Positions 1 through 64,000 of a DNA stretch of 64,000 nt are shown piece after piece. The stretch is from Hymenobacter edaphi (GTDB lineage Bacteria > Bacteroidota > Bacteroidia > Cytophagales > Hymenobacteraceae). Positions within the stretch are counted from its first letter, which is position 1; every line of letters starts with the position of its first letter. Below the pieces are notes generated by a model. It was not told where the DNA came from. It saw only the letters and a program-made list of their open reading frames with translations, and did not search any database. The stretch spans positions 434,001-498,000 of the forward strand of contig NZ_QHKM01000003.1 in the NCBI RefSeq assembly GCF_003258365.1, given 5' to 3'. Made by a program: the position numbers and the translations under genes.

Positions 1-187
1 GGACATTTGCCGTAGCCGGCGGGTAGTGCCCAGCGGCTGAGCCCGTAGCGGCCGGGCCGGGGCCGCCCACCGCGCAGCCGGCCAACCCGGCGGACCGTTT
101 TCGCGTTGGCAAAGCCGCCCGCCCGCCGTACCTTGGGCGGGCCGAGTTGTTATCCTACCTGTCCGCTGCATTCGTTTCCGCCCGCCG

Positions 188-772
188 ATGGCTGCGTCCA
201 CCCCGCTTCGTACCACTGAGTTTCTCGATCAGCTAACCCAGACCGTAGCCGATGTGCGGCGGGTGACGCAGGAGCGGTTTCGGCCGCTCAGCGAAGACCA
301 GCTGAACCGCGGCCCGGCGCCCGGCAAGTGGAGCGTGGGCCAGTGCCTGGAGCACCTCAACATCATCGGTGGCCTGTATTTGCCGGTGATGAACCAGCGC
401 CTGCGCCGGGCCCAGGAGCGCGGCACCCAGCCCGCCGAATACGTCAAGAACGGCTACTTCGGCAAGAAGCTGACCGTGGCCATGCAGACGCCGGCCCGCG
501 AAAAGCCGCTCAAAACGCCCCAGCAGTACGCGCCCAGCGGTTCGCGCCTGCCGCGTACCGTGGTGGAGGTGTTTCTGCGCCAGCTCGACGACCTGAGCCA
601 CCAGCTGCAGGTGGCGCGCACCGTCAACGCCAATGCCGTGCGCATTCCGAACGCCATCGTGCCGCTGCTGCGCCTGCGCCTCACCGATCAGTTTGCCTTC
701 CTCATTGCCCACCTGCAGCGCCACGTCGCGCAGGCCGAGCGCGTGCTCGACAGCCGCACGGTGAGCCGCTAG
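188..772 (+). CDS. DinB-fold (DinB_2-like) protein
   Basis: 194-residue soluble protein with the DinB/YfiT four-helix-bundle pattern. It has a Trp-Ser-x-x-x-x-Leu-Glu-His-Leu segment around residues 48-57 and a C-terminal His-x3-His pair in AHLQRH, which together would form the metal-binding triad. Family members include thiol-dependent transferases and damage-inducible proteins; the substrate here is unknown. A box resembling the Bacteroidota -7 element (TACCTTGG, 129-136) lies upstream of the ATG. The stop codon overlaps that of the convergent next gene in a shared CTAG. The fold is fairly sure, the function is not. Confidence 0.8.
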   Translation: MAASTPLRTTEFLDQLTQTVADVRRVTQERFRPLSEDQLNRGPAPGKWSVGQCLEHLNIIGGLYLPVMNQRLRRAQERGTQPAEYVKNGYFGKKLTVAMQTPAREKPLKTPQQYAPSGSRLPRTVVEVFLRQLDDLSHQLQVARTVNANAVRIPNAIVPLLRLRLTDQFAFLIAHLQRHVAQAERVLDSRTVSR

Positions 773-1506
773 GGCTTGGTGGGCGCCAGCAGCCAGTAAG
801 TGAGCGTGACGGAAGCGGCGCGGTGATACTGGCGCAGCTCGTCGGTTTTGGTGGCGGCGTAGAGGTTGCTCAGGCCCCAGCTGTACTGGGCCTGCGCCAG
901 CCAGCGGCCGCGCTCGTAGCCCAGGCCCGCGTTCAGGCCGTAGTCGAAAGTGCGCGGGCCGGAGGTCTGGAAAAGGATGCCCGCGTAGCGCACCGGCGCG
1001 TCGTTGACTTGGGTACCGAGGTAGTTGCCCTGCTCGTCGAACTGCTGGTACTCATCGTGCTGGCGCCCGCCGACACCGACGGAGCCGTAGGCCCCGGCAA
1101 ACACCTGTAGGCCCCGGGCCGCGGCCGGGCTGTAGGCCAGGTGCAGGGGCACCTCCAGATAGGTATAGCGTATCCGGGAGCTGCTGGCCGCCTCGACGGG
1201 GCGCTGACCGGCCGTAAACGAGTAGGTGCTGGACGCCTGGTAGCCCCGGGTGGAATACAGCAAACCCGACTGCAGGGCCACGCTGTGGTAGCGAAGCTGC
1301 GTCATCACGCCCAGCTGGTAGGCCGCCAGCGGCTTTAAGCGGGTGTCGGCGGGCAGCGCCGTGGGGAGGCGCATGGAGCTGAAGCCGGCGCCCAGGCGCG
1401 GCCCGAAGGTGAATTGGGCCTGGGCCTGGGCCGCTGCCGGGCACAGCGCGGCGCTCAGCAACAGGGCGGCAACGGGGGAGAAACGGGGCAAGGAGAGCTT
1501 ACGCAT
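769..1506 (-). CDS. Outer-membrane beta-barrel protein (PorT-like)
   Basis: 245 residues. An N-terminal signal peptide (about residues 1-28, ending in AAAQAQA) is followed by alternating hydrophobic and polar strands such as FTFGPRLGAGFSSM, LAAYQLGVMTQLRY and LNAGLGYERGRWLAQAQYSW. This is the pattern of the outer-membrane protein beta-barrel domain common in Bacteroidota. It probably sits in the outer membrane as a small barrel of 8-10 strands; cargo or role is unknown. The last codons overlap the convergent DinB-fold gene by 4 bp. Confidence 0.75.
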   Translation of the reverse strand: MRKLSLPRFSPVAALLLSAALCPAAAQAQAQFTFGPRLGAGFSSMRLPTALPADTRLKPLAAYQLGVMTQLRYHSVALQSGLLYSTRGYQASSTYSFTAGQRPVEAASSSRIRYTYLEVPLHLAYSPAAARGLQVFAGAYGSVGVGGRQHDEYQQFDEQGNYLGTQVNDAPVRYAGILFQTSGPRTFDYGLNAGLGYERGRWLAQAQYSWGLSNLYAATKTDELRQYHRAASVTLTYWLLAPTKP

Positions 1507-2054
1507 GGCGACAAGTGGAATACGCTGCTAAATACGGGCAGTGGCGGCCGCCCGCAAGTACCGTTGTTGGCTGTTGTCTGACTTTTGAAAAGAGCGTAAT
1601 GCGCCGGAAGGTGTAAGCTTTTGAAATAATCTTAAAAATGATTTTCAATGAGTTGCTGCTTGGGTGTAGCGCGGCGACAGTGCTGGCGATATGACGCCAG
1701 CGTTAGGCCGGCGCAGCACCGATTCTGCTGTCGGACGGGCCCGCTTGGTGGCGGCGCAGGTAAGTCCGCGTCAGCGAAGTGGTGGCAGGAAGCGGCGGTA
1801 CCATCCATCAGGCAGGTAACGAGTGAAACGTTTAACTCAAGAGGCTCCGGGGAAGTCGGACGAATCTGAAAATTCGGGCATCCAGGGAGTTATGCAGCCC
1901 CCGTGCGGCCCAATACGCGCAAGCGCGAACGAGCAGGCCAGGGCGGATATTTTGTGGCCCGGTGCTTGAATCGGGCCGTAATAAAAGCCGGCGGGCCGCG
2001 TATGGAAACAGTGCGTCGGCCGCATCCATTGGTTGTAAATACCTTGCTTTGCCC
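1507..2054. other. Gene-free stretch before the macroglobulin gene
   Basis: 548 bp between the divergent barrel and macroglobulin genes. Short open frames here lack start context, codon bias and family resemblance. An A/T-rich patch (about 1600-1650) could hold promoter elements for the barrel gene, but no box matches well enough to call. The frame of the macroglobulin is open back to 1962, but the signal peptide begins at 2055. Confidence 0.5.
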
Positions 2055-5000
2055 ATGCGTTTTTCCCTCCTGCTGATACCCTGCTGGCTTTTGCTGATGG
2101 TGCTGCCCTCCAACGCTTCCGCCCCGCCCGCCGGCGGCCCTTACGACGCCCAGTGGAAGAAAATCGACGCGTTGCTGGCCAAGGACCAGACCGAAGCGGC
2201 GCAGAAGCTGGTGCTCGACATCTACCAGAAAGCCCGCGCCGCCCGCCAGACCGCCGACTACGTGCGCGCCCTGACCTACCGGCTGCACATCCTGGAGGAG
2301 CGCGAAGAAGATGCCAACGAAAAAGGCATGGCCCTGCTCGAAGCCGACCTGCCCGCGGCCACCTTCCCGGCCCGCCCGCTGCTGCACTCCTTGCTGGCCG
2401 AGCACTACCACCAGTACCTGCGCCAAAACCGCTACCGCCTCTACGACCGCACCGCCGTGGCCAAACCCGCGCCGGAGCAAGCCTCGGACCCGAGCAACGA
2501 CCCCGACGGCGCCGATATAGCCACCTGGGACGCCGCCCGCCTCGCCGCTCAGGTGGTGCGCCACTACCGCGCCTCGGTGGAAACCGACGCCGCTCGCCAG
2601 CAGCAGACCACGCTGCGCGAGCTGGGCCGCCTCGCCACCCCCGCCGATGCCGCGGGCGCCGCGCTGCGCCCCACGCTCTTCGATTTGCTGGCCCACCGCG
2701 CCATCGAGGGGCTCAACGACGACGAGCTGTACCTGACCAAGCCCGCCCAGCAGTTCCGCTTCACCGACCCCAAGCTGCTCGGCGCCGACGCGGAGTTCCT
2801 GGCCCTGCCGCTCACCGCCCCGGCCGCCGACTCGCTCAACGGCCCCTGGCACGCCCTGCGCCTTTGGCAGCAGCTCACGCGCTTTCACCAGGGCGGCGCC
2901 CCGGCCGCCCGCGCCGACGTGGAGCGGCGCCGCCTCGCCTTCGCGTATCAGCACGCCGCCTTCCCGGATAAGCACGCCGCCTACGACGCGGCCCTGCGCC
3001 GCGCCCAGCAGGCCTACGACGCCCTGCCCGCCTGGGCTGATTTTCAGGCCGACCGGGCCGAGCTGGCCCGGCGCCGCAACCAGCTGACGCAGGCCGCCGA
3101 GCTGGCCCGGGCCGCTATTCAGCGCTTCCCCAAATCGGTGGGGGCGGGGCGGGCCCAGCAGCTGCTGAACCAGCTGGAGCGGCCCGAGCTGAGCGTGCAA
3201 ACCCAGGAAGTGCAGCTGCCCGGGCAGGCCATGCTGCTCGGCATGCAGTACCGCAACCTCACCCGCGCCCACGGCTTTGCCTGGCGTATTCCGGCCGCGG
3301 CCCGGCTGCGCGAAGTCACCGGCCAGCGCGGCACCGAGCTGCCCAAAGCCTACGCCCGGCAGCTGGCCGCCAAGCCCGCCGCCGAGTGGGCGCTGGCCCT
3401 GCCCGGCCCGCCGGACTACAAAAGCCACCGCGCCGAGCTGGCCGGGCCTGCCCTGCCTGCCGGGCACTACCTGGTCGTCATCAGCACTGCCGACACCCAG
3501 CCGACCAAAACCCGCGCGGGCGTGACGACCACCTACGCCTTCGTGTCGGTGAGCGAGCTGGCGGCGGTGCACCGCGCCGCACCGGCCGGCGGCACCGACC
3601 TCTGGACCCTGAACCGCCGCACGGGCCAGCCCAACGGCGGCGTGCAGGTGCAGCCCTGGTACCAGCTCTACGACAACGGCAAGTGGCAGTACGCCGCCAG
3701 CCCGGCCCGGCCCACCGCCGCCGACGGCCACCTCACCGTGCCCGCCGACCAGGGCCAGCGCCGCTACATGCGCGCCGTGCTGCTCAGCCAGGGCCGCGAC
3801 TCACTGGTGCTGGCCGAAGGCCTCAACGGCTACCGTCCGTCCCTGGAAGCGGAGCCGCGCGTGCCGCGCCGGGCCTTTCTCTACACCGACCGCGCCATCT
3901 ACCGCCCCGGTCAGACCCTGTACTTCAAGGGCATCGTGGTGCAGCCGCAGAACGGGCGCAGCGCGGTGGTGAAAAGCCTGCCGGTGCGCCTGCGCCTGCT
4001 CGACGTGAACAGCCAGCAGGTGCTGGAATTGCCCTTTACCACTTCCGACTACGGCTCCTTCCACGGCGAGCTGACCTTGCCCACGGGCCTGCTCAACGGC
4101 GAAATGCGGCTGGTGGCAGTGACCCAGGCCGGCGGCAACGACGAGCAGCTCGGTGACCAGGGCTTCGCGGTGGAAGACTACAAGCGCCCGACCTTCTTCG
4201 TCACGCTTGACCCGGTGCTCGGCACGCCCAAGCTCGGCGACACGCTCTCGGTGCGCGGCACGGCCACGGCCTACGCCGGTCCGGCCGTGGATGGGGCCAC
4301 GGTGCAGTACCGCGTAGTGCGCCGCACGGTGTGGCCGATGTTTGGCTGGCTGGCGCTGGACTTCGGCTTCGGTGGGGAGCGGGGCGGCGGTGGGCGGCCC
4401 TTCCTGCCCGGCCGCGGCGGCGAGCAGCAGATTGCCAGCGGCACCGCCAAAACCGACGCGCAGGGCCGCTTCCGCATTAGCTTCACCGCTACGCCGCCCG
4501 ACGAAACCATTAACGACGACCCCAACCCCGGCGACGAGGGCTACTGGCCGCGCCCCGGCCGCCCGACCTACGTGTTCGACGTGACGGCCGACGTAACCGA
4601 CCCGAACGGCGAAACCCGCTCGGCCCAGCGCGGCGTGAGTTTGGGCGGCGCCCCGCTCAACCTCACGCTGAGCGGCCCCCGCGAAGTCAATCAGCAACAG
4701 CCGCAAGACTTCACGCTGCGCAGCCAGAACGCCACCGGCGAAACCGTGCCCGCCGCCGGCACCGTGCGCCTCTACCAGCTCACGCCGCCCGCCCGGGTGC
4801 TGCACCCGCGCTTCGGCCCGCGCCCCGATCAGCCCGGCCTGCCCCGCGAGGAGCACGCCAAGTTGTTTCCGCACGAGCCCTGGCTGCGCGAAGCCGACGC
4901 CGACACCTGGCCCAAGCGCCTGGTGGGCGAGTGGCCCTTCGACACCAAGCAAACCGGCGCCCTGCCCGAGGTGACCAAGGCCCTGGCTGCCCAGGTGCCC

Positions 5001-8000
5001 GGCGCCTACCTGCTGGAAGCCGAAAGCCGCACCGGCGCCGACACTGCCCGGGCCCGCCTCGGCTTCACGCTCTACAACCCCACGGCCGCCCAGCTGCCGC
5101 TGCCCCTGCCCGCCTGGCTTACCGCCGTGCACGATTCGGTGGCGCCCGGCCAGGCCGCCCAGGTGCTGCTCGGCACCGGCTTCGACGAGGCCACGCCGGC
5201 CCGGCTGGAAGTGGAAAGCCGCGGCCAGCTGCTGCGCGCCGAGTGGCTGACCCTGCGCCGGGAGCAGCGCCTCCTCAGCCTGCCCACGCTGGCTGGCCAG
5301 ACGGGCCCGCTGTACGTGCGCCTGATGCTGGTGCACGACGGCCGCTTCTACCAGCAGGAAGCCACCATTCAGGTGGCCGAGCCGCCCCGCCCGCTGGCCC
5401 TCGACATCAGCACCTTCCGCGACAAGCTGCAGCCCGGCGAAAAGGAAACCTGGCGCGTGACCATCCGCAACAGCCAGGACAAACCCGCCGAGGCCGAGCT
5501 GCTGGCCACGCTCTACGACCAGTCTCTGGACTACTTCCGCCCGCATGCCTTCCAGCGGCCCGAGCTGACGCCGCCCTACTTCGGGGAGCGGTTCGGCTGG
5601 AGCGGACGCTTCGGCGCGGCGCAGTGGGAGACGCTGTTTGCGGAGTTTGACGGCAAGGCTGCTGGGCAGACTTTTTATGCCTATCCGGAGCTGCGAACCT
5701 CGTATTGGGAATGGCGGGAGCTAGAGAAAAATATCCGACGCCTGCCCACAAGTGTGGTAGCGGATGAGAAAGTCGTTGTGGGTTACGGCACAGCTAACAG
5801 AGCATTGCGCGGCCGTGTCGCTGGAGTCCAGATGGAAATGGCTGCCGCACCCGCACCAATGATGGCCAAGCAGGCATCGAGCTCGTACGCGGAAATGGCT
5901 GATACAAATGCGCTGCACGAGGAAGAACGCGTCGGCGGCGGCACGCCCAAACCCGCCGCCGACCTCAGCACCGTGCCCGTGCGCTCCGACTTCCGCGAAA
6001 CGGCCTTCTGGCAGCCCGCTGTGCGCACCAACGCCCGGGGCGAAGTGGTGCTGGAATTCCAGATGCCCGAAGCCGTGACGCGCTGGCAGCTGCTGGCCTT
6101 GGCCCACACGCCCGACCTGCAAACCGGTATGCTGGCCCGGCAGCTCGTCACCCAGAAGCAGTTGATGGTGACGCCCAACGCCCCGCGCTTCTTCCGCGAG
6201 GGGGACCAGCTGCGCCTCACCGCCAAAATCAGCAGCCTCGCCGCCCAGGCCCTCAGCGGCACCGCCCAACTGCAGCTCCTCGACGCGCGCACCAACCAGC
6301 CCCTCGACGCCCAGCTGCTCAAAAGCCCCGCGCAGGTAACCTTCAGCGTGGCCGCCAGCCAGAGCACCACCGTGGGCTGGGACGTGACCATTCCGGCCGA
6401 CCAAGCCGTGCCGCTGGAAGCCGTGACCTACCGCGTGGTGGCTTCTGCTCAGTTGCCCGTTGACGGCAAGGAGTTGTCAGGTAAGGAGAAAAAGGCCCAG
6501 CGCAAGGCCAAGAAACTGACAACCGACAACCCGCAACTGACAACTCTCTCCGACGGCGAGGAAAATACGCTGCCGGTGCTGCCCAACCGCCTGCTCGTCA
6601 CCGAGGCCCTACCGCTGACGGTGCGCGGGGCCGGCACCCGCACCTTCGAGCTGAAAAAGCTCACCAGCACGACCTCGGCCACCCGCCGCAACCAGAGCCT
6701 GACGCTGGAGCTGACCAGCAACCCCGCCTGGTACGCCGTGCAGGCCTTGCCTTACCTGATGGAGTACCCCTACGAGTGTTCCGAGCAGACCTTCTCGCGC
6801 CTCTACGCCAACCTGCTGGCCGCCCGCATCCTGCAGGCAAACCCGCTGATTCGGCCGGTGTTGGCGGAGTGGAAAAAGGCCGCAGCCTCGGGCGATAAAA
6901 CCGCTTTCCGCTCCAAGCTGGAGCAGAACCAGGAGTTGAAAAACCTGCTGCTGCAGGAAACGCCCTGGGTGCGCGACGGGCAGACTGACACCGAGCGCAT
7001 GCGCCGCCTCGCCGACCTCTTCGACGACGCCCGCCTGCAGGCCGAAACCCAGCGCGCCGTACAGAAACTGCTGGAAATGCAAAGCCCCAGCGGCGCCTTC
7101 CCGTGGTTCAAGCAGATGCCCGACAACCGCTACATCACCCAGCTTATCGTGGCCGGCTTCGGCAAGCTGCGCCAGCTCGGCGCCTTCGATGTCACCCAGG
7201 ACGAGCGTACCCGCGACCTGCTGCAGCGCGCCACCGCCTACCTCGACCGGGAGCTGCAGCAGGACTACGACCGGCTGCGCAAAACCAAGGGCGTGAAGCT
7301 CACCGACGACCACCTCGGCGACGACGACCTGCACGCCCTCTACGCCCGCACCTACTGGCTGAAAGAGCTGCCGGTGGCCAAGGCGGCCCAAGCGGCCCAC
7401 GCCTACTACCGCGGCCAGGCTACGCAGTACTGGCCCAAGCGCGGCCGCTACCTGCAGGGCATGGCCGCCCTGACGCTGCACCGCTTCAACGGCGGGCCGT
7501 CCGACAAAAACGTGCCCGCGCTCATCATCGAAGCCCTGCGCCAGAACGCGGTGCGCTCCGAGGAGCTGGGCCTGTACTGGAAGGACGTGCGCGCCGGCTA
7601 CTACTGGCAGCAGGCGCCCGTCGAAACCCAGAGCCTGCTCATCGAAGCCTTCCACGAAGTCGTGGGTGATGAGCAGGCGGTGGAGGAAATGAAGCTGTGG
7701 CTGCTGAGCCACAAGCGTACCCACAACTGGGAAAGCACCCGCGCCACCGCCGACGCCTGCTACGCCCTGCTGCTGCAAGGCTCCCGCAACTGGCTGGAAC
7801 CGGCCAAGCCCCTGCATGTCAGCCTGGGCTCGACGAAAATCAACACCACCGAGGGCGCCGAAGCCGGCTCGGGCTACGTGAAGCGCAGCTTCCCCGCCGC
7901 CGAGGTGCGCCCTGAACTGGGCCAGGTGACGGTGCAGAAAACCGACGCCGGCGTGGCCTGGGGCGGGCTGTACTGGCAGTACTTCGAGCAGTTCGACAAG

Positions 8001-8447
8001 ATTACCGCCGCCGCCAACGCCCCGCTCACCCTCACCCGCCAGCTCTTCCGCGAAACGCCCGGCGCCAGCGGCCCCGTCCTCACGCCCCTCACGGCTGGTG
8101 CGCCGCTGCGGGTAGGGGAGGTGCTGGTGGTGCGCCTCACGCTCAAGACCGACCGGGAGCTGGAGTACGTGCACTTGAAGGACACCCGCGCCGCCGGCCT
8201 GGAGCTGATTGGGCAGACCTCGGGCTACCGCTACCAGCAGGGCCTGGGCTACTACGAAAGCCCCCGCGACGCAGCCACCAACTTCTTCCTCGACCAGCTG
8301 CCCCGCGGCAGCCACGTGTTTGAGTACCGCCTGCGCGCCGCTCTGGCCGGCGACTACAGCTCCGGCATCAGCCAGGTGCAGTGCATGTACGCCCCCGAAT
8401 TCACCAGCCACTCCGCTGGCCAGCGCCTGCGCATCGGGGCGCAGTAG
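2055..8447 (+). CDS. Alpha-2-macroglobulin family protein
   Basis: 2130 residues counted from the ATG that starts a clear signal peptide (residues 1-23). The N-terminal 400 residues are helical and Ala-rich. An MG2 signature (YTDRAIYRPGQTLYFKG) lies near residue 605. The A2M domain signature (FRETAFWQPAVRTNARGEV) starts near 1312. The bait-trap thioester motif is present as CSEQ (Cys1575 to Gln1578) in the context YPYECSEQTFSR, followed by an alpha-helical thioester domain to about 1950. Family members trap proteases in the periplasm. Two oddities lie inside: a SusC plug-like stretch at residues 1234-1259 in DNA of lower GC, and a repeat-encoded linker at 1488-1499. No PBP1C partner gene is adjacent. 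Confidence 0.93.
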   Translation: MRFSLLLIPCWLLLMVLPSNASAPPAGGPYDAQWKKIDALLAKDQTEAAQKLVLDIYQKARAARQTADYVRALTYRLHILEEREEDANEKGMALLEADLPAATFPARPLLHSLLAEHYHQYLRQNRYRLYDRTAVAKPAPEQASDPSNDPDGADIATWDAARLAAQVVRHYRASVETDAARQQQTTLRELGRLATPADAAGAALRPTLFDLLAHRAIEGLNDDELYLTKPAQQFRFTDPKLLGADAEFLALPLTAPAADSLNGPWHALRLWQQLTRFHQGGAPAARADVERRRLAFAYQHAAFPDKHAAYDAALRRAQQAYDALPAWADFQADRAELARRRNQLTQAAELARAAIQRFPKSVGAGRAQQLLNQLERPELSVQTQEVQLPGQAMLLGMQYRNLTRAHGFAWRIPAAARLREVTGQRGTELPKAYARQLAAKPAAEWALALPGPPDYKSHRAELAGPALPAGHYLVVISTADTQPTKTRAGVTTTYAFVSVSELAAVHRAAPAGGTDLWTLNRRTGQPNGGVQVQPWYQLYDNGKWQYAASPARPTAADGHLTVPADQGQRRYMRAVLLSQGRDSLVLAEGLNGYRPSLEAEPRVPRRAFLYTDRAIYRPGQTLYFKGIVVQPQNGRSAVVKSLPVRLRLLDVNSQQVLELPFTTSDYGSFHGELTLPTGLLNGEMRLVAVTQAGGNDEQLGDQGFAVEDYKRPTFFVTLDPVLGTPKLGDTLSVRGTATAYAGPAVDGATVQYRVVRRTVWPMFGWLALDFGFGGERGGGGRPFLPGRGGEQQIASGTAKTDAQGRFRISFTATPPDETINDDPNPGDEGYWPRPGRPTYVFDVTADVTDPNGETRSAQRGVSLGGAPLNLTLSGPREVNQQQPQDFTLRSQNATGETVPAAGTVRLYQLTPPARVLHPRFGPRPDQPGLPREEHAKLFPHEPWLREADADTWPKRLVGEWPFDTKQTGALPEVTKALAAQVPGAYLLEAESRTGADTARARLGFTLYNPTAAQLPLPLPAWLTAVHDSVAPGQAAQVLLGTGFDEATPARLEVESRGQLLRAEWLTLRREQRLLSLPTLAGQTGPLYVRLMLVHDGRFYQQEATIQVAEPPRPLALDISTFRDKLQPGEKETWRVTIRNSQDKPAEAELLATLYDQSLDYFRPHAFQRPELTPPYFGERFGWSGRFGAAQWETLFAEFDGKAAGQTFYAYPELRTSYWEWRELEKNIRRLPTSVVADEKVVVGYGTANRALRGRVAGVQMEMAAAPAPMMAKQASSSYAEMADTNALHEEERVGGGTPKPAADLSTVPVRSDFRETAFWQPAVRTNARGEVVLEFQMPEAVTRWQLLALAHTPDLQTGMLARQLVTQKQLMVTPNAPRFFREGDQLRLTAKISSLAAQALSGTAQLQLLDARTNQPLDAQLLKSPAQVTFSVAASQSTTVGWDVTIPADQAVPLEAVTYRVVASAQLPVDGKELSGKEKKAQRKAKKLTTDNPQLTTLSDGEENTLPVLPNRLLVTEALPLTVRGAGTRTFELKKLTSTTSATRRNQSLTLELTSNPAWYAVQALPYLMEYPYECSEQTFSRLYANLLAARILQANPLIRPVLAEWKKAAASGDKTAFRSKLEQNQELKNLLLQETPWVRDGQTDTERMRRLADLFDDARLQAETQRAVQKLLEMQSPSGAFPWFKQMPDNRYITQLIVAGFGKLRQLGAFDVTQDERTRDLLQRATAYLDRELQQDYDRLRKTKGVKLTDDHLGDDDLHALYARTYWLKELPVAKAAQAAHAYYRGQATQYWPKRGRYLQGMAALTLHRFNGGPSDKNVPALIIEALRQNAVRSEELGLYWKDVRAGYYWQQAPVETQSLLIEAFHEVVGDEQAVEEMKLWLLSHKRTHNWESTRATADACYALLLQGSRNWLEPAKPLHVSLGSTKINTTEGAEAGSGYVKRSFPAAEVRPELGQVTVQKTDAGVAWGGLYWQYFEQFDKITAAANAPLTLTRQLFRETPGASGPVLTPLTAGAPLRVGEVLVVRLTLKTDRELEYVHLKDTRAAGLELIGQTSGYRYQQGLGYYESPRDAATNFFLDQLPRGSHVFEYRLRAALAGDYSSGISQVQCMYAPEFTSHSAGQRLRIGAQ
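6515..6550 (-). repeat. Heptad (GTTGTCA) repeat inside the macroglobulin gene
   Basis: On the minus strand the DNA reads as 7-bp units GTTGTCA, GTTGCGG, GTTGTCG, GTTGTCA. The same units form the intergenic repeats at 9731-9817 and 24054-24130. In the gene they encode LTTDNPQLTTLS (residues 1488-1499) in a linker just before the thioester domain. The reading frame stays open. Confidence 0.8.
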
Positions 8448-8466
8448 GGGAGGATTTGGGAGGAAT

Positions 8467-8505
8467 CAGCGCGTCCTTCCGAGCCCGGCTCGGAAGGACG
8501 CGCTG
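8467..8505. terminator. Perfect inverted repeat downstream of the macroglobulin gene
   Basis: 19-bp arms (starting CAGCGCGTCCTTCCGAG) flank a one-base centre. There is no T-tract, so it may act as an RNA-stabilising hairpin or a member of a repeat family rather than a classical terminator. Confidence 0.5.
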
Positions 8506-8744
8506 CTATCCGATCCATACGTGCGCCGCAGCGGCAGCGGCGGCGTCGAGCGGGGTTTAAGAATAGCCGGCGCGCCGTGATGAAACTCCGCAAACAAAAA
8601 AACAGGAAGCGGCTGAGGGCTATTTAGTTGACCGGGGGCCGCTGAACCCATGTTGGGACAGGTATTGCATGATTCCGGGGTTGAATTTCCCGGCCGGGGC
8701 TGGTACTTTCGCAGTTCGGTTGATTATTCCCTGGAGGATTGCAG

Positions 8745-9215
8745 ATGCTACGAACCGCTCTTTGCACGGCCGCGCTGGCCGTAGTTGCGCTGAATACCCA
8801 GGCCCAGCAGGGCCTCAAATCCACTGTTCAGGCCGGTAAAGCCGTGGACACTGCCGGTAAAGCCGTCATTCCCGTCGGCCCGGTGCTGGCCGGCGAAGAA
8901 AAGCTGAGCGCCCAGGAGCGCGCCGAGCGCACTTTCCTGATGCCGCCGCGCAAGAAAATGCCTTCGGTGCAGCCCGCCCCGCCGCACCCCGACCCCACGA
9001 GCGGCGCCGTGGCCATCGGCCCGCCCACGGTGGCGGAAATGGCCGCCGAAGAAGCCGCCAAAGCCGAGGCCGCCAAGCCGGCTACCACCACGCACCGCTC
9101 GTCGGCGCGGCGCCACCGCTCCTCGGCCTCGCACCGCAGCAGCCGGAAGAAAACGGTGACCAAAAAGAAAACCAGCAGCTCGAAGAAGAGGTCTTCGTCG
9201 CGCCGCCGCCGCTAG
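8745..9215 (+). CDS. Small secreted protein with basic Ser/Arg/Lys-rich tail
   Basis: 156 residues. The ATG at 8745 is preceded by GGAGG (8733-8737) at 7-bp spacing, which settles the start. A signal peptide (MLRTALCTAALAVVALNTQA) leads into a Pro/Ala-rich middle and a strongly basic tail of Ser, Arg, Lys and Thr. The tail is low complexity and histone-like in composition. No family recognised. A TACTTTCG box at 8704-8711 could be the -7 element. The gene ends just before a strong terminator. Confidence 0.6.
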   Translation: MLRTALCTAALAVVALNTQAQQGLKSTVQAGKAVDTAGKAVIPVGPVLAGEEKLSAQERAERTFLMPPRKKMPSVQPAPPHPDPTSGAVAIGPPTVAEMAAEEAAKAEAAKPATTTHRSSARRHRSSASHRSSRKKTVTKKKTSSSKKRSSSRRRR

Positions 9216-9234
9216 GCGCCGCGCAACCCACTAC

Positions 9235-9269
9235 AAAGCGGCGTCCTGCACCGGGATGCCGCTTTTTTT
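9235..9269 (+). terminator. Rho-independent terminator
   Basis: Arms AAAGCGGC and GCCGCTTT (9235-9242, 9258-9265) are followed by a run of T. It closes the small secreted protein gene. Confidence 0.85.
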
Positions 9270-9323
9270 ATGGCCGGCACCGCTGGCCGGTCGCCCCGGT
9301 GCCTTTCGCGGGCTTTCGACATG

Positions 9324-9353
9324 AAAAAAGCGCAGCCCCCGAAGGAGCTGCGC
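9324..9353 (-). terminator. Terminator of the ferredoxin operon
   Basis: Arms GCGCAGC and GCTGCGC; on the minus strand the hairpin runs into TTTTTT. It sits 50 bp after the ferredoxin stop. Confidence 0.8.
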
Positions 9354-9402
9354 CACAGAGCAGCAGCCAGCAGAAACTGGCCTGCGCCAGCGCAGGAACG
9401 AG

Positions 9403-9729
9403 TTACGCGTTCTGCGGCATCAGGCGCACCACCAGCCCGTCGAGGCGCTCGGTGATGCGAATCTGGCAGGAAAGACGGCTGCCCTGCGACATGATGGGCA
9501 AGGACTCCAGCATGGCCATTTCGTCGTCACTGGGCTCGGGCAGCTCGGGGCCGGCCAGCACCTCCACGTGGCAGGTGCCGCACAGCGCCATGCCCCCGCA
9601 GGTAGCCTGGATGTCGTAGCCCGAGGCCTTCATCACTTCCATCAGGCTCAGGCCCATATCGGTGGGGGCTACCAGCTCGGTGCGCTGGCCCGGCGCGTCC
9701 TCCACGTACACGCGTACTTCGTCGGTCAT
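9403..9729 (-). CDS. 2Fe-2S ferredoxin
   Basis: 108 residues from the ATG at 9729. The frame stays open upstream, but that part reads through a repeat and is not coding. Ligands follow the adrenodoxin pattern: Cys44, Cys50 and Cys53 in TCGGMALCGTCHVEV, then Cys88 in RLSCQI. It is a soluble electron carrier. The ferredoxin reductase gene lies directly upstream on the same strand, so reductase and carrier probably form one NADPH-to-ferredoxin unit. The electron acceptor is not visible here. Confidence 0.92.
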   Translation of the reverse strand: MTDEVRVYVEDAPGQRTELVAPTDMGLSLMEVMKASGYDIQATCGGMALCGTCHVEVLAGPELPEPSDDEMAMLESLPIMSQGSRLSCQIRITERLDGLVVRLMPQNA

Positions 9730-9730
9730 A

Positions 9731-9817
9731 GTTGTTGAGTTGTCGGTTGTCCGTTGCGGTTTTTCAGGCCAGGCATCAGCACAAACTGACAACTGACAAC
9801 CCGCAACGGACAACTCA
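9731..9817. repeat. GTTGTCA-heptad repeat, inverted pair
   Basis: It fills the gap between the reductase and ferredoxin genes. Two arms (about 9731-9758 and 9784-9817) in opposite orientation are built from 7-bp units such as GTTGTCC, GTTGCGG and GTTGTCA. The transcript could fold into a long imperfect hairpin. Related copies: 6515-6550 and 24054-24130. Confidence 0.8.
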
Positions 9818-9819
9818 AA

Positions 9820-10836
9820 TTACAGCGTCGGCACCCCGTTGACGGTGGTGTACTTCAGCACGTATTTTTTGTCGGGGTAGATGTGCTTGTAGGCGCCCTG
9901 AGCCATCAGCGCGGCTTCGTGGAAGCCGCAGAGGATGAGCTTGAGCTTGCCCGGGTAGGTGTTGATGTCGCCGATGGCGTACACGCCGGGCACCGAGGTC
10001 GAGTAGTCCAGGGTGTTCACCTTCACCGCGTCGTCTTCCAGCTCCAGGCCCCACTCGCCGATGGGCCCCAGCTTGGGCGTGAGGCCAAACAGCGGGATAA
10101 ACGATTCCACGGCCAGGGTGCGGGCGGTGCTGTCGTTGGCGGTGATGGTCACGGCTTCCAGCGCGTCGGGGCCGTGCACGTGGGTCACGTTCGAGCTGAG
10201 CACCAGGTTCACCTTGCCTGCGTCGTGCAGGGTTTTCACCTTCTCGGCCGAGTCGGCGGCGCCGCGGAAGGTGGTGCCGCGGTGCACCAGCGTCACTTCC
10301 TTGGCCACGTTGGCGAGGAAGATGGTCCAGTCCAGGGCCGAGTCGCCGCCGCCGGCAATGACGATGCGCTGGTCGCGGAAGGTTTCCGGGTCGCGCACCA
10401 TGTAGTACACGCCCTTGCCGCCCTCGTAATTCTCCAGGCTTTCGATGGCGGGCTTGCGCGGCTCAAAGGAGCCCAGGCCGCCGGCAATGCAGATGGCTTT
10501 GCAGTGAATCACGGTGCCGTCCACGGTGGTCAGGTGGAAGGTGCCGTCCTCCAGCTTCTCGAACTTCTCCACCCGCTCGCCCAGCGTGAAGGTGGGGTGG
10601 AAGGGCTCGATCTGGCGCATCAGGTTCTGCACCAGGTCGCCAGCCAGCACCTCGGGGTAGCCCGGAATATCGTAGATGGGCTTCTTCGGGTAGATTTCGG
10701 AAAGCTGGCCGCCCACCTGGGGCAGCGCGTCGACGACGTGGCAGCGGAGCTTGAGCAGGCCGGCTTCGAACACGGCAAACAGCCCCACGGGGCCGGCGCC
10801 GATGATGCAGATGTCAGTGGAAATGGTAGGGTGCAT
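9820..10836 (-). CDS. Ferredoxin-NADP reductase (thioredoxin-reductase-like type)
   Basis: 338 residues from the ATG at 10836. An FAD Rossmann motif (IIGAGPVGLFA) starts at residue 9, an NAD(P) motif (IAGGGDSALDW) lies mid-protein, and a C-terminal FAD segment (GVYAIGDINTYPGKLKLI) follows. No redox-active CxxC is present, which separates this family (YumC type) from thioredoxin reductases. Length fits the family. It is cotranscribed with the 2Fe-2S ferredoxin, its likely partner. A TACCTTTG promoter box and a tandem operator candidate lie upstream. Confidence 0.9.
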   Translation of the reverse strand: MHPTISTDICIIGAGPVGLFAVFEAGLLKLRCHVVDALPQVGGQLSEIYPKKPIYDIPGYPEVLAGDLVQNLMRQIEPFHPTFTLGERVEKFEKLEDGTFHLTTVDGTVIHCKAICIAGGLGSFEPRKPAIESLENYEGGKGVYYMVRDPETFRDQRIVIAGGGDSALDWTIFLANVAKEVTLVHRGTTFRGAADSAEKVKTLHDAGKVNLVLSSNVTHVHGPDALEAVTITANDSTARTLAVESFIPLFGLTPKLGPIGEWGLELEDDAVKVNTLDYSTSVPGVYAIGDINTYPGKLKLILCGFHEAALMAQGAYKHIYPDKKYVLKYTTVNGVPTL

Positions 10837-10948
10837 TACGGGGGGTAAACGGTCAGCGGAGCACGGCTGCGGGAGGGCGGCGCCGTTGGAATCAGGCTGA
10901 TAACCACCGCCGGGGGCCAGAGGTTGCCGACAGCCTGCAAACGGTGGG

Positions 10949-10956
10949 CAAAGGTA
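10949..10956 (-). promoter_or_regulatory. Bacteroidota -7 box (TACCTTTG) for the reductase operon
   Basis: Exact match to TAnnTTTG on the minus strand, about 113 bp before the ATG. A TTTG lies 22 bp further upstream (10979-10982) as a possible -33 element. Confidence 0.6.
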
Positions 10957-11077
10957 CGCCAGCCGGCCCAAACGCGCGCAAACCCACCCGCTGAAAGGCC
11001 CGCGCGGGCTGCGGCAAGCCGCCCGGCCTCCATATATTGCGCTTGTAAAGCATGCCGGCAACAAGCTGGAAAGATTT

Positions 11078-11120
11078 TGTAACCAGGTTTACATTAGTCA
11101 TTGTAATCAGGTTTACAATG
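11078..11120. promoter_or_regulatory. Tandem TGTAA-TTACA operator candidate
   Basis: Two dyads of form TGTAAyCAGGTTTACA (11078-11093 and 11102-11117) differ at one base and repeat with a 24-bp period. The second extends to CATTGTAA...TTACAATG. They lie upstream of the ferredoxin reductase promoter on the minus strand. The layout looks like a repressor site for a dimer binding twice; the regulator is unknown. Confidence 0.5.
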
Positions 11121-11140
11121 CCTGCAGCCGATTGAACACA

Positions 11141-11175
11141 AAAAAGCCGGCGCGGGAATTCCCGCGCCGGCTTTT
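11141..11175. terminator. Bidirectional terminator
   Basis: Perfect palindrome with arms AAAAGCCGGCGCGGGAA and its complement; A-run on one side and T-run on the other. It closes the low-complexity gene at 11195-12175. Confidence 0.85.
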
Positions 11176-11194
11176 CAACTAACGGACCTTGCTG

Positions 11195-12175
11195 CTAGTA
11201 ACGGCCGCGGCGGTCATTATCGCGGCCACGGTCGGTGTGGTCGTCTTCGTCGTTCCAGCCGCGGCCGTACTGGCTGCTGCGGTCGGAGTTGGTGCGGTTG
11301 CCGTAGCCGCGGTCCATGTCGGTGTCGTAGTCGTCGCGGCGGCCGTAGGTCGACGAATCGTAGGAGCCGTAGGACGAGCCGTACGAGGAATTGTCGCGGC
11401 CCGACATGCCGGACATGCCCGAGCCCATGCCGCGGCTGCCGCGGTTCATATCCATATCCATGTCGTCGTTGCGGCTGCGGCGGCCCGAGCTGCGGCCCTG
11501 GTAGTCGTCGGTGTTGTCGTAGCTGCTGCGGCCGTAGCCGCTCGATGAGCCGTAGGACGAGCTGCCGCGGCCGTAGGAGGACGACCGGTCGTCGCGCTCG
11601 GCGGAGTCGCTGCCCATCCCCATGCCGCGGCGCGACGAGGAGTAGTTGGTGCTGCCGTAGCCGTCGTAGTCCATATCGGCGTTGCTGCGGCCCATGCCGC
11701 CCATGCCGCGCGCCGAATCCCCCCGGTCGTACGACGACGAGCCGCCGCGGTACTCGTCGCGGTCCATGCCCGACGACATCGAGCTGCCGCGGCCCGAGGA
11801 GCCGTAGCCGTAATCCGTCGAGTAGCTGCCGCGCCGGTCGTTGTCCATGCCGCTGCGGCCGTAGTCGGAGCGGCTCGTGTTGCTTTGCATGCCGCGGCTG
11901 CCGCGGTACTCGTCGCGGTCCATGCCCGAGTTCATGCCCGACATGCCCATGCCGGACATGCCCGAGCCCGTGCGGCGGCCGGCCGAATAGTCGCGGTCGG
12001 CGTAGTCATCATACGAGCCCGACATGCCCGAGCGGGAGCCCCGGTCCTGCGCGTCGTACGGCGAGGAGCTGCGGCCGGTGCGGTCTTCGTCGCCCGAGCG
12101 GCTGTTCCCGTTTTGCTGATTGCGGCCGCGGCTATCGTAGCGGTCCTCGTCGCGGTGCTGATTGTAATTTGCCAT
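11195..12175 (-). CDS. Low-complexity Gly/Ser/Arg/Asp/Tyr-rich protein
   Basis: 326 residues with no recognisable fold. Gly, Ser, Arg, Asp, Tyr and Met dominate, and hydrophobic residues are nearly absent. Short words recur without a strict period: GMSGM, RDEYRG, SSYGSS, RGMGSG, DYDG. There is no signal peptide and no membrane segment, so it should stay in the cytoplasm. Composition resembles disordered RGG/YG-type sequences. The gene has its own terminator and stands alone. Coding is likely because the biased composition is confined to this frame and the ATG and stop fit the flanking signals, but function is unknown. Confidence 0.65.
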   Translation of the reverse strand: MANYNQHRDEDRYDSRGRNQQNGNSRSGDEDRTGRSSSPYDAQDRGSRSGMSGSYDDYADRDYSAGRRTGSGMSGMGMSGMNSGMDRDEYRGSRGMQSNTSRSDYGRSGMDNDRRGSYSTDYGYGSSGRGSSMSSGMDRDEYRGGSSSYDRGDSARGMGGMGRSNADMDYDGYGSTNYSSSRRGMGMGSDSAERDDRSSSYGRGSSSYGSSSGYGRSSYDNTDDYQGRSSGRRSRNDDMDMDMNRGSRGMGSGMSGMSGRDNSSYGSSYGSYDSSTYGRRDDYDTDMDRGYGNRTNSDRSSQYGRGWNDEDDHTDRGRDNDRRGRY

Positions 12176-12364
12176 GGATGGGAATGTGTTTTGGGTTGGT
12201 CGATTATTTACTAGCCGGATTTTCGAAAAGTTATGGTCGAGCTTAAAAACGGGCTGGCCCGGGCAGGCCGGCGGTGAAGTCCTATCGGGGCCGGGAAAGT
12301 CACCATAACATCCGGGGCGGGGTTTTGCGTATACAGCCTATGTCCGCCAACTGATTCACAGTCA

Positions 12365-12637
12365 ATGTCCAGCAAGTATTTTCACGACATTCCTGCGGAC
12401 CTGCCCGAAGCGGAGCAGGCCGCCCGGCACAAACGGCAGAACCACGCCGAGTGGGGTATTGCCGTGGCTGCCCTGGGCGGCACCCAACCAAGTGCCGCCA
12501 TCCTCACCGAACTCCAGCGCTACATCGACGGCGACCTGACCATCGAACAACTGGCCGGCCTGGGCCACCCGCCCCGGCCCGAAACCAAGGCCTTTGAAGC
12601 CGTAGTGCAGCGCGAACGACTAAGCCGGGCCGCCTGA
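12365..12637 (+). CDS. Small protein with a weak VbhA-antitoxin-like segment
   Basis: 90 residues, acidic N-terminus and mixed helical sequence. The segment PSAAILTELQRYIDGDLTIE resembles the pattern around the 'YxxGExxxEE' helix of VbhA-type antitoxins, which inhibit Fic toxins. No Fic gene is adjacent, so an antitoxin role is not supported by context. A strong terminator follows. It may simply be an orphan regulator or a domesticated antitoxin. Confidence 0.6.
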   Translation: MSSKYFHDIPADLPEAEQAARHKRQNHAEWGIAVAALGGTQPSAAILTELQRYIDGDLTIEQLAGLGHPPRPETKAFEAVVQRERLSRAA

Positions 12638-12661
12638 CCAGCCGGCCCCGACCCCATACGG

Positions 12662-12694
12662 AAAAGCCCGCCGAAACTTCGGCGGGCTTTTTTA
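12662..12694. terminator. Bidirectional terminator between convergent genes
   Basis: AAAAGCCCGCCGA and its complement around a short loop, with A- and T-runs. It serves the 12365 gene and the convergent response regulator. Confidence 0.85.
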
Positions 12695-12740
12695 ATGAGC
12701 GCAGCAGCTCGGTGACGCAGGAGCCTCTCGGCTGCCGGCG

Positions 12741-13424
12741 CTACAGCCGGATGAGCTTGTGCTTGAGCGCGTACTGAATCAGGCCGATGATGGACTTGCT
12801 CTTGGTTTTGGTGAAGATGTTGCGGCGGTGCGTCTCCACGGTCCGCTCGCTGATAAAGAGCTTTTCGGCAATGGCCGCGTTGGAATACTCCCCGGCAATA
12901 AGCTGCAGGATTTCCTGCTCGCGGGCGGTGAGCGTGGCGGGCTGCTCGGCCGCGCCGCGGGCGGCGGGCACGTCGAGGTGCTCCAGCAGCGTGGCGCCCA
13001 CCTCCGCGTTGAAGTAGGTGCGCCCGGCGGCCACCCGGCGCACGGCGGCCGTCAGCTCGTGGGCGGTGGTGTTTTTCAGCAGATAGCCCGCCCCGCCCGC
13101 GGCCAGCACTTCCTGCACCGAGGTGTGGTCGTGAAACATGCTGAGCACGATGATGCGCACGGCCGGGTGGGAGGCCCGGATGGCCTGCGTGAGCTGCACG
13201 CCCGACATCTGCGGCATGTTCAGGTCGACCACGGCCACGCGCACTTCGGGGTGGGCCGCCAGCTGCCGCAGCGCCTCCACGCCGGAGCTGGCCGTGGCGG
13301 CAATGTGCAGATCGGGCTCGTTTTGCAGCAGCACCCGCACGCCTTCGAGCACCAGCTGGTGGTCGTCGACGAGCAACACCGGGATGGTGTCGGGGGGAGG
13401 AGACGTGGCGGGAGCGGAAGACAT
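12741..13424 (-). CDS. NarL/FixJ-family response regulator
   Basis: 227 residues. The receiver domain (about 14-130) has acidic residues Asp20-Asp21, phospho-acceptor Asp67 in VVDLNMPQMSG and the conserved Lys in YLLKNT. The C-terminal LuxR-type helix-turn-helix (about 163-225) starts with LTAREQEILQLIAGEYSNA and has ISERTVETHRRNIFTK. No histidine kinase is adjacent, so the partner is elsewhere. Target genes are unknown. Confidence 0.92.
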   Translation of the reverse strand: MSSAPATSPPPDTIPVLLVDDHQLVLEGVRVLLQNEPDLHIAATASSGVEALRQLAAHPEVRVAVVDLNMPQMSGVQLTQAIRASHPAVRIIVLSMFHDHTSVQEVLAAGGAGYLLKNTTAHELTAAVRRVAAGRTYFNAEVGATLLEHLDVPAARGAAEQPATLTAREQEILQLIAGEYSNAAIAEKLFISERTVETHRRNIFTKTKSKSIIGLIQYALKHKLIRL

Positions 13425-13678
13425 GGGGCGCGGCGCAGGAAGGGGTTGGGTATACTAATAAACGGTATATGGATTCGTTCGGCAAAATAAAATCTGGTTA
13501 TACCACTATTTTTAGAGCCGATGCGCGCCGCCGCCAAGCCCTGCTATCCAGGTCAGGCCAGCTTTCGTGGATTGATTGGCCCTGAGGCCCACCACGTTGC
13601 CGAGCCCCGCGCCGCGGCGGCCGCCGAGCCGGCTAGCCCGCAGAGCGGCGGCGGCCGACAACGCAAGGCGGCGGGCCT

Positions 13679-13686
13679 TATCTTTG
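13679..13686 (+). promoter_or_regulatory. Bacteroidota -7 box (TATCTTTG) for dinB
   Basis: Exact TAnnTTTG match 28 bp before the GTG start of the polymerase gene, giving a very short leader. Confidence 0.65.
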
Positions 13687-13714
13687 CCAACCGGATTAGC
13701 AAACGAAGCCGTCA

Positions 13715-14797
13715 GTGGAGCCGCAGGAGCCTCAGCGCAAGATTATTCACCTGGATATGGACGCGTTCTACGCCTCGGTGGAGCAGCGCGACCAGCCGGC
13801 GCTGCGCGGCCGGCCGGTGGCGGTGGGCGGGGCGCGGCAGCGCGGGGTGGTGGCGGCGGCCAGCTACGAGGCGCGGCAGTTCGGGGTGCGCTCAGCCATG
13901 CCCTCCGTCACGGCCCAGCGCCTCTGCCCCGAGCTGATTTTTGTGAAGCCGCGCTTCGAGGTCTACAAAGCCGTGTCGCGGCAGATCCGGGCCATTTTCG
14001 CCGAGTACACTCCGCTGATCGAGCCGCTGTCGTTGGACGAGGCCTACCTCGACGTGACCCAGAACCTGCCGGGCCTTGCCTCGGCCACGCAGATAGCGCG
14101 GGAAATCCGGGCCAAAATCTGGGAGCAGACGCAGCTGACGGCTTCGGCGGGCATCAGCTACAATAAGTTTCTGGCCAAGCTGGCCTCCGACTTCCGCAAG
14201 CCCAACGGGCAGTTCGTCATCCGGCCCGAGCAGGGCCCGGACTTCGTGGCGGGGCTGGACGTAGGCGCGTTTCACGGCATCGGGCCGGCCACGGCGCGCA
14301 GGCTCAACGAGCTGGGCATTTTTACCGGGCGGGATTTGCGCAGCCAGCCGGAGGCGTGGCTGCGCCAGCACTTCGGCAAGGCCGGCGGCTACTACTACGC
14401 CATTGCCCGGGCCGAGGACCACCGCCCCGTGGTGCCCGACCGGGTGCGCAAGTCGGTGGGCTCCGAAACCACCTTTCCGCAGGACCTGACCACCATTGAG
14501 GAGCTCATCGACGGCCTGCAGCCCTGCCTGGACGAAGTGTGGGAGTATTGCCAGCGGGCCGACGTGCTGGCCCGGACGGTGACGGTGAAAGTGAAGTACG
14601 CCGACTTTCAGCTTATTACGCGCAGCCGCACGGTGCTCACGCCGCTGGCCTCGGCGGCCGTGCTCGTGCAGCTCAGCCACGAGCTGCTGCGCGGGCTGCT
14701 GCCGCTGCCCAAGGGCGTGCGCCTGCTCGGCGCGTCGTTGTCGACGCTGGAGCCGGCGGGCGCGGTGGAGGGCCGGCAGCTTTCGTTCGGATTCTGA
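13715..14797 (+). CDS. dinB: DNA polymerase IV (Y-family)
   Basis: 360 residues from a GTG start, chosen because it lies just after the promoter box and no upstream start exists in frame. Catalytic carboxylates: Asp14 in IIHLDMDAFYASVE and Asp108-Glu109 in LSLDEAYLDV. The steric-gate region (MDAFYASVE), the thumb HhH segment (FHGIGPATARRLNELGI) and the little-finger domain (about 240-350) follow in order. It performs low-fidelity translesion synthesis. A C-terminal clamp-binding motif is probably the QLSFGF end, which fits QLxLF-type peptides. It stands alone under its own promoter. Confidence 0.95.
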   Translation: MEPQEPQRKIIHLDMDAFYASVEQRDQPALRGRPVAVGGARQRGVVAAASYEARQFGVRSAMPSVTAQRLCPELIFVKPRFEVYKAVSRQIRAIFAEYTPLIEPLSLDEAYLDVTQNLPGLASATQIAREIRAKIWEQTQLTASAGISYNKFLAKLASDFRKPNGQFVIRPEQGPDFVAGLDVGAFHGIGPATARRLNELGIFTGRDLRSQPEAWLRQHFGKAGGYYYAIARAEDHRPVVPDRVRKSVGSETTFPQDLTTIEELIDGLQPCLDEVWEYCQRADVLARTVTVKVKYADFQLITRSRTVLTPLASAAVLVQLSHELLRGLLPLPKGVRLLGASLSTLEPAGAVEGRQLSFGF

Positions 14798-14829
14798 GGG
14801 GCAAAGCGGTTTTGGCCGGCAATGCCGCT

Positions 14830-14837
14830 TATCTTTG
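14830..14837 (+). promoter_or_regulatory. Bacteroidota -7 box (TATCTTTG) for the sorting-domain protein
   Basis: Exact TAnnTTTG match 65 bp before the ATG at 14902. Confidence 0.6.
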
Positions 14838-14848
14838 AAGCCGGTTTT

Positions 14849-14875
14849 ACGGCCGCGGACAAACGCGGCCGTTTT
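14849..14875 (+). terminator. Hairpin with T-run in the leader of the next gene
   Basis: Arms ACGGCCGCG and CGCGGCCGT followed by TTTTA. By position it could end dinB transcripts, but it also lies downstream of the next gene's -7 box. Confidence 0.5.
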
Positions 14876-14901
14876 ATCGGTTTTCGTAGCCACCAGTGCA
14901 T

Positions 14902-16335
14902 ATGCGCTTTTCTTTACTCGTTCTGGGGCTGCTGAGCGGCTCCGCGCTTCAGGCCCAGTCGATACCGGCCAGCTCGTGGCCGCAACTGGCCGGCCGGCCC
15001 GATTCCACGACGGCCACTGGCCAGCAGCAGCGCACCACGACAGCCGTAACGGTGCCGGGGCGCAGCATGAACTACAGCTGGAACACCAGCTCCCGGACGT
15101 GGACGCCGACGGTGATGCGTACCACCACCTACGACGCCGCCGCGCAGCCCCTGGTGGTGCAGGATGCCGATTCGGCGACGCAGGTGCCCACCAGCCGCAG
15201 GCAGTACACCTACACGACCAGCGGCTTGGTGGGCACCGTGCTGGCCGAAATCTGGAACAGCAGCGGCAGCTACACGCCCACCACGCTGAACACCTACACC
15301 TACGATGCGCAGGGCCACGTGATTCATTCGCTGGCTCAGACGTGGCAGAACGGGGCCTGGCAGAACAACAACCGCATCCTCATCAGCTGGGATGTGCAGG
15401 GCCGGCAGACCGAGCGCACAAGCGCTACCTGGACCAACAATGCTTGGCTAATACGCTCCGGCACCCGTAACACGTACCGCTACGCTCCCAGCGGCAGCGT
15501 GCTGGAAATAACCACGGCTGGGTGGAATACCCTCACCAGCACCTTTGATCTGCAGAGTCGGCAGCTCTTCACCTACGGGACCAACCCGCAGCAGTGGACC
15601 AACAGTATCATTCAGTTTATGACTGCCGGCACGTACGTCAACTACGTCCGCCAAAACAACGCGCAGTACGACGCCCAGGGGCGGCAAACGTATCTGGAAT
15701 TTGACAGCTGGACGGCGGGCGCGTGGCAGCTATCCAGTCGGAACACGACAACGTACGCCCCTACCGGTCCGGGCCAGGAAATATTCAGCGAAAACTTGGT
15801 AGGCAGCAGTTGGGTAAACGGCTCCCGCGTTTTCTTCTCCTACGACGCGAACGGCAATGCCACCGGCCAGTACAGCGAACAGTGGCGCAACAACGCCTGG
15901 GTGCCCTCCTCGGGGCAGCGTTACCTGTTGCGCTACAACGCTGGTAACGTGGTTGATCAGCGCGTGGTGCAGGAAGCTAATACTTCCACCGGCGTGTTCG
16001 TCAACTCCACCAAGGAGCGCTACAGCAGCTTCCAGATGATTACGCTGGCGGCCAAACCCACGGCCCGGCTGCAAGCCGCCGTGAGCCTGTATCCCAACCC
16101 CGCCGCCGCGGGCCAGGCCGCCACGCTGCTGGTGAAAGGGCTGCGCGAGCAGCAGGCCCCCGCCACCATTGAAGTGCTGAACGGCCTGGGGCAGGTAGTG
16201 CATACCCGGCAGGAGCGGGTGCAGCAGGGCCGCATCGAGGCGCAGCTGGGCCTGGGCAGCCTGCCCGCCGGCCTCTACACCGTGCGCGTGCAAACGGGGG
16301 AAGGCGTGGTGGCCAAGTCGCTGATTTGCCAATAA
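14902..16335 (+). CDS. Secreted protein with type IX sorting domain
   Basis: 477 residues. ATG at 14902 opens a signal peptide (to about residue 20, ALQAQ). The body has loose repeats of 35-45 residues rich in Thr, Tyr, Trp, Asn and Gln, with recurring words such as YTYDAQG, NNAWL, SRNTTTYAPTG and YDANGNATG, resembling YD/RHS-type beta repeats but much shorter. The last 80 residues form a type A C-terminal sorting domain: YPNPAAAGQAATLLV, then LPAGLYTVRVQT and VVAKSLICQ. The domain sends cargo through the type IX system to the cell surface. Ligand or substrate unknown. Confidence 0.85.
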   Translation: MRFSLLVLGLLSGSALQAQSIPASSWPQLAGRPDSTTATGQQQRTTTAVTVPGRSMNYSWNTSSRTWTPTVMRTTTYDAAAQPLVVQDADSATQVPTSRRQYTYTTSGLVGTVLAEIWNSSGSYTPTTLNTYTYDAQGHVIHSLAQTWQNGAWQNNNRILISWDVQGRQTERTSATWTNNAWLIRSGTRNTYRYAPSGSVLEITTAGWNTLTSTFDLQSRQLFTYGTNPQQWTNSIIQFMTAGTYVNYVRQNNAQYDAQGRQTYLEFDSWTAGAWQLSSRNTTTYAPTGPGQEIFSENLVGSSWVNGSRVFFSYDANGNATGQYSEQWRNNAWVPSSGQRYLLRYNAGNVVDQRVVQEANTSTGVFVNSTKERYSSFQMITLAAKPTARLQAAVSLYPNPAAAGQAATLLVKGLREQQAPATIEVLNGLGQVVHTRQERVQQGRIEAQLGLGSLPAGLYTVRVQTGEGVVAKSLICQ

Positions 16336-16348
16336 GCCCGGTGGCCAC

Positions 16349-16390
16349 AGCACCGCGCCCCGGCCGCTCCAACGGCCGGGGCGCGGTGCT
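16349..16390. terminator. Strong bidirectional terminator hairpin
   Basis: 18-bp GC-rich arms (AGCACCGCGCCCCGGCCG and complement) with a 6-base loop, between convergent genes. Confidence 0.8.
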
Positions 16391-17077
16391 TTAGGGGCGG
16401 GCCGTCGTTTTGCGGGCCTTGCCGGGCGCCGCCGCCTTGGCTGCGGGCACGTGCACCGGCTTGCCCTTGGCCCCGCCCGTGGGCTTGCGGCCGCGGGCCT
16501 TGCGCTTGGCGGCTTTGGCGCGCTCGGCCTTGCGGACTTCCCGGTTTTCCAGGCGCTGGGGCATGCGGGCCATCAGCCGGTCGCGCACGAACTGGCAGAG
16601 GTGGGAGAGCAGGATAACCTGGGTGCCGTTGAGCAGCTTGACGACGTCGCGGCGGCGCAGCAGGCTCACGTGGTGCAGGCCGTGGTCCATCAGGTACTGC
16701 TTCACCTCCGAGAGGCGCAGCAGGCCGGCCACGGCGCCGCGCTCCACGGTGGCGTTGTAGCGGGCGGGGCGGTGCGCGCGCAGCCCCTGGGCCGAGGCCA
16801 CCAGCACGCCCACCCACTCGGGCACCGCGTCGAGCAGCTTGGCCAGGTGCTTTTCGGTCACGACAAAGGTCACGAAGTCGTAGGCGCGGGCGTAGCAGGG
16901 CAACTGGGCTTTCACCCGCAGCAGCGTGTCGCCGTCGCTTTTCAGCTCGTAGCCGTGCATAAACTGCGCGGTGATGTGCACCACGTCGGCGCGGGTGGTG
17001 CCGGTGGGGAGCTCATCGACGTAGACGCCGCCCTGGAGCAGCGGGTAGAGCAGGGCGCGGATTTCCGGGTCGTTCAT
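16391..17077 (-). CDS. sce7726-like protein, possible PD-(D/E)xK fold
   Basis: 228 residues. The N-terminal half has DELPTGTTRADVVHI followed by HGYELKSDGDTL. Asp31, Glu44 and Lys46 match the D-x(n)-E-x-K core of PD-(D/E)xK nucleases and the conserved block of sce7726 family proteins as I remember it. The last 45 residues are a Lys/Arg/Ala/Pro-rich basic tail that could bind nucleic acid. No restriction or phage genes are nearby, so the target is unknown. Family name moderately sure; nuclease activity is inference. Confidence 0.65.
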   Translation of the reverse strand: MNDPEIRALLYPLLQGGVYVDELPTGTTRADVVHITAQFMHGYELKSDGDTLLRVKAQLPCYARAYDFVTFVVTEKHLAKLLDAVPEWVGVLVASAQGLRAHRPARYNATVERGAVAGLLRLSEVKQYLMDHGLHHVSLLRRRDVVKLLNGTQVILLSHLCQFVRDRLMARMPQRLENREVRKAERAKAAKRKARGRKPTGGAKGKPVHVPAAKAAAPGKARKTTARP

Positions 17078-17180
17078 GGAATCCCGAAGATAACCACGGC
17101 GGCCGGTGGATGCACTATCCTCGGGGCTGATTTGCGCGGTGCGGTGGTTCGTAGAGGCCGCTAATAGCTATCAGAATGCT

Positions 17181-17723
17181 CTATCCAACGTCAGAAACGC
17201 GCTTTTCGAGCACCAGCAACGTCAGCGGCTGCCGGGCCTGGCCGTGGCTGCCTTCGGCGGGCAGCGGCTCGGTGCGGCCGGTGGGCTGGTAGCCGCGGCG
17301 GGCGTACCAGGCCAGCAGGTCGGGGCGGGCTTCGAGCACCGTCATGCGCACCACCGGGCGGCGGTGCTGGCGGGCGTAGGCTTCGGCGGCCAGCAGCAGC
17401 TGCCGGCCGAGGCCCGTGCCCTGGTGGTCGGGCGCTACGGTGAGCAGGCCCAGGTACAGGGCATCGGCCTGCGGGTGCACGAACACGCAGCCGACGAGCC
17501 GGCCCGCGGCGGTGTGGGCCAGGAGCAGGGCGGCGTGTTCAGGGGCGTGCCGGGTGAGCAGCGCCTGCAGGGCCGCCTCGTCGGTGCGGGGGCCGCCGAG
17601 CAGGTGGCCTTCGGCCGTCCAGCCCACCGGGCCGCCTTCGCCGCGGTAAGCCCAGTTGGCCAGGGCGGCCACGGCGGGTAGGTCGGCCAAGGTGGCGGGG
17701 CGCAGGGGCATATCGGGAGTCAT
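17181..17723 (-). CDS. GNAT-family N-acetyltransferase
   Basis: 180 residues. The acetyl-CoA loop is clear: LYLGLLTVAPDHQGTGLGRQ with the Q-x-x-G-x-G pattern, followed by the ARPDLLAWYARRGY helix-strand typical of GNAT enzymes. Acceptor unknown. The start may be the internal ATG at 17711 (MPLRPATLADL), because the promoter box ends only 4 bp before the first ATG. Confidence 0.88.
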   Translation of the reverse strand: MTPDMPLRPATLADLPAVAALANWAYRGEGGPVGWTAEGHLLGGPRTDEAALQALLTRHAPEHAALLLAHTAAGRLVGCVFVHPQADALYLGLLTVAPDHQGTGLGRQLLLAAEAYARQHRRPVVRMTVLEARPDLLAWYARRGYQPTGRTEPLPAEGSHGQARQPLTLLVLEKRVSDVG

Positions 17724-17727
17724 GGGG

Positions 17728-17735
17728 CAAAAGTA
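17728..17735 (-). promoter_or_regulatory. Bacteroidota -7 box (TACTTTTG) touching the GNAT gene
   Basis: Exact TAnnTTTG match on the minus strand, 4 bp from the first possible ATG. Transcription should start at or after that ATG. Confidence 0.6.
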
Positions 17736-17938
17736 CCGCGCATCGGGCGCAAAAAGCCGTCTGGCGGCGCGAAATGCGGCTTACCGGCGTAGGCGGGCGG
17801 GGCAAAGTTGAGTAGCTTGCAGCAGGGCCCCGGCCCGCGCGGCGCCACCCGGGGCTGAGCCCGGCACCACGCGGGCAACGGGCCGCTGCCCGCACCATCT
17901 TTCCTTACCGCCGCCCCCGCTTACCCCGCACTTCTGGC

Positions 17939-18967
17939 ATGGCCAAAGCAAACAAGCGCCTTTCCATTGCCGACCTGGCCGCCGAGCTGGGGCTGTCGAT
18001 TTCGACCATTTCGCGGGCCCTGAACAACGCTCCGGACGTGAGCGAGGCCACCAAGGCGCAGGTCTGGACCCTGGCCGACCGGCTCGGCTACCGCCCCAAC
18101 AGCCTGGCCGCCGCCCTGCGCCGCGGGCGCAGCAACACGCTGGGCGTCATTGTGCCGCACATCAACGGGGCGTTTTTCCCGGCCGTGGTGCACGGCATCG
18201 AGGAGGTGGCCAGCCAGGCGGGCTTCAACGTGCTCATCTGCCAGTCGAACGAGGACGAGGCCCAGGAGCGCAAGCACGTGGAGGCCCTGCTCAAGGCCCA
18301 GGTCGACGGGGTACTGGTGTCGATGTCGAACACGACCAGCCACTTCGAGCACTTCGAGAAAGTGCGCCACCAAGCCACTCCGCTGGTGTTTTTCGACCGC
18401 ATGCCCACGGCGCTGCCCAACGCCTGCGGCGTGGTGGTGGACGATTACCGCGGCGCCTACCAGCTGGTGGAACACCTGATCCGGCAGGGCTTTCAGCGCA
18501 TTGCGCACTTCGCCGGGCCCGACACCATCAACACCACCGCCGACCGCCACCGCGCCTACCGCGACGCCCTGCAGGCCCACGGCCTGCGCTACGACGAGCG
18601 GCTGGTGGTGCGCCTGCGCGACTCCTCGACCGCGGCCGGCGCCGCGGCCATGCAGGCCCTGCTCGACGGCCCGGTGCGCCCCGATGCGGTATTTTCGGCC
18701 TACGATTTTCCGGCCGGCGGGGCCCTGCAGCTGCTGGAAACGCGCGGCCTGCGCGTGCCCCAGGACGTGGCCCTGGCCGGCTTCAGCAACGAGCCCTTCA
18801 CGACGATGGTGCGGCCCCAGCTGACGTCGGTGGACCAGCGCGGGGAGCTGATGGGCAAGGCGGCCGTGCAGCTGTTTTTGCAGCTGCTCAAGCGCACGGA
18901 GTTTTTCACCGGCCAGCGCATCGTGCTCAAGCCCCAGCTTATCGTACGGGATTCGTCGTTGCGGTAG
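17939..18967 (+). CDS. LacI/GalR-family transcriptional regulator
   Basis: 342 residues. The N-terminal LacI helix-turn-helix (about 8-60) reads LSIADLAAELGLSISTISRA and ends in the hinge YRPNSLAAALRRG. A periplasmic-binding-protein-like sensor domain follows (NTLGVIVPHINGAFFPAVVHG, then VDGVLVSMS, FFDRMP and VALAGFSNEPFTTMV). It is convergent to the sugar symporter of the xylose block and is the obvious candidate to bind the CGGAAACGATACCG operators at 25897 and 26006, with xylose or an oligomer as effector. That link is inference. Confidence 0.9.
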   Translation: MAKANKRLSIADLAAELGLSISTISRALNNAPDVSEATKAQVWTLADRLGYRPNSLAAALRRGRSNTLGVIVPHINGAFFPAVVHGIEEVASQAGFNVLICQSNEDEAQERKHVEALLKAQVDGVLVSMSNTTSHFEHFEKVRHQATPLVFFDRMPTALPNACGVVVDDYRGAYQLVEHLIRQGFQRIAHFAGPDTINTTADRHRAYRDALQAHGLRYDERLVVRLRDSSTAAGAAAMQALLDGPVRPDAVFSAYDFPAGGALQLLETRGLRVPQDVALAGFSNEPFTTMVRPQLTSVDQRGELMGKAAVQLFLQLLKRTEFFTGQRIVLKPQLIVRDSSLR

Positions 18968-19126
18968 CGGCGCCCGCCGTACGCCTTACCCCCCACTTCC
19001 TCCGCAAAGGCAATTCGTATCACTCAGCCTGCGGAGGAGCCTGGCGTTTGCTTTTCGCTTCGAGGTAAAGTTCTATGCGCGTCTCTGCAGGCTGATGCTC
19101 CGTTCCGGAATCTGCTACAGGAACGC

Positions 19127-19176
19127 ACAAAAAACGGCGCCGGCCCGTCCTGCTTAGAGGACGAGCCGGCGCCGTT
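19127..19176 (-). terminator. Terminator of the xylose block
   Basis: Long hairpin (arms AACGGCGCCGGC... and complement) followed by TTTTTT on the minus strand. It ends the symporter transcript and could also stop LacI transcripts. Confidence 0.8.
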
Positions 19177-19204
19177 ATCGACAGCGCCGAAGCGGGCCGC
19201 AGGC

Positions 19205-20926
19205 CTACCAGTACACCGTGTAGAGCACCGTCAGCAGGGCAATGACCACGGCCGAGCCGATGGCGAAGCTGCGGTGCGGGCGGAACATCGAGGCGTCGAC
19301 CTCCAGGCCCTTGGGCTGCACGCCGCGGCTGGTTTCGATGAGGCTGATGATGACCATGGCCACCACGCAGAACACGAACACGATGCCCATGCGGTCGAGG
19401 AAGGGAATCACGTACATGCCGTTTTCCTTGGGGTCGGTGCTGGGGGCCGCGAAGCCGATGGGCGCCAGGAAGGAGAGGTCCAGGAAGCGGGGCAGGAACT
19501 TCAGGAACACCGAGGCCGCGAAGCCGCCGATAGTGGCGAACAGGGCCGCCGAGGAAGTGGTTTTCTTCCAGAAGAAGCCCAGGATGAACATGGCGAAGAT
19601 GCCCGGCGACACGAAGCCGGTGTACTCCTGAATGAACTGGAAGCCGCCCTTCTTGTCGATGCCCAGGAACGGGGCGATGAGCACGCCCAGCACCATGGCC
19701 ACCACCACCGAAATCTTGCCCACCGATACCAGCTTCTTCTCCGAAGCCCCGGTGTTGATGACTTTCTTGTAGATGTCGAGGGTGAAAATGGTGGCAATGG
19801 AGTTGGCCTTGCCGGCCAGCGAGGCTACCACGGCGGCCGTGAGGGCGGCGAAGGACAGGCCTTTCAGGCCCACCGGCAGGATGTTCAGCAGCACCGGGTA
19901 GGCGCGGTCGGGGTTCAGCTCGCCGTCCTGCATGAACTCGGCCGGGCCGAACACGCCTTCCTTGTAAAGCACGTAAGCCGCGATACCCGGCAGCACCACG
20001 ATGACGGGCATCAGCAGCTTCAGGAACGCGGCGAACAGGATGCCGTTGCGGGCGGTGGGCAGGTCGGCGCCGAGGGCGCGCTGGGTGATGTACTGGTTGC
20101 AGCCCCAGTAGTTCAGGTTCACGATCCACATACCGCCGAGCAGCACCGTCAGGCCGGGCAGGTCGAGGTAGTGCGAGTCGTCGCGCTTCAGGATCATGTG
20201 GAAGTGGTCGTCGGCCAGCTTGGTCATCTGCGAGAAGCCCGCCAGCACGCCCGACTGCCCGTAGTGCTCGGCCACCATGTTCAGGGCCAGGTAGGTGGTA
20301 GCCAGGCCGCCCAGAATCAGGAAAAACACCTGAATCACGTCGGTGAAGCCGATAACCTTCATGCCGCCCAGGGTAATGATAACCGCGAAAACGGCCAGGG
20401 CAATCATGCACAGCTGCAGGTTCAGGCCCGAGATGCTGCTCACGGCAATGGCGCCGAGGTAGAGAATCGAGGTCAGGTTCACCACCACGTACAGCGCCAG
20501 CCAGAAAATAGCCATGATCATGGCCACCGTGCCGTTGTAGCGCTGGCTCAGAAACTGCGGCATCGTGAAGATGTGGTTCTTCAAATACACCGGGATGAAG
20601 AACGTAGCCACGATGACCAGCGTCAGGGCCGCCATCCACTCGTAGGTGGAAATGGCCAGGCCGATGGCGAAGCCCGAGCCCGACATGCCCACGAACTGCT
20701 CGGCCGAGATGTTGGAGGCAATCAGCGAGGAGCCGATGGCCCACCACGTGAGCGAGCCTTCCGCCAGAAAGTAGTCCTTGGAGTCGCCATCGGCGGTGCC
20801 GTCGTGGCCGGTCTTGCGGCGGTACACCCAGATGCCGTAGCCGGCAACGATGAGGAAGTAGACGAAAAAGACGACGTAGTCGAGAGAGGAAAGTTGATGC
20901 ACTGGCAGAAGCGTGGAGGTAGGCAA
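19205..20926 (-). CDS. Sodium:sugar symporter (SSS family)
   Basis: About 573 residues with 13-14 hydrophobic segments. Family blocks are present: AEGSLTWWAIGSSLIASNIS, then the sodium-site region and GLSFAALTAAVVASLAGKAN, typical of SGLT-type transporters. It imports a sugar, probably xylose given its neighbours xylA and xylB. The first frame start is TTG at 20926; GTG at 20902 (VHQLSSLDYVVFF) is an equally good start that leaves the first helix intact. It is the last gene of the GH43-xylB-xylA block, 80 bp after xylA. Confidence 0.9.
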   Translation of the reverse strand: MPTSTLLPVHQLSSLDYVVFFVYFLIVAGYGIWVYRRKTGHDGTADGDSKDYFLAEGSLTWWAIGSSLIASNISAEQFVGMSGSGFAIGLAISTYEWMAALTLVIVATFFIPVYLKNHIFTMPQFLSQRYNGTVAMIMAIFWLALYVVVNLTSILYLGAIAVSSISGLNLQLCMIALAVFAVIITLGGMKVIGFTDVIQVFFLILGGLATTYLALNMVAEHYGQSGVLAGFSQMTKLADDHFHMILKRDDSHYLDLPGLTVLLGGMWIVNLNYWGCNQYITQRALGADLPTARNGILFAAFLKLLMPVIVVLPGIAAYVLYKEGVFGPAEFMQDGELNPDRAYPVLLNILPVGLKGLSFAALTAAVVASLAGKANSIATIFTLDIYKKVINTGASEKKLVSVGKISVVVAMVLGVLIAPFLGIDKKGGFQFIQEYTGFVSPGIFAMFILGFFWKKTTSSAALFATIGGFAASVFLKFLPRFLDLSFLAPIGFAAPSTDPKENGMYVIPFLDRMGIVFVFCVVAMVIISLIETSRGVQPKGLEVDASMFRPHRSFAIGSAVVIALLTVLYTVYW

Positions 20927-21006
20927 TGGCGGTAAAAATCAGCATTGCCGCCGAGAGTACCATCCTGTAGGGGCGGAATTCTCGGCGGCAAGCGGGATTT
21001 TTGCGC

Positions 21007-22335
21007 TTAGATGTAGCGGTTGATCAGGTTCTCCAGGTACTCCTGCCGGCCGCTGATGATCTGCGGCTCGCCGTGCTCGGCGGCGTAGTCGCGCAGCTGC
21101 TCCAGCGTCAGCTCGCCGCGGCGGAAAGCGGCGCCGGCACCCTCGTCAAACGAGGCGTAGCGCTGCTGGCGGATCTGCCGGTAGTCCGACTTCTGCAGCA
21201 CGTTGTCGGCCGTGATGAGGGCGCGGGCGAAGAGGTCCATGCCGCCGATGTGGGCGTGGAACAAGTCCTGCACGTCGGTGGAGTTGCGCCGGATCTTGGC
21301 GTCGAAGTTGATGCCGCCGCCCTGCAGCCCGCCGGCTTCCAGGATGACCAGCATGGATTCCGTCAGCTCGTAGATGTCGTTCGGGAACTGGTCGGTGTCC
21401 CAGCCGTTCTGGTAGTCGCCGCGGTTGGCGTCGATGCTGCCCAGCATCCCGGCGTCGGCGGCCACCTGCAGCTCGTGCTGGAAGGTGTGGCCGGCCAGCG
21501 TGGCGTGGTTGACTTCCAGGTTCAGCTTGAAGTCCCCCAGCAAATCGTACTGGCGCAGGAAGCCGATGACGGTGGCCGCGTCGTAGTCGTACTGGTGCTT
21601 GGTGGGCTCCATCGGCTTGGGCTCGATGAAGAACGTGCCCCGGAAGCCGTTGCGGCGGGCGTAGTCCTTGCACGTGTGCAGGAAGCGGGCAAAGTTCTCC
21701 TGCTCGCGCTGCATGTTGGTGTTGAGCAGGGTCATGTAGCCTTCGCGGCCGCCCCAGAACACGTAGTTCTCGCCGCCCAGCGCGATGGTCGCGTCGATGG
21801 CCGCTTTCACCTGGGCCGCGCCGTGGGCCAGCACGTGGAAGTCGGGGTTGGTGGCCGCGCCGTTCATGTAGCGGCGGTGCGAGAAGAGGTTCGCGGTGCC
21901 CCAGAGCAGCTTCAGGCCGGTTTCCTGCTGCTTCTGCCGGGCATATTCCGTCATCGTCTGCAGGCGCCGCTCGTTGTCGGCCACGTCGTTGGTGTAGTCC
22001 ACCACGTCCACATCGTGGAAGCAGTAGTAGGGCAGGCCCAGCTTGGTCAGAAACTCGAAGGCGGCGTCCATCTTGGCCTTGGCGCGCGTGATGGCGTCGC
22101 CCGCCGCGTCCCAGGGAAACAGGTGGGTCGGCTCGCCGAAGGGGTCGGCGCCGGAGCCGTTGAAGGAGTGCCAGTAGGCGCCGGCGAAGCGCAGCCACTC
22201 CTTCATGGGCTTGCCCGCCACCACGCGGCTTTCGTCGTACCAGCGGAACGCCAGCGGGTTGTCGGACTCCAGGCCTTCGAACTTGATGGTCGGAATGGCG
22301 CTGAAAAGGGTCTTTTGGTCGAGAACGGTGCTCAT
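21007..22335 (-). CDS. xylA: Xylose isomerase
   Basis: 442 residues, the usual length of the class II enzyme. Catalytic His107 and Asp110 in CFHDVDVVD correspond to the E. coli His101/Asp104 pair. The metal-site blocks [17 protein letters not shown] (Glu238, Lys240), [13 protein letters not shown] and [11 protein letters not shown] are all intact. It converts D-xylose to D-xylulose in the cytoplasm. xylB lies upstream and the symporter downstream in the same direction. Confidence 0.98.
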
Positions 22336-22403
22336 ATGCGTAGGAAGTGAGTTGAGATTTTGTGGTCGGGGGCCGCAGGGCAGGCTTTGGTGCCGTTAGG
22401 CCG

Positions 22404-22507
22404 TGCATGTCGCGAGGACCGAGACATTTCGCTGGATCGTAATTCCATTCATCGGGTTATTCCCGGAGTCAACCCGCGAGATGCAGCGGCAAGCTCGACG
22501 TGACGTT
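22404..22507. repeat. Dispersed inverted repeat between xylB and xylA
   Basis: Outer words CGCGAGGACCGAGACATTTCG and AAGCTCGACGTGACGTTCT face each other, related to the CGAGATGTCTCGAC...CTCGACATGACGT repeats at 44845-45040 and 48507-48617. It fills most of the 197-bp gap. Confidence 0.6.
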
Positions 22508-22532
22508 CTGGGGCTTCGGCCGGCCCTTCGCT

Positions 22533-24041
22533 CTACATTTTAGTCAGGGCCGCTTCGGGTTGCGGCAGGCGGGCCAGCAGCTCGGCTTTCCAGCGTTGAT
22601 AGGTCTGCTCGTACACCGCGGCCTCGTCGTTGGGCTCGATGAGCTGCAGGCGCTGCACGTTGTGGAAAGCCTCCTCGGGCGTGGCGAAGGTGCCCGCGCC
22701 GATGCCCGCGCCCAGGGCCGCGCCCACGGCGCCGTCGGTCGGGTACAGCTCCACCGCCAGGCCGGTGGCGTTGACGAAGGCCTGGGCGAAGACCTCGCTG
22801 AGGAACATGTTGGTCTTGCCGGCCTTGACGACGGTGGGGTGCAGGCCGTTTTCGCGCATCAGATCCAGGCCGTAGCGGAAGGCAAAGGCCACGCCTTCCT
22901 GGGCGGCGCGCAGCAGGTGGCTGGCGGTGTGCACGTTCAGGTCGAGGTGCAGGAAGTGGGCGCCCACCGGCTCGTTGGCCAGCATGCGCTCCACGCCGTT
23001 GCCGAAGGGCAAACACAGCAGCCCCTCCGAGCCGGCCGGCACCTGGGCCGCGCGCTGGTTGACTTCGGGGTAGCTCAGCTCCCGGCCCACGGCCTGCTTC
23101 ACCCAGCGGTTCATGCTGCCCGCCCCGTTGATGCACAGCAGCACGCCCAGCCGCACTTCCTCGGCCGAGTGGTTGACGTGGGCAAAGGGGTTGACGCGCG
23201 AGAGTTGATCCACGAACAGCTGGTCCGTCACGGCGTAAATCACGCCCGAAGTACCCGCCGTGGCCGCCACTTCGCCGGGGCGCAGCACGTTCAGCGAGAG
23301 GGCGTTGTTGGGCTGGTCGCCGGCTTTGTAGGTGACGGGGATGCCCACCGCGAGGTCCAACTCCTCAGCCACCGAGGCGCGCAGGCGGCCGTGCTCGGCA
23401 AACACCGGCTGCACCGGCGGAATCAGCGCCTCGTCGAAGCCGAAGAAGCGGAACACGTCCTCGGAAAGCTGGTGCGCGGCGAAGTCCCAGAAAATGCCTT
23501 CCGACAGGGCCGAAATGCTGGTGGTGGCTTCGCCGGTGAGCTGCAGGGCCAGAAAGTCGCCGGGCAGCAGCACCTTATCGATGCGCTGGTACGCTTCGGG
23601 CTCGTGCTCCTTCACCCAGGCCAGCTTGGCGGCGGTGAAGTTGCCGGGCGAGTTCAGCAGGTGGGTGCGGCAGCGCTCCGGCCCGATGGCCTCGAAGGCC
23701 GCTTCGCCGTAGGGCACGGCCCGCGAGTCGCACCAGATGATGGCGTCGCGCAGCACGTGGTGGTGCTCGTCCACCAGCACCAGGCCGTGCATCTGGTAGG
23801 CAATGCCGATGGCGCCGATGTCCTGCGGATTGTAGCGCTGGGTGGCGTGGGCCAGCAAGATGGCCTGCTTGGCGTCCTGCCACCACTGCAGGGGCTGCTG
23901 CTCGGCCCAGCCCGGCTGCCGCGCGAGGATTTCGCGCTCCGTATCGGGGTAGCTCACCGCGGCCAGGCACTGCTGGGTGGCCGCGTCCACCACCGCCACT
24001 TTCACCGACGAGGTGCCAATGTCAATTCCTAGGAGAAGCAT
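22533..24041 (-). CDS. xylB: Xylulokinase
   Basis: 502 residues from the ATG at 24041; upstream in-frame sequence is repeat DNA. FGGY-kinase fold with the N-terminal phosphate loop LGIDIGTSSVKVAVVDA, the substrate region MHGLVLVDEHHHVLRDAIIW-type block, the hinge GTSGVIYAV and the C-terminal VVKAGKTNMFLSEVFAQAF. It phosphorylates D-xylulose to xylulose 5-phosphate for the pentose phosphate pathway. It lies between GH43 and xylA in the same direction. Confidence 0.96.
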   Translation of the reverse strand: MLLLGIDIGTSSVKVAVVDAATQQCLAAVSYPDTEREILARQPGWAEQQPLQWWQDAKQAILLAHATQRYNPQDIGAIGIAYQMHGLVLVDEHHHVLRDAIIWCDSRAVPYGEAAFEAIGPERCRTHLLNSPGNFTAAKLAWVKEHEPEAYQRIDKVLLPGDFLALQLTGEATTSISALSEGIFWDFAAHQLSEDVFRFFGFDEALIPPVQPVFAEHGRLRASVAEELDLAVGIPVTYKAGDQPNNALSLNVLRPGEVAATAGTSGVIYAVTDQLFVDQLSRVNPFAHVNHSAEEVRLGVLLCINGAGSMNRWVKQAVGRELSYPEVNQRAAQVPAGSEGLLCLPFGNGVERMLANEPVGAHFLHLDLNVHTASHLLRAAQEGVAFAFRYGLDLMRENGLHPTVVKAGKTNMFLSEVFAQAFVNATGLAVELYPTDGAVGAALGAGIGAGTFATPEEAFHNVQRLQLIEPNDEAAVYEQTYQRWKAELLARLPQPEAALTKM

Positions 24042-24053
24042 GGGAATGAGGGA

Positions 24054-24130
24054 GTTGTCAGGTGCTGGTTGGCAGTTGTCAGGTTGTTCAGGTTGCCTGT
24101 ACTGACAACTCGCAACTGACACCTACCAAC
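24054..24130. repeat. GTTGTCA-heptad repeat, inverted pair
   Basis: 7-bp units (GTTGTCA, GTTGGCA, and on the other strand GTTGCGA, GTTGTCA) face each other in the 93-bp gap between the GH43 and xylB genes. Confidence 0.75.
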
Positions 24131-24134
24131 TTTC

Positions 24135-25820
24135 TTACTCGATTCTAAACCAGTCGATGTCGGCGTTGCCGCTGTCGTTGAACTTGCCGGGGCGGGTGCA
24201 GAACAGGCCGACTTTGGCGCCGATCCACTTGCCTTCCCGGGCCTTGAACTCCTGCCCGAGCGGCTGAAAAGTCTGCCCGTCGAAGCTGTAGCTGAACTGG
24301 CACAGCGCGCCCGCCTTCACCGCCACGCGCAGGTAGATGGGCTGTTGGGCCTGAGCGACGGATAGCGGCACGGCGGGCATGGTGGTTTCGGCCGAGCCCT
24401 TGTCGGCGTCCTTGCACGTGCTCTGGCTGAGCTGCAGCTTGCCCCCTTGGTTGGTCAGGCTGAGGTAAGCGTAATCCAGTCCCATCATCACCAGCCCCAC
24501 TTTTTCGCCTTCCAGGCGGGAGTCGAAGCGCAGCTTGGTGGTGACGGTGAACGTCTCGGCGGGCAGCTTCTGCAAGAGCAGGTTGGGCTGCTGCCAGAGG
24601 TTTTTGTAGCCTTCGGCCAGGGGCATGGCGTAGAGGCGCAGGTAGCCCTGCGGCCCGTTCAGAAACGCCCAGTAGTCCTGCGGGTTAGCGTGCCACTGCC
24701 ACTGCAGGCCCAGCTGGTTGGCGCTGAACTCGTCGGAAGTCGGGGGCGTGGCCAGCGGCTGCGACTTGCCCTTAATCTTGGGCTTGCGGTAAGCCAGCAC
24801 CGGCTGGCCTTTGCCGTCCCCGTCGGGGTCTTCGCCGATGACGGGCCAGTCGTTTTTCCACTGCATCGGCTGCAGGTGCACCACGCGGCCGTAGGCGTAC
24901 TGGTCCTGGAAGTGCAGAAACCAGTCTTCGCCCGCGTCGGTATCCACCCAGGCGCCCTGGTGCGGGCCGTTGACGGTAGTCTTGCCCTGGTCCATCACGA
25001 TGCGCTCCTCGTAGGGGCCGTACACGTTTTTGGCGCGCAGCACCAGCTGCCAGCCGGTGGGCACGCCGCCGGCCGGGGCGAAGATGTAGTAGTAGCCGTT
25101 GCGCTTGTAGAACTTCGGCCCTTCCAGCGTGGGGTGGCCCTGGTGCCCGTCGAACACCAGCGCGTCGGGACCAATCAGGCGGAGCCCGTCGGGCGCCATC
25201 GGCGACACGGCCAGGATGGTTTTGATGCCCGCCCGCGAGCCGGCGAAGCCGTGCACGAGGTAGGCCCGGCCGTCCGCGTCCCAGAGCGGGCAGGGGTCAA
25301 TCCAGCCCTTGGCTTCCTTGATGCACACCGGCGCCGACCACGGCCCGGCTGGGTTCTTCGCCTTGGTGACGAAAATGCCCAGGTCGGGGTCGGGGTAGTA
25401 GATGTAGAACTCCTTGTTGTGGTAGCGCAGGGCCGGAGCCCACACGCCGTTGCCGTGCTGCGGCACGGCGTAGCGCGCCAGCGGCGGCTGCTCGTTGAAC
25501 ACTGCCCCGATCAACGACCAGTTGACCAGGTCTTTGGAGTGCAGAATCTGCAGGCCCGGCACCGCGTTGAAGCTCGACGACGTCAGGTAAAAATCGTCGC
25601 CCACGCGAATGGCGTCGGGGTCGGAGTAGTCGGCGTAGAGCACCGGGTTCTTGTAGCGCCCGTCGCCCAAATCGGGCACCCACACCTTCGACACCGGGCT
25701 TTGCGCCGGCACGGCGTGGGGACGCGCAAAGCCGACGATGGTCAGCAGCGCCAGCCAGTAGAGAGAGGGAGGCAAAGCTGGCACCGGGCAGAAAGCACGA
25801 AGCCGGAAAGCGAAGCGCAT
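24135..25820 (-). CDS. Glycoside hydrolase family 43 (xylosidase/arabinofuranosidase type)
   Basis: 561 residues. The start at 25820 opens a signal peptide (residues 1 to about 40). The five-bladed propeller has the catalytic base Asp67 in SDPDAIRVGDDFY, the pKa-modulating Asp in GWIDPCPLWD and the general acid Glu in TLEGPKFYKRNGYYYIF. A C-terminal beta-sandwich (about 380-561; DEFSANQLGLQWQW onwards) is typical of larger GH43 enzymes. It should release xylose or arabinose in the periplasm or at the surface, feeding the symporter and xylA/xylB. It is the first gene of the block and follows the operator pair. Confidence 0.93.
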   Translation of the reverse strand: MRFAFRLRAFCPVPALPPSLYWLALLTIVGFARPHAVPAQSPVSKVWVPDLGDGRYKNPVLYADYSDPDAIRVGDDFYLTSSSFNAVPGLQILHSKDLVNWSLIGAVFNEQPPLARYAVPQHGNGVWAPALRYHNKEFYIYYPDPDLGIFVTKAKNPAGPWSAPVCIKEAKGWIDPCPLWDADGRAYLVHGFAGSRAGIKTILAVSPMAPDGLRLIGPDALVFDGHQGHPTLEGPKFYKRNGYYYIFAPAGGVPTGWQLVLRAKNVYGPYEERIVMDQGKTTVNGPHQGAWVDTDAGEDWFLHFQDQYAYGRVVHLQPMQWKNDWPVIGEDPDGDGKGQPVLAYRKPKIKGKSQPLATPPTSDEFSANQLGLQWQWHANPQDYWAFLNGPQGYLRLYAMPLAEGYKNLWQQPNLLLQKLPAETFTVTTKLRFDSRLEGEKVGLVMMGLDYAYLSLTNQGGKLQLSQSTCKDADKGSAETTMPAVPLSVAQAQQPIYLRVAVKAGALCQFSYSFDGQTFQPLGQEFKAREGKWIGAKVGLFCTRPGKFNDSGNADIDWFRIE

Positions 25821-25862
25821 GGGGTGGGAACGGGCGGGCAGAAACGTAGCAGCGAAGCCCCG

Positions 25863-25870
25863 GAAAGGTA
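25863..25870 (-). promoter_or_regulatory. -7-like box (TACCTTTC) for the xylose block
   Basis: One mismatch to TAnnTTTG, 42 bp before the GH43 ATG and 27 bp from the nearer operator. Confidence 0.45.
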
Positions 25871-25896
25871 AGAGGAAATTCTGAATTAGTGCTATT

Positions 25897-25910
25897 CGGA
25901 AACGATACCG
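25897..25910 (-). promoter_or_regulatory. LacI-type operator candidate O1
   Basis: CGGAAACGATACCG, an imperfect dyad with central CG. It lies next to the -33 region of the GH43 promoter. An exact inverted copy is at 26006-26019. Confidence 0.6.
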
Positions 25911-26005
25911 AAAACTAGAAGCGTTGCTGGCTGTGTCGGATGGTTTGGGCGGTTTTATGCTCATTTAACGGTTTTTATGGCGTTGAGACGGTTGAGAAAT
26001 AATAC

Positions 26006-26019
26006 CGGTATCGTTTCCG
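26006..26019 (+). promoter_or_regulatory. LacI-type operator candidate O2
   Basis: Exact inverted copy of O1, with 109 bp between centres. Two identical 14-mers in one intergenic region are unlikely by chance and fit a looping repressor. The rest of the 393-bp gap shows nothing else except the terminator. Confidence 0.6.
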
Positions 26020-26144
26020 TAAACCAATAAATAAAAAGCGAAATCGGTCGTGATTATGCTATGCTTCTACCGTAGGTCATCGGTGGTTCCAGGTAAATGG
26101 ACGGCTGCAAGGTAGGGGCCGGGCCCGACTAGCGCTGCAAAACA

Positions 26145-26193
26145 AAACCGCCGGGTCCGGGCCAGTGCAGTGCTGGTCCGGACCCGGCGGCTC
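26145..26193 (-). terminator. Terminator of the haemoglobin operon
   Basis: Arms CCGCCGGGTCCGG and complement; T-rich run follows on the minus strand. Confidence 0.8.
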
Positions 26194-26213
26194 AGGCCGG
26201 CGGGCGGTATACT

Positions 26214-26612
26214 CTAAAGAATCGACAGCGAGGATTTGGGCCGCATGCGGTACTCAAACATGGTGGCAATGTTCAGCGCCTTCACCTTGGCTTCTTCCGC
26301 CTTGGGCCCGGCGAAATTTTCCTGCACGGTCTGGTAAAACAGCTCCAGCCAGCGCTGGAAATGCGGTTTCTCAATCGGCAGCACCAGGTGCTTGGGGAAG
26401 GGCCGGCCCTTGTAGCGGGCAGTGCCCAGCAGGATGCTGCTCCAGAAATCGTACATGGTGGGCAGGTGGGCGGGCCAGTGCACGGCGGCTACGTCGTTGA
26501 ACACGGGCCCGAGCAGCGCGTCCTGGTTGACCTTGTCGTAGAACCGGTCGACCAGGGCCTGAATGTCGGCTTCGGTGCTGATGTCGGGCAGGGTGGAGGC
26601 GGGAGTAGGCAT
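26214..26612 (-). CDS. Group III truncated haemoglobin
   Basis: 132 residues. The positions known from Campylobacter Ctb are all present: Tyr25 (B10), His49 (E7), proximal His75 (F8, in KHLVLP) and Trp88 (G8, in HFQRWLELF). Members bind O2 and NO and are linked to nitrosative stress or oxygen handling under low oxygen. It lies 35 bp after a small membrane protein gene in the same direction; the operon is divergent from the copper ATPase/oxidase genes and shares their regulatory region. Confidence 0.93.
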   Translation of the reverse strand: MPTPASTLPDISTEADIQALVDRFYDKVNQDALLGPVFNDVAAVHWPAHLPTMYDFWSSILLGTARYKGRPFPKHLVLPIEKPHFQRWLELFYQTVQENFAGPKAEEAKVKALNIATMFEYRMRPKSSLSIL

Positions 26613-26647
26613 GGAAAGCGGGGGAAATCAAATGGACGAACAGCGGC

Positions 26648-27139
26648 TCAGGCGCTTTGGTGCCGCTGCCCGTAGCGGTGCGACTCCCGGCGCCGGGCCA
26701 TGCGCAGGCTCCAGCGGAAGGCCAGCACCCCGGCGGTGAGCAGCGTGGTAAATTTCGTGATTTCCAGCACGATGTAGGTTACGTGCTGGGAATTGGGCGG
26801 CTGCGGCTGACCAGCCAGCAGGGCTGCGGCGCGCACGTCGAGGGCGGGCAGCAGCCAGAGCGTCTGGGCCAGCAGCACGAGCACGGCCACCAGCAGCACC
26901 TGCCAGATGCGCGCCGGCACGCCCAGCAACCCGGCGCAGAGCAGGGCGGCCACGCTCAGGGCCAGCTCCACCTTGTTCAGGGCGTGGAACACGATGCGCC
27001 CGATGCCCACGCCCAGCGGCACGGTGATGCGCGGGGCGGTGAACTTCAACGGGGCTTCGAGAAAGGAAATGCCGGCCATCAGGCCCGCCCAGAGGAACAG
27101 GACCAGCACCAGCAGCAGGGAAAGGGTGGAAAAGCGCAT
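26648..27139 (-). CDS. Small four-helix membrane protein
   Basis: 163 residues with four hydrophobic segments (about 5-25, 50-75, 77-98, 125-148). The N-terminal block FLWAGLMAGISFLEAPLKF resembles DUF4149/TMEM205-like proteins (weak). The start at 27139 is the ATG of the first helix. Function unknown; pairing with the truncated haemoglobin and divergence from the cbb3 copper ATPase suggest a role in low-oxygen or nitrosative conditions. Confidence 0.7.
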   Translation of the reverse strand: MRFSTLSLLLVLVLFLWAGLMAGISFLEAPLKFTAPRITVPLGVGIGRIVFHALNKVELALSVAALLCAGLLGVPARIWQVLLVAVLVLLAQTLWLLPALDVRAAALLAGQPQPPNSQHVTYIVLEITKFTTLLTAGVLAFRWSLRMARRRESHRYGQRHQSA

Positions 27140-27202
27140 AACGGCGGCGAAACTAACGGACCCGGCCGGGAGCAGCGCCGGCCGGGCCCCGGAACAACGG
27201 CC

Positions 27203-27210
27203 CAAAGGTG
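27203..27210 (-). promoter_or_regulatory. -7-like box (CACCTTTG) for the haemoglobin operon
   Basis: One mismatch to TAnnTTTG on the minus strand, 63 bp before the ATG at 27139. The nearest FNR-like dyad is centred 34 bp upstream. Confidence 0.5.
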
Positions 27211-27234
27211 CGGCCGGGTTCGGGGCCCCGGCGC

Positions 27235-27246
27235 TGACGAGGATCA
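27235..27246. promoter_or_regulatory. FNR-like dyad TGACGAGGATCA
   Basis: First of two dyads between divergent operons. It is 34 bp from the -7-like box of the haemoglobin operon and 23 bp from the second dyad. Confidence 0.6.
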
Positions 27247-27257
27247 GCCCGGGCGGC

Positions 27258-27269
27258 TGACGTTCGTCA
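27258..27269. promoter_or_regulatory. FNR-like dyad TGACGTTCGTCA
   Basis: Near-perfect palindrome within GCTGACGTTCGTCAGC. Its centre is 33 bp from the GAACTTTG box at 27293-27300, the position of a class II activator. An identical 12-mer with the same geometry precedes ccoNO. Confidence 0.7.
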
Positions 27270-27292
27270 GCTTTTCGGCGCGGCCGGGCGGG

Positions 27293-27300
27293 GAACTTTG
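27293..27300 (+). promoter_or_regulatory. -7-like box (GAACTTTG) for the copper ATPase operon
   Basis: One mismatch to TAnnTTTG, 40 bp before the GTG start. A weak box fits an activator-dependent promoter. Confidence 0.5.
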
Positions 27301-27340
27301 CCGGACTACCAGCATCTGCCCTGGCAGTCAACTCCTTCGC

Positions 27341-29863
27341 GTGAACACCACCGCCGCACCCATCCGTACCGCCACCGGCTGCGCCCACTGCGGCGACGAC
27401 TGCCCCGACGAGCCCCTGCGGCTGCCGGCCCAGCCCGAGCTGGCGTTCTGCTGCGCGGGCTGCAAGGCCGTGTACGAGCTGCTCGACGCCAACAACCTCT
27501 GCCAGTACTACGCCCTCGGGGAGGAGCGCCCCGGCCAGAAAATCAAGCCCGTGGAGCTGCCCGGCCGCTTCGACTACCTCGACGCCGACTCGGTGCAGGC
27601 CCAGCTGCTGAGCTTCCGCTCCGCCGAGCTGGCCCGCCTCACCCTGCACCTGCCGCAGATGCACTGCGCCTCCTGCATCTACCTGCTGGAGCACCTTTAC
27701 CAGCTCGACGCGGGCGTGACGGAGGCGCGGGTGAACTTTCTGCGCAAGGAAATCAGCCTGAGCTACCGGCCCGCCGATACCTCGCTCAAGGCCGTGGTGA
27801 CGCTGCTGGCCAGCCTGGGCTACGAGCCGCAGATCAGCCTGGCCGAGCTGGGTGCTCAGCCCCACCACGGCAGCCGCCGCCTCTACTACCAGCTCGGGCT
27901 GGCGGGCTTCTGCTTCGGCAACGTGATGCTGCTGGCCTTCCCCGACTACCTCTCGTTCACCGACGAGCTGGCCCACGCGTTCGGCCGCTTTTTCGGCTAC
28001 CTGAGTTTGGTGCTGGCCCTGCCGGTGCTGCTCTACGCCGCCCAGGGCTTTTACCGCTCGGCCTGGGCCGGCCTGCGCCAGCGCTACATCAACCTCGATT
28101 TTCCCATCTGCCTCGGCCTGACTTCGCTCTTTGCCGTGAGCAGCTACGAGGTGCTCACCCAGCACGGCCCCGGCTACTTCGACTCGTTTACCGGGCTGGT
28201 GTTTTTCATGCTCATCGGCCAGTGGGTGCAGCAGCGCAGCTACGACGCGCTGCGCTTCGACCGCGACTTCACCTCCTACTTCCCGGTGGCCGTGACGCTG
28301 CTGACCGCGGAAGGCGAAAAGTCGGTGTCGGTGAAGGAGCTGCGGGTGGGCCAGCGCATCCGGGTGCGCAACCAGGAAGTCATTCCGGCCGACGCCATGC
28401 TCATGCGCGGCCGCGGGCAGATCGACTACGCCTTCGTGACCGGGGAATCGGTGCCGGTGGCCAAGGTGGCGGGCGAGGTGGTGTACGCCGGCGGCCGGCA
28501 GGTGGGGGAGGCCGTGGAGCTGGAAGTGGTGCGCGAGGTGTCGCAAGGCTACCTCACCCAGCTCTGGAACAACCCCGCCTTCCGGAAAGCCGACCAGCCG
28601 ACCCTGGAAACCTACGCCAACCGGGTGGGCCGCTACTTCGTGGCCGCCACCCTGCTGATTGCGGCCGGCGCCATCCTGTACTGGTACCCGCGGGATGAGC
28701 AGATGATGTGGCGGGCCTTTACGTCGGTGCTGGTCATTGCCTGTCCCTGCGCCCTGTCCCTGGCCACGCCCTTTGCCCTGGGCAGCGCCCTCACGGTGTT
28801 CGGCCGGCACCGCTTCTTCCTGAAAAACGCCGCCGTAGCCGAAACCCTGGGCCGCGCCACCACCATCGTGTTCGACAAAACCGGCACGCTTACCGACGTG
28901 CAGCGCTCGGCCGTGGAATACCGCGGCCCGGTGCTGAGCGCGCAGGAGCAGCAGGCCGTGGCGGCCGTAGCGGCCCAGAGCACGCACCCGCTCAGTCAGC
29001 GGCTGCTGCAGGAGCTGCCCGCCAGCGTGCTATCCGTCACTGATTTTGTGGAAGTGCCCGGCCAGGGTTTGCGCGGCGTGGTCGAGGGCATGATGGTGAA
29101 GGTCGGCTCGGCCGCTTTCGTGGGGGCGGGTGCAGTACCGACGGCTCCAGCCAATGCCGCCTCGCCAGCCCAGGGGTCAAACCTTGGGCAATCGATAGAG
29201 CAATCAGCTGGCGAACCGGAAATCAATGATCCTGCCGCCGATACCACCGACAATCTGCAGTCCCGGGTGTACGTGAGCCTCGCGGGCGACCTGCACGGCT
29301 GCTACCGGTTCCGCAACGTGTACCGCCGGGAGCTGGGCCCGGTGCTGGCCGACCTCGGCCGCCGCTACCGCCTGGCCGTACTCAGCGGCGACAACGACTC
29401 CGAGCAGGACCGCCTGCGCGAGCTGTTCGGGCCCGAGGCCGAGCTGCGCTTCCGCCAGACGCCCCAGCAGAAGCTCGACTACGTGGCCGCCCTCAAGGCC
29501 CGGGGCGAAACCGTGGTGATGGTGGGCGACGGGCTCAACGACGCGGGCGCCCTGCAGCAGGCCGACGCCGGCATTGCCCTCACCGACACGCTCACCAACT
29601 TCTCGCCCGCCTGCGACGCCATTCTCGACGCCGGCAGCTTCGGGCGGTTCGGCAGCTTCCTGCGCTTCACCCAGGATTGCCTGCAGGTGGTGCTGGCCAC
29701 CTTCGTGCTGTCGTTCATCTACAACGGCCTGGGCCTGGGCCTCGCGGTGCAGGGCCGGTTCACGCCCATCGTGTCGGCCATTCTGATGCCCATCAGCTCC
29801 CTGAGCGTGATGGTATTTGCCACCTTGCTGGTGCGGCTGGCCGCCCGCCGCCGCCGGCTCTAA
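27341..29863 (+). CDS. ccoI: Copper-translocating P-type ATPase for cbb3 oxidase assembly (CcoI/FixI type)
   Basis: 840 residues from the GTG at 27341. Order: N-terminal Cys-rich metal-binding domain (CAHCGDDCP...FCCAGCKAVYE), HMA-like domain with Cys109-x-x-Cys112, membrane helices, CPC motif (Cys468-Pro-Cys470), phosphorylation site Asp512 in DKTGTLTD, HP motif in STHPLSQ, and GDGLNDAGAL near the end. It exports copper to supply the oxidase. ccoS follows after 13 bp, which identifies the operon. A 38-bp palindromic repeat lies in frame in the nucleotide-binding domain (residues 607-620) within a Ala/Pro/Ser-rich linker of about 35 residues. Confidence 0.94.
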   Translation: MNTTAAPIRTATGCAHCGDDCPDEPLRLPAQPELAFCCAGCKAVYELLDANNLCQYYALGEERPGQKIKPVELPGRFDYLDADSVQAQLLSFRSAELARLTLHLPQMHCASCIYLLEHLYQLDAGVTEARVNFLRKEISLSYRPADTSLKAVVTLLASLGYEPQISLAELGAQPHHGSRRLYYQLGLAGFCFGNVMLLAFPDYLSFTDELAHAFGRFFGYLSLVLALPVLLYAAQGFYRSAWAGLRQRYINLDFPICLGLTSLFAVSSYEVLTQHGPGYFDSFTGLVFFMLIGQWVQQRSYDALRFDRDFTSYFPVAVTLLTAEGEKSVSVKELRVGQRIRVRNQEVIPADAMLMRGRGQIDYAFVTGESVPVAKVAGEVVYAGGRQVGEAVELEVVREVSQGYLTQLWNNPAFRKADQPTLETYANRVGRYFVAATLLIAAGAILYWYPRDEQMMWRAFTSVLVIACPCALSLATPFALGSALTVFGRHRFFLKNAAVAETLGRATTIVFDKTGTLTDVQRSAVEYRGPVLSAQEQQAVAAVAAQSTHPLSQRLLQELPASVLSVTDFVEVPGQGLRGVVEGMMVKVGSAAFVGAGAVPTAPANAASPAQGSNLGQSIEQSAGEPEINDPAADTTDNLQSRVYVSLAGDLHGCYRFRNVYRRELGPVLADLGRRYRLAVLSGDNDSEQDRLRELFGPEAELRFRQTPQQKLDYVAALKARGETVVMVGDGLNDAGALQQADAGIALTDTLTNFSPACDAILDAGSFGRFGSFLRFTQDCLQVVLATFVLSFIYNGLGLGLAVQGRFTPIVSAILMPISSLSVMVFATLLVRLAARRRRL
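29161..29198 (-). repeat. Palindromic repeat inside ccoI
   Basis: Matches the intergenic repeat at 53105-53142, read on the other strand, at 33 of 38 positions: core CCCAGGG..AAACC.TGGGC followed by AATCGATAG. The reading frame stays open through it. Confidence 0.8.
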
Positions 29864-29876
29864 CCTTCGCTGAATC

Positions 29877-30038
29877 ATGGAAATCATCTTCGCCCTCATC
29901 ACCATCTCGCTATGCGTGGCGGTACTTTTCCTGCTGGCCTTCGTGTGGGCCGTGCGCAGCAATCAGTACGACGACACCTACACGCCCGCCGTGCGGATGC
30001 TGTTCGACGACCCCCAGGAGGAAAAACCGGCACCGTAG
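29877..30038 (+). CDS. ccoS: cbb3 oxidase assembly protein CcoS
   Basis: 53 residues, easily missed because of its length. One N-terminal membrane helix (about 3-24) is followed by the family block WAVRSNQYDD and a short acidic tail (MLFDDPQEEKP). CcoS is needed for cofactor insertion into cbb3 oxidase. It starts 13 bp after ccoI, the standard ccoI-ccoS order. Confidence 0.93.
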   Translation: MEIIFALITISLCVAVLFLLAFVWAVRSNQYDDTYTPAVRMLFDDPQEEKPAP

Positions 30039-30048
30039 CGGGCGTCGT

Positions 30049-30082
30049 TATCGATAGCCCAGGGTTTAAACTCTGGGCTAGT
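30049..30082. repeat. Palindromic repeat (CCAGGGTTTAAAC type)
   Basis: TATCGATAGCCCAGGG core with TTTAAA centre, directly after ccoS. Same family as 29161-29198, 42491-42525 and 53105-53142. Confidence 0.8.
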
Positions 30083-30158
30083 CAGGACCCGGTGTTACCC
30101 TTTTGCCGGGCTGGTCGTACGCAAGAGGCAGCGGGGCCAATGCCCGCGCCCGACCTTT

Positions 30159-30593
30159 ATGCAACACCAGACCAAAACCACCACTCTGCAGGACGCCGCT
30201 CGCAATATCCTAGGCACTTTCATGCTCACGGCCGGCACCGGTCACCTCACCTTCGCCCGGCGCGAGTTCCAGGCCCAGGTACCCGATTTCGTGCCGCTCG
30301 ACAAGGATACCACCGTGCTGCTCTCGGGCGTGGCCGAAATCGGGATGGGGCTCGCGCTGCTGCTCTGGAAGCGGGAGCGGGCCCTGCTGGGCCTGGGACT
30401 GGGCGCGTTCTACGTGGCGGTATTCCCTGGCAATGTGCACCAGTACACTCACCACATTGACGCCTTTGGCCTTGATACCGACGAGAAGCGCCTGGCGCGG
30501 CTGTTCTTCCAACCGGTGCTGGTGGCCTGGGCCCTGTGGAGCACCGGCGCGCTGAAGGCGCTGTGGCAGAGCCGCCAGCAGAAGAAACATTAG
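30159..30593 (+). CDS. DoxX-family membrane protein
   Basis: 144 residues with four hydrophobic segments and a DoxX-like layout (FMLTAGTGHLTFARREF, then GVAEIGMGLALLLWKRERAL and FPGNVHQYTHH). DoxX relatives are linked to redox homeostasis in the membrane. It sits between ccoS and ccoNO in the same direction, so it may be coexpressed, but it is not a usual member of the cco cluster. Confidence 0.8.
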   Translation: MQHQTKTTTLQDAARNILGTFMLTAGTGHLTFARREFQAQVPDFVPLDKDTTVLLSGVAEIGMGLALLLWKRERALLGLGLGAFYVAVFPGNVHQYTHHIDAFGLDTDEKRLARLFFQPVLVAWALWSTGALKALWQSRQQKKH

Positions 30594-30785
30594 AACGTCA
30601 TCCTGAGGCGTAGCCGAAGGACCTTCCTCGCATCCCGCACCAACTGATAAGCGCAGCCACCAACGCCCTTTCGTCCGGGCATGGTGGCTGCGCTTCTGCA
30701 TTATCGAAAAAGCGTCGGCACTTCGTAGGCCGCGGCAGTGCGGGGTGGGAGGAAGGTCCTTCGCGTTGCTCAGGATGACGTTGTT
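30594..30785. repeat. CGTCAT-type long inverted repeat
   Basis: Begins AACGTCATCCTGAGGCG and AAGGACCTTCCTC; ends GAGGAAGGTCCTTCG and CTCAGGATGACGTT. An inner pair (AAGCGCAGCCACCA / TGGTGGCTGCGCTT) extends the stem. Same family as 36082-36239. Confidence 0.8.
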
Positions 30786-30822
30786 TTCCGACGCTAGCTA
30801 ACTGTTCCACCAGCCCGGCGCC

Positions 30823-30857
30823 TGACATCAATCAGCCCGTTGGCCTGACGTTCGTCA
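30823..30857. promoter_or_regulatory. Tandem FNR-like dyads before ccoNO
   Basis: TGACATCAATCA (30823-30834) and TGACGTTCGTCA (30846-30857), 23 bp between centres, exactly as at 27235-27269. The inner dyad is centred 33 bp upstream of the GAGTTTTG box. Confidence 0.7.
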
Positions 30858-30880
30858 TCTTTTGCCGCCGGCCCGATTCG

Positions 30881-30888
30881 GAGTTTTG
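30881..30888 (+). promoter_or_regulatory. -7-like box (GAGTTTTG) for ccoNO
   Basis: One mismatch to TAnnTTTG, 29 bp before the ATG of ccoNO; same GAnnTTTG form as the ccoI promoter. Confidence 0.55.
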
Positions 30889-30917
30889 TCCTACTTCAAA
30901 ACAACCCGTTTCGCGCT

Positions 30918-33110
30918 ATGGCTGTGCTGGCTCCAGCGAAACTGCCGGGGGAGGAAAAACCTCTTGCCAAGGCCGTTCTCGCATCATTTTACGACAACAA
31001 AATCGTCCGGGACTTCGGCGTTGCTACCGTGTTCTGGGGCATTGCCGGCATGCTTATCGGCGTCATTGCCGCGTTTCAGCTGGCCCGGCCCGAGCTGAAC
31101 ATGGGCATGCCCTATACCACCTTCGGCCGCATCCGCCCGCTGCACACCAACGCCGTCATCTTCGCCTTCGTCGGCAACGGCATCTTCACCGGGGTGTACT
31201 ACTCGCTGCAGCGCCTGTGCAAGACGCGCATGTTCTCGGACGTGCTCAGCAAAATCCACTTCTGGGGCTGGCAGCTCATCATCGTGTCGGCCGTGGCCAC
31301 CCTGCCGCTGGGCTTCACTACCTCCAAGGAGTACGCCGAGCTGGAGTGGCCCATCGACATTGCCATTACGCTCGTCTGGGTGGTGTTCGGCTGGAACATG
31401 TTCGGCACCATTGCCCGCCGCAAGGAAAAGCACCTGTACGTGGGCATCTGGTTTTACATTGCCACCTTCCTGACGGTGGCTGTGCTGCACATCGTCAACT
31501 CGATGGCCATTCCGGTGAGTTTCCTGAAAAGCTACTCGCTCTACGCCGGGGTGCAGGACGCGCTGGTGCAGTGGTGGTACGGCCACAACGCGGTGGCCTT
31601 CTTCCTGACCACGCCCTACCTGGGGCTGATGTACTACTTCCTGCCCAAGGCGGCGGAGCGCCCGGTGTACTCGTACCGGCTGAGCATCATTCACTTCTGG
31701 TCCCTGATTTTCATCTACATCTGGGCCGGCCCGCACCACCTGCTCTACACCGCCCTGCCCGACTGGGCCCAGAGCCTGGGCGTGGTTTTCTCCATCATGC
31801 TCATCGCGCCCAGCTGGGGCGGCATGATCAACGGCCTGCTCACCCTGCGCGGCGCCTGGGACAAGGTGCGGCAGGAGCCCATCCTGAAGTTTATGGTGGT
31901 GGCCATTACGGCCTACGGCATGGCCACTTTCGAGGGCCCGATGCTGAGCCTGAAGAACGTCAACGCCATTGCGCACTTCACCGACTGGATTGTGGCCCAC
32001 GTGCACGTGGGGGCCCTGGGCTGGAACGGCTTTTTGACCTTCGCCGTGCTCTACTGGCTGTGGCCGCGCCTCTACCAGACCCCGATTCACTCGCGCAAGC
32101 TGCAGAACGTGCACTTCTGGCTGGGCACCCTGGGCATCCTGTTCTACGCCCTGCCCATGTACTGGGCCGGCTTTACGCAGGGCCTGATGTGGAAGCAGTT
32201 CAACGAGGAAGGCCTGCTGCAGTACGCCAACTTCCTGGAAACGGTGATGCAGATTGTGCCGATGTACTACCTGCGCGGCATCGGCGGGGTGCTCTACCTG
32301 AGCGGGGTGTTCCTGATGGTCTACAACCTCTGGCAGACCGCCAAAACCGGTACCCTGCTGGCCAACGAGAAATTCCACGCCCCCGTGGTTATCGACCACG
32401 CGCACAGCCACGCGGGCGGGCACTGGCACCGCTGGATTGAGCGCCGCCCCGTGCAGCTGAGCATCGGCGCCACCGTGGCCATCCTCATCGGTGGCGCGGT
32501 GGAAATGGTGCCGACCTTCATGATCAAGTCGAACGTGCCCACCATTGCCGCGGTGAAGCCCTATACCTCGCTGGAGCTGGAAGGCCGCGACCTGTACATC
32601 CGCGAGGGCTGCGTGAACTGCCACACCCAGATGGTGCGCCCCTTCCGCTCCGAAACCGAGCGCTACGGCGAGTACAGCAAAGCCGGCGAGTTTGTGTACG
32701 ACCGGCCCTTCCTCTGGGGCTCCAAGCGCACCGGGCCCGATTTGCACCGCGTGGGCCAGAAATACCCGCACTCCTGGCACTACAACCACATGCTGGACCC
32801 CACCAGCATGTCGCCCGGCTCCATCATGCCGCCCTATCCCTGGCTGCTGGAAAACGACCTCGACTACGCCGACACGCCCGCCAAAATCAGCGCCCTGCGC
32901 AAGCTCGGCACGCCCTACCCCGCGGGCTTCGAGCAAGTGGCCGTGCAGGAAGCCCGGAAGCAGGCCGCCGGCATCGTGGCCGACCTCGCCAAAGAGGATA
33001 TCCAGGTGAAATCGGACAAGGAAATCGTGGCCCTGATTGCCTACCTGCAGCGCCTCGGCACCGACATCAAAGTGAAGGACGAACAGGCCGCCGTGGCCGC
33101 CACTGAATAA
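30918..33110 (+). CDS. ccoNO: cbb3-type cytochrome c oxidase, fused subunits I and II (CcoN-CcoO)
   Basis: 730 residues. Residues 1 to about 500 are CcoN with 12 helices and the haem/CuB ligands: His in RPLHTNAV, WWYGHNAVAFF, AGPHHLLY and VAHVHVGALGWNG. After a His-rich linker (DHAHSHAGGHWH) and one more helix comes CcoO with the haem c site Cys565-Val-Asn-Cys568-His569 and an axial Met candidate in SPGSIMPPYPWL. The fusion is common in Bacteroidota. It reduces O2 at the cytoplasmic membrane with high affinity. Confidence 0.97.
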   Translation: MAVLAPAKLPGEEKPLAKAVLASFYDNKIVRDFGVATVFWGIAGMLIGVIAAFQLARPELNMGMPYTTFGRIRPLHTNAVIFAFVGNGIFTGVYYSLQRLCKTRMFSDVLSKIHFWGWQLIIVSAVATLPLGFTTSKEYAELEWPIDIAITLVWVVFGWNMFGTIARRKEKHLYVGIWFYIATFLTVAVLHIVNSMAIPVSFLKSYSLYAGVQDALVQWWYGHNAVAFFLTTPYLGLMYYFLPKAAERPVYSYRLSIIHFWSLIFIYIWAGPHHLLYTALPDWAQSLGVVFSIMLIAPSWGGMINGLLTLRGAWDKVRQEPILKFMVVAITAYGMATFEGPMLSLKNVNAIAHFTDWIVAHVHVGALGWNGFLTFAVLYWLWPRLYQTPIHSRKLQNVHFWLGTLGILFYALPMYWAGFTQGLMWKQFNEEGLLQYANFLETVMQIVPMYYLRGIGGVLYLSGVFLMVYNLWQTAKTGTLLANEKFHAPVVIDHAHSHAGGHWHRWIERRPVQLSIGATVAILIGGAVEMVPTFMIKSNVPTIAAVKPYTSLELEGRDLYIREGCVNCHTQMVRPFRSETERYGEYSKAGEFVYDRPFLWGSKRTGPDLHRVGQKYPHSWHYNHMLDPTSMSPGSIMPPYPWLLENDLDYADTPAKISALRKLGTPYPAGFEQVAVQEARKQAAGIVADLAKEDIQVKSDKEIVALIAYLQRLGTDIKVKDEQAAVAATE

Positions 33111-33126
33111 AGCCGACAACGCACGG

Positions 33127-33234
33127 GGTAGCGCGGGCTTTAGCCCGCGTCCGGCAGATAGTAATCCTAATCGTTCGGGCTCTGGTCGTGCTGCGACAAC
33201 CGCCCGGCCGGACGCGGGCTCAGGCCCGCGCTAC
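33127..33234. repeat. GCGGGCTTTAGCCCGC-type inverted repeat
   Basis: Two palindromic words, TAGCGCGGGCTTTAGCCCGC (from 33129) and GCGGGCTCAGGCCCGCGCTA (to 33233), face each other across 50 bp between ccoNO and ccoQ. The two arms also pair with each other. Confidence 0.75.
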
Positions 33235-33254
33235 AGCAATCAACGTCACCGACC

Positions 33255-33458
33255 ATGTACAAGAACGTTCTGGAGGGCATTGCGGGCATCGAAATCTACC
33301 CGCTCATCTCCTTCGCCATTTTCTTTCTCTTCTTCCTGGCTCTGCTGGTGTACGTGTGCATCGTCAGCCGCCAGCACATCCAGGCCATGAAGCAGCTGCC
33401 GCTGCAGGGCGACGAGCCCGCCGCGCCGGCCCAAACGAAAGGAGGTGCGCTGTGCTAA
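33255..33458 (+). CDS. ccoQ: cbb3 oxidase small subunit, CcoQ-like
   Basis: 67 residues with one membrane helix (about 17-38) followed by a short basic-then-Pro/Ala tail. The position between ccoNO and ccoP identifies it; the sequence of CcoQ is poorly conserved. It stabilises the oxidase complex. Its 3' end contains the GGAGG that serves ccoP, and the two genes overlap by 7 bp. Confidence 0.85.
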   Translation: MYKNVLEGIAGIEIYPLISFAIFFLFFLALLVYVCIVSRQHIQAMKQLPLQGDEPAAPAQTKGGALC

Positions 33459-34360
33459 CGCGTAAGCTACCCCTCGGCGCGCTGCTGGCCCTGAGCGCCC
33501 TGCTGAGCACCGCCGCCCGGGCCCAGGACGCGGCCCCCGCCGCCCCGGCTGCCGACGCCGCTAAACCAGCCGCCGATACCGGCGCCGACCTCACGGCCAT
33601 GCTCTGGCTGATGGGCGGGCTGACCGGCCTCATCATCTTCGTGCTGCTGATGCTCTTTGCGCTGCTCTGGCAGATGCGCCCGCTGCTGCGCCAGGTCTAC
33701 GCCCTGCCCAGCATCCGCGAAGCGTGGTACGGCCGGGCCCTGGGCCTGTTTTTGGGCGACCCGGTGGGGCTGACCGGCAAGTACCAGGAGGACGTCATGG
33801 CCGGGCACGACTACGACGGCATTACCGAGTACGACAACGACCTGCCGCCCTGGTGGAAGTACGGCTTCTACCTCACCATCGTGTTTGGTGTCGTGTATTT
33901 CGTGCACTTCCACGTGACGCAGGACGGCCAGCTGAGCCAGGCCGAGTACCAGCACGAAATGGCCGAAGCGGCCCTGCTCTCGGCCCAGCTCGGCGCCAAC
34001 GACGACCCCAACAAGCCCACCGACTACCAGCGCCTGACCGCCGCGGCCGACATCGATGCGGGCAAAACCATCTTCGCCCAGAACTGCGCCGCCTGCCACG
34101 GGCAGAGCGCCGAAGGCAAAGTCGGCCCGAACCTGACCGATGAATACTGGCTGCACGGCGGCGACGTGAACAAAGTGTACCACACCGTGAAGTACGGCGT
34201 GCAGGGCAAGGGCATGGTGGCCTGGAAGGGCAAGCTGTCTTCGAAACAGATGCTGCAGGTGGCCTCCTATATCCTCACCCTGCAGGGCTCGAAGCCGGCA
34301 GGCGCCAAGGCGCCGCAGGGCGAGAAGGAAGCCGTCGGCAAACCCGTGGCCAAGCTGTGA
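33452..34360 (+). CDS. ccoP: cbb3 oxidase subunit III (CcoP), cytochrome c
   Basis: 302 residues from a GTG start with GGAGG at 33441-33445, overlapping ccoQ. N-terminal hydrophobic segment (possible signal), second helix about 48-72, third about 130-150 (WWKYGFYLTIVFGVVYFV), then a cytochrome c domain with Cys212-Ala-Ala-Cys215-His216 and a distal Met candidate in GMVAWKG. Only one haem c site is seen, whereas proteobacterial CcoP has two; single-haem CcoP is normal in Bacteroidota. Confidence 0.94.
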   Translation: MLTRKLPLGALLALSALLSTAARAQDAAPAAPAADAAKPAADTGADLTAMLWLMGGLTGLIIFVLLMLFALLWQMRPLLRQVYALPSIREAWYGRALGLFLGDPVGLTGKYQEDVMAGHDYDGITEYDNDLPPWWKYGFYLTIVFGVVYFVHFHVTQDGQLSQAEYQHEMAEAALLSAQLGANDDPNKPTDYQRLTAAADIDAGKTIFAQNCAACHGQSAEGKVGPNLTDEYWLHGGDVNKVYHTVKYGVQGKGMVAWKGKLSSKQMLQVASYILTLQGSKPAGAKAPQGEKEAVGKPVAKL

Positions 34361-34371
34361 ACTGGAAATGT

Positions 34372-34404
34372 TGAACGTCATGCTGAGCCCCGCCGAAGCA
34401 TGAC
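34372..34404. repeat. Short CGTCAT-type repeat
   Basis: AACGTCATGCTGAGCCCCGC then GAAGCATGACG. A truncated relative of the longer copies at 44845-45040. The rest of the 270-bp gap before ccoG shows nothing recognisable. Confidence 0.55.
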
Positions 34405-34631
34405 GAAATAAACAACAGCCCGCGGCGGCACCTCCTTCCCCTCGCCGTGCGCCCGAACGCTGCTCTCAGCACAGCCCACGTTCGGGCGAGCCGCCGGCCC
34501 ACCTGCCGGCGGCGGGCTCTTGGGGCTTCCTGGATGGCCGCCGCGCCGCCCACCAGCACAGTGCAGCAGACAACTCCTAACATCCCCGACAGTCGGCGCC
34601 CTTTTTCGGAGAGCAAGCCTGGGGAATCCTC

Positions 34632-36044
34632 ATGAACAGCGTCGCCAACCAACCCGCCACCGCCGAGTCCTTCCGCGACTCCATTGCCACGATAGACAGC
34701 CGGGGCAAGCGCGTGTGGCTGTACCCCAAGCAGCCCAAGGGCCCGCTGTATGACGCCCGCAAGTGGGTGAGCTACGCCCTGCTGACGCTGCTCTTTGCCG
34801 GTCCCTGGCTGCGTGTCAATGAGCTGCCGGTGCTGATGCTCAACGTGGTAGAGCGGAAGTTTATCATCTTTGGGCAGATCTTCTGGCCCCAGGATTTCTT
34901 TATTCTGCTGCTGGGGACGCTGGCCTTCGTGCTGTTCGTTATCCTCTTCACGGTGGTCTACGGCCGGATTTTCTGCGGCTGGGTGTGCCCGCAGACCATC
35001 TTCCTGGAAATGGTGTTCCGCCGCGTCGAGTACCTGTTCGAAGGCGACGCCCCGCAGCAGAAAGCCCTCGACAAAGCCGACTGGACCTGGAACAAAATCG
35101 GCCGCAAGACGGGCAAGCACGCGGTGTTCGTGCTCATCTCGTTTCTGATTGCCAATACCTTCCTGGCCTACATCATCGGCTCCGACGCGCTGACGCGCAT
35201 CGTGACGGACCCGCCCCGGCAGCACCTGGGCGGCCTCACGGCCATGGTGCTCTTCACGGGCGTGTTCTACGCCGTGTTTGCCCGCTTCCGCGAGCAGGTG
35301 TGCACCATTGCCTGCCCCTACGGCCGCCTGCAGGGCGTGATGATGGATAAGGACACCGTGGTGGTGGCCTACGACTACCAGCGGGGCGAGCCGCGCGCAA
35401 AGCAGCGCAAAAACCAGCTGCGCACCGCCGGCGACTGTATCGACTGCAAGCAGTGCGTGCAGGTGTGCCCCACCGGCATCGACATCCGCAACGGCACCCA
35501 GCTGGAGTGCGTGAACTGCACCGCCTGCATCGACGCCTGCAACAACATCATGGCCCTGATCGAGAAGCCGCCCGGCCTGATTCGCTACGACTCGGAAACG
35601 CACATTGCCGAGGGCACCCGGTTCCGCGTCACCGGTCGCATAAAGGCTTACTCGGGCGTGCTGCTGGTGCTGGTGGCGGCCATGGTGGCCTTGCTCGTGA
35701 CGCGGGCCAACGTGGAGGCCACGGTGCTGCGCACGCCCGGGCAACTGTACCAGAAAACCGCCCGCGGCACCGTCACCAACCTCTACAACGTGTCCGTCAT
35801 CAACAAAACCAACCGGGCCATGCCCCTGGAGCTGCGGGTGCTGGAGCCGGCCGGCGGCACGGTGCAGCTGGTGGGCCAGTCGGGCCTGCGGCTTCCCGCC
35901 CAGGGCATGGTGGAGGGCGTATTCTTCGCCGAGCTGCCGCGCACGACTCTGCTCCGCACCAGCAACAAGATTCGCGTGGGCGTGTACAGCGGCGGCCGGC
36001 TGATAACGGAAGCCAATACCAAGTTTCTGGCCCCGCCGCAGTAG
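34632..36044 (+). CDS. ccoG: cbb3 oxidase maturation protein CcoG (cupric reductase type)
   Basis: 470 residues. Several membrane helices surround a first Cys block (YGRIFCGWVCPQTIFLE) and a second (REQVCTIACPYGRLQG). Two 4Fe-4S clusters are marked by CIDCKQCVQVCPTG and CVNCTACIDACN (about 268-310). A C-terminal immunoglobulin-like domain (about 370-470) faces the periplasm. CcoG reduces copper for delivery to the oxidase. Order ccoNOQP-ccoGH is the canonical one. Confidence 0.95.
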   Translation: MNSVANQPATAESFRDSIATIDSRGKRVWLYPKQPKGPLYDARKWVSYALLTLLFAGPWLRVNELPVLMLNVVERKFIIFGQIFWPQDFFILLLGTLAFVLFVILFTVVYGRIFCGWVCPQTIFLEMVFRRVEYLFEGDAPQQKALDKADWTWNKIGRKTGKHAVFVLISFLIANTFLAYIIGSDALTRIVTDPPRQHLGGLTAMVLFTGVFYAVFARFREQVCTIACPYGRLQGVMMDKDTVVVAYDYQRGEPRAKQRKNQLRTAGDCIDCKQCVQVCPTGIDIRNGTQLECVNCTACIDACNNIMALIEKPPGLIRYDSETHIAEGTRFRVTGRIKAYSGVLLVLVAAMVALLVTRANVEATVLRTPGQLYQKTARGTVTNLYNVSVINKTNRAMPLELRVLEPAGGTVQLVGQSGLRLPAQGMVEGVFFAELPRTTLLRTSNKIRVGVYSGGRLITEANTKFLAPPQ

Positions 36045-36081
36045 GAGAGGAGCCGCTGGGCAAGCGCCGAACAGCATACAA

Positions 36082-36239
36082 GAACGTCATCCTGAGCAAA
36101 GCGAAGGACCTTCCTCGAACCCTGCACCAACCGATAAGCGCAGCCACCGGCGCCTTTACCAGAACGTCAGTCGCCAGGACTTAACCGCTGGTACAGGGCT
36201 CGAGGAAGGTCCTTCGCTAAGGCTCAGGATGACGTTTTT
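36082..36239. repeat. CGTCAT-type long inverted repeat
   Basis: GAACGTCATCCTGAGCAAAG and AAGGACCTTCCTCG face CGAGGAAGGTCCTTCG and CTCAGGATGACGTT. Fills the gap between ccoG and ccoH. Confidence 0.8.
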
Positions 36240-36265
36240 AATAGCGCGCACAGATAACATTTCCC

Positions 36266-36754
36266 ATGACTACCCTCGCCGTGAATACCCCCGCCCAACC
36301 CCGCCGCAGCCTGTGGCCTTACGCCATCATTGCGGCCTTCGTGCTCTTTGCCGGCTTTATCGGCTACATGGTGCGCCAGGCCATGCGCAGCAGCGTCGAC
36401 CTCGTCAGCAAGGACTACTACGAGCAGGAGCTGCGCCACCAGCAGCGCATAAACGCCGTGGCCCGCACCGCCGCCCTGGCCGAGCAGGTGACGGTGCGCT
36501 ACCAGCCCGCCGCCCGCACCCTGGTGCTGCAGCTGCCCGCCGCCCTGGCCCGGCAGGGTGCCACCGGCCAGGTGCACTTCTTCCGCCCCGCCGATCAGAC
36601 CCTGGACTTCACCGTGCCCCTGCAACCCGATGCCGCCGGCCGCCAGCAGCTGAGCACGGCCCGGTTGCGGCCCGGCTACTGGCGCGTGCGCCTCGATTTC
36701 GAGGCCGGCGGGCAGCCGTATTTCGTGGAGCAGAGCATCGTGGTCGGCAACTGA
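36266..36754 (+). CDS. ccoH: CcoH/FixH-family protein
   Basis: 162 residues, one N-terminal helix (about 16-37) and a periplasmic beta domain. The block VSKDYYEQELRHQQRIN is the FixH signature, and the RPGYWRVRLDFEAGGQPYFV end is typical. CcoH assists assembly of cbb3 oxidase with CcoI. It follows ccoG after a repeat and precedes a TauE/UreH-like gene. Confidence 0.93.
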   Translation: MTTLAVNTPAQPRRSLWPYAIIAAFVLFAGFIGYMVRQAMRSSVDLVSKDYYEQELRHQQRINAVARTAALAEQVTVRYQPAARTLVLQLPAALARQGATGQVHFFRPADQTLDFTVPLQPDAAGRQQLSTARLRPGYWRVRLDFEAGGQPYFVEQSIVVGN

Positions 36755-36763
36755 TTTTCGTCA
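36752..36763. promoter_or_regulatory. Weak FNR-like dyad TGATTTTCGTCA
   Basis: Overlaps the ccoH stop codon. A GAACTTGC word lies 33 bp downstream (36787-36794), the spacing seen at ccoI and ccoNO, but the box is imperfect. Confidence 0.3.
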
Positions 36764-36842
36764 TGGCATCCGGCGGCGGTGCCGACGAACTTGCCCTTCG
36801 TCAGCGCCGCCGCGGCGTTTCAGTCGGTATCAATAGCCTGCC

Positions 36843-36876
36843 CAACTCACCATTTCACCACCTGACCACTTCACCA
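36843..36876. repeat. GTGA-heptad repeat touching a start codon
   Basis: Units TCACCAT, TTCACCA, CCTGACCACT and TCACCA run right up to the ATG at 36877. Related copies at 49531-49642 and 51219-51333. Confidence 0.7.
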
Positions 36877-37605
36877 ATGCTCTGGGCCGGGTTTCTGTTC
36901 GGACTGCTGGGTAGCTTCCACTGCGTGGGCATGTGCGGGGCCATTGCGCTGGCCTTGCCGGACGCGGGGCCGCGCCGCTGGTCGTTTGTGGTGGGCCGCG
37001 CGCTCTACAACCTGGGCCGCGTGACGACTTACACCGCCCTCGGCGCCGGCGCCGGACTGCTGGGCCAGTCGTTGCGGCTGGCCGGGGTGCAGCAGGGCCT
37101 GTCGGTGGCCTCGGGCGTGCTGATTCTGCTGCTGGTGGCCGTGCCCGAGCGCCACACCGGCCGCGCCGCCGCCGGGCTGGGCCTCGACCGGCTGCTGGCC
37201 CGGCTGAAGCAGGCGCTGGCGTATTGGTTTCAGCAGTCTTCCTTCCGGGCGCTGTACCTGAGCGGGGTGCTGAACGGCCTGCTGCCCTGTGGGCTGGTGT
37301 ACCTGGCATTGGCGGGGGCGTTGAGTGCGCCGGGCGGTCTGGGTGGCGCCGCGGCGTACATGGCCCTGTTCGGCCTGGGAACCCTGCCGCTGATGCTGGC
37401 CCTCTCACTCACGGGGCAGCTGGTGCCGCTGCACTGGCGCGCCCGGCTGCGGCAGGCCGTGCCGGTGGCGGCCACGGTGCTGGCGGTGCTCTTCATCGTG
37501 CGCGGCCTGGGCCTGGGCATTCCCTACTTGAGCCCGCAGCTCAGCAAGGCTGCCCCGGCCAATACCGGCCGCCACCGCCCCGCCGCCATTACCATGTGCC
37601 ACTGA
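36877..37605 (+). CDS. Sulfite exporter TauE/UreH-like membrane protein
   Basis: 242 residues with six hydrophobic segments. Typical blocks: FGLLGSFHCVGMCGAIALAL (with the conserved His-Cys and Met-Cys pairs) and GLLPCGLVYLALAGAL. This UreH-type subfamily is regularly found at the end of cco gene clusters and is thought to handle copper. The start is the ATG directly after the repeat; open frame upstream has no coding character. Confidence 0.88.
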   Translation: MLWAGFLFGLLGSFHCVGMCGAIALALPDAGPRRWSFVVGRALYNLGRVTTYTALGAGAGLLGQSLRLAGVQQGLSVASGVLILLLVAVPERHTGRAAAGLGLDRLLARLKQALAYWFQQSSFRALYLSGVLNGLLPCGLVYLALAGALSAPGGLGGAAAYMALFGLGTLPLMLALSLTGQLVPLHWRARLRQAVPVAATVLAVLFIVRGLGLGIPYLSPQLSKAAPANTGRHRPAAITMCH

Positions 37606-37679
37606 CGTTTCCGCGCCGGCCGCGTGGCGGGCGCTGTTGTTGCTTGCATCTCTCACTCCTAACCACATACCCTCGTCAG

Positions 37680-37720
37680 GCTCCCCCTCTCCCCTTGGAG
37701 AGGGGGCCGGGGGGTGAGGC
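37680..37720. repeat. CCCCCTCTCC/GGAGAGGGGG dispersed repeat
   Basis: CTCCCCCTCTCCCC and GGAGAGGGGGCC form a hairpin, followed by GGGGGGTGAGG, 5 bp before an ATG. I recognise this kind of element from many bacterial genomes (its frame translation PAPSPRGEG recurs in mis-called ORFs). Confidence 0.65.
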
Positions 37721-37725
37721 TCCCC

Positions 37726-38613
37726 ATGAAGACCATCCTCGTTCCCCTCGACCTGACGGCCGCCGCCGAGCCCACCGTGGTCTACGCCAACAAGCTGGCC
37801 GTGCGCCTTGGGGCCGAAGTCGTGCTGCTGTACTGCCACCACGGCGCCCTCAGCGAAGCCGACTCGGCCGCCTACCAGCAGCGCCTGCTGGTGCTGGCCG
37901 AGCGCCTGCGCTACGTGCAGCTCGTGCGCCAGGACGGCCGCCGCATCCGCTACCGCGTGGCCGTGCGCGCCGGCTGCCTGCACGACCACGTGCAGAACGT
38001 CATCGACGCATACGGGGCCGAACTGCTGGTGATGGGCCTGGAGCACGTCGACTGCGGGGAGGCGGCCATCGGCGGCAACCACGCGGCCCGCATGGCCGGG
38101 CTGGCCCGCTGCCCGGTGCTGGTGGTGCCGCCCGGCGCCCGCGCCCTGCCGCAGCGCGCCGTCTTCCTGGCTGATTTCGGCCACCTCGACGCCGCCACCC
38201 TGGCCCCGCTCGTTCCGCTGCTGCAGGAGCTGAAGCCCCAGCTGCAGCTGGTGCACTTCTACCAGCAGCTCGATCTGCCCGCGCTTATTCGCGTCAAGCG
38301 CGGGATGCAGCTGATGCAGCGCGCGCTGCCGGCTATTCCGCTGCGCAGCCGCCTGGTGCTCGACGACGACCCGCTGGAAGGCATCGGCGAGTTCTGCGAG
38401 GCCACGCACGCGCAGCTGCTCCTCCTCGCGCCCACCGACGCGGTGCTGCTCGACCGATTTTTCGACGTGTGCTACACCAAGACGCAGGCCTACCACACCC
38501 GCATTCCGCTGCTGGTGCTGCCCCGCGCCCGGCACCCCCAACCCACGGAGGACGTATGCTGTGAGCACTGCGCCCAGCAGCTATCGGCCGCACCCACCCA
38601 AGCGGTGATGTAG
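37726..38613 (+). CDS. Universal stress protein (two Usp-like halves)
   Basis: 295 residues from the ATG at 37726. The first half begins KTILVPLDLTAAAEPTVVYA and contains ELLVMGLEHVDC, a nearby G-x(2)-G-x(2)-AA-type nucleotide-loop remnant (GEAAIGGNHAARMAG) and CPVLVVPP. The second half (about 145-290) repeats the fold more loosely, ending IPLLVLPRARHP. Tandem Usp proteins often bind ATP. It is the last rightward gene of the respiration island and fits a low-oxygen stress role. Confidence 0.85.
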   Translation: MKTILVPLDLTAAAEPTVVYANKLAVRLGAEVVLLYCHHGALSEADSAAYQQRLLVLAERLRYVQLVRQDGRRIRYRVAVRAGCLHDHVQNVIDAYGAELLVMGLEHVDCGEAAIGGNHAARMAGLARCPVLVVPPGARALPQRAVFLADFGHLDAATLAPLVPLLQELKPQLQLVHFYQQLDLPALIRVKRGMQLMQRALPAIPLRSRLVLDDDPLEGIGEFCEATHAQLLLLAPTDAVLLDRFFDVCYTKTQAYHTRIPLLVLPRARHPQPTEDVCCEHCAQQLSAAPTQAVM

Positions 38614-38624
38614 GAAGCAGAACA

Positions 38625-38724
38625 ATGTAGAGGCGCAACCGTGCGTCTCGTCATTCGCGCCGCATGGGCATCGTCCCGCGCATGAATCGTTCAACGACGA
38701 GACGCAAGAGTATGCGTCTCTACA
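38625..38724. repeat. GAGACGCA-type inverted repeat
   Basis: ATGTAGAGGCGCAACCGTGC and TCTCGTC face GACGAGACGCAAGAG and TGCGTCTCTACAT. A second copy is at 46821-46914. Confidence 0.75.
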
Positions 38725-38818
38725 TCGGCCAGGCGTGCCAGATCAGTTGAGCCCGTCACTCCAAGCCTTCGGCTGAGCCCCGAGCCCGCCGCCAGAGCTG
38801 ATCAACCTGCCAAACACC

Positions 38819-39063
38819 CTCACGAGCACTCACGGGATACTTTCGCATCTGCCGAAAGCCATCGTGAGTACTCACGAGGCATTGCGCCGGATACCGGATG
38901 CCTGTCCCGGCTGCTCGCGAAGCCTGTTGGCAAGTGCCGAAGCCCTTCATGAGTAAGCGCGAGCCATTGCAACAATTAATATAAATGCCCCATGAGTACT
39001 CGTGAGGAACTTCAGCACAATAGCAAAGGCCTTCGCGAGTACTCACGAAGGCCTTTGCTATTG
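38819..39063. repeat. Cluster of GAGTACTC palindromic units
   Basis: Five diverged 16-bp units of the form TCgCGAGTACTCACGA start at about 38820, 38862, 38947, 38990 and 39033. The last sits at the centre of a 46-bp near-perfect palindrome (39018-39063, one mismatch per arm). No protein gene is supported here: the 620-bp gap 38614-39233 holds only repeats. Confidence 0.7.
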
Positions 39064-39128
39064 TCTGACGGCTGGCGCGCTGAGCAGTAGAGGGCTCCGG
39101 TACCCATAGGCCGCTCCGCAAAAAAGGC

Positions 39129-39207
39129 CGTCCTGCTTGACCTGACGTCCGCGCAGCCGAAGCGGTAGAGGTGCTTCGGCTGCGCGGACGTCAGATCAAG
39201 CAGGACG
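39129..39207. repeat. Long hairpin after the response-regulator gene
   Basis: Two 35-base arms (starting CGTCCTGCTTGA and ending TCAAGCAGGACG) pair with a single mismatch around a 9-base loop. It lies 27 bp after the stop of the minus-strand regulator, so it could stabilise or end that transcript. It contains the AAGCGGTAGAG word of the CGTCAT family. Confidence 0.8.
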
Positions 39208-39233
39208 TTCTAACCCTTCCAACCGGGTGCCGT

Positions 39234-40260
<1,027 letters not shown>

Positions 40261-40283
<23 letters not shown>

Positions 40284-41877
40284 AGGGAATGGTGACGGTG
40301 ACGGTGGTGCCGCGGTTCAGTTCGCTGTGCAGGCTGATGCGCCCGCCCATCAGCTCCAGGTAGCGCCCCACGATGTAGAGCCCCAGCCCGGTGCCGGGAA
40401 TATTGGTGACGTTGCGGGCGCGGAAAAACCGCTCGAACAGGTGCTCCTGGTCTTCCTTGGAAATGCCCACGCCCTGGTCCTGCACCGTCAGCGTGAGCTG
40501 GCCCGCGGCGCAGGCGGCGCGCAGCGTCACCTCAGAACCTTCGGCCGAGTACTTGATGGCGTTGCTGAGCAGGTTGACGAGAATCTTGCGCAGCAGCGAG
40601 GGGTCGAGCACCACCGGGGCGGGGCAGCCCACGTGCTGGCTGATGCGCTGCCCGGCTTTGAGCAGGCCCTGCACGTCGGCCACCACCTCGCTGAGCAGCT
40701 CGGGCAGGGCCAGCTCCACCGGCCGGGCCTGCACCTTGCCTTCCTCGATGCGGCCGACGGAGAGGAACTCCTCCAGGATGTCGTTCAGGTGCTTTACCGA
40801 GCTGCGGATGCGCTGCAGGTGCTTCACGCGCTTGTCCTGCTGCTCGCTCTCGGGGTACTTCTCGATGAGCGTGGCCGAGTTCATCACGGCCGTGAGCGGG
40901 GTACGGAACTCGTGCGAGGCCATGCTCACGAAGCGCGACTTCAGCTCACCCAGCTCCTGCTCGGCGGCCAGGGCCTTGGCCAGCTCCTCGGTGCGCTGCT
41001 CCAGCTGCGCCAGGGTGCTGAGCAGGGCGTGGGTGCGGTCGGCCACCTTCTGCTCCAGCTCGGCGTTGAGCTTCTCCACGCGCTGGCGCTGGGCAATCAG
41101 CTCCCGCTCGGCTTCCTTCTTGTAGGTGATGTCGAGGATGTAGGACACCACGTACAGCTCCTCGTCGAGGTGGAAGTAGCTCAGGCTGACTTCCACCGGA
41201 AACACCGAGCCGTCCTGGCGCTGACCCAGCAGGTCGCCGCGGTGGGCGCCCATGGCCCGCACCGAGGGCGCGGCGTTGAACGACTCGCGCAGCTGCTCGT
41301 GGTGGCGGCCCACCGCCCGCGGCACCAGCACCTCGATGCGCTGGCCCAGCAGCTCGGCCGGCCGATAGCCGAACAGCTGCTCGGAAAGGTGGTTGGCCGA
41401 CACGATCTGCCCGTGCCGGTCGCACATGATGATGCCGATGGTGGCATTGGCCACCACCGCCTCGAAACGGCTCACGCTCTGGGCCAGCTCCCGCTCGGCC
41501 AGCAGCAGGCGGTCGGGCCCGCTCAGGCGCACCAGGTACAGGGTGCGGCCCTCATGCTCGAAGGGCGTCAGCTCAATGCGGGCGTGGGTGGCGTCGCCGC
41601 TGGCGCGGGTCACGTCGGCTTCCACCAGGGCGTGGCCGCTCTGCCGGGCCGAGTGCAGGGCGGCTTCCCAGCTGTGGCCGGCCGCGGGCTGCAGGGGCAG
41701 GGCGTCGTCGGCCACCTGGGCCTGCAGGAAAGCGGCCTCGGAGGGGTAGCCCAGCAGCTGCGCGCCCATGGGATTGACGCGGATAAAGCGGTGGGCGGCC
41801 TCGTCGTACACGCCGATGAATTCCTGGGCCTGCGTGAACAGCAGCGAAGCGAGGGCGTGGGCGTAAGTGGAAGGCAT
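40261..41877 (-). CDS. PAS-domain sensor histidine kinase, FixL-like
   Basis: 538 residues from the ATG at 41877. No membrane helices, so it is cytoplasmic. PAS1 spans about 8-120, PAS2 about 135-255. PAS2 contains VPRAVGRHHEQL and GAHRGDLLGQRQDGSVFPVE; His193 and Arg213 align with haem-ligand His200 and distal Arg220 of Bradyrhizobium FixL, with the same 20-residue spacing. A coiled coil (260-310) leads to the HisKA box with phospho-acceptor His322 (FVSMASHEFRTPLTA) and a HATPase domain (N box NAIKYS, G boxes DQGVGI and GTGLGLYI). Its 3' end overlaps the REC-Crp gene by 23 bp, so the two are translated as a pair. Haem binding is inference. Confidence 0.92.
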
Positions 41878-41968
41878 GAGTAGAGGGGCGCCGGGGCGGG
41901 GTGAAGCGGGCCCGACGGCCAAATTTGGGCATAATCGGGCGAGGATGATAGATGTTAAGCCCCGAAGC

Positions 41969-41980
41969 TGACGAATATCA
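41969..41980. promoter_or_regulatory. FNR-like dyad TGACGAATATCA
   Basis: Lies between the kinase gene and the divergent 42036 gene. Matches the TGAC-N4-RTCA form; no well-placed -7 box was found, so autoregulation is only possible. Confidence 0.4.
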
Positions 41981-42035
41981 TGGAATGCGGCGGCGCCAGG
42001 AGGCAATTTTACCCGGCAATTCAACTGAACTCCGT

Positions 42036-42371
42036 ATGAGCGCCTTGTCCTCCACTTCCTTGCGGCCCGCCGACGCCGCCGCCGTGCTGCTGGTGCTGCT
42101 GCCGGTGAGCCGCCCCGACGGAGCCGGGCCGCCCTTTTCATCCGCGGCCCTGGAGCGGCTGCAGCGCCGCCTGGGCCCGGCCATCCGGGTGCTGCGCATC
42201 GACGAGGCCAGCCACCCCACGGTGGTGCGCAGCTTCCACGCCCAGCAGCTGCCGGCCTGCGTGCTGGTGCGCCAGGGCGTGGAGCTGTGGCGCCAGCCCG
42301 GCCTGCCCGACGACGAAGCCGGGGCCACCGAGCTGCTGGGCCGCCTGGCCGCCCCGACCGGCGTGAGCTAG
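42036..42371 (+). CDS. Thioredoxin-fold-like small protein without CxxC
   Basis: 111 residues. Strand-helix pattern VLLVLLPVSR, then IRVLRIDEASHPTVVRSF, then LPACVLVRQGVELWRQPGL, which has the cis-proline context of thioredoxin folds. The active-site CxxC is missing; only one Cys is present. It may be a structural or regulatory relative. Start at 42036 is preferred over in-frame codons in the promoter region. Divergent from the FixL-like kinase. Confidence 0.6.
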   Translation: MSALSSTSLRPADAAAVLLVLLPVSRPDGAGPPFSSAALERLQRRLGPAIRVLRIDEASHPTVVRSFHAQQLPACVLVRQGVELWRQPGLPDDEAGATELLGRLAAPTGVS

Positions 42372-42422
42372 GTAGCGCGACTAAGAATCCGCAGTCTAAA
42401 AGGCTATTGGAGCTTACATTGA

Positions 42423-42575
42423 ACGGTCACGCTGAGCCGAGTTGAAGCAGCTCTACCGCTCCCTTTGGGGGCAGGCCCTAAACTTTCCTCTCGATTACCC
42501 AGGGTTTAAACCCTGGGCTAGTGAGCAGGTTAACGAAGCAGTAGAGATGCTTCGACAAGCTCAGCATGACGCTCT
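42423..42575. repeat. Composite repeat: CGTCAT type plus CCAGGGTTTAAAC palindrome
   Basis: Outer arms GAACGGTCACGCTGAGCC and GAGATGCTTCGACAAGC/TCAGCATGACG enclose the TTTAAA palindrome at 42491-42525. One repeat is nested inside another. It lies between the thioredoxin-fold-like gene and the AraC regulator gene. Confidence 0.75.
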
Positions 42576-42621
42576 GGGTTTCCCCGGTACCCTGATAGAA
42601 TCAGCTTGAAACCACCAGGCC

Positions 42622-43479
42622 TCACTCGGCCAGCGCGGCCTGCTGCTGGCGGTATTCGGAGGGGCTCAGGCCCGTGAGCTTGCGGAAGGTTTTGTTGAAG
42701 TGCGAGAGGTTGTTGAAGCCGCTGGCGAAGCTGACCTCGGTGATGGGCCGGTCTTCCAGCAGCAGCAGGCAGGCGTGGTTGACGCGGTATTCCTGCACGA
42801 AGTCGGTCAGCGTGAGGCCGGTCATGCGCTTGAAGTAGCGGCAAAAGGCAGGTACCGTCAGGTGCGTCAGTTCGGCTAGCGTGGCCACCTCCACCGGCTG
42901 CCGAAAGTGCTCCTGCAGGTAGCCGTACACCCGGCTCAGCCGCTCCGACTCCTGGCGCGGGGCGTGGCCGCGGCCCGCATCGGCGTTCAGGCTGGTGGCG
43001 TCGGGCGTGGCGGCCAGCGTGTGCAGCACCTGCAGCAAGGTGAGCAGCCGCTCAAAGGGCGGCTGGGTGAGCATCTGCGCCAGCTGCGGGCCCACCTGCC
43101 GGCGCACCGCCACCCCGAAGGTGAGCCCCTGCCGGGCGCGGGCAAACAGCTGCTGCACCGCGCGCAACTCGGGGCGCTGCAGGAAGTCGGGCCCCAGAAA
43201 ATCGGGCCGCAGCTGCACCACAATCTGCTCGAAGTCGGTCTGGCGGCCGTAGCTGAAGCTCAGGTGCGGCAGATCAGGACCGATGAACACCAGCTCGCCG
43301 CCCGCGTAGCGCGAGAGGTGCCGCCCGATGTGGCGCCGCCCCCGGCCGCGCGGCAAGTACACCAGCTCGTACTCGGGGTGGTAGTGCCAGCGCACGTCGA
43401 TGGCGGCCGGGTCGGTATGGTGCAGCAGGGTGAAGGAGCTGTCGGACGACGGCTGGATGGGCTCGAACTGCAGTTTCAT
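42622..43479 (-). CDS. AraC-family transcriptional regulator
   Basis: 285 residues. N-terminal cupin-like sensor (HYHPEYELVYLPRGRGRRHI, GELVFIGPDLPH) and C-terminal double helix-turn-helix (about 185-280) with TLAELTHLTVPAFCRYFKR and the signature ITEVSFASGFNNLSHFNKTF. Divergent from the SemiSWEET gene, so it probably responds to a sugar and controls that transporter. Confidence 0.93.
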   Translation of the reverse strand: MKLQFEPIQPSSDSSFTLLHHTDPAAIDVRWHYHPEYELVYLPRGRGRRHIGRHLSRYAGGELVFIGPDLPHLSFSYGRQTDFEQIVVQLRPDFLGPDFLQRPELRAVQQLFARARQGLTFGVAVRRQVGPQLAQMLTQPPFERLLTLLQVLHTLAATPDATSLNADAGRGHAPRQESERLSRVYGYLQEHFRQPVEVATLAELTHLTVPAFCRYFKRMTGLTLTDFVQEYRVNHACLLLLEDRPITEVSFASGFNNLSHFNKTFRKLTGLSPSEYRQQQAALAE

Positions 43480-43589
43480 GGGCGGGGCTGACGCTGGGTT
43501 GGCTGCTTATACGCAATAGAACGGCTGTTGGGGTTAATACCGCACCAGTATCGGCTAATGCGGTGGTAGTGGGCCGCCGGGGGCGCCGG

Positions 43590-43597
43590 TACCTTTG
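43590..43597 (+). promoter_or_regulatory. Bacteroidota -7 box (TACCTTTG) for SemiSWEET
   Basis: Exact TAnnTTTG match 99 bp before the ATG, in the divergent region next to the AraC gene. Confidence 0.6.
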
Positions 43598-43696
43598 CGC
43601 TGACCAATCGTTGCCGCGCAAGGCCTCGCGCCGTCGTGGCAACCCGGGTCCGGGCTTCAGAGCCCGCCCGGCTATCCGTTCACGAAACCCCACTGC

Positions 43697-44056
43697 ATGA
43701 TTACGTCCATCGAAGCCCTGGGCCTGGTGGCCGCCACGCTGTCGGCCATCATGTTCCTGCCGCAAGTCCTCAAAACCTGGCGCAGCCGCTCGGCCACCGG
43801 CCTGGCCGCGGGCACGCTCATTACGTCCACCACCTGCGTGACCTTGTGGCTGGTGTACGGCGCCTGCGTGCAGGACGTGCCGCTCATCATCGGCAACGCC
43901 GTCAACCTGGCCTGCACGCTCACGCTCGTCGTCTTTAAGATTCGGTTTGCCGCGCCCGGGCCCGCCGCGCCGGTTCGCGGGCAGGTGATGTCGCGCCGGA
44001 CGCTGGTAGCCGTGCGCACGGCCCCGCTGGGGGCACCCTTCTGGTACGAGGCCTAA
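43697..44056 (+). CDS. SemiSWEET-type sugar transporter
   Basis: 119 residues with three membrane helices and the PQ-loop motif FLPQVLKTWRSRSATGL. A second conserved stretch (LWLVYGACVQDVPLIIGNAVN) forms helices 2-3. Family members act as dimers and move mono- or disaccharides. An extra soluble tail of about 30 residues follows the third helix. A HAD sugar-phosphatase-like gene follows after 56 bp. Confidence 0.9.
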   Translation: MITSIEALGLVAATLSAIMFLPQVLKTWRSRSATGLAAGTLITSTTCVTLWLVYGACVQDVPLIIGNAVNLACTLTLVVFKIRFAAPGPAAPVRGQVMSRRTLVAVRTAPLGAPFWYEA

Positions 44057-44112
44057 GCCCGCGGCCGCTTCGCGCCCTCTCGTTATTCATCCGACACCAA
44101 CCCGACACCACT

Positions 44113-44823
44113 ATGCCACACGACCTGCCCAATCCGCTGGAAAACCTGCCGCTCAAGGCGCTGATTTTCGACATGGACGGCACCCTAATTCACAACATGG
44201 CCTTCCACCGCCGCGCCTGGGTTGATTTTCTGGGCCGGCACGGCATCCGGCTGACCGAGGAAGAATTCGAGCACCACAACCACGGCACGGGCGCGGAAAT
44301 CATCCGCCGCCTGTTCGGGGCCGAGCTGCCCGCCGCCGACGTGCAGCGCCTGGTGCAGGAGAAGGAAGCGCTGTACCGCCAGCAATACGGTCCGCACCTG
44401 CGCGCCCTGCCCGGCCTGCGCGAGTTCCTGACGGTGGCCCGCGCCCGGGGCCTGCGCCTGGCCCTGGCCACTGCCGGCGACGCGCCCAACATCGATTTCG
44501 TGCTCGACGGCCTGCGGCTGCGCCCCTACTTCGACGCCATCATCGGGGCCGAGCAGGTGCAGCGCGGCAAGCCCGACCCGGAAGTGTTTCTGCTGGCCGC
44601 CACCGCGCTGGGCGTGGCCCCGCAGGAGTGCCTGGTGTTCGAGGATTCCATGACCGGTATCGAAGCCGCCCGCCGCGCCCGCATGGCCGCCGTGGGCCTG
44701 GCCACTACGCACCCGGCCGAAGAGCTGCAAGGACTGGGCCTGGCGCAGATTGCCGCCGATTACACCCACCTGCACCTGCCCGAGCGCCGCGCCGAGGTGC
44801 TGCGTTGGCTGCAGCCGCAGTAG
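44113..44823 (+). CDS. HAD phosphatase, beta-phosphoglucomutase-like
   Basis: 236 residues. Motif I FDMDGTL (Asp20 nucleophile, Asp22), motif II in LALATAGDAPN, motif III Lys in RGKPDPEVFLL and motif IV FEDSMTGIEAA. An alpha-helical cap lies between motifs I and II, as in beta-phosphoglucomutase and related sugar phosphatases. Adjacent to the SemiSWEET gene, so a role in sugar-phosphate turnover is likely. Mutase versus phosphatase cannot be decided. Confidence 0.9.
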   Translation: MPHDLPNPLENLPLKALIFDMDGTLIHNMAFHRRAWVDFLGRHGIRLTEEEFEHHNHGTGAEIIRRLFGAELPAADVQRLVQEKEALYRQQYGPHLRALPGLREFLTVARARGLRLALATAGDAPNIDFVLDGLRLRPYFDAIIGAEQVQRGKPDPEVFLLAATALGVAPQECLVFEDSMTGIEAARRARMAAVGLATTHPAEELQGLGLAQIAADYTHLHLPERRAEVLRWLQPQ

Positions 44824-44844
44824 CTGCTCCAGCCGCAAACCCGA

Positions 44845-45040
44845 ACGTCATTCTGAGCGAAGCGAATAACCGCACGTGCTTCCTTGAACGAGCTAACAGA
44901 CCGTCATGCTGAGCCCCGCGAAGCATCTCTACCGCTTCGTTGAGTTGTTCGGTAGAGATGCTTCGCGGGGCTCAGCATGACGGTTTTCGCCTGGACGTCA
45001 GCACGCGAGATGTCTCGACAAGCTCGACATGACGTTCTTT
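44845..45040. repeat. CGTCAT-type repeat cluster
   Basis: Two units back to back: GCATCTCTACCGCTTCGTTG paired with GGTAGAGATGCTTCGCGGGG inside CGTCATGCTGAGC/GCTCAGCATGACG, flanked by CGTCATTCTGAGCGAAG and CTCGACATGACGTTC. Confidence 0.8.
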
Positions 45041-45068
45041 TTACTTCCCCTTTAGCCGCTGGGCCGCG

Positions 45069-46709
45069 TCAGGGCTGGGTCACGGTGATATTCTTGAACG
45101 TGGCCGTGCTGTTGTCGACGAAGATGCCCCAGCTGGTGCCGGGGGCGCGGTAGATGCGCGAGGTCAGGGCCGCCACGTGGTTGAGGTACACCACCACCAC
45201 CGAGTTTTCGAACACGATGGTCAGGTCGTACTCCACGCCGGGGCTGAGGGCGAAGGGCACGTCGTTGGTGGCCACGGTGGTGCTGCTGAGCTGGCTGCGC
45301 CGGGTGCGGTCGAAGCTAAAGCGCTGCTGGCCGGGCACGAAGCGCAGGCTGTACACGTCGTCGTACCCGTCGCAGGCGCCGAGCAGGAAGCCGAAGTCCT
45401 TGGCCGCGCTGCTGTACGACACGGTGCAGTGCAGCTTGTAGCGCGCGGGGCCGATGGGCGCGTAGAGCACGTTGGCCACGTCCTTATCGGCCGGGCTGCT
45501 GAGCCGGTACGACTCGGTGCCGGCCTGCACGTTGGTGACGTTGCCCCACTGGCTGTCCTTGCTCAGCGGCACCGCGCTGGTTTCGGCCCGGGTCTGGAGC
45601 GTGTGCGGAATGGTTACGGCCAGATCCTGGTTGGGCAGCTGGTAGAGCTTGTGCGTCACCAGGTTGCCGCCCCAGAGCCAGGCGCCGGTGTCGGTGTTGC
45701 CGGCCAGGCGGTTGGTCCAGCCGAAGATGTACCGGTCGCCGTATTGGTCGAGCACGGTCTTGGCCGCGTACAGGCCCTGGCCCTCGAAGCGGCTGGGGCC
45801 GCTGGGGGCGCTCCACGGGCCGGTCAGGGAGGTGCTTTTGCGGTAGTAGAGGTTTTTAGAGTTGATGTCGGAGAAAAGCAGGTAGTAGGTCGAGCCCTGC
45901 CTGAACAGCTCCGGCGTCTCCAGCATAAAGAAGTTATCGGGCCCGCCGTCGTAGAGCACGCCCTGGTAGGTCCAGTTGAGCAGGTTCGGGGAGGTGTACC
46001 GGGCAACGACGCCGCGCCACACGCCGCTGACGTTTTTGCGTGCCGCCACAATCATATGGTAGGTGCCGGTGGCCGAATCGAAGTACACGAACGGGTCCCG
46101 GAAGTTGTCGTTGTCGTCGAAGCCCTGCCCGGCCGGGGCGTAGATGGTGGCGAAGCTGGTGTTCTTGGTAAAGCTCTGATTCAGTGCCGGAGCCGTGGCC
46201 AGCATGATGCCCTCCTTGCGCGTCACGCAGCCGGAGGGGTAGTTGGGGTTGTGGCCGGTGTAGAAGGCGTAATAGGTGCTGCCCTTCTGCACGATGTGGC
46301 CAGTGCCGAGGGCAAAATCCTGCTTGCAGCCGTCGGCGCTGCAGGCCAGCTGCTGCCCGCCCGAGAGGTCGGCGAAGGCGGCGAAGTCGTCGGTCTGCAG
46401 GCCGTACCAGGGGTGGCGCTGGTTGGTCGCGTCGTTCCACACGTCCTTGAGGTAGAAGATTTTGAATTTGCCGGTCGGGGCCGTGGCGTCGTAGTAGGGC
46501 ATCACGTCGCCCACCGGGGCCAGGCCGTTGCCCAGCGGGTAGAAGCGGTAGTCGGGGCTTTCGGGGCGGGGCGTGCAGGTCAGCGCGTTGCTGCCGCTGG
46601 TGGTGCCGGGGCGCGCGGTGGTTAGCACGGCTTCTTTCTGGCAGCTGCCCAGGCACAGGGCCGCCGCTACGCCGCCGAGGAGCGGCAGCACGGAGTACAA
46701 ACGGTTCAT
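45069..46709 (-). CDS. GH32-like lipoprotein (clan GH-J)
   Basis: 546 residues. Lipoprotein signal with lipobox LCLGSC (Cys23), so surface- or periplasm-anchored. Propeller with GDVMPYYDATAPTGKFKIF, FRDPFVYFD (the RDP stabiliser) and ETPELF (general acid region). The C-terminal sandwich ends with VEYDLTIVFENSVVVVYLN, like the GH32 C domain. The canonical WMNDPNG of GH32 is replaced by GDVMPYYD, so the nucleophile is uncertain. Last gene of the fructan block; substrate probably a fructan or fructo-oligosaccharide. It could be a non-canonical fructosidase or a binding protein. Confidence 0.8.
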   Translation of the reverse strand: MNRLYSVLPLLGGVAAALCLGSCQKEAVLTTARPGTTSGSNALTCTPRPESPDYRFYPLGNGLAPVGDVMPYYDATAPTGKFKIFYLKDVWNDATNQRHPWYGLQTDDFAAFADLSGGQQLACSADGCKQDFALGTGHIVQKGSTYYAFYTGHNPNYPSGCVTRKEGIMLATAPALNQSFTKNTSFATIYAPAGQGFDDNDNFRDPFVYFDSATGTYHMIVAARKNVSGVWRGVVARYTSPNLLNWTYQGVLYDGGPDNFFMLETPELFRQGSTYYLLFSDINSKNLYYRKSTSLTGPWSAPSGPSRFEGQGLYAAKTVLDQYGDRYIFGWTNRLAGNTDTGAWLWGGNLVTHKLYQLPNQDLAVTIPHTLQTRAETSAVPLSKDSQWGNVTNVQAGTESYRLSSPADKDVANVLYAPIGPARYKLHCTVSYSSAAKDFGFLLGACDGYDDVYSLRFVPGQQRFSFDRTRRSQLSSTTVATNDVPFALSPGVEYDLTIVFENSVVVVYLNHVAALTSRIYRAPGTSWGIFVDNSTATFKNITVTQP

Positions 46710-46820
46710 AGGAAGTGGGTTGGGAATGGCAAAGCCCCACCGCCGCGCTTCCGGCTCGGGAAGCGGAAATCAGCAGCCGTGGGGCTTTGGGAGTAAGCAG
46801 GGGAAGGGCCAGCCGGATGG

Positions 46821-46914
46821 GGAGACGCCTACTTGCGTCTCGTCGTCCGCGCCATGTGGGCGTCGTCTGAATGTCAGTCGTTCAACGACGAGACGCAAGG
46901 TTGTGTCTCTACAT
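46821..46914. repeat. GAGACGCA-type inverted repeat
   Basis: GGAGACGCCTACTTGCGTCT and GTTCAACGACGAGACGCAAG pair; second copy of the 38625-38724 element. A smaller hairpin (CAAAGCCCCAC/GTGGGGCTTTG, 46730-46789) lies just downstream. Confidence 0.7.
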
Positions 46915-46933
46915 CGTCGGCTACGATGGCGCG

Positions 46934-48466
46934 CTAGTTCGCGTCGGGGGCCAGCTTGGCGTAGTCGAACTCGCTGATGACGAGGCCGGCCGAGGAGCGG
47001 AGCTTGAGCGTGGTGTAGGGCTCCGAGGGGAAAAACAGCTCGGTCATGGTGGTCAGCCCGCCGTCGGCAAACAGCTCCACGGAGGTGGCGTCGAAGAGCA
47101 GGGTGAGGTCGGCGCCGGCGGTGGTGGCGCGGCGCGGGGCGGGGTGGCGGCCGGCGAATTTGGCGCTGAAGCCGCTGGGGCCGGCTTTCGTGCGGTCTAC
47201 GAAGTACTGATTGGCCTTTTTGTCGTAGCCGATGAGCAGCTCCTCGCCGCGCTTGTTGCCGAGCACCAGGCTGAAATCGGTGAGCTGGGCGGTGCTCAGC
47301 TCCAGGCGCATCTTGTCGCTGAGGGGCTGGGGCAGGCGCGTGGTCAGGTCCAGCTCGGTTTTCACCGGCAGGCCGGTGAGGTGCACGGCGCCGGGCTGCA
47401 TCAGCTGGGCCACTTCCTGCGCCGGCCGCGAGGTCAGGTATACTTCCTTGCCGACGCGCTGCAGCGCCAGCTCGCGGGGCACCGTCATGGCATTGCGCCA
47501 GGGCGAGGTGGGCACCTGGTTGGCGTACTCCCAGTTGCTCATCCAGCCCAGGAAGAGGCGGCGGCCGTTAGGGGCGTTGTTCCAGGTCACGCCGGCGTAG
47601 TTGTCGGTGCCGTAGTCCACCCATTTGGTGGGCGGCGCGGCCTGGTCGGGCGTGAATTTCTTGCCGTCGAACTGCCCGAGGAAGTACTGCGTGGCCGAGC
47701 CGCCGTTGGGCCCGCCGGGGTTGATGCTCACCAGCAGCACCCACTTGGTTTTGCCGTCCACGGTCAGCGGAAACAGGTCGGGGCACTCCCACACGCCGCC
47801 GTGGGCGCCCAGCTTGGCCCCGAACTCGCTTTCCTTGGTCCACTGCTTCAGGTTCGGCGAAGAAAAGAACGTGATGCGGTCCTTGGTGGCCAGGGTCATG
47901 ATCCACTTCTTGGCCGCGGCGTTCCAGCTCACCTTCGGGTCGCGGAAGTCCTGGATGCCGGGGTTGGGCAGCACCGGGTTGCCGGCGTACTTGGTCCAGG
48001 TCTGGCCGCCGTCGAGGCTGTAGGCCAGGCTCTGGTACTGGTGCTTGTTGGTTTTTTTCTTTTCCTCCGGGTCGTTGTGGTGGGTGAAGATGGCCACCAG
48101 GGCGTTTTTGCCGAAGCCGGCGGTGTTGTCCTTGTCCACCACCGCCGAGCCGGAGAAAATCCAGCCCAGCTTATCCGGGTACAGCGCAATGGGCTGCTCC
48201 TGCCAGTGCACGAGGTCCTGGCTGGTGGCGTGGCCCCAGTGCATCGGGCCCCACACCATGGCGTCGGGGTAGTGCTGGAAAAACAGGTGGTAGGTGCCAT
48301 TCACGTACACCATGCCGTTGGGGTCGTTCATCCACATCCTGGCCGGCGAGAAGTGGTAGCTCGGCCGGTACTGCGGCGTGGCGGGCGGAATGGGCGCGGC
48401 CGGGGTCTGGGCCTGGCTGGTAGCGGCGGCCGTCAGCAGAGAAAGGGCCAGCAGAAGTCGTTTCAT
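46934..48466 (-). CDS. Glycoside hydrolase family 32 (levanase/inulinase type)
   Basis: 510 residues with a signal peptide (about 1-20). All three GH32 catalytic blocks are canonical: nucleophile Asp48 in MWMNDPNGM, stabiliser in FRDPKV, acid/base Glu in VWECPDLFPL. The C-terminal sandwich ends with VELFADGGLTTMTE. It hydrolyses beta-fructosidic bonds to release fructose, which the porter and fructokinase next to it would use. Confidence 0.96.
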   Translation of the reverse strand: MKRLLLALSLLTAAATSQAQTPAAPIPPATPQYRPSYHFSPARMWMNDPNGMVYVNGTYHLFFQHYPDAMVWGPMHWGHATSQDLVHWQEQPIALYPDKLGWIFSGSAVVDKDNTAGFGKNALVAIFTHHNDPEEKKKTNKHQYQSLAYSLDGGQTWTKYAGNPVLPNPGIQDFRDPKVSWNAAAKKWIMTLATKDRITFFSSPNLKQWTKESEFGAKLGAHGGVWECPDLFPLTVDGKTKWVLLVSINPGGPNGGSATQYFLGQFDGKKFTPDQAAPPTKWVDYGTDNYAGVTWNNAPNGRRLFLGWMSNWEYANQVPTSPWRNAMTVPRELALQRVGKEVYLTSRPAQEVAQLMQPGAVHLTGLPVKTELDLTTRLPQPLSDKMRLELSTAQLTDFSLVLGNKRGEELLIGYDKKANQYFVDRTKAGPSGFSAKFAGRHPAPRRATTAGADLTLLFDATSVELFADGGLTTMTELFFPSEPYTTLKLRSSAGLVISEFDYAKLAPDAN

Positions 48467-48506
48467 GGGGTGGGAAAGAATCGAAGGAAACAGGAGCGGA
48501 AGAGGC

Positions 48507-48617
48507 CGTCATGTCGAGCGAAGTCGAGACATCTCGCCTGCTGATGCCGGATAGTAATCTTTGTTCAACGAGGAAATTACTACACGAGCGAGATGTCTCG
48601 ACTTCGCTCGACATGAC
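48507..48617. repeat. CGTCATGTCGAGCG-type inverted repeat
   Basis: CGTCATGTCGAGCGAAGTCG and GAGACATCTCGC face GCGAGATGTCTCG and CTTCGCTCGACATGACG, nearly perfect over 30 bp. Between the fructokinase and GH32 genes. Confidence 0.85.
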
Positions 48618-48629
48618 GTACCAGAAGGG

Positions 48630-49529
48630 TTACGAAATAGCCTGCTCGGCCAGCAGCGCGTGCACCTGCGCCTCGCTGAAAGCGGGCGTGGCGCCGTAGT
48701 GCGTGGCCACCAGCGCCCCGGTGGCGCAGGCAAAGTGCAGACACTCGCCCGGCTCCTGCCCGGCCAGCCAGCCCTTCAGCAGCGCGGCCAGAAACGAGTC
48801 GCCGCTGCCGATGGTGTCCTTCACCTCCACGCGCACGCCGGGGGCGCGGTAGAGGTGGCCCCGGGTCCAGAGCAGGGCCCCGTCGGCGCCGCAGGTGACG
48901 CACACGGCCTGCAGATCGAAGCGCGTGGCCAGCCACTGCATGGCGGCGGGGCGGTCGGCCGCGGCGCCGGATTCCTGCCCGAACCAGCCCATGATTTCGG
49001 CCAGCTCGTGGTGGTTCATCTTCACCAGATCGGCCTTCTGCAGCAGGTACTTCACCACTTCCTTGGTGTAGTGTGGCGGGCGCATGTTCACGTCGAACAC
49101 GTTGAAGCGCGCGTGTTCGATGAGCCGGTACAGCGTTTCGCGGGTGGCGGCGCTGCGGGCCGACAAGCTGCCGAACACGAACATATCGGCCTGCTCCACC
49201 AGCGCGTCGAGCCGGGCCTCGTGCTGAATGTAGTCCCAGGCCACGGGCTGCACGATTTTGTAGGTCACTTCCTGGGCGTCGTCCACGTTGGCCTTCACCA
49301 CGCCGGTGAGGTGGGTGCGGCCGAGCTGCACGTAGTCGGTGCTCAGCCCTTTCGAGGCCACAAAATCGAGCAGCTCGGTGCCCAAATCGTCGTCGCCGAC
49401 GCGGCTGATGAGCTGGGTGGGCACGCCGAGCTGGTGCAGGTGCACGGCCACGTTGAAGGGCGCGCCGCCGGGCTGCTTGCCCGAGGGCAGCACGTCCCAG
49501 AGAATTTCGCCGAAGCAGACAACTGACAT
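48630..49529 (-). CDS. PfkB-family fructokinase
   Basis: 299 residues from the ATG at 49529. N-terminal CFGEILWDVLPSGKQPGGAPFNVAVHLHQLG-type block (split here: GEILWDVLPSG and PGGAPFNVA) and the C-terminal ATP/catalytic motif VKDTIGSGDSFLAALLKG with the base Asp in GSGDSF. It phosphorylates fructose, consistent with the adjacent fructanase and porter. The GTGA-heptad repeat fills the upstream gap to the MFS gene. Confidence 0.93.
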   Translation of the reverse strand: MSVVCFGEILWDVLPSGKQPGGAPFNVAVHLHQLGVPTQLISRVGDDDLGTELLDFVASKGLSTDYVQLGRTHLTGVVKANVDDAQEVTYKIVQPVAWDYIQHEARLDALVEQADMFVFGSLSARSAATRETLYRLIEHARFNVFDVNMRPPHYTKEVVKYLLQKADLVKMNHHELAEIMGWFGQESGAAADRPAAMQWLATRFDLQAVCVTCGADGALLWTRGHLYRAPGVRVEVKDTIGSGDSFLAALLKGWLAGQEPGECLHFACATGALVATHYGATPAFSEAQVHALLAEQAIS

Positions 49530-49530
49530 A

Positions 49531-49642
49531 TGGTGAGATAGTGAAATGGTGAATGGGTGAGTTTGGGAAAGCGGCGTCGGCACAGGTTCAATGTTAAGCT
49601 GAACATCAAAACTCACCAGTTCACCACCTCATCATCTCACCT
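49531..49642. repeat. GTGA-heptad inverted repeat filling an operon gap
   Basis: TGGTGAGATAGTGAAATGG and its facing partner ACTCACCAGTTCACCACC run between the fructokinase start and the sugar porter stop with almost no other sequence. Confidence 0.8.
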
Positions 49643-50977
49643 CTAATGAAGGACCAGCGTCTTTTCCAGCTGTTCCAGCGAGGTGCCCTTGGTTTCGGGC
49701 ATCAGGCGCCACACGAAGAGCAGCTGCAGCACCATCATGGCGCAGAAAAAGGCGAAGGTATTGCCGCCGCCGAGCCGCTCGGCCAGAGGCGGGAAGGCAA
49801 AGGCAATAACGGCGGCCATCACCCAGTGCGTGCTGGAGCCCAAAGCCTGGCCTTTGGCGCGCACCACGTTGGGGAAGATTTCGGAAATGAACACCCAGAT
49901 GACGGCGCCCTGCGAGAAGGCGAAGAACGCAATGTAGACGAACAACAGCCCCGGCACCAGCATGCCGCCGAAGGCCGTGAAGTTTTCGGAGTAAAACGCC
50001 CAGGCCACCAGGGCTAGCGTGGCAATGAGTCCGAACGAGCCGATGAGCATGAGCTTGCGGCGGCCAAACTGGTCGATAACCTGGCGGGCCAGCAGGGTGA
50101 AGACGAAGTTGACCAGCCCCAGCCCGGCCGAGGAGAGCAGGGCCGAGCTTTTGCCCAGGCCGGTCATTTCGAAGATGCGCGGGGCGTAGTAAATGATGGC
50201 GTTGATGCCCGATACCTGGTTGAACAGGGCGAAGAGCACCGCCAGCATTACCGGCGTGCGATACTGCGCGGCCAGCAAGGAGGCGCCGCCGGCCGCGGCG
50301 TCGGCGGCGTTGGTGGTCAGGATGTCGGTGGTGAGCTGGTCGGCGGTGCGGGCATCCACCCGGCGCAGCACGGCGCGGCCTTCCTCCACCCGGCCCTGCC
50401 CGATCAGCCAGCGCGGGCTTTCGGGCACGCGGAACAGCAAGAGGAAAAACGCCAGCGCCGGCGCGGCCTGCACGCCCAGCATCCAGCGCCAGTCGTTTTC
50501 GCCGAGGCCGGTGAGCAGGTAGTTCGAGAGGTAGGCGGCCAGGATGCCGAACACGATGTTGAACTGGAACATGGCCACCATCTGCCCGCGCTTGGCGGCC
50601 GGGGCCACTTCCGAAATGTAGAGCGGGGCCGTCACCGACGAGGCGCCCACGCCCAGCCCGCCCAGGAAGCGGAACAGCATGAAGGCGTACCAGTTCGAGG
50701 TCAGCGCCGCGCCCAGGGCCGACACGAGGTAGAGCACCGCAATCCAGACCAGCGTCTGGCGCCGCCCCAGCCGGTCCGACGGGATGCCGCCGAAAATGGC
50801 CCCGAACACCGTGCCGATCAGCGCCACGGCAATGGTGAAGCCGTGCTCCACCGAGCTAAGCCCCCAGAGCTGCTGAATGGCCTTTTCGGCCCCGGAAATG
50901 ACGGCCGTATCGAAGCCGAACAGGAAGCCCCCGAGCGCCACGACCAGGGACCAGAAAAATACGTTGCTGTTGTTCAC
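49643..50977 (-). CDS. MFS sugar porter
   Basis: 444 residues with 12 membrane helices. Sugar-porter signatures: GFLFGFDTAVISGA at the start, SDRLGRRQ, PESPRWLIGQGR after helix 6, QVSGINAIIYYAPRIF and PETKGTSLE at the end. It imports a hexose, most likely fructose, with protons. Between SusD and fructokinase in the same direction. Confidence 0.95.
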   Translation of the reverse strand: MNNSNVFFWSLVVALGGFLFGFDTAVISGAEKAIQQLWGLSSVEHGFTIAVALIGTVFGAIFGGIPSDRLGRRQTLVWIAVLYLVSALGAALTSNWYAFMLFRFLGGLGVGASSVTAPLYISEVAPAAKRGQMVAMFQFNIVFGILAAYLSNYLLTGLGENDWRWMLGVQAAPALAFFLLLFRVPESPRWLIGQGRVEEGRAVLRRVDARTADQLTTDILTTNAADAAAGGASLLAAQYRTPVMLAVLFALFNQVSGINAIIYYAPRIFEMTGLGKSSALLSSAGLGLVNFVFTLLARQVIDQFGRRKLMLIGSFGLIATLALVAWAFYSENFTAFGGMLVPGLLFVYIAFFAFSQGAVIWVFISEIFPNVVRAKGQALGSSTHWVMAAVIAFAFPPLAERLGGGNTFAFFCAMMVLQLLFVWRLMPETKGTSLEQLEKTLVLH

Positions 50978-51334
50978 GGCGGAAAGGGTTGTAGAAGCGC
51001 CCGCGGGGAAAAGCAGCGGCTTCCGGATGGGTGGTTATGGGTTATATACGAGGGCGTTATCGAAAAGAAAATGGCCGTGCCAGGCGCGCCGGGGCATCCA
51101 TGTGCCGCCGCCGTCAAGCCCGTTCACTCATCAGGCTCCCTATCCCCAGGAGCGGCGGCGGATGCTGGCTCGCGCCATTCCCACAACCCGGCGCCCCCGA
51201 CACGGCTTTTCCTTCGGACGGTGAGATGGTGAGGTGGTGAACTGGTGAGTTTTGATGTTCTAGCCACGCAGGTCTGCGCATTTCGCACCACGCGCACATC
51301 AACTCACCATCTCACTATTTCACCATCTCACCGC
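50978..51334. other. Gap between SusD and the sugar porter
   Basis: 357 bp. The SusD-proximal third (51219-51333) is a GTGA-heptad inverted repeat. The rest shows no promoter or gene that I can support. Confidence 0.5.
51219..51333. repeat. GTGA-heptad inverted repeat after SusD
   Basis: CGGTGAGATGGTGAGGTGG and GTGAGTTTTGATGTT face ACATCAACTCACCATC and CACCATCTCACCG. It ends 2 bp before the SusD stop codon. Confidence 0.85.
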
Positions 51335-53062
51335 TTACCAACCCGGGTTCTGCTGGTAGCGGCCCTGGCTGAAGTTGATCTGGTTGAGCGGGATGGGCAG
51401 GTACTCGTCGCGGCCACGGGTGAAATTGGCGTTCTGCAGGTACGAGCGGCGGGTTTTCTCCACCCGGAAGTACTCGTTCAGGTAGTCGGCGGCAATGCCC
51501 CAGCGCACCAGGTCGAAGAAGCGCGAGCCTTCCATCGCAAACTCCAGGCGCCGCTCCCAGCGCAGGGCCTCGCGGGCGTACTGCTGCGTCCACACGCCGG
51601 CCGGGTACTGGCCGATGCGGTAGTTCGAGGTGGCCTGCCCGTTGCTCTGCTTGAGCAGGCTGGTGCTGCTTTGGGCGCGCTGCCGGATCTGGTTGATGAT
51701 GGGGAGGGCCTCGGCTTGCCGGCCCAGCTCGATGAGGGCCTCGGCCTTCCACAGCAGCACGTCGGCGTAGCGGATGACGGCCCAGTTCTTGGTGCTGCTC
51801 ATGAAGGGCGGCAGCTTCTGAAAGGCCGGGTCGTTGGGCCCCACCAGCTCTTTCTGCGACATAAACTGCCCGTACACGTCGGGCACGCGCACCCAGGCGC
51901 GCTGGAACACGAACGAGGGGTCGTATTTCCAGGGGTGGGTCGGAATGGCCACGGTGTGGTCGAGGCGCGGGTCCACGGTGTTGGTCTGGAAGTCGGCCGG
52001 GGCCGTCAGGCTGCTGGTGTTGAAAGTGGTGAACAGCGGCAGACCCTGTGCATCGGTTTTGAAGGCGTTGACCAGGTTCTGGCTGGGCTGGTGGAAGCTG
52101 CAGCAGCCGAATTCCGAGTTCATCGGGTAGTTCAGCTTGTTGCCCTGGTTGATGCGCCCGCGCGGCGTGCCGTCGTCCTTGGAAAACTGGATGGCAAACA
52201 CCGACTCCGAGCCGTTGTCGAAGGCCGACATGAAGTTGTTGCCGAAGTCGGTGTACAAGGAATGCTTGCCCGCGCCGATGATTTCGTTGGTCAGGCGCAA
52301 CACCTCCTGCAGCTTGGCCTGGTCGACGCTCGTTACCTGGTGGTTGGTCTCGTTCTGCACGTAGGCCTGAAACAGCCGCACCTTGGCCAGATACGCCTTG
52401 GCCGCCACCTGGCTGGCCCGGCCCACCTCGCCCGGCGTCACGGGCAGGTTCGCGGCCCCGAACTGGAAGTCGTCGGCAATCTTATCCCACAGCGCCTGGC
52501 TGGTCAGCGCCACGTTCGACACCTGGTCGTACTGGTCCACCGGCACGTTTTCGTCGAGGTAGGGCACGCGGTCGAACAGCTCCTTGAGGATGAAGTAGAA
52601 ATGCCCGCGCAGAAAGCGCGCCTCGGCGATGCGCACGTTGCGGTTGGGCATCTGCGCGTCGGTCACGGCCCCCAGGCGGCGCAGCGCGTCGTTGGCCCGG
52701 CCGATGCCCACGAACAGGCGGAACCACACCTCATCGGTGTTGCCCACGTCGGTGCGGTTGTAGGTGAAGGTTTCGTAGAAGTGGAAGCCTTCGATGTCGC
52801 CAATGCCGCCGCCGCCCTTGTAGGCGTCGCCGGAGCGCAGGTTGCCGTAGGGCCACAGCGAGGTGTAGGGCACCGTGAAGCCGTCGTTGGCCAGGGCCGA
52901 GTACGCGGCAATGACCTGCTTGTCGGCGTTTTCGGGGGTGTTCAGCTGCTCGTCGCTGAGCGCGCCGCGCGGCGGCACGTCCAGAAAGTCCTTGTCGTTG
53001 CAGCCGGTGGTGCCGAAGGTCAGCAGGGCCGCGGCCAGGGTGAGTACGTGTATGGATTTCAT
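51335..53062 (-). CDS. SusD/RagB-family nutrient-binding lipoprotein
   Basis: 575 residues. Lipobox around Cys21 (TFGTTGCNDKDFLD), typical start DFLDVPPRGALSDEQL, TPR-like helices (ARFLRGHFYFILKELFDRVP) and the C-terminal signature RWERRLEFAMEGSRFFDLVRW. It sits on the cell surface and hands glycans to the SusC channel encoded just upstream. Given the downstream GH32 and fructokinase genes, the ligand is probably a fructan. Confidence 0.96.
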   Translation of the reverse strand: MKSIHVLTLAAALLTFGTTGCNDKDFLDVPPRGALSDEQLNTPENADKQVIAAYSALANDGFTVPYTSLWPYGNLRSGDAYKGGGGIGDIEGFHFYETFTYNRTDVGNTDEVWFRLFVGIGRANDALRRLGAVTDAQMPNRNVRIAEARFLRGHFYFILKELFDRVPYLDENVPVDQYDQVSNVALTSQALWDKIADDFQFGAANLPVTPGEVGRASQVAAKAYLAKVRLFQAYVQNETNHQVTSVDQAKLQEVLRLTNEIIGAGKHSLYTDFGNNFMSAFDNGSESVFAIQFSKDDGTPRGRINQGNKLNYPMNSEFGCCSFHQPSQNLVNAFKTDAQGLPLFTTFNTSSLTAPADFQTNTVDPRLDHTVAIPTHPWKYDPSFVFQRAWVRVPDVYGQFMSQKELVGPNDPAFQKLPPFMSSTKNWAVIRYADVLLWKAEALIELGRQAEALPIINQIRQRAQSSTSLLKQSNGQATSNYRIGQYPAGVWTQQYAREALRWERRLEFAMEGSRFFDLVRWGIAADYLNEYFRVEKTRRSYLQNANFTRGRDEYLPIPLNQINFSQGRYQQNPGW

Positions 53063-53104
53063 CGTGGGAAGCAGGATTGGGGAGGTGGGAAGTGGGCAGC
53101 AGCC

Positions 53105-53185
53105 CTATCGATTGCCCAGGGTTTAAACCCTGGGCTAGTGAGGGTGCGAAGCGGTAGAGATGCTTCGACTGCGCTCAGCATGACG
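53105..53185. repeat. TTTAAA palindrome plus CGTCAT-type half unit
   Basis: CTATCGATTGCCCAGGG with TTTAAA centre (53105-53142), then GGTAGAGATGCTTCGACTGC and CTCAGCATGACG. Lies between SusC and SusD. Confidence 0.75.
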
Positions 53186-53229
53186 TGCTGGTGTGCTCGT
53201 TCTTTTCCGGTCGTTCTTTGCTAGCCGTT

Positions 53230-56200
53230 CTAGAACGTCACGTTCAAACCAGTCGAAAAAGCCGGCGCGATGGGGAAGCCCAGCAGCTGCACTTCCGGGT
53301 CGGGGCTGGTGTAGGCGTTCGGGCCCTTGCGGTCCTTGAAGGTGACGAGGTTGGTGCCCTGCACGTAGAGGCGCAGCTGCTGCAGGCGCAGGGTGCTGGT
53401 CAAGGCCTTGGGGAAGCTGTAGCCCAGCTGCACGTTGCGCAGCTTCAGGTAGGAGCCGTTTTCCACGAAGTAGGTGGAGGGCCGCCACTCGTTGTTCTGG
53501 TTCAGCAAGGACACCGCCGGAATGGTCGAGCCGGTGTTCGTGGGCGACCAGGCGTCGAGCACGCGGGTGCCCCAGTTTTCCTGGTTGGCGAAGGTGAAGT
53601 CGGTGCGGAACTTGGTGTCGTTGAACACCTTCAGGCCCTGCACGCCCTGCCAGAACAGCTGCAGGTCCAGCCCCTTCCACGAGCCGCCCACGGTCAGGCC
53701 GTAGATGAAATCAGGCGTGTTGTTGGTAATCCAGGTCTGGTCGAAGTTGTCGATTTTACCGTCCCCGTTCAGGTCCTGGTAGCGGATGCGGCCGGGCGCG
53801 GCGCCCACCTGCGTGGCGTGGGTATCCACCTCGCTCTGGCTCTGAAACAGCCCGTCGGCCACGTAGCCGTAGCGCGAGCCGAAGGCCTGCCCGATGATGG
53901 TCACGTCCTGCCCGTTGCCACCGTAGGCGTTGATGACCTCGCGCGGCAGCTTGGTCACCTCGTTGCGGTAGCGGCTCAGGTTGGCCGTCACGTTGTAGGC
54001 GAAGCCGGTGCTCGGCAGCTCGTCCTGGTAGCTGAGCAGTACTTCCCAGCCCTTGTTTTCGATGGAAGCGCCGTTGACCCAGCGCGAGCCGCCTTCGCCC
54101 ACCGCCGCGATGTAGGGCGGCAGCACCAGGATGTCGCGGGTGTTCTTCACGAAGTAGTCCACCGAGCCGGTCAGCTTGTTTTGCAGCAGCCCGAAGTCCA
54201 CGCCGAAGTTGCTCTGGGTGGTGGTTTCCCACTTCAGCTGGTCGTTGCCCTGCTGAAAGCGGCGGTAGCCCGAGGGCAGCGCCCCGGTCTTGATGCCGGC
54301 AATGTCGTAGGCCGTGCCCGGGTCCGGGTCCCAGGTCGGGTCGGAGCCGTAGAGCGGGCGGTAGAGCGAGTAGGCCGCGTCGTTGGCAATGTCCTGGTTG
54401 CCGGTCTGGCCCCAGCCGGCGCGCAGCTTCAGGTCCGAAATCAGCGCCGCGTGGTTCTTGATGAAGCCTTCCTCGCTCAGGCGCCAGCCCACCGAGGCGG
54501 CCGGAAACCAGCCGAACTGGTTTTCCTTGCCGAAGCGCGACGACCCGTCGCGGCGCACCGTCACCGAGGCCAGGTACCGCTCGTCGAACGAGTAGTTGAC
54601 CTTGCCGAAGTACGAGGCCAGGCGGTAGGCCGAGGAGAAGCCGGTGTTCAGCTGCGCCCCCGAGCCCGCGTCGAGGACCGCGTAGTTGATGTCCTCGCTG
54701 GCGAAGCCCGAGCGGTTGGCCGTCACCTCGTTGAAGTTGTAGCTGATGCGCTCGGCGCCGAGCAGGAAGTCTACCTGGTTTTTGCCCGCCCCGAGGTGGT
54801 AGTTCAGGGTGTTCTGCCACACCCAGTTGCCGAAGTTGCGGTTCACCACCAGCAGCCGGTTCACGTTGTCGGAGAGGTAGCCCGACTTGTACTTCTTCTG
54901 CAGGCTTTTCTGATCGAACAGGCTGTAGTCGATGCCGAAGGAGCTGCGCAGGTGCAGGCCCTTGATGACTTCCAGGTCGGCAAACACGTTGCCGAAGGCC
55001 CGCGAAGTGACGCCGAAGTTCTGCTTGTTGTCTTCCAGCAGGCGCACCGGGTTCTGCCGGTCCGAAATGCCGTTTACCGGCCCGCCCCAGCCCGCACCGT
55101 CTGCCGTGCGCACCGGCACGATGGTCGGGAGCACCGTGGCGTAGTTGATGGCGTCGCGGTCGGCCCCGAAGCGGGTGCGGTTGCGCGAGAGCAGCAGGTT
55201 TTCCCCGATTTTCAGCTTGCCGTCGAAAAAGGAGTAGTCCGAGTTCATGCGCGCCGTCATGCGCTTGTAGTTCGAGTACCGGACGACCCCGTCGTTGTCG
55301 TAGTAATTCAGCGAGAACAGCGCGTTGCCCCGCTCCCCGCCGTTGGCCAGACTCAGGTTGTAGCTCTGAATCAGCGAGGTCTGCTGAATCTCGTCGAACC
55401 AGTCCGTATCGGCCGCCCGCTGGGTTTTGTCAGCGTCGATAAACTCCGGCACGATGACCTCGTCGAGCACCGGCTGGCCGTTTTCGGTGTGCTGGCGGTA
55501 GGTGTACAGCGGCGAGGTGGGCGTGAGGTTGCCCGAGTTGACGGCCGCCTGCCAATACACCCGCCCGTACTCCTGGGTGTTCAGCATGGAGGTGATGCGC
55601 CGCGGCTTCTGCACCGTGGCGAAGGTGCTGAACTCGACGCGGTTGTAGCCTTTTTTGGCCTTTTTGGTGGTGATGATAATCACCCCGTTGCCGGCCCGCG
55701 AGCCGTAGATGCTGGCCGCTGAAGCGTCCTTGAGCACCTGAATCGACTCGATGTCGTTCTGGTTGAGCTGGTTGATGCCGTCCTTGGTCGGAATGCCGTC
55801 GATGACGTAGAGCGGGTCGTTGTTGCCCAGCGTGCCCAGCCCGCGGATACGCACCGATACCGCGCCGTCGGGCGCCCCGTCGGTGTTGATGCTCACGCCC
55901 GGCACGCGGCCCTGCAGGTTGCGCATCACGTTGCCCGAGGGCAGGTCTTTCACCTCGTCCACTTTCACCACGGCCACGGCCCCCGTCAGGTCGGCCTTGC
56001 GCTGCACCTGGTAGCCGGTCACCACCACCTCGTCCAGGGCCTTGGTGTCGGGCGCGAGCTGCACGTTGAACTCGGTGCGGCCGCTCACCGGCAGCTCCTG
56101 GGTAGCGTAGCCCACGAAGGAGAGCAGCAGCGTGGCGTTGTCGGCGGCGGTGAGCGTGAAGCGGCCGTCGGCGTCGGTCTGGGTGCCGTTGGTGGTGCCC

Positions 56201-56400
56201 TTCACCACCACGGTCACGCCCGGCAGGCCGTTGCCTTTGTCGTCGGTCACGCGGCCTTTCACTTGGATGTCGGCCAGCAGGTCGGCGGCGGAGCCGGGCG
56301 GGGTAGCAGGGCCCGCCAGCACCGGCGCGGCGGCCAGCGGCAGGGCGGTAAGCAGCGTCGCGGCCACGGCCCGGCGCAGGTGGGGTACGGTGTGTTTCAT
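53230..56400 (-). CDS. SusC/RagA-family TonB-dependent outer-membrane transporter
   Basis: 1056 residues. Signal peptide (1 to about 29), carboxypeptidase-regulatory-like domain (about 45-115; VKGRVTDDKGNGLPGVTVVV), TonB-box and plug region (ALDEVVVTGYQVQRKADLTG, NLQGRVPGVSI, RGLGTLGNNDPLYVIDG), then a 22-strand barrel ending NVTF. With SusD it imports oligosaccharides. First gene of the fructan operon; regulated region upstream holds a TAAGTTTG box and a CAAACGTTTG palindrome. Confidence 0.97.
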   Translation of the reverse strand: MKHTVPHLRRAVAATLLTALPLAAAPVLAGPATPPGSAADLLADIQVKGRVTDDKGNGLPGVTVVVKGTTNGTQTDADGRFTLTAADNATLLLSFVGYATQELPVSGRTEFNVQLAPDTKALDEVVVTGYQVQRKADLTGAVAVVKVDEVKDLPSGNVMRNLQGRVPGVSINTDGAPDGAVSVRIRGLGTLGNNDPLYVIDGIPTKDGINQLNQNDIESIQVLKDASAASIYGSRAGNGVIIITTKKAKKGYNRVEFSTFATVQKPRRITSMLNTQEYGRVYWQAAVNSGNLTPTSPLYTYRQHTENGQPVLDEVIVPEFIDADKTQRAADTDWFDEIQQTSLIQSYNLSLANGGERGNALFSLNYYDNDGVVRYSNYKRMTARMNSDYSFFDGKLKIGENLLLSRNRTRFGADRDAINYATVLPTIVPVRTADGAGWGGPVNGISDRQNPVRLLEDNKQNFGVTSRAFGNVFADLEVIKGLHLRSSFGIDYSLFDQKSLQKKYKSGYLSDNVNRLLVVNRNFGNWVWQNTLNYHLGAGKNQVDFLLGAERISYNFNEVTANRSGFASEDINYAVLDAGSGAQLNTGFSSAYRLASYFGKVNYSFDERYLASVTVRRDGSSRFGKENQFGWFPAASVGWRLSEEGFIKNHAALISDLKLRAGWGQTGNQDIANDAAYSLYRPLYGSDPTWDPDPGTAYDIAGIKTGALPSGYRRFQQGNDQLKWETTTQSNFGVDFGLLQNKLTGSVDYFVKNTRDILVLPPYIAAVGEGGSRWVNGASIENKGWEVLLSYQDELPSTGFAYNVTANLSRYRNEVTKLPREVINAYGGNGQDVTIIGQAFGSRYGYVADGLFQSQSEVDTHATQVGAAPGRIRYQDLNGDGKIDNFDQTWITNNTPDFIYGLTVGGSWKGLDLQLFWQGVQGLKVFNDTKFRTDFTFANQENWGTRVLDAWSPTNTGSTIPAVSLLNQNNEWRPSTYFVENGSYLKLRNVQLGYSFPKALTSTLRLQQLRLYVQGTNLVTFKDRKGPNAYTSPDPEVQLLGFPIAPAFSTGLNVTF

Positions 56401-56563
56401 GGGAATGGCTGAGGTGAGAGAACAGAGGATGTTGGATCAACCGAAGGGGCAGTTACCGGCTGCCGGCTCCGGCGGAAGCCCGCCCGCCGCGTCCTTGTCG
56501 GAGCGCGGCGGGCCCGGCCGGCGCAGTGGGTTTCGCCGCCGGGCTTCGATTCAAAATTGCGCT

Positions 56564-56575
56564 GCAAACGTTTGC
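56564..56575. promoter_or_regulatory. LacI-type palindrome GCAAACGTTTGC
   Basis: Perfect 12-bp palindrome with central CG, about 50 bp downstream of the SusC -7 box and 164 bp before its ATG. The remaining part of this 437-bp gap (56401-56837) is unremarkable. Confidence 0.5.
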
Positions 56576-56623
56576 GGGCTGTTCCTCTATTCGTTCAAAG
56601 TCTTGCAGTTTTGATACAAGGCA

Positions 56624-56631
56624 CAAACTTA
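56624..56631 (-). promoter_or_regulatory. Bacteroidota -7 box (TAAGTTTG) for the SusC operon
   Basis: Exact TAnnTTTG match on the minus strand; leader of about 220 bp. Confidence 0.55.
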
Positions 56632-56837
56632 TTTCAAGTAACAGATATTCAGGTGATTAATATGAATACTGATACAGTTATTGAAGCGCCGTTTTCGATT
56701 TTGTTACCCGATTTTCAGAAATGATACCTGCCTTAGCGAGCATACTAAAGCTGCCGCGCCTTGTGGGCGGATGGTAAGAAGCCGGGTGACCTGAAGCCGG
56801 CAGCCCGCATTCAAGGGCAGTACCCGACTCTCCGCAT

Positions 56838-57197
56838 GTGAACCCGCGCCCAACCCCGTGGCCTCATCCGTTTCTGCTGTTGCTCCTGCTGCTCAGCGGC
56901 AGCTGCACCGGCTTCTGGGCGGCCGTGTTTTTCCTGGGCTCCGAAGAGACGATGGCCCGGATGGTGCAGGCCGACGGCCTTCTGAAAATCTTCGCGCTGC
57001 GGTGGCTCGGCTTTGCGGCCTTTGGCGGACTGTGCGCGCCCGGCCTCGGGCTGCTCAGCTGGGCCGGGCGCGCTTTGGGGCTAGGTCACGGCTGGGCCCG
57101 GCCGAAACAGGTGTTTCGGCTGGCGCTGGTGCTACAACTGGTTTGGGCCCTGTTGGGCTGCCTGGTCTTCGCCTACGCCGCCGGCACGGCCGGCTAA
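56838..57197 (+). CDS. Small membrane protein, function unknown
   Basis: 119 residues from a GTG start; the nearby ATG at 56836 runs into a stop at once. Three hydrophobic segments (about 12-36, 48-75, 92-117) and a Cys in the first. No family recognised. It lies between the divergent SusC promoter and the convergent end of the hybrid regulator gene, and is read against both. Moderate confidence that it is real. Confidence 0.5.
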   Translation: MNPRPTPWPHPFLLLLLLLSGSCTGFWAAVFFLGSEETMARMVQADGLLKIFALRWLGFAAFGGLCAPGLGLLSWAGRALGLGHGWARPKQVFRLALVLQLVWALLGCLVFAYAAGTAG

Positions 57198-57214
57198 GGC
57201 CCGCGCTTACCGCC

Positions 57215-60031
57215 TCAGCCCGCCGTGGTGTGCAGGGCCCGGAACTCCGAGGGCGACACCTGGTAGCGGGCCTTGAAGCTGGTGGAGAAATAGGAGGGCG
57301 AGGAAAAGCCCAGCTGGTAGGCCACCTCGGCAATGGTCAGCTCCTCGTCGAGCAGCAGCTGCCGGGCCTTGGTCAGGCGGATGCCCTGGATGAAGTCCGT
57401 CACGCCGGTGCCGAGCACGGCCTTCACCTTGCGGTAGAGCTGCACCCGCGAGATGCCCAGGCTGCGCGCCACGTCCTCCACCGACAGCTCGGCGCGCGAC
57501 AGGTTGGCCTCCACGATGGCCGTCAGATCGGCCAGAAACTTCTGATCCACCCGCTGCGGAGCCACCGTGGCCGTGTCTACCGACAGCTCGCGGCGGAAAT
57601 GCTCGCGCTGCCGGTCCCGGTTGGCCAGCAGGGTGCGCAGGCTTTCGAGCAGGAAGGTGGGGTTGAAGGGCTTGGTCAGGTAGAGGTCGGCGCCCTGCTG
57701 CACGCCCTCCACCTGCTGCTCGGGCGCGTTGCGGGCCGTGAGCATCACCACCGGAATGTGCGAGGTGCGCCAGTCCTGCTTGAGCTGCCGCACCACTTCC
57801 AGCCCGCTGATGCCGGGCAGCATCACGTCGCACACGATCAGGTCGGGAATGGCCTCGGCGGCCAGGCGCAGGCCGTTTTCGCCGTCGAGCGCGGCGCTGA
57901 CCTGGAAGTGCGGCCGCAGCTTCTGCTGCAGAAAGGCGCTGACGTCCGGGTTGTCCTCAATCACCAGCACCAGCGACTCGCTGCTGGTCACGGCCGGCGC
58001 GGGCGCGGCTTCCTCCACCAGCAGCGCCGGCCGCGGCGCGCCCAGGTCCTCGTCCAGCGCGAAGGCCGTGGGCGTCGGGGCGGCGGGGGCGGTGGTGGTA
58101 AGGGCGGCGGGCAGCTCTTCGGGCAAAGTCACCACGAAGGTGCTGCCCTGGCCCGGCTGGCTGCTGAACGTGAGCTGGCCCTGGTGCAGGCGCGTCAGGC
58201 CCTGGGCCAGCGCCAAGCCCATGCCTGAGCCCTTGGCCGACTGGTGCCCCTGGTAAAACCACTCGAAAATGTGCGCCTGGTCCTGCTCGGCAATGCCCGG
58301 GCCGGTGTCTTCCACGCTCACGCGCACGGTTTTATCGGTCGGCACGCGTTGAATGCTCACGGTAATCTGCCCGCGGTCGGGCGTGAACTTGAAAGCGTTG
58401 CTGAGCAGGTTGAAGAACACCTTGTCGACGATGTTCACGTCGAACCACACACTGATGACGGGCTCGGCGGGCAAAAAGCGCAGGGTGATGCCGCGCTGCC
58501 GGGCCGGGCGCTCAAACACGTCCATGATGTCGCGCACAAAGGCTACCAGGTTGCCCTGCGCGGCCCGCACCGGCATCTTGCCCACGTCGATTTTGCGGAA
58601 ATCCATGAGCTGGTTCACCAGCTGCAGCAGGCGGTGGGTGTTGCGGCGCACCAGGGTCAGGTCGTGGCGCTGGGCGGCACTCAGGTCCTGGCCGTTGGTG
58701 AGCAGCTCCTCTACCGGCCCCAGAATGAGGGTGAGCGGGGTGCGCAGCTCGTGCGAGAAGTTGGTGAAGAAGCGCAGCTTGGCCTCGGTGGCCACGCGGG
58801 CCTGCTCGGCCAGGTCCATGATCTGGTTGCGCTGGGCCAGGATTTCCTGATTCTGCCCCTCCAGCTGCCGGTTGATGCGCCGGTTCACGCGAAACGCCCG
58901 CCAGGCCAGGGACCCGAGCACCGCCGCCCCCAGCAGGGCCGCGGCCAGCACGTAGAGCACGTTCTGCTGGCTGGAATACGTGGCCCGCTGCGCCCGCAGC
59001 AGCTCCTGCTGGCGCTGGATGTCCTGCTGCTGGGCGCCGAGCTGCTCGGTCTGCAGCTTCATCGTCAGCGCATTGGTTGAGTCGATGACCATGGTGCTCA
59101 AGATGTTCTCCTTGGCAAAGGGCTGCTTGCGCAAAATCTTCATGGCCGTGCGCACCGCCTCCTCGCCGCCCGGCGAGTAGAGCAGCGTAGCCGTGATGAC
59201 GCCGTCCTGCACCAGCTGAATGCCCCCGCGCACGCCCGGCAGCCCGTCCACCCCGATAATCTTGACGCGCCGCTCCAGGCCCAGCTGCTTGCACACCTGG
59301 TAGGCGCCGAGGGCCAACCGGTCGTTGTGGGCGAAAATCAGGTCCACATCCGGGTGCTGGCGCAGCACCTGCGGCAGGCGCTCCAGCACCGAGGGCCGCT
59401 CCCAGTTGCTGTTGACCTCCGCCACCAGCCGCAGGCCCGGGTAGGCCGCCAGCGCCTGCGCAAAACCCCGGTGCCGGTCGACGGCGGGGGAGGAGCCGGG
59501 GGCGCCGCGTACCTCCAGCACCCGCCCGCGCTGCCGCAGCAGCCCGGCGGCGTAGTACCCGGCCTGCTGGCCCACCTCCACGTTGTTGCCGCCCACGTAG
59601 GCCGTGTAGAGCTTGGAAGTGGTGCGCCTATCGAGGATGACCACCGGAATACCGCGGTTATACACTTCCTCCACGATGGGCGTCACCGGCTCGGCCTCGT
59701 TGGCCGACACAATCAGCAAATCGATGCCCTCGCGCAGAAACTCCTTGATCTGCTGCTCCTGCAGGGCGCTGTTATACTTCGCATCCTTAATGCGGAAGCT
59801 GACCTCGGGGTAGAAGCTCAGCTCCTTTTTCATGCCCGCCAGCATGGCCTGCCGCCAGGCGTCGCCGTTGGTGCACTGCGAAAACCCGATGCGGTAGCGG
59901 GGCGGCGGGGCCGAGGGCGTGCAGCCGGGCAGCGCGCCTGCCAGCAGCGTCAGCAGCCACGCCACGGCCAGCCAGCGGCCCGGCCAAAGCCGCCGCGACG
60001 GGTGAAGACGGGCAAAAAGCGGGGCAGCCAT
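57215..60031 (-). CDS. Hybrid two-component system with sugar-binding sensor
   Basis: 938 residues from the ATG at 60031. Signal/lipobox-like start (LLAGALPGC), periplasmic type-1 sugar-binding domain (about 40-330; YRIGFSQCTNGDAWRQAM, IDLLIVSANEAEPVTPIV, RVKIIGVDGLPG), membrane helix near 367, HisKA with His near 427 (FFTNFSHELRTPLTLI), HATPase, receiver with Asp near 737 (IVCDVMLPGISG) and AraC-type DNA-binding domain (LSVEDVARSLGISRVQLYRK; about 830-935). This architecture matches the fructose-sensing regulator BT1754 of Bacteroides thetaiotaomicron, which fits the GH32/fructokinase genes downstream. It probably activates the SusC operon. Confidence 0.94.
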   Translation of the reverse strand: MAAPLFARLHPSRRLWPGRWLAVAWLLTLLAGALPGCTPSAPPPRYRIGFSQCTNGDAWRQAMLAGMKKELSFYPEVSFRIKDAKYNSALQEQQIKEFLREGIDLLIVSANEAEPVTPIVEEVYNRGIPVVILDRRTTSKLYTAYVGGNNVEVGQQAGYYAAGLLRQRGRVLEVRGAPGSSPAVDRHRGFAQALAAYPGLRLVAEVNSNWERPSVLERLPQVLRQHPDVDLIFAHNDRLALGAYQVCKQLGLERRVKIIGVDGLPGVRGGIQLVQDGVITATLLYSPGGEEAVRTAMKILRKQPFAKENILSTMVIDSTNALTMKLQTEQLGAQQQDIQRQQELLRAQRATYSSQQNVLYVLAAALLGAAVLGSLAWRAFRVNRRINRQLEGQNQEILAQRNQIMDLAEQARVATEAKLRFFTNFSHELRTPLTLILGPVEELLTNGQDLSAAQRHDLTLVRRNTHRLLQLVNQLMDFRKIDVGKMPVRAAQGNLVAFVRDIMDVFERPARQRGITLRFLPAEPVISVWFDVNIVDKVFFNLLSNAFKFTPDRGQITVSIQRVPTDKTVRVSVEDTGPGIAEQDQAHIFEWFYQGHQSAKGSGMGLALAQGLTRLHQGQLTFSSQPGQGSTFVVTLPEELPAALTTTAPAAPTPTAFALDEDLGAPRPALLVEEAAPAPAVTSSESLVLVIEDNPDVSAFLQQKLRPHFQVSAALDGENGLRLAAEAIPDLIVCDVMLPGISGLEVVRQLKQDWRTSHIPVVMLTARNAPEQQVEGVQQGADLYLTKPFNPTFLLESLRTLLANRDRQREHFRRELSVDTATVAPQRVDQKFLADLTAIVEANLSRAELSVEDVARSLGISRVQLYRKVKAVLGTGVTDFIQGIRLTKARQLLLDEELTIAEVAYQLGFSSPSYFSTSFKARYQVSPSEFRALHTTAG

Positions 60032-60306
60032 GGGCGGGCGGTGAGGGGAATTCTCCAAAGCTAAAAAAGCCCGGCCAGCTTTGCCGTTTGCGTGGTCCAC
60101 CGCGTCCGCGTTTTCTCGCCAACTCGCTTGCAGCCGCAGCCTTGTAGCCTCCGCTACAGCGCCGGTTTTGGGCGGCGTAGCGAAAAAAGGCGCAGCCCTG
60201 AGGTGCTGGCCTGCGTAAGAAGCTTCGCTACCCGGCCGGCTGCACCGCTTTTGCGACGCAAGCTATAGCCTGGTTTTCAATGCTTTTTCACTGACTCCCG
60301 CTAGGT

Positions 60307-60603
60307 ATGATGGCAGCTCCCCGCGTTCGAGCCCTGGTCGAAACCAGCAAATCCGTAGCGGAAATCCGCGTACTGGTGCAGCTCGCGCCCGACCTCGTCG
60401 TGCCCTGGCGCTGGGACCTGCCCTATCTGCTGTGGGCCGCCTGGGGTACTGAGCGCACCGCCCGCTGGCTGACCGATCAGTTTCACAAGCACGACGGCGA
60501 ACTGTCGCGCCTGGTAGGGGCGGAGGCCGTGTGCCAGGCCCTGCGCCGCGCCCTCGAAGTCCATCACCGCTTTTTCCGCGTGGCGTGGCTGGCCAGTCTG
60601 TAG
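60307..60603 (+). CDS. Small hypothetical protein
   Basis: 98 residues, helical, with a Trp-rich middle (PWRWDLPYLLWAAWG). No signal peptide, no family recognised. Frame and start (ATGATG) look usable, but coding is supported only by composition. Convergent with the cupin gene. Confidence 0.45.
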   Translation: MMAAPRVRALVETSKSVAEIRVLVQLAPDLVVPWRWDLPYLLWAAWGTERTARWLTDQFHKHDGELSRLVGAEAVCQALRRALEVHHRFFRVAWLASL

Positions 60604-60636
60604 CCGTCCGCCCACTACGCCCCATTCGCGGCTGAG

Positions 60637-61017
60637 CTATTCGTTGCCGGTCACCAGCACCCGGTCGCCGTGGGCCTTGGGCTGGGAGGTGACGGTGAAA
60701 TGCAGGTCGCTGGCAGTTAAGTTAAGGATGCGGTGCGGCGTGCCGGGCGGCAGGTGCAGACCGGAGCCGGCTTCCACCGTCAGCCGCTGGCCCGCCACGT
60801 CGAACGTGGCCTCGCCGCGGAGCACGTAGAAAAACTGCTGCGCCCGCTCGTGGTAGTGGTATTGCTCGGCTGTGCCCGGCGGCATGCGCTCCTGAATCAC
60901 GCTCAGCGCGGGCGTGTCAACCAGGTGCCACCCGTCGCACCGTTCGCCCCAGAGGTAGTGCGCGGCCGAGGCCAAGGACCGCAGCTGCGCCGGGAAATCA
61001 GCGGGAAGATCATTCAT
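60637..61017 (-). CDS. Cupin-domain protein
   Basis: 126 residues. The first cupin motif has His54 and His56 in EQYHYHERAQQFFYVLRGEA and the second has His95 in LPPGTPHRILN; the usual Glu is replaced by Gln. One metal site per small barrel is expected. Substrate unknown; such proteins include isomerases and sensors. Confidence 0.88.
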   Translation of the reverse strand: MNDLPADFPAQLRSLASAAHYLWGERCDGWHLVDTPALSVIQERMPPGTAEQYHYHERAQQFFYVLRGEATFDVAGQRLTVEAGSGLHLPPGTPHRILNLTASDLHFTVTSQPKAHGDRVLVTGNE

Positions 61018-61228
61018 TGGAAGCCGTGTTCGTCAGGCCGCACCGCAAAGTGTCGGGTGCAAATTACCTGCACTGGTGTGAAACAACGTACTGAGCCGCC
61101 CCGCCTCCCGGACCGGGCGGTTTTCGGCCGTGGAAGCCAATGCTTTTGCAGCCGGCGTATGGCTTGAACAATCGGCCGGCAGCGAGTAAAGGAATACCAA
61201 ATGGGGCTAAGCTGCCACCGGAACAATA

Positions 61229-61267
61229 AAAAAAAGGGCCCTCAGCGCGGTGCTGAGGGCCCTTTTT
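61229..61267. terminator. Bidirectional terminator next to tRNA-Arg
   Basis: AGGGCCCTCAGC and complement with A8 and T5 runs on the two sides; closes the tRNA transcript. Confidence 0.88.
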
Positions 61268-61269
61268 CG

Positions 61270-61343
61270 TGGTCACGTAGGGAGTCGAACCCCAAACCTC
61301 CTGGTTCGTAGCCAGGTGCTCTATCCAGTTGAGCTACGTGACC
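61270..61343 (-). tRNA. tRNA-Arg (anticodon ACG)
   Basis: 74 nt including the discriminator A. Acceptor GGTCACG/CGTGACC, D arm GCTC...GAGC, anticodon stem CCTGG/CCAGG around CTACGAA (anticodon ACG), T arm with GGTTCGACTCC. The 3' CCA is not encoded. Confidence 0.95.
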
Positions 61344-61364
61344 GTCTTTTCCGTTTTGGTGGTG

Positions 61365-61372
61365 CAAAGATA
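61365..61372 (-). promoter_or_regulatory. Bacteroidota -7 box (TATCTTTG) for tRNA-Arg
   Basis: Exact TAnnTTTG match 21 bp upstream of the mature tRNA 5' end. Confidence 0.65.
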
Positions 61373-61468
61373 GGCGTCGGTTTTCGTGGTTTGCAAGCCG
61401 TGGCTTAGAATTTCCGCAGAAAAACCACGCATCTGTGGTCAACCGGCTGAAATCCAGTTGATTTTTTT

Positions 61469-62167
61469 TCAGCCTTTTTTCAGGGCGCGCTGCAGGGCCC
61501 GGTTGAAAAGCCAGTATAACCCCAGGGCCGAGCCGGCCAGCAGGCCAAGCACCAGCAGCTTGCCGGCAGTGCCGGTGTCGGGGTTGCTCAGCAGGGCAAA
61601 GACGTCGTTGGCTTTGGTGCCCAGCCAGTAAAAGAACAGCGTGCGCGGCAGCATGCCTAGTACCGAAGCCGCCAGGAATTGCTGCCGTGGTACCTTCACC
61701 ACGGCCAAAATGAAGGTAATCATGGCAAAGGGCAGCACCGGGGAAATGCGGGTGAGCAGCACCAGCTGCCAGCTCTGCTTGCGCAGCTCCGCCATCACGG
61801 CCTCGGCCTTGGGAAAGCGCTGCAGGAAGCTGAGCATCTTGCCGTGGTCAAGAGAAGTGGCAATGAGGTAGCCGACCATGGCGGCCAGAATGTAGCTGAG
61901 TACCAGGCCGCCGAAGCCCGGCCACCCGAAGTAAAAGCCGGTGATAAGCGTGACAAGGGTGGTGTGAGTCAGCGAAAACGCCATGGCCACCGCCACCACG
62001 GCAAAGTAAATGAGCATGTGCACCGCCCCGGGCTGCTGCAGCCAGTGGCTGTTGGTGTGTAGCACCCAGGTCAGCACGCTGTCGCCGACGAGCGGGAGGC
62101 CTGCCAGCAGCAAGAGCGAAAAGAAAGTGGACGCGTTTTGGCGGAATAATTCGCGGAGGAAGTGCAT
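61469..62167 (-). CDS. TVP38/TMEM64 (DedA-like, VTT domain) membrane protein
   Basis: 232 residues from the ATG at 62167. About six hydrophobic segments. The VTT domain core is visible as LVTLITGFYFGWPGFGGLVLS and VLLTRISPVLPFAMI. Relatives are thought to be lipid scramblases or membrane-homeostasis proteins. No operon partners. Confidence 0.85.
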   Translation of the reverse strand: MHFLRELFRQNASTFFSLLLLAGLPLVGDSVLTWVLHTNSHWLQQPGAVHMLIYFAVVAVAMAFSLTHTTLVTLITGFYFGWPGFGGLVLSYILAAMVGYLIATSLDHGKMLSFLQRFPKAEAVMAELRKQSWQLVLLTRISPVLPFAMITFILAVVKVPRQQFLAASVLGMLPRTLFFYWLGTKANDVFALLSNPDTGTAGKLLVLGLLAGSALGLYWLFNRALQRALKKG

Positions 62168-62332
62168 GGCGGGCGGCAGAAGGGGAGCGAGCCGGCCCCG
62201 GACGACCGGGCGGCTCGTCCGACTCAAACGTAGAATCGGGGGGCGAAGCTACGCCGGCGGCCCAGGAGTGAGGCGACCGGCGTGGCGCCCGGGCAGGTCG
62301 CCGGGCCGGGCAGCGGAAGAAAATCGGGCTGC

Positions 62333-62340
62333 TACCTTTG
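62333..62340 (+). promoter_or_regulatory. Bacteroidota -7 box (TACCTTTG) for the 62394 gene
   Basis: Exact TAnnTTTG match 53 bp before the ATG. Confidence 0.6.
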
Positions 62341-62393
62341 GGGCCTTTATCTTTCCCGGGCTCAACCTTGCCCTCGTTCCCCAGACTCCCGCT

Positions 62394-63533
62394 ATGAAAT
62401 TCGGCACCAAAGCCATCCATGCCGGCGTGCACCCGGACCCCGCCACCGGGGCCATCATGACGCCCATTTACCAGACCTCGACCTACGTGCAACGCTCCCC
62501 GGGCGACCATAAAGGCTACGAGTACTCGCGCACCCACAACCCCACCCGCACCCAGCTGCAGGACGCGCTGGCCGCCCTCGAAAACGGCAAGCACGGCCTG
62601 TGCTTCGCTTCGGGCATGGCCGCCATCGACTGCGTAGTGAAGCTGCTGGAGCCCGGCGACGAAGTGGTGGCCACCAACGACCTGTACGGCGGCTCCTACC
62701 GCATCTTCACCAAGGTCTTCGCCAAGTACGGCATCAAGTTCAGCTTCGTGCCCATGCACGACGTGGAGGCCGTGCGCGCGGCCATGACCGAGCGCACCAA
62801 GCTGGTGTGGGCCGAAACGCCCACCAACCCGCTGCTGCACATCATCGACATCAAGGCCGTGGCCGAGGTGGCCCACGCCGGCGGCGCCCTGCTGGTGGTC
62901 GACAACACCTTCGCCACGCCCTACCTGCAAAGCCCGCTCGACCTCGGCGCCGACGTGGTGATGCACTCCCTCACGAAGTACATGGCCGGCCACTCCGACA
63001 CGGTGATGGGCGCCCTCATCGTGCAGGACGACGAGCTGCAGCAGCGTCTGGCCTTTATCCAGAACGCCTGCGGCGGCACGCCCGGGCCCCAGGACTGCTT
63101 CCTGGTGCTGCGCGGCATCAAGACGCTGCACATCCGCATGCAGCGCCACTGCGAAAACGGCCGCGCCGTGGCCGAGTACCTGCGCCAGCACCCGCGCGTG
63201 GACAAGGTGTACTGGCCCGGCCTGGAAACCCACCCCAACCACCAGGTGGCCCGCCAGCAGATGCGCGACTTCGGCGGCATGCTCTCCTTCGTGCTGAAGG
63301 GCGACAAGGTGGAGGACGCGGTGGCCGTGCTGGAGAAATTTCAGCTGTTCACCCTGGCCGAAAGCCTCGGGGGCGTGGAAAGCCTCTCGGGCCACCCCGC
63401 CACCATGACGCACGCCAGCATTCCGGCCGAGGAGCGCCGCAAAGCCGGCCTGTCGGACTCGCTGATCCGCCTGTCGGTGGGCATCGAGGACGCCGAGGAC
63501 CTCATCGAGGACCTGGCCCAGGCCCTGGGCTAA
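62394..63533 (+). CDS. Cystathionine gamma-synthase/lyase-family PLP enzyme
   Basis: 379 residues, the usual length. The PLP lysine is Lys195 in HSLTKYMAGHSD; other family blocks are YEYSRTHNPTR, LCFASGMAAIDCV, VVDNTFATPYLQ and AESLGGVESLSGHPATMTHA. Members catalyse gamma-replacement or gamma-elimination in methionine/cysteine metabolism (cystathionine synthase or lyase); the sequence alone does not settle which. Own promoter and terminator, so a single-gene unit. Confidence 0.93.
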   Translation: MKFGTKAIHAGVHPDPATGAIMTPIYQTSTYVQRSPGDHKGYEYSRTHNPTRTQLQDALAALENGKHGLCFASGMAAIDCVVKLLEPGDEVVATNDLYGGSYRIFTKVFAKYGIKFSFVPMHDVEAVRAAMTERTKLVWAETPTNPLLHIIDIKAVAEVAHAGGALLVVDNTFATPYLQSPLDLGADVVMHSLTKYMAGHSDTVMGALIVQDDELQQRLAFIQNACGGTPGPQDCFLVLRGIKTLHIRMQRHCENGRAVAEYLRQHPRVDKVYWPGLETHPNHQVARQQMRDFGGMLSFVLKGDKVEDAVAVLEKFQLFTLAESLGGVESLSGHPATMTHASIPAEERRKAGLSDSLIRLSVGIEDAEDLIEDLAQALG

Positions 63534-63548
63534 GCCCGGCGGTGCACG

Positions 63549-63592
63549 AAAAAGCCGTCATTCCGCGTTCCGCCGCGGAATGACGGCTTTTC
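63549..63592. terminator. Terminator hairpin
   Basis: AAAAGCCGTCATTCCGCG and complement with flanking A- and T-runs. Confidence 0.85.
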
Positions 63593-63611
63593 TGTATCAA
63601 CTTACCGCCTA

Positions 63612-64000
63612 ATGACCACGCGTATGTTCTCCTGCTTCCGCCTGCTGCTATTGGCTGCGCCGCTGAGCGCCGCTTGCGTTACTGTTTCGGCCCAGACCGC
63701 GCCGGGCGCGCCGCCCCGACCCCACACCTTGGCGGTGCGCGGCACGGCGTTTCAGGAGGTGGAGCCCGAGTGGGTGGAGCTGCTGGTGACCTACCGCGTG
63801 TCGGACAACGTGAAGGATTCCGACAAGGCCAAAGAGCAGGAAAAAGCGCTGCGGAACGTGTTGCCGAGCTTCAACATCTCCCCCGAGAAGCTGGTGCTCG
63901 ATAACCTGACGGCCTACGGTTACGGCGGCTTCTCCAAAATGGGCAACTCCACCGTGGCGCTGACGCGGGTGTACCGCCTCCGGCTCGACAAGCCGGCCGT
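63612..64000 (+). CDS. SIMPL (DUF541)-like secreted protein, cut by the window end
   Basis: The first 129 codons only. A signal peptide (to about residue 28, VSAQ) is followed by HTLAVRGTAFQEVEPEWVEL, a SIMPL-type start (the usual form is 'V.G.G.....PD...'), and by ISPEKLVLDNLTAYGYGG, which fits the second family strand. Probably periplasmic; function unknown. The frame has no stop before the window ends. Confidence 0.7.
   Translation, partial: MTTRMFSCFRLLLLAAPLSAACVTVSAQTAPGAPPRPHTLAVRGTAFQEVEPEWVELLVTYRVSDNVKDSDKAKEQEKALRNVLPSFNISPEKLVLDNLTAYGYGGFSKMGNSTVALTRVYRLRLDKPA

Follow-up and report, generated by a model that had tools for sequence, protein, structure and literature searches.

The ccoI and ccoNO promoters of Hymenobacter edaphi each carry a pair of TGAC-N4-RTCA dyads. 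In the likeliest explanation (with a probability of roughly 0.7), these are class II operators for Crp/FNR-type dimers, and the predicted binder is a receiver-Crp fusion protein (REC-Crp) signalled by a FixL-type kinase. The geometry of the sites, their conservation, the co-occurrence of REC-Crp with ccoNO, the domain make-up of the proteins, and an association between one helix residue and the bases flanking the dyads are direct observations on the window, a 64,000 nt stretch of contig NZ_QHKM01000003.1, and on related genomes. How oxygen regulates cbb3 oxidases is well understood in proteobacteria. A literature search, judged by titles and the openings of abstracts, found nothing on such control in Bacteroidota, and neither REC-Crp nor tandem dyads at Bacteroidota cco promoters.

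Tandem dyads in the window

Upstream of the ccoI-like gene for a heavy-metal P-type ATPase (27341–29863, plus strand, inferred GTG start) are an outer dyad, TGACGAGGATCA, at 27235–27246 and an inner, class II dyad, TGACGTTCGTCA, at 27258–27269. Upstream of ccoNO, which encodes fused cbb3 oxidase subunits I and II (30918–33110, plus strand), the outer dyad is TGACATCAATCA (30823–30834) and the inner one is again TGACGTTCGTCA (30846–30857), all on the plus strand. The first-pass annotation described these as two promoters with the same geometry, and this was confirmed: the dyad centers are 23 bp apart in both, and in both a plus-strand −7-like box (GAACTTTG, 27293–27300, for ccoI; GAGTTTTG, 30881–30888, for ccoNO) starts 23 nt past the inner dyad, or 33 bp from center to center. 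Its figure of 28 identical bases out of 33 is right for the stretch 27243–27275; over the whole tandem identity is 27/35, and with one extra base per side 28/37. The flanks are indeed unrelated (8/34 identical bases upstream and 12/40 downstream).

The consensus for the Bacteroidota −7 promoter element is TAnnTTTG, the first T of which is absent from GAACTTTG, GAGTTTTG, and the third window box described below. The FNR/FixK box is TTGAT-N4-ATCAA, with a leading T on each half-site; the bases flanking the four window cco dyads are instead C or A.

Two of the three window tandems also face divergent genes. The ccoI outer dyad doubles as the inner dyad for two minus-strand genes, with a −7-like box on that strand (CACCTTTG, 27203–27210) 24 nt past it; these encode a membrane protein without a Pfam match (26648–27139) and, next in line, a truncated globin (PF01152; 26214–26612). 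The third tandem, with one mismatch, was overlooked in the first-pass annotation, whose account stands for ccoI and ccoNO. It lies at 41946–41980, between the histidine kinase (HK)/REC-Crp operon and a divergent plus-strand ORF, relative to which its dyads are named here: an outer dyad, TGATAGATGTTA, with the mismatch (41946–41957), and an inner dyad, TGACGAATATCA (41969–41980), followed after 23 nt by a −7-like box, CAATTTTA (42004–42011), all on the plus strand. An initial reading, in which the kinase itself had its class II site here, was dropped because the box is directed toward the divergent ORF; the kinase may nevertheless regulate its own expression. The ORF itself (42036–42371) encodes 111 amino acids without a Pfam match; in one family genome (L028) the ORF in the corresponding place matches thioredoxin weakly, short of the Pfam cut-off.

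Distribution in the genome and in relatives

Single dyads are abundant in the window, with 11 matches against 1.46 expected (palindromic sites counted on both strands). The exact 23 bp tandem is found genome-wide (6.04 Mb) only before ccoI and ccoNO, and never in the reversed control. The genome-wide search for a dyad at a set distance from a box, proposed in the first-pass annotation as a check, bore out the arrangement: TGACNNNNRTCA-N{23,25}-ANNTTTG has seven matches, all with a gap of 24, and none in the reversed control. A looser version (N{18,30}-ANNTTTR) gave 11, eight with a gap of 24, two of 25, and one of 29, with two in the control; a TGAT version gave two, with one in the control. 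These class II sites include both C-flank and T-flank types. As a regulon definition, CTGACNNNNRTCAG was discarded as too loose (29 matches on both strands, against eight in the reversed control). No convincing tandem was found at a second REC-Crp pair in the same genome (contig C40); the sole candidate there, at 22 bp with one mismatch, is ~0.56 kb upstream of the first Met of a 424-residue frame preceding REC-Crp.

Among 80 related ccoNO upstream regions, the spacing of dyad pairs is 22 bp in 40 and 23 bp in four, with no other spacing in more than two. A box of the form xAnnTTTR starts exactly 23 nt past the inner dyad in 30 of the 43 ccoNO upstream regions with a pair, and the strict form TAnnTTTG in 17 of them. 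Of 60 family tandem loci, a subset drawn from 403 sites with the box sought on both sides, 49 have the box at an offset of 23 and 55 at 23 or 24. Among the 150 family genomes, 22 bp tandems are found in 124 and 23 bp tandems in 37, with five and one control matches respectively; family targets include hemA, norB, a radical-SAM hemN-like gene, and genes for a Usp and a hemerythrin protein. The paired-dyad layout is found widely in the phylum Bacteroidota. The class II position suggested in the first-pass annotation is thus strongly supported: these are palindromic sites at a fixed distance from a core promoter element, in this genome and in its relatives, as at class II Crp/FNR-dependent promoters.

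REC-Crp and its partner kinase

The REC-Crp gene (39234–40283, minus strand) is ~9 kb from the ccoNO promoter. The protein consists of a receiver (residues 4–115), a cNMP-type domain, and a Crp helix-turn-helix with the recognition helix GTAPESLIRT. By motif, the receiver has the phosphoacceptor Asp, acidic residue, T, and K of response regulators (D9, D52, T82, K104), and the overlapping gene encodes a partner kinase (HisKA and HATPase). It differs from FixJ in that the helix-turn-helix is of the Crp rather than the LuxR/FixJ type, and from FixK, a stand-alone Crp/FNR protein, in its N-terminal receiver. The cAMP pocket of CRP has GELGL/RSAW, with Glu and Arg, where REC-Crp has GYMAL/DSAV (by eye). 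A PDB comparison of the DNA-binding domain by itself yielded a single chain.

The kinase gene (40261–41877, minus strand, start inferred at ATG 41877) encodes an N-terminal PAS-like region and a FixL-like PAS domain (PAS2, about 41092–41499); a longer open frame extends to 42141, but its 5′ end is probably spurious. Compared with PDB sequences at E ≤ 1e-4, PAS2 gave 14 matches: seven to FixL, six to DosP/Dos-type proteins, and one to a multi-sensor kinase. The FixL axial histidine is present in 118 of 126 HK rows, among which genomes repeat, and absent in eight. With both a FixL-type PAS and this histidine, the window domain is a predicted heme-PAS.

In the family, REC-Crp (E ≤ 1e-60) is present in all 111 of the 150 genomes that have ccoNO, while 24 of the 39 without ccoNO also lack REC-Crp (Fisher p = 6e-18, ignoring kinship); the largest genus alone gives 35/0/12/19 (p = 8e-9, again ignoring kinship). 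Eleven of those 24 still carry a tandem, which points to use of the layout by other Crp/Fnr proteins. Outside the family sample, 17 of 79 ccoNO genomes, several of them incomplete MAGs, lack REC-Crp at E ≤ 1e-45, and in four of the 17 ccoNO is preceded by a perfect tandem. In this set, perfect tandems show no association with REC-Crp (18/62 with it, 4/17 without, p = 0.77); pairs with at most one mismatch do (38/62 against 4/17, p = 0.007).

Flanking bases and helix residue 317

Besides E314 and R318, residue 317 of the recognition helix (Ile or Ser) appears to be relevant to recognition. In 43 family genomes, T flanks number 7/128 in those with an Ile-type REC-Crp (32 genomes) and 21/44 in those with a Ser-type (11 genomes; p = 1.6e-9). 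This split is after the reassignment of three genomes, before which it was 16/140 against 12/32 (p = 0.0009). The three (G021, G081, and G083) have T-flank promoters, yet their best-hit REC-Crp is Ile-type; a Ser-type copy near ccoNO was therefore predicted. A Ser-type copy was found in all three: on the ccoNO contig in G021; as the nearer of two copies on that contig in G081, where the presence of both on one contig slightly weakens the case; and, as the matching copy, on a different contig from ccoNO in G083.

The association amounts to a single switch in the 43-genome tree, plus Ser-type genomes outside the family, where G rather than T predominates as the flank. No significant association is seen at ccoI promoters or at the dyad farther from HK (the outer one relative to HK). 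At the dyad nearer HK, G/T flanks are found in 27/30 Ser and 12/52 Ile rows, many of the Ser rows being one paralog group. A rule that Ser always goes with a T or G flank failed at sites beside the gene for a stand-alone FNR-like protein, which has Ser: by eye, only 7/24 have T/G flanks.

Candidate binding proteins

The first-pass annotation put forward REC-Crp as the best candidate binder. Genomic linkage, co-occurrence with ccoNO in the family, and the link between flank base and helix residue all point the same way, and make REC-Crp the most likely binder of the cco dyads in its own genome. Stand-alone Crp/Fnr proteins of some relatives probably act through sites laid out in this way. Such a gene is present in seven of the 80 ccoNO regions (L064, L065, L066, L073, L078, L105, L130), adjoining ccoI within about 0.7 kb in L064, L065, L105, and L130. 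All of these proteins but that of L066 were found to have Ile at the equivalent of helix position 317, so residue and flank alone do not exclude them there.

Two regulators could conceivably share the sites. A two-step oxygen response of this kind, with the FNR-like protein as a second binder, would be compatible with binding by REC-Crp, and we consider it possible but rather unlikely. E and R are found in the recognition helices of both proteins, C-flank and T-flank class II sites coexist in the genome, and excerpts of PMC7888657 describe an R. leguminosarum anaerobox bound by both FixK and FnrN; the difference in flank base, however, suggests at least a partial separation of the two regulators.

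It is improbable that the dyads belong to the FNR-like protein (contig C21) instead, as a direct oxygen sensor, with REC-Crp serving other genes. This protein has N-terminal cysteines and matches FNR structures, a perfect 22 bp tandem and class II box adjoin its gene, and tandems exist in genomes without REC-Crp, but its residue at this helix position does not change along with the flank base. The FNR-like protein, encoded beside a roadblock-like gene, has Ser in three genomes with Ile-type REC-Crp (G000, G091, G113) and in one with Ser-type (G036), that is, whichever REC-Crp type is present (these being the four of the 43 genomes in which it was seen); in these four the cco flank base varies with the REC-Crp type. 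Nor was ccoNO without REC-Crp found among the 150 family genomes.

Still less probably, the outer dyad acts through an overlapping TGATTGATGTCA-like element for a different protein, which would leave the inner dyad as the sole Crp site. Over half of the 43 family rows (by eye) retain ATCA as the N4 in the outer dyad before ccoNO, though a dyad does not need it; against this, the spacing to the inner dyad is exactly 22 or 23 bp, and N4 differs in the window ccoI outer dyad. The identical inner dyads and 28 of 33 matching bases could also have arisen by chance or by the copying of a repeat from one promoter to the other, but this has a negligible probability given the unrelated flanks, the near-zero controls, and relatives with differing sequences in the same geometry.

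A proposed circuit and its relation to known systems

With REC-Crp as the binder, the circuit that we infer comprises predicted oxygen sensing, phosphorylation, binding, and activation, from predicted start sites. Low oxygen would leave the kinase heme ligand-free, and the ligand-free kinase would phosphorylate D52 of the receiver; phosphorylated REC-Crp would then dimerize or change shape and bind the paired dyads. The inner dimer, at its fixed distance from the Bacteroidota −7 box, should contact RNA polymerase, with a second dimer side by side with it 22–23 bp farther upstream. Bound REC-Crp would turn on ccoI and ccoNO, plus the divergent genes (membrane protein/globin, and the small ORF beside HK).

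At FNR class II promoters the core half-site resembles TGAT, the activator has E and R in its recognition helix, and a dyad lies near −41. The promoters described here are alike in all three respects, with the position deduced from the box, but two adjacent dimers at 22–23 bp are the common form, Ile replaces Ser in the helix, and control would be through a receiver domain, not an Fe-S cluster.

The rhizobial FixL-FixJ-FixK2-fixNOQP cascade, as described in excerpts of PMC9104804 and PMC7888657, is similar in its FixL-type heme-PAS kinase (here by sequence), its phosphorelay (here predicted), an activator of the Crp/FNR type, targets that comprise the cbb3 oxidase and assembly genes, and a TGA-N6-TCA binding core. 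In the present system, however, receiver and activator are one protein, the pair has no separate FixJ, kinase and activator share an operon, the dyads are paired 22–23 bp apart before a Bacteroidota −7 box, and the first T of the TTGA of the FixK box or anaerobox is not required. Fusion of a receiver to a FixK-like activator would thereby shorten the chain of FixL, FixJ, FixK, and fixNOQP to FixL-like kinase, REC-Crp, and ccoNO. The hFixL-FxkR-FixK pathway of R. leguminosarum, in which FxkR induces fixK transcription, is likewise a variant routing from a FixL signal to a FixK-type activator (PMC7888657, in part), but in REC-Crp the receiver is fused onto the activator itself. Excerpts of PMC8510549 treat the CRP/FNR homologs found in MAGs of Flavobacteriales and Saprospiraceae as MalR-like.

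We lean slightly toward a wider reading, in which, throughout much of the Bacteroidota, a FixL-type heme kinase would act on a fused receiver-FixK-like protein, and this on cbb3 genes through two dimers at a rigid 22 or 23 bp. A relay of three steps would have collapsed into two proteins, with one helix residue (Ile or Ser) setting the operator flank base. If residue 317 does set the flank base, the regulons of paralogs within one genome should therefore be distinguishable by sequence. The scheme, if true, would offer a code for reading the promoters of low-oxygen genes across a large phylum, a naturally occurring fusion between two regulators acting in series elsewhere, and a residue/base specificity rule open to single-mutation checks.

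Tandem Dyads in the H. edaphi Genome

The four TGAC-N4-RTCA-type dyads that the first-pass annotation described before ccoI and ccoNO, in pairs with centers 23 bp apart and each pair upstream of a Bacteroidota −7-like box, were all found at the coordinates claimed when re-read from the sequence. Its count of 28 identical bases in 33 between the two promoters is correct for the stretch 27243–27275; with the two dyads and their spacer compared, 27 of 35 bases are identical. The exact tandem occurs at only two places in the 6.04 Mb genome, and nowhere in the reversed control. The genome-wide search for a dyad plus box, set beforehand as a test of whether such sites are common and randomly placed, returned seven places, all with a single gap length, and no control match. 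Widening it to 13 gap lengths gave 11 places (reversed control, two), eight of them at the same gap; the chance of eight in 11 sharing any one gap is ~2e-6. A TGAT version of the search gave two places vs. one in the reversed control. Among the places sharing the common gap are those at pta and at genes for a fatty acid desaturase and a fatty acid hydroxylase; at a Usp gene the box lies one base farther. By eye, more than half of 43 rows from the Hymenobacteraceae retain the N4 of the ccoNO outer (box-distal) dyad (30823–30834, TGAC-ATCA-ATCA), conservation that a simple dyad would not require.

A third 23-bp tandem, with one mismatch, lies at 41946–41980, between the operon encoding the histidine kinase (HK) and REC-Crp and a divergent 111-aa ORF. 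Its box, CAATTTTA (42004–42011), is 23 nt past the dyad and oriented toward the ORF, away from the kinase. Among 40 stretches from family genomes containing HK/REC-Crp operons, the pair upstream of HK, at 22 or 23 bp, has no mismatches in 23 and one in six more. The region 27203–27269, which holds the ccoI tandem, is also two-faced: a minus-strand box, CACCTTTG, is 24 nt from the dyad at 27235–27246 and faces genes for a membrane protein and truncated globin, and this divergent side also fits class II geometry, at offset 24. Locus L047, from a relative, has offset-23 boxes on both sides.

Distribution in Relatives

In 350 bp upstream of ccoNO at the best 80 of at least 594 loci (mostly Bacteroidota, many of them MAGs), TGAY-N4-RTCA pairs with at most one mismatch had a spacing of 22 bp in 40 upstreams and of 23 bp in four; every other spacing from 13 to 60 bp was found in at most two upstreams. 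Shuffled upstreams gave ~0.1, the shuffle being approximate for some sequences. Of the 43 paired upstreams among these best 80, 30 have an xAnnTTTR that begins exactly 23 nt past the inner dyad; in 17 it is the full TAnnTTTG.

Among 150 Hymenobacteraceae genomes (“family” genomes), perfect 23-bp tandems were found in 37 (62 sites; one control match) and perfect 22-bp tandems in 124 (341 sites; five control matches). A box stands at offset 23 on either side in 49 of 60 loci fetched from these 403 sites, and at 23 or 24 in 55; no other offset occurs more than twice. Neighboring genes include ccoNO, ccoI, hemA, a radical-SAM hemN-like gene, norB, Usp, and a hemerythrin protein. Across the 43 family rows for ccoNO, the 23-bp spacing is seen in Hymenobacter and some other genomes and the 22-bp spacing in the rest, with box distance unchanged. 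At G091:C17:30667–30722 and G125:C10:8207–8285, three or more dyads follow one another at 22–23 bp; the latter has the repeated unit TGACTATAGTCA, yet genome G125 has no REC-Crp match.

Candidate Binding Proteins

Three H. edaphi proteins of Crp/Fnr type exceed the PF13545 cut-off. Two are REC-Crp proteins, one encoded beside cco and the other paired with a kinase of its own; the third is FNR-like and stand-alone. At thresholds of E ≤ 1e-100 for ccoNO and E ≤ 1e-60 for REC-Crp, ccoNO is present in 111 and REC-Crp in 126 of the 150 family genomes: 111 have both, 15 REC-Crp without ccoNO, and 24 neither. In a wider set of 79 ccoNO genomes, REC-Crp was found in 62 (30 within the fetched locus, 32 by further search) and not found in 17, and there was no association of REC-Crp with perfect tandems. 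Perfect tandems occur in four of those 17, two of which (L078 and L105) carry, within the fetched region, a stand-alone Crp/Fnr gene encoding Ile; use of the operator layout thus seems to extend beyond REC-Crp. In H. edaphi itself, the FNR-like gene has beside it (L312) a perfect 22-bp tandem (TTGATGAGAATCAA / TTGACGGCGGTCAT) that is accompanied by a class II box and precedes a gene judged roadblock-like by eye; a gene of this kind also neighbors FNR-like genes at five loci in the family.

Residue 317 and the Flanking Base

When the recognition helix of REC-Crp (GTAPESLIRT) is aligned to that of FNR (GLTVETISRL) via the FNR-like protein (GTATETASRL), REC-Crp residue 317 (Ile) falls at the position of the FNR Ser. 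The four dyad-flanking bases were scored in the 43 family genomes with both a ccoNO promoter and REC-Crp in hand. Classed by best-hit REC-Crp, encoded away from ccoNO in several genomes, T flanks number 16/140 for Ile-type proteins vs. 12/32 for Ser-type (p 0.0009). Three Ile-type genomes (G021, G081, G083) have Ser-like promoters; all have several REC-Crp copies, and a Ser-type copy was therefore predicted near ccoNO. G021 has one on the ccoNO contig; G081 has two copies on that contig, one ~5 kb away and Ser-type, the other ~17 kb away and Ile-type; the matching copy in G083, where ccoNO lies at the end of a contig, is Ser-type and on a different contig. With these three reassigned, a step post hoc in form, the counts become 7/128 (Ile-type) vs. 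21/44 (Ser-type; p 1.6e-9). One branch separates Ser from Ile in the tree, and the change is therefore a single event within the family.

Outside the family, Ser-type genomes have G flanks at the ccoNO outer dyad. Flanks of G or T at ccoNO number 27/44 for Ser-type vs. 23/122 for Ile-type at the outer dyad (p 6e-7) and 17/44 vs. 15/122 at the inner (p 0.0006), in a comparison that excluded loci without a pair at two or fewer mismatches, counted some genomes twice, and includes many Ser-type pairs with two mismatches. At ccoI promoters the corresponding difference was not significant. Several family genomes have a second, Ser-type HK/REC-Crp pair with its own tandem (L278–L284, L298); in L278–L284 the flanks are A/C at one dyad and mostly T/G at the other, as if two paralogs might meet there.

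Possible Signal and Comparison with Rhizobia

The second PAS domain of HK matches 14 sequences of solved structures at E ≤ 1e-4: FixL, DosP/Dos-type proteins, and one multi-sensor kinase. HK His281 aligns with the FixL axial His and is kept in 118 of 126 HK rows, among which genomes repeat; of the other eight, six are from loci or genomes labeled Chitinophagaceae, Sediminibacterium, or uncultured Bacteroidetes and two from family paralogs. The Arg on the ligand side is conserved in 73 of 126 rows, in a gapped part of the alignment. The heme histidine is absent from rows L126, L128, L245, L262, L263, and L264, from Chitinophagaceae-like genomes, which suggests that those kinases may respond to a different signal. 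In the REC-Crp receiver, D9, D52, T82, and K104 were found by motif. We infer the oxygen sensing, the binding of REC-Crp to the dyads, and the start sites.

In rhizobia, as outlined in PMC9104804 and PMC7888657, FixL phosphorylates FixJ, FixJ induces fixK, and FixK activates fixNOQP; in the H. edaphi system, by contrast, the receiver and a FixK-like activator are fused in one protein. The parts are already known; a literature search by titles and abstract starts found neither the use of such a fusion in this putative role nor the proposed paired-dimer layout of the promoters nor the rule relating residue 317 to the flanking base.
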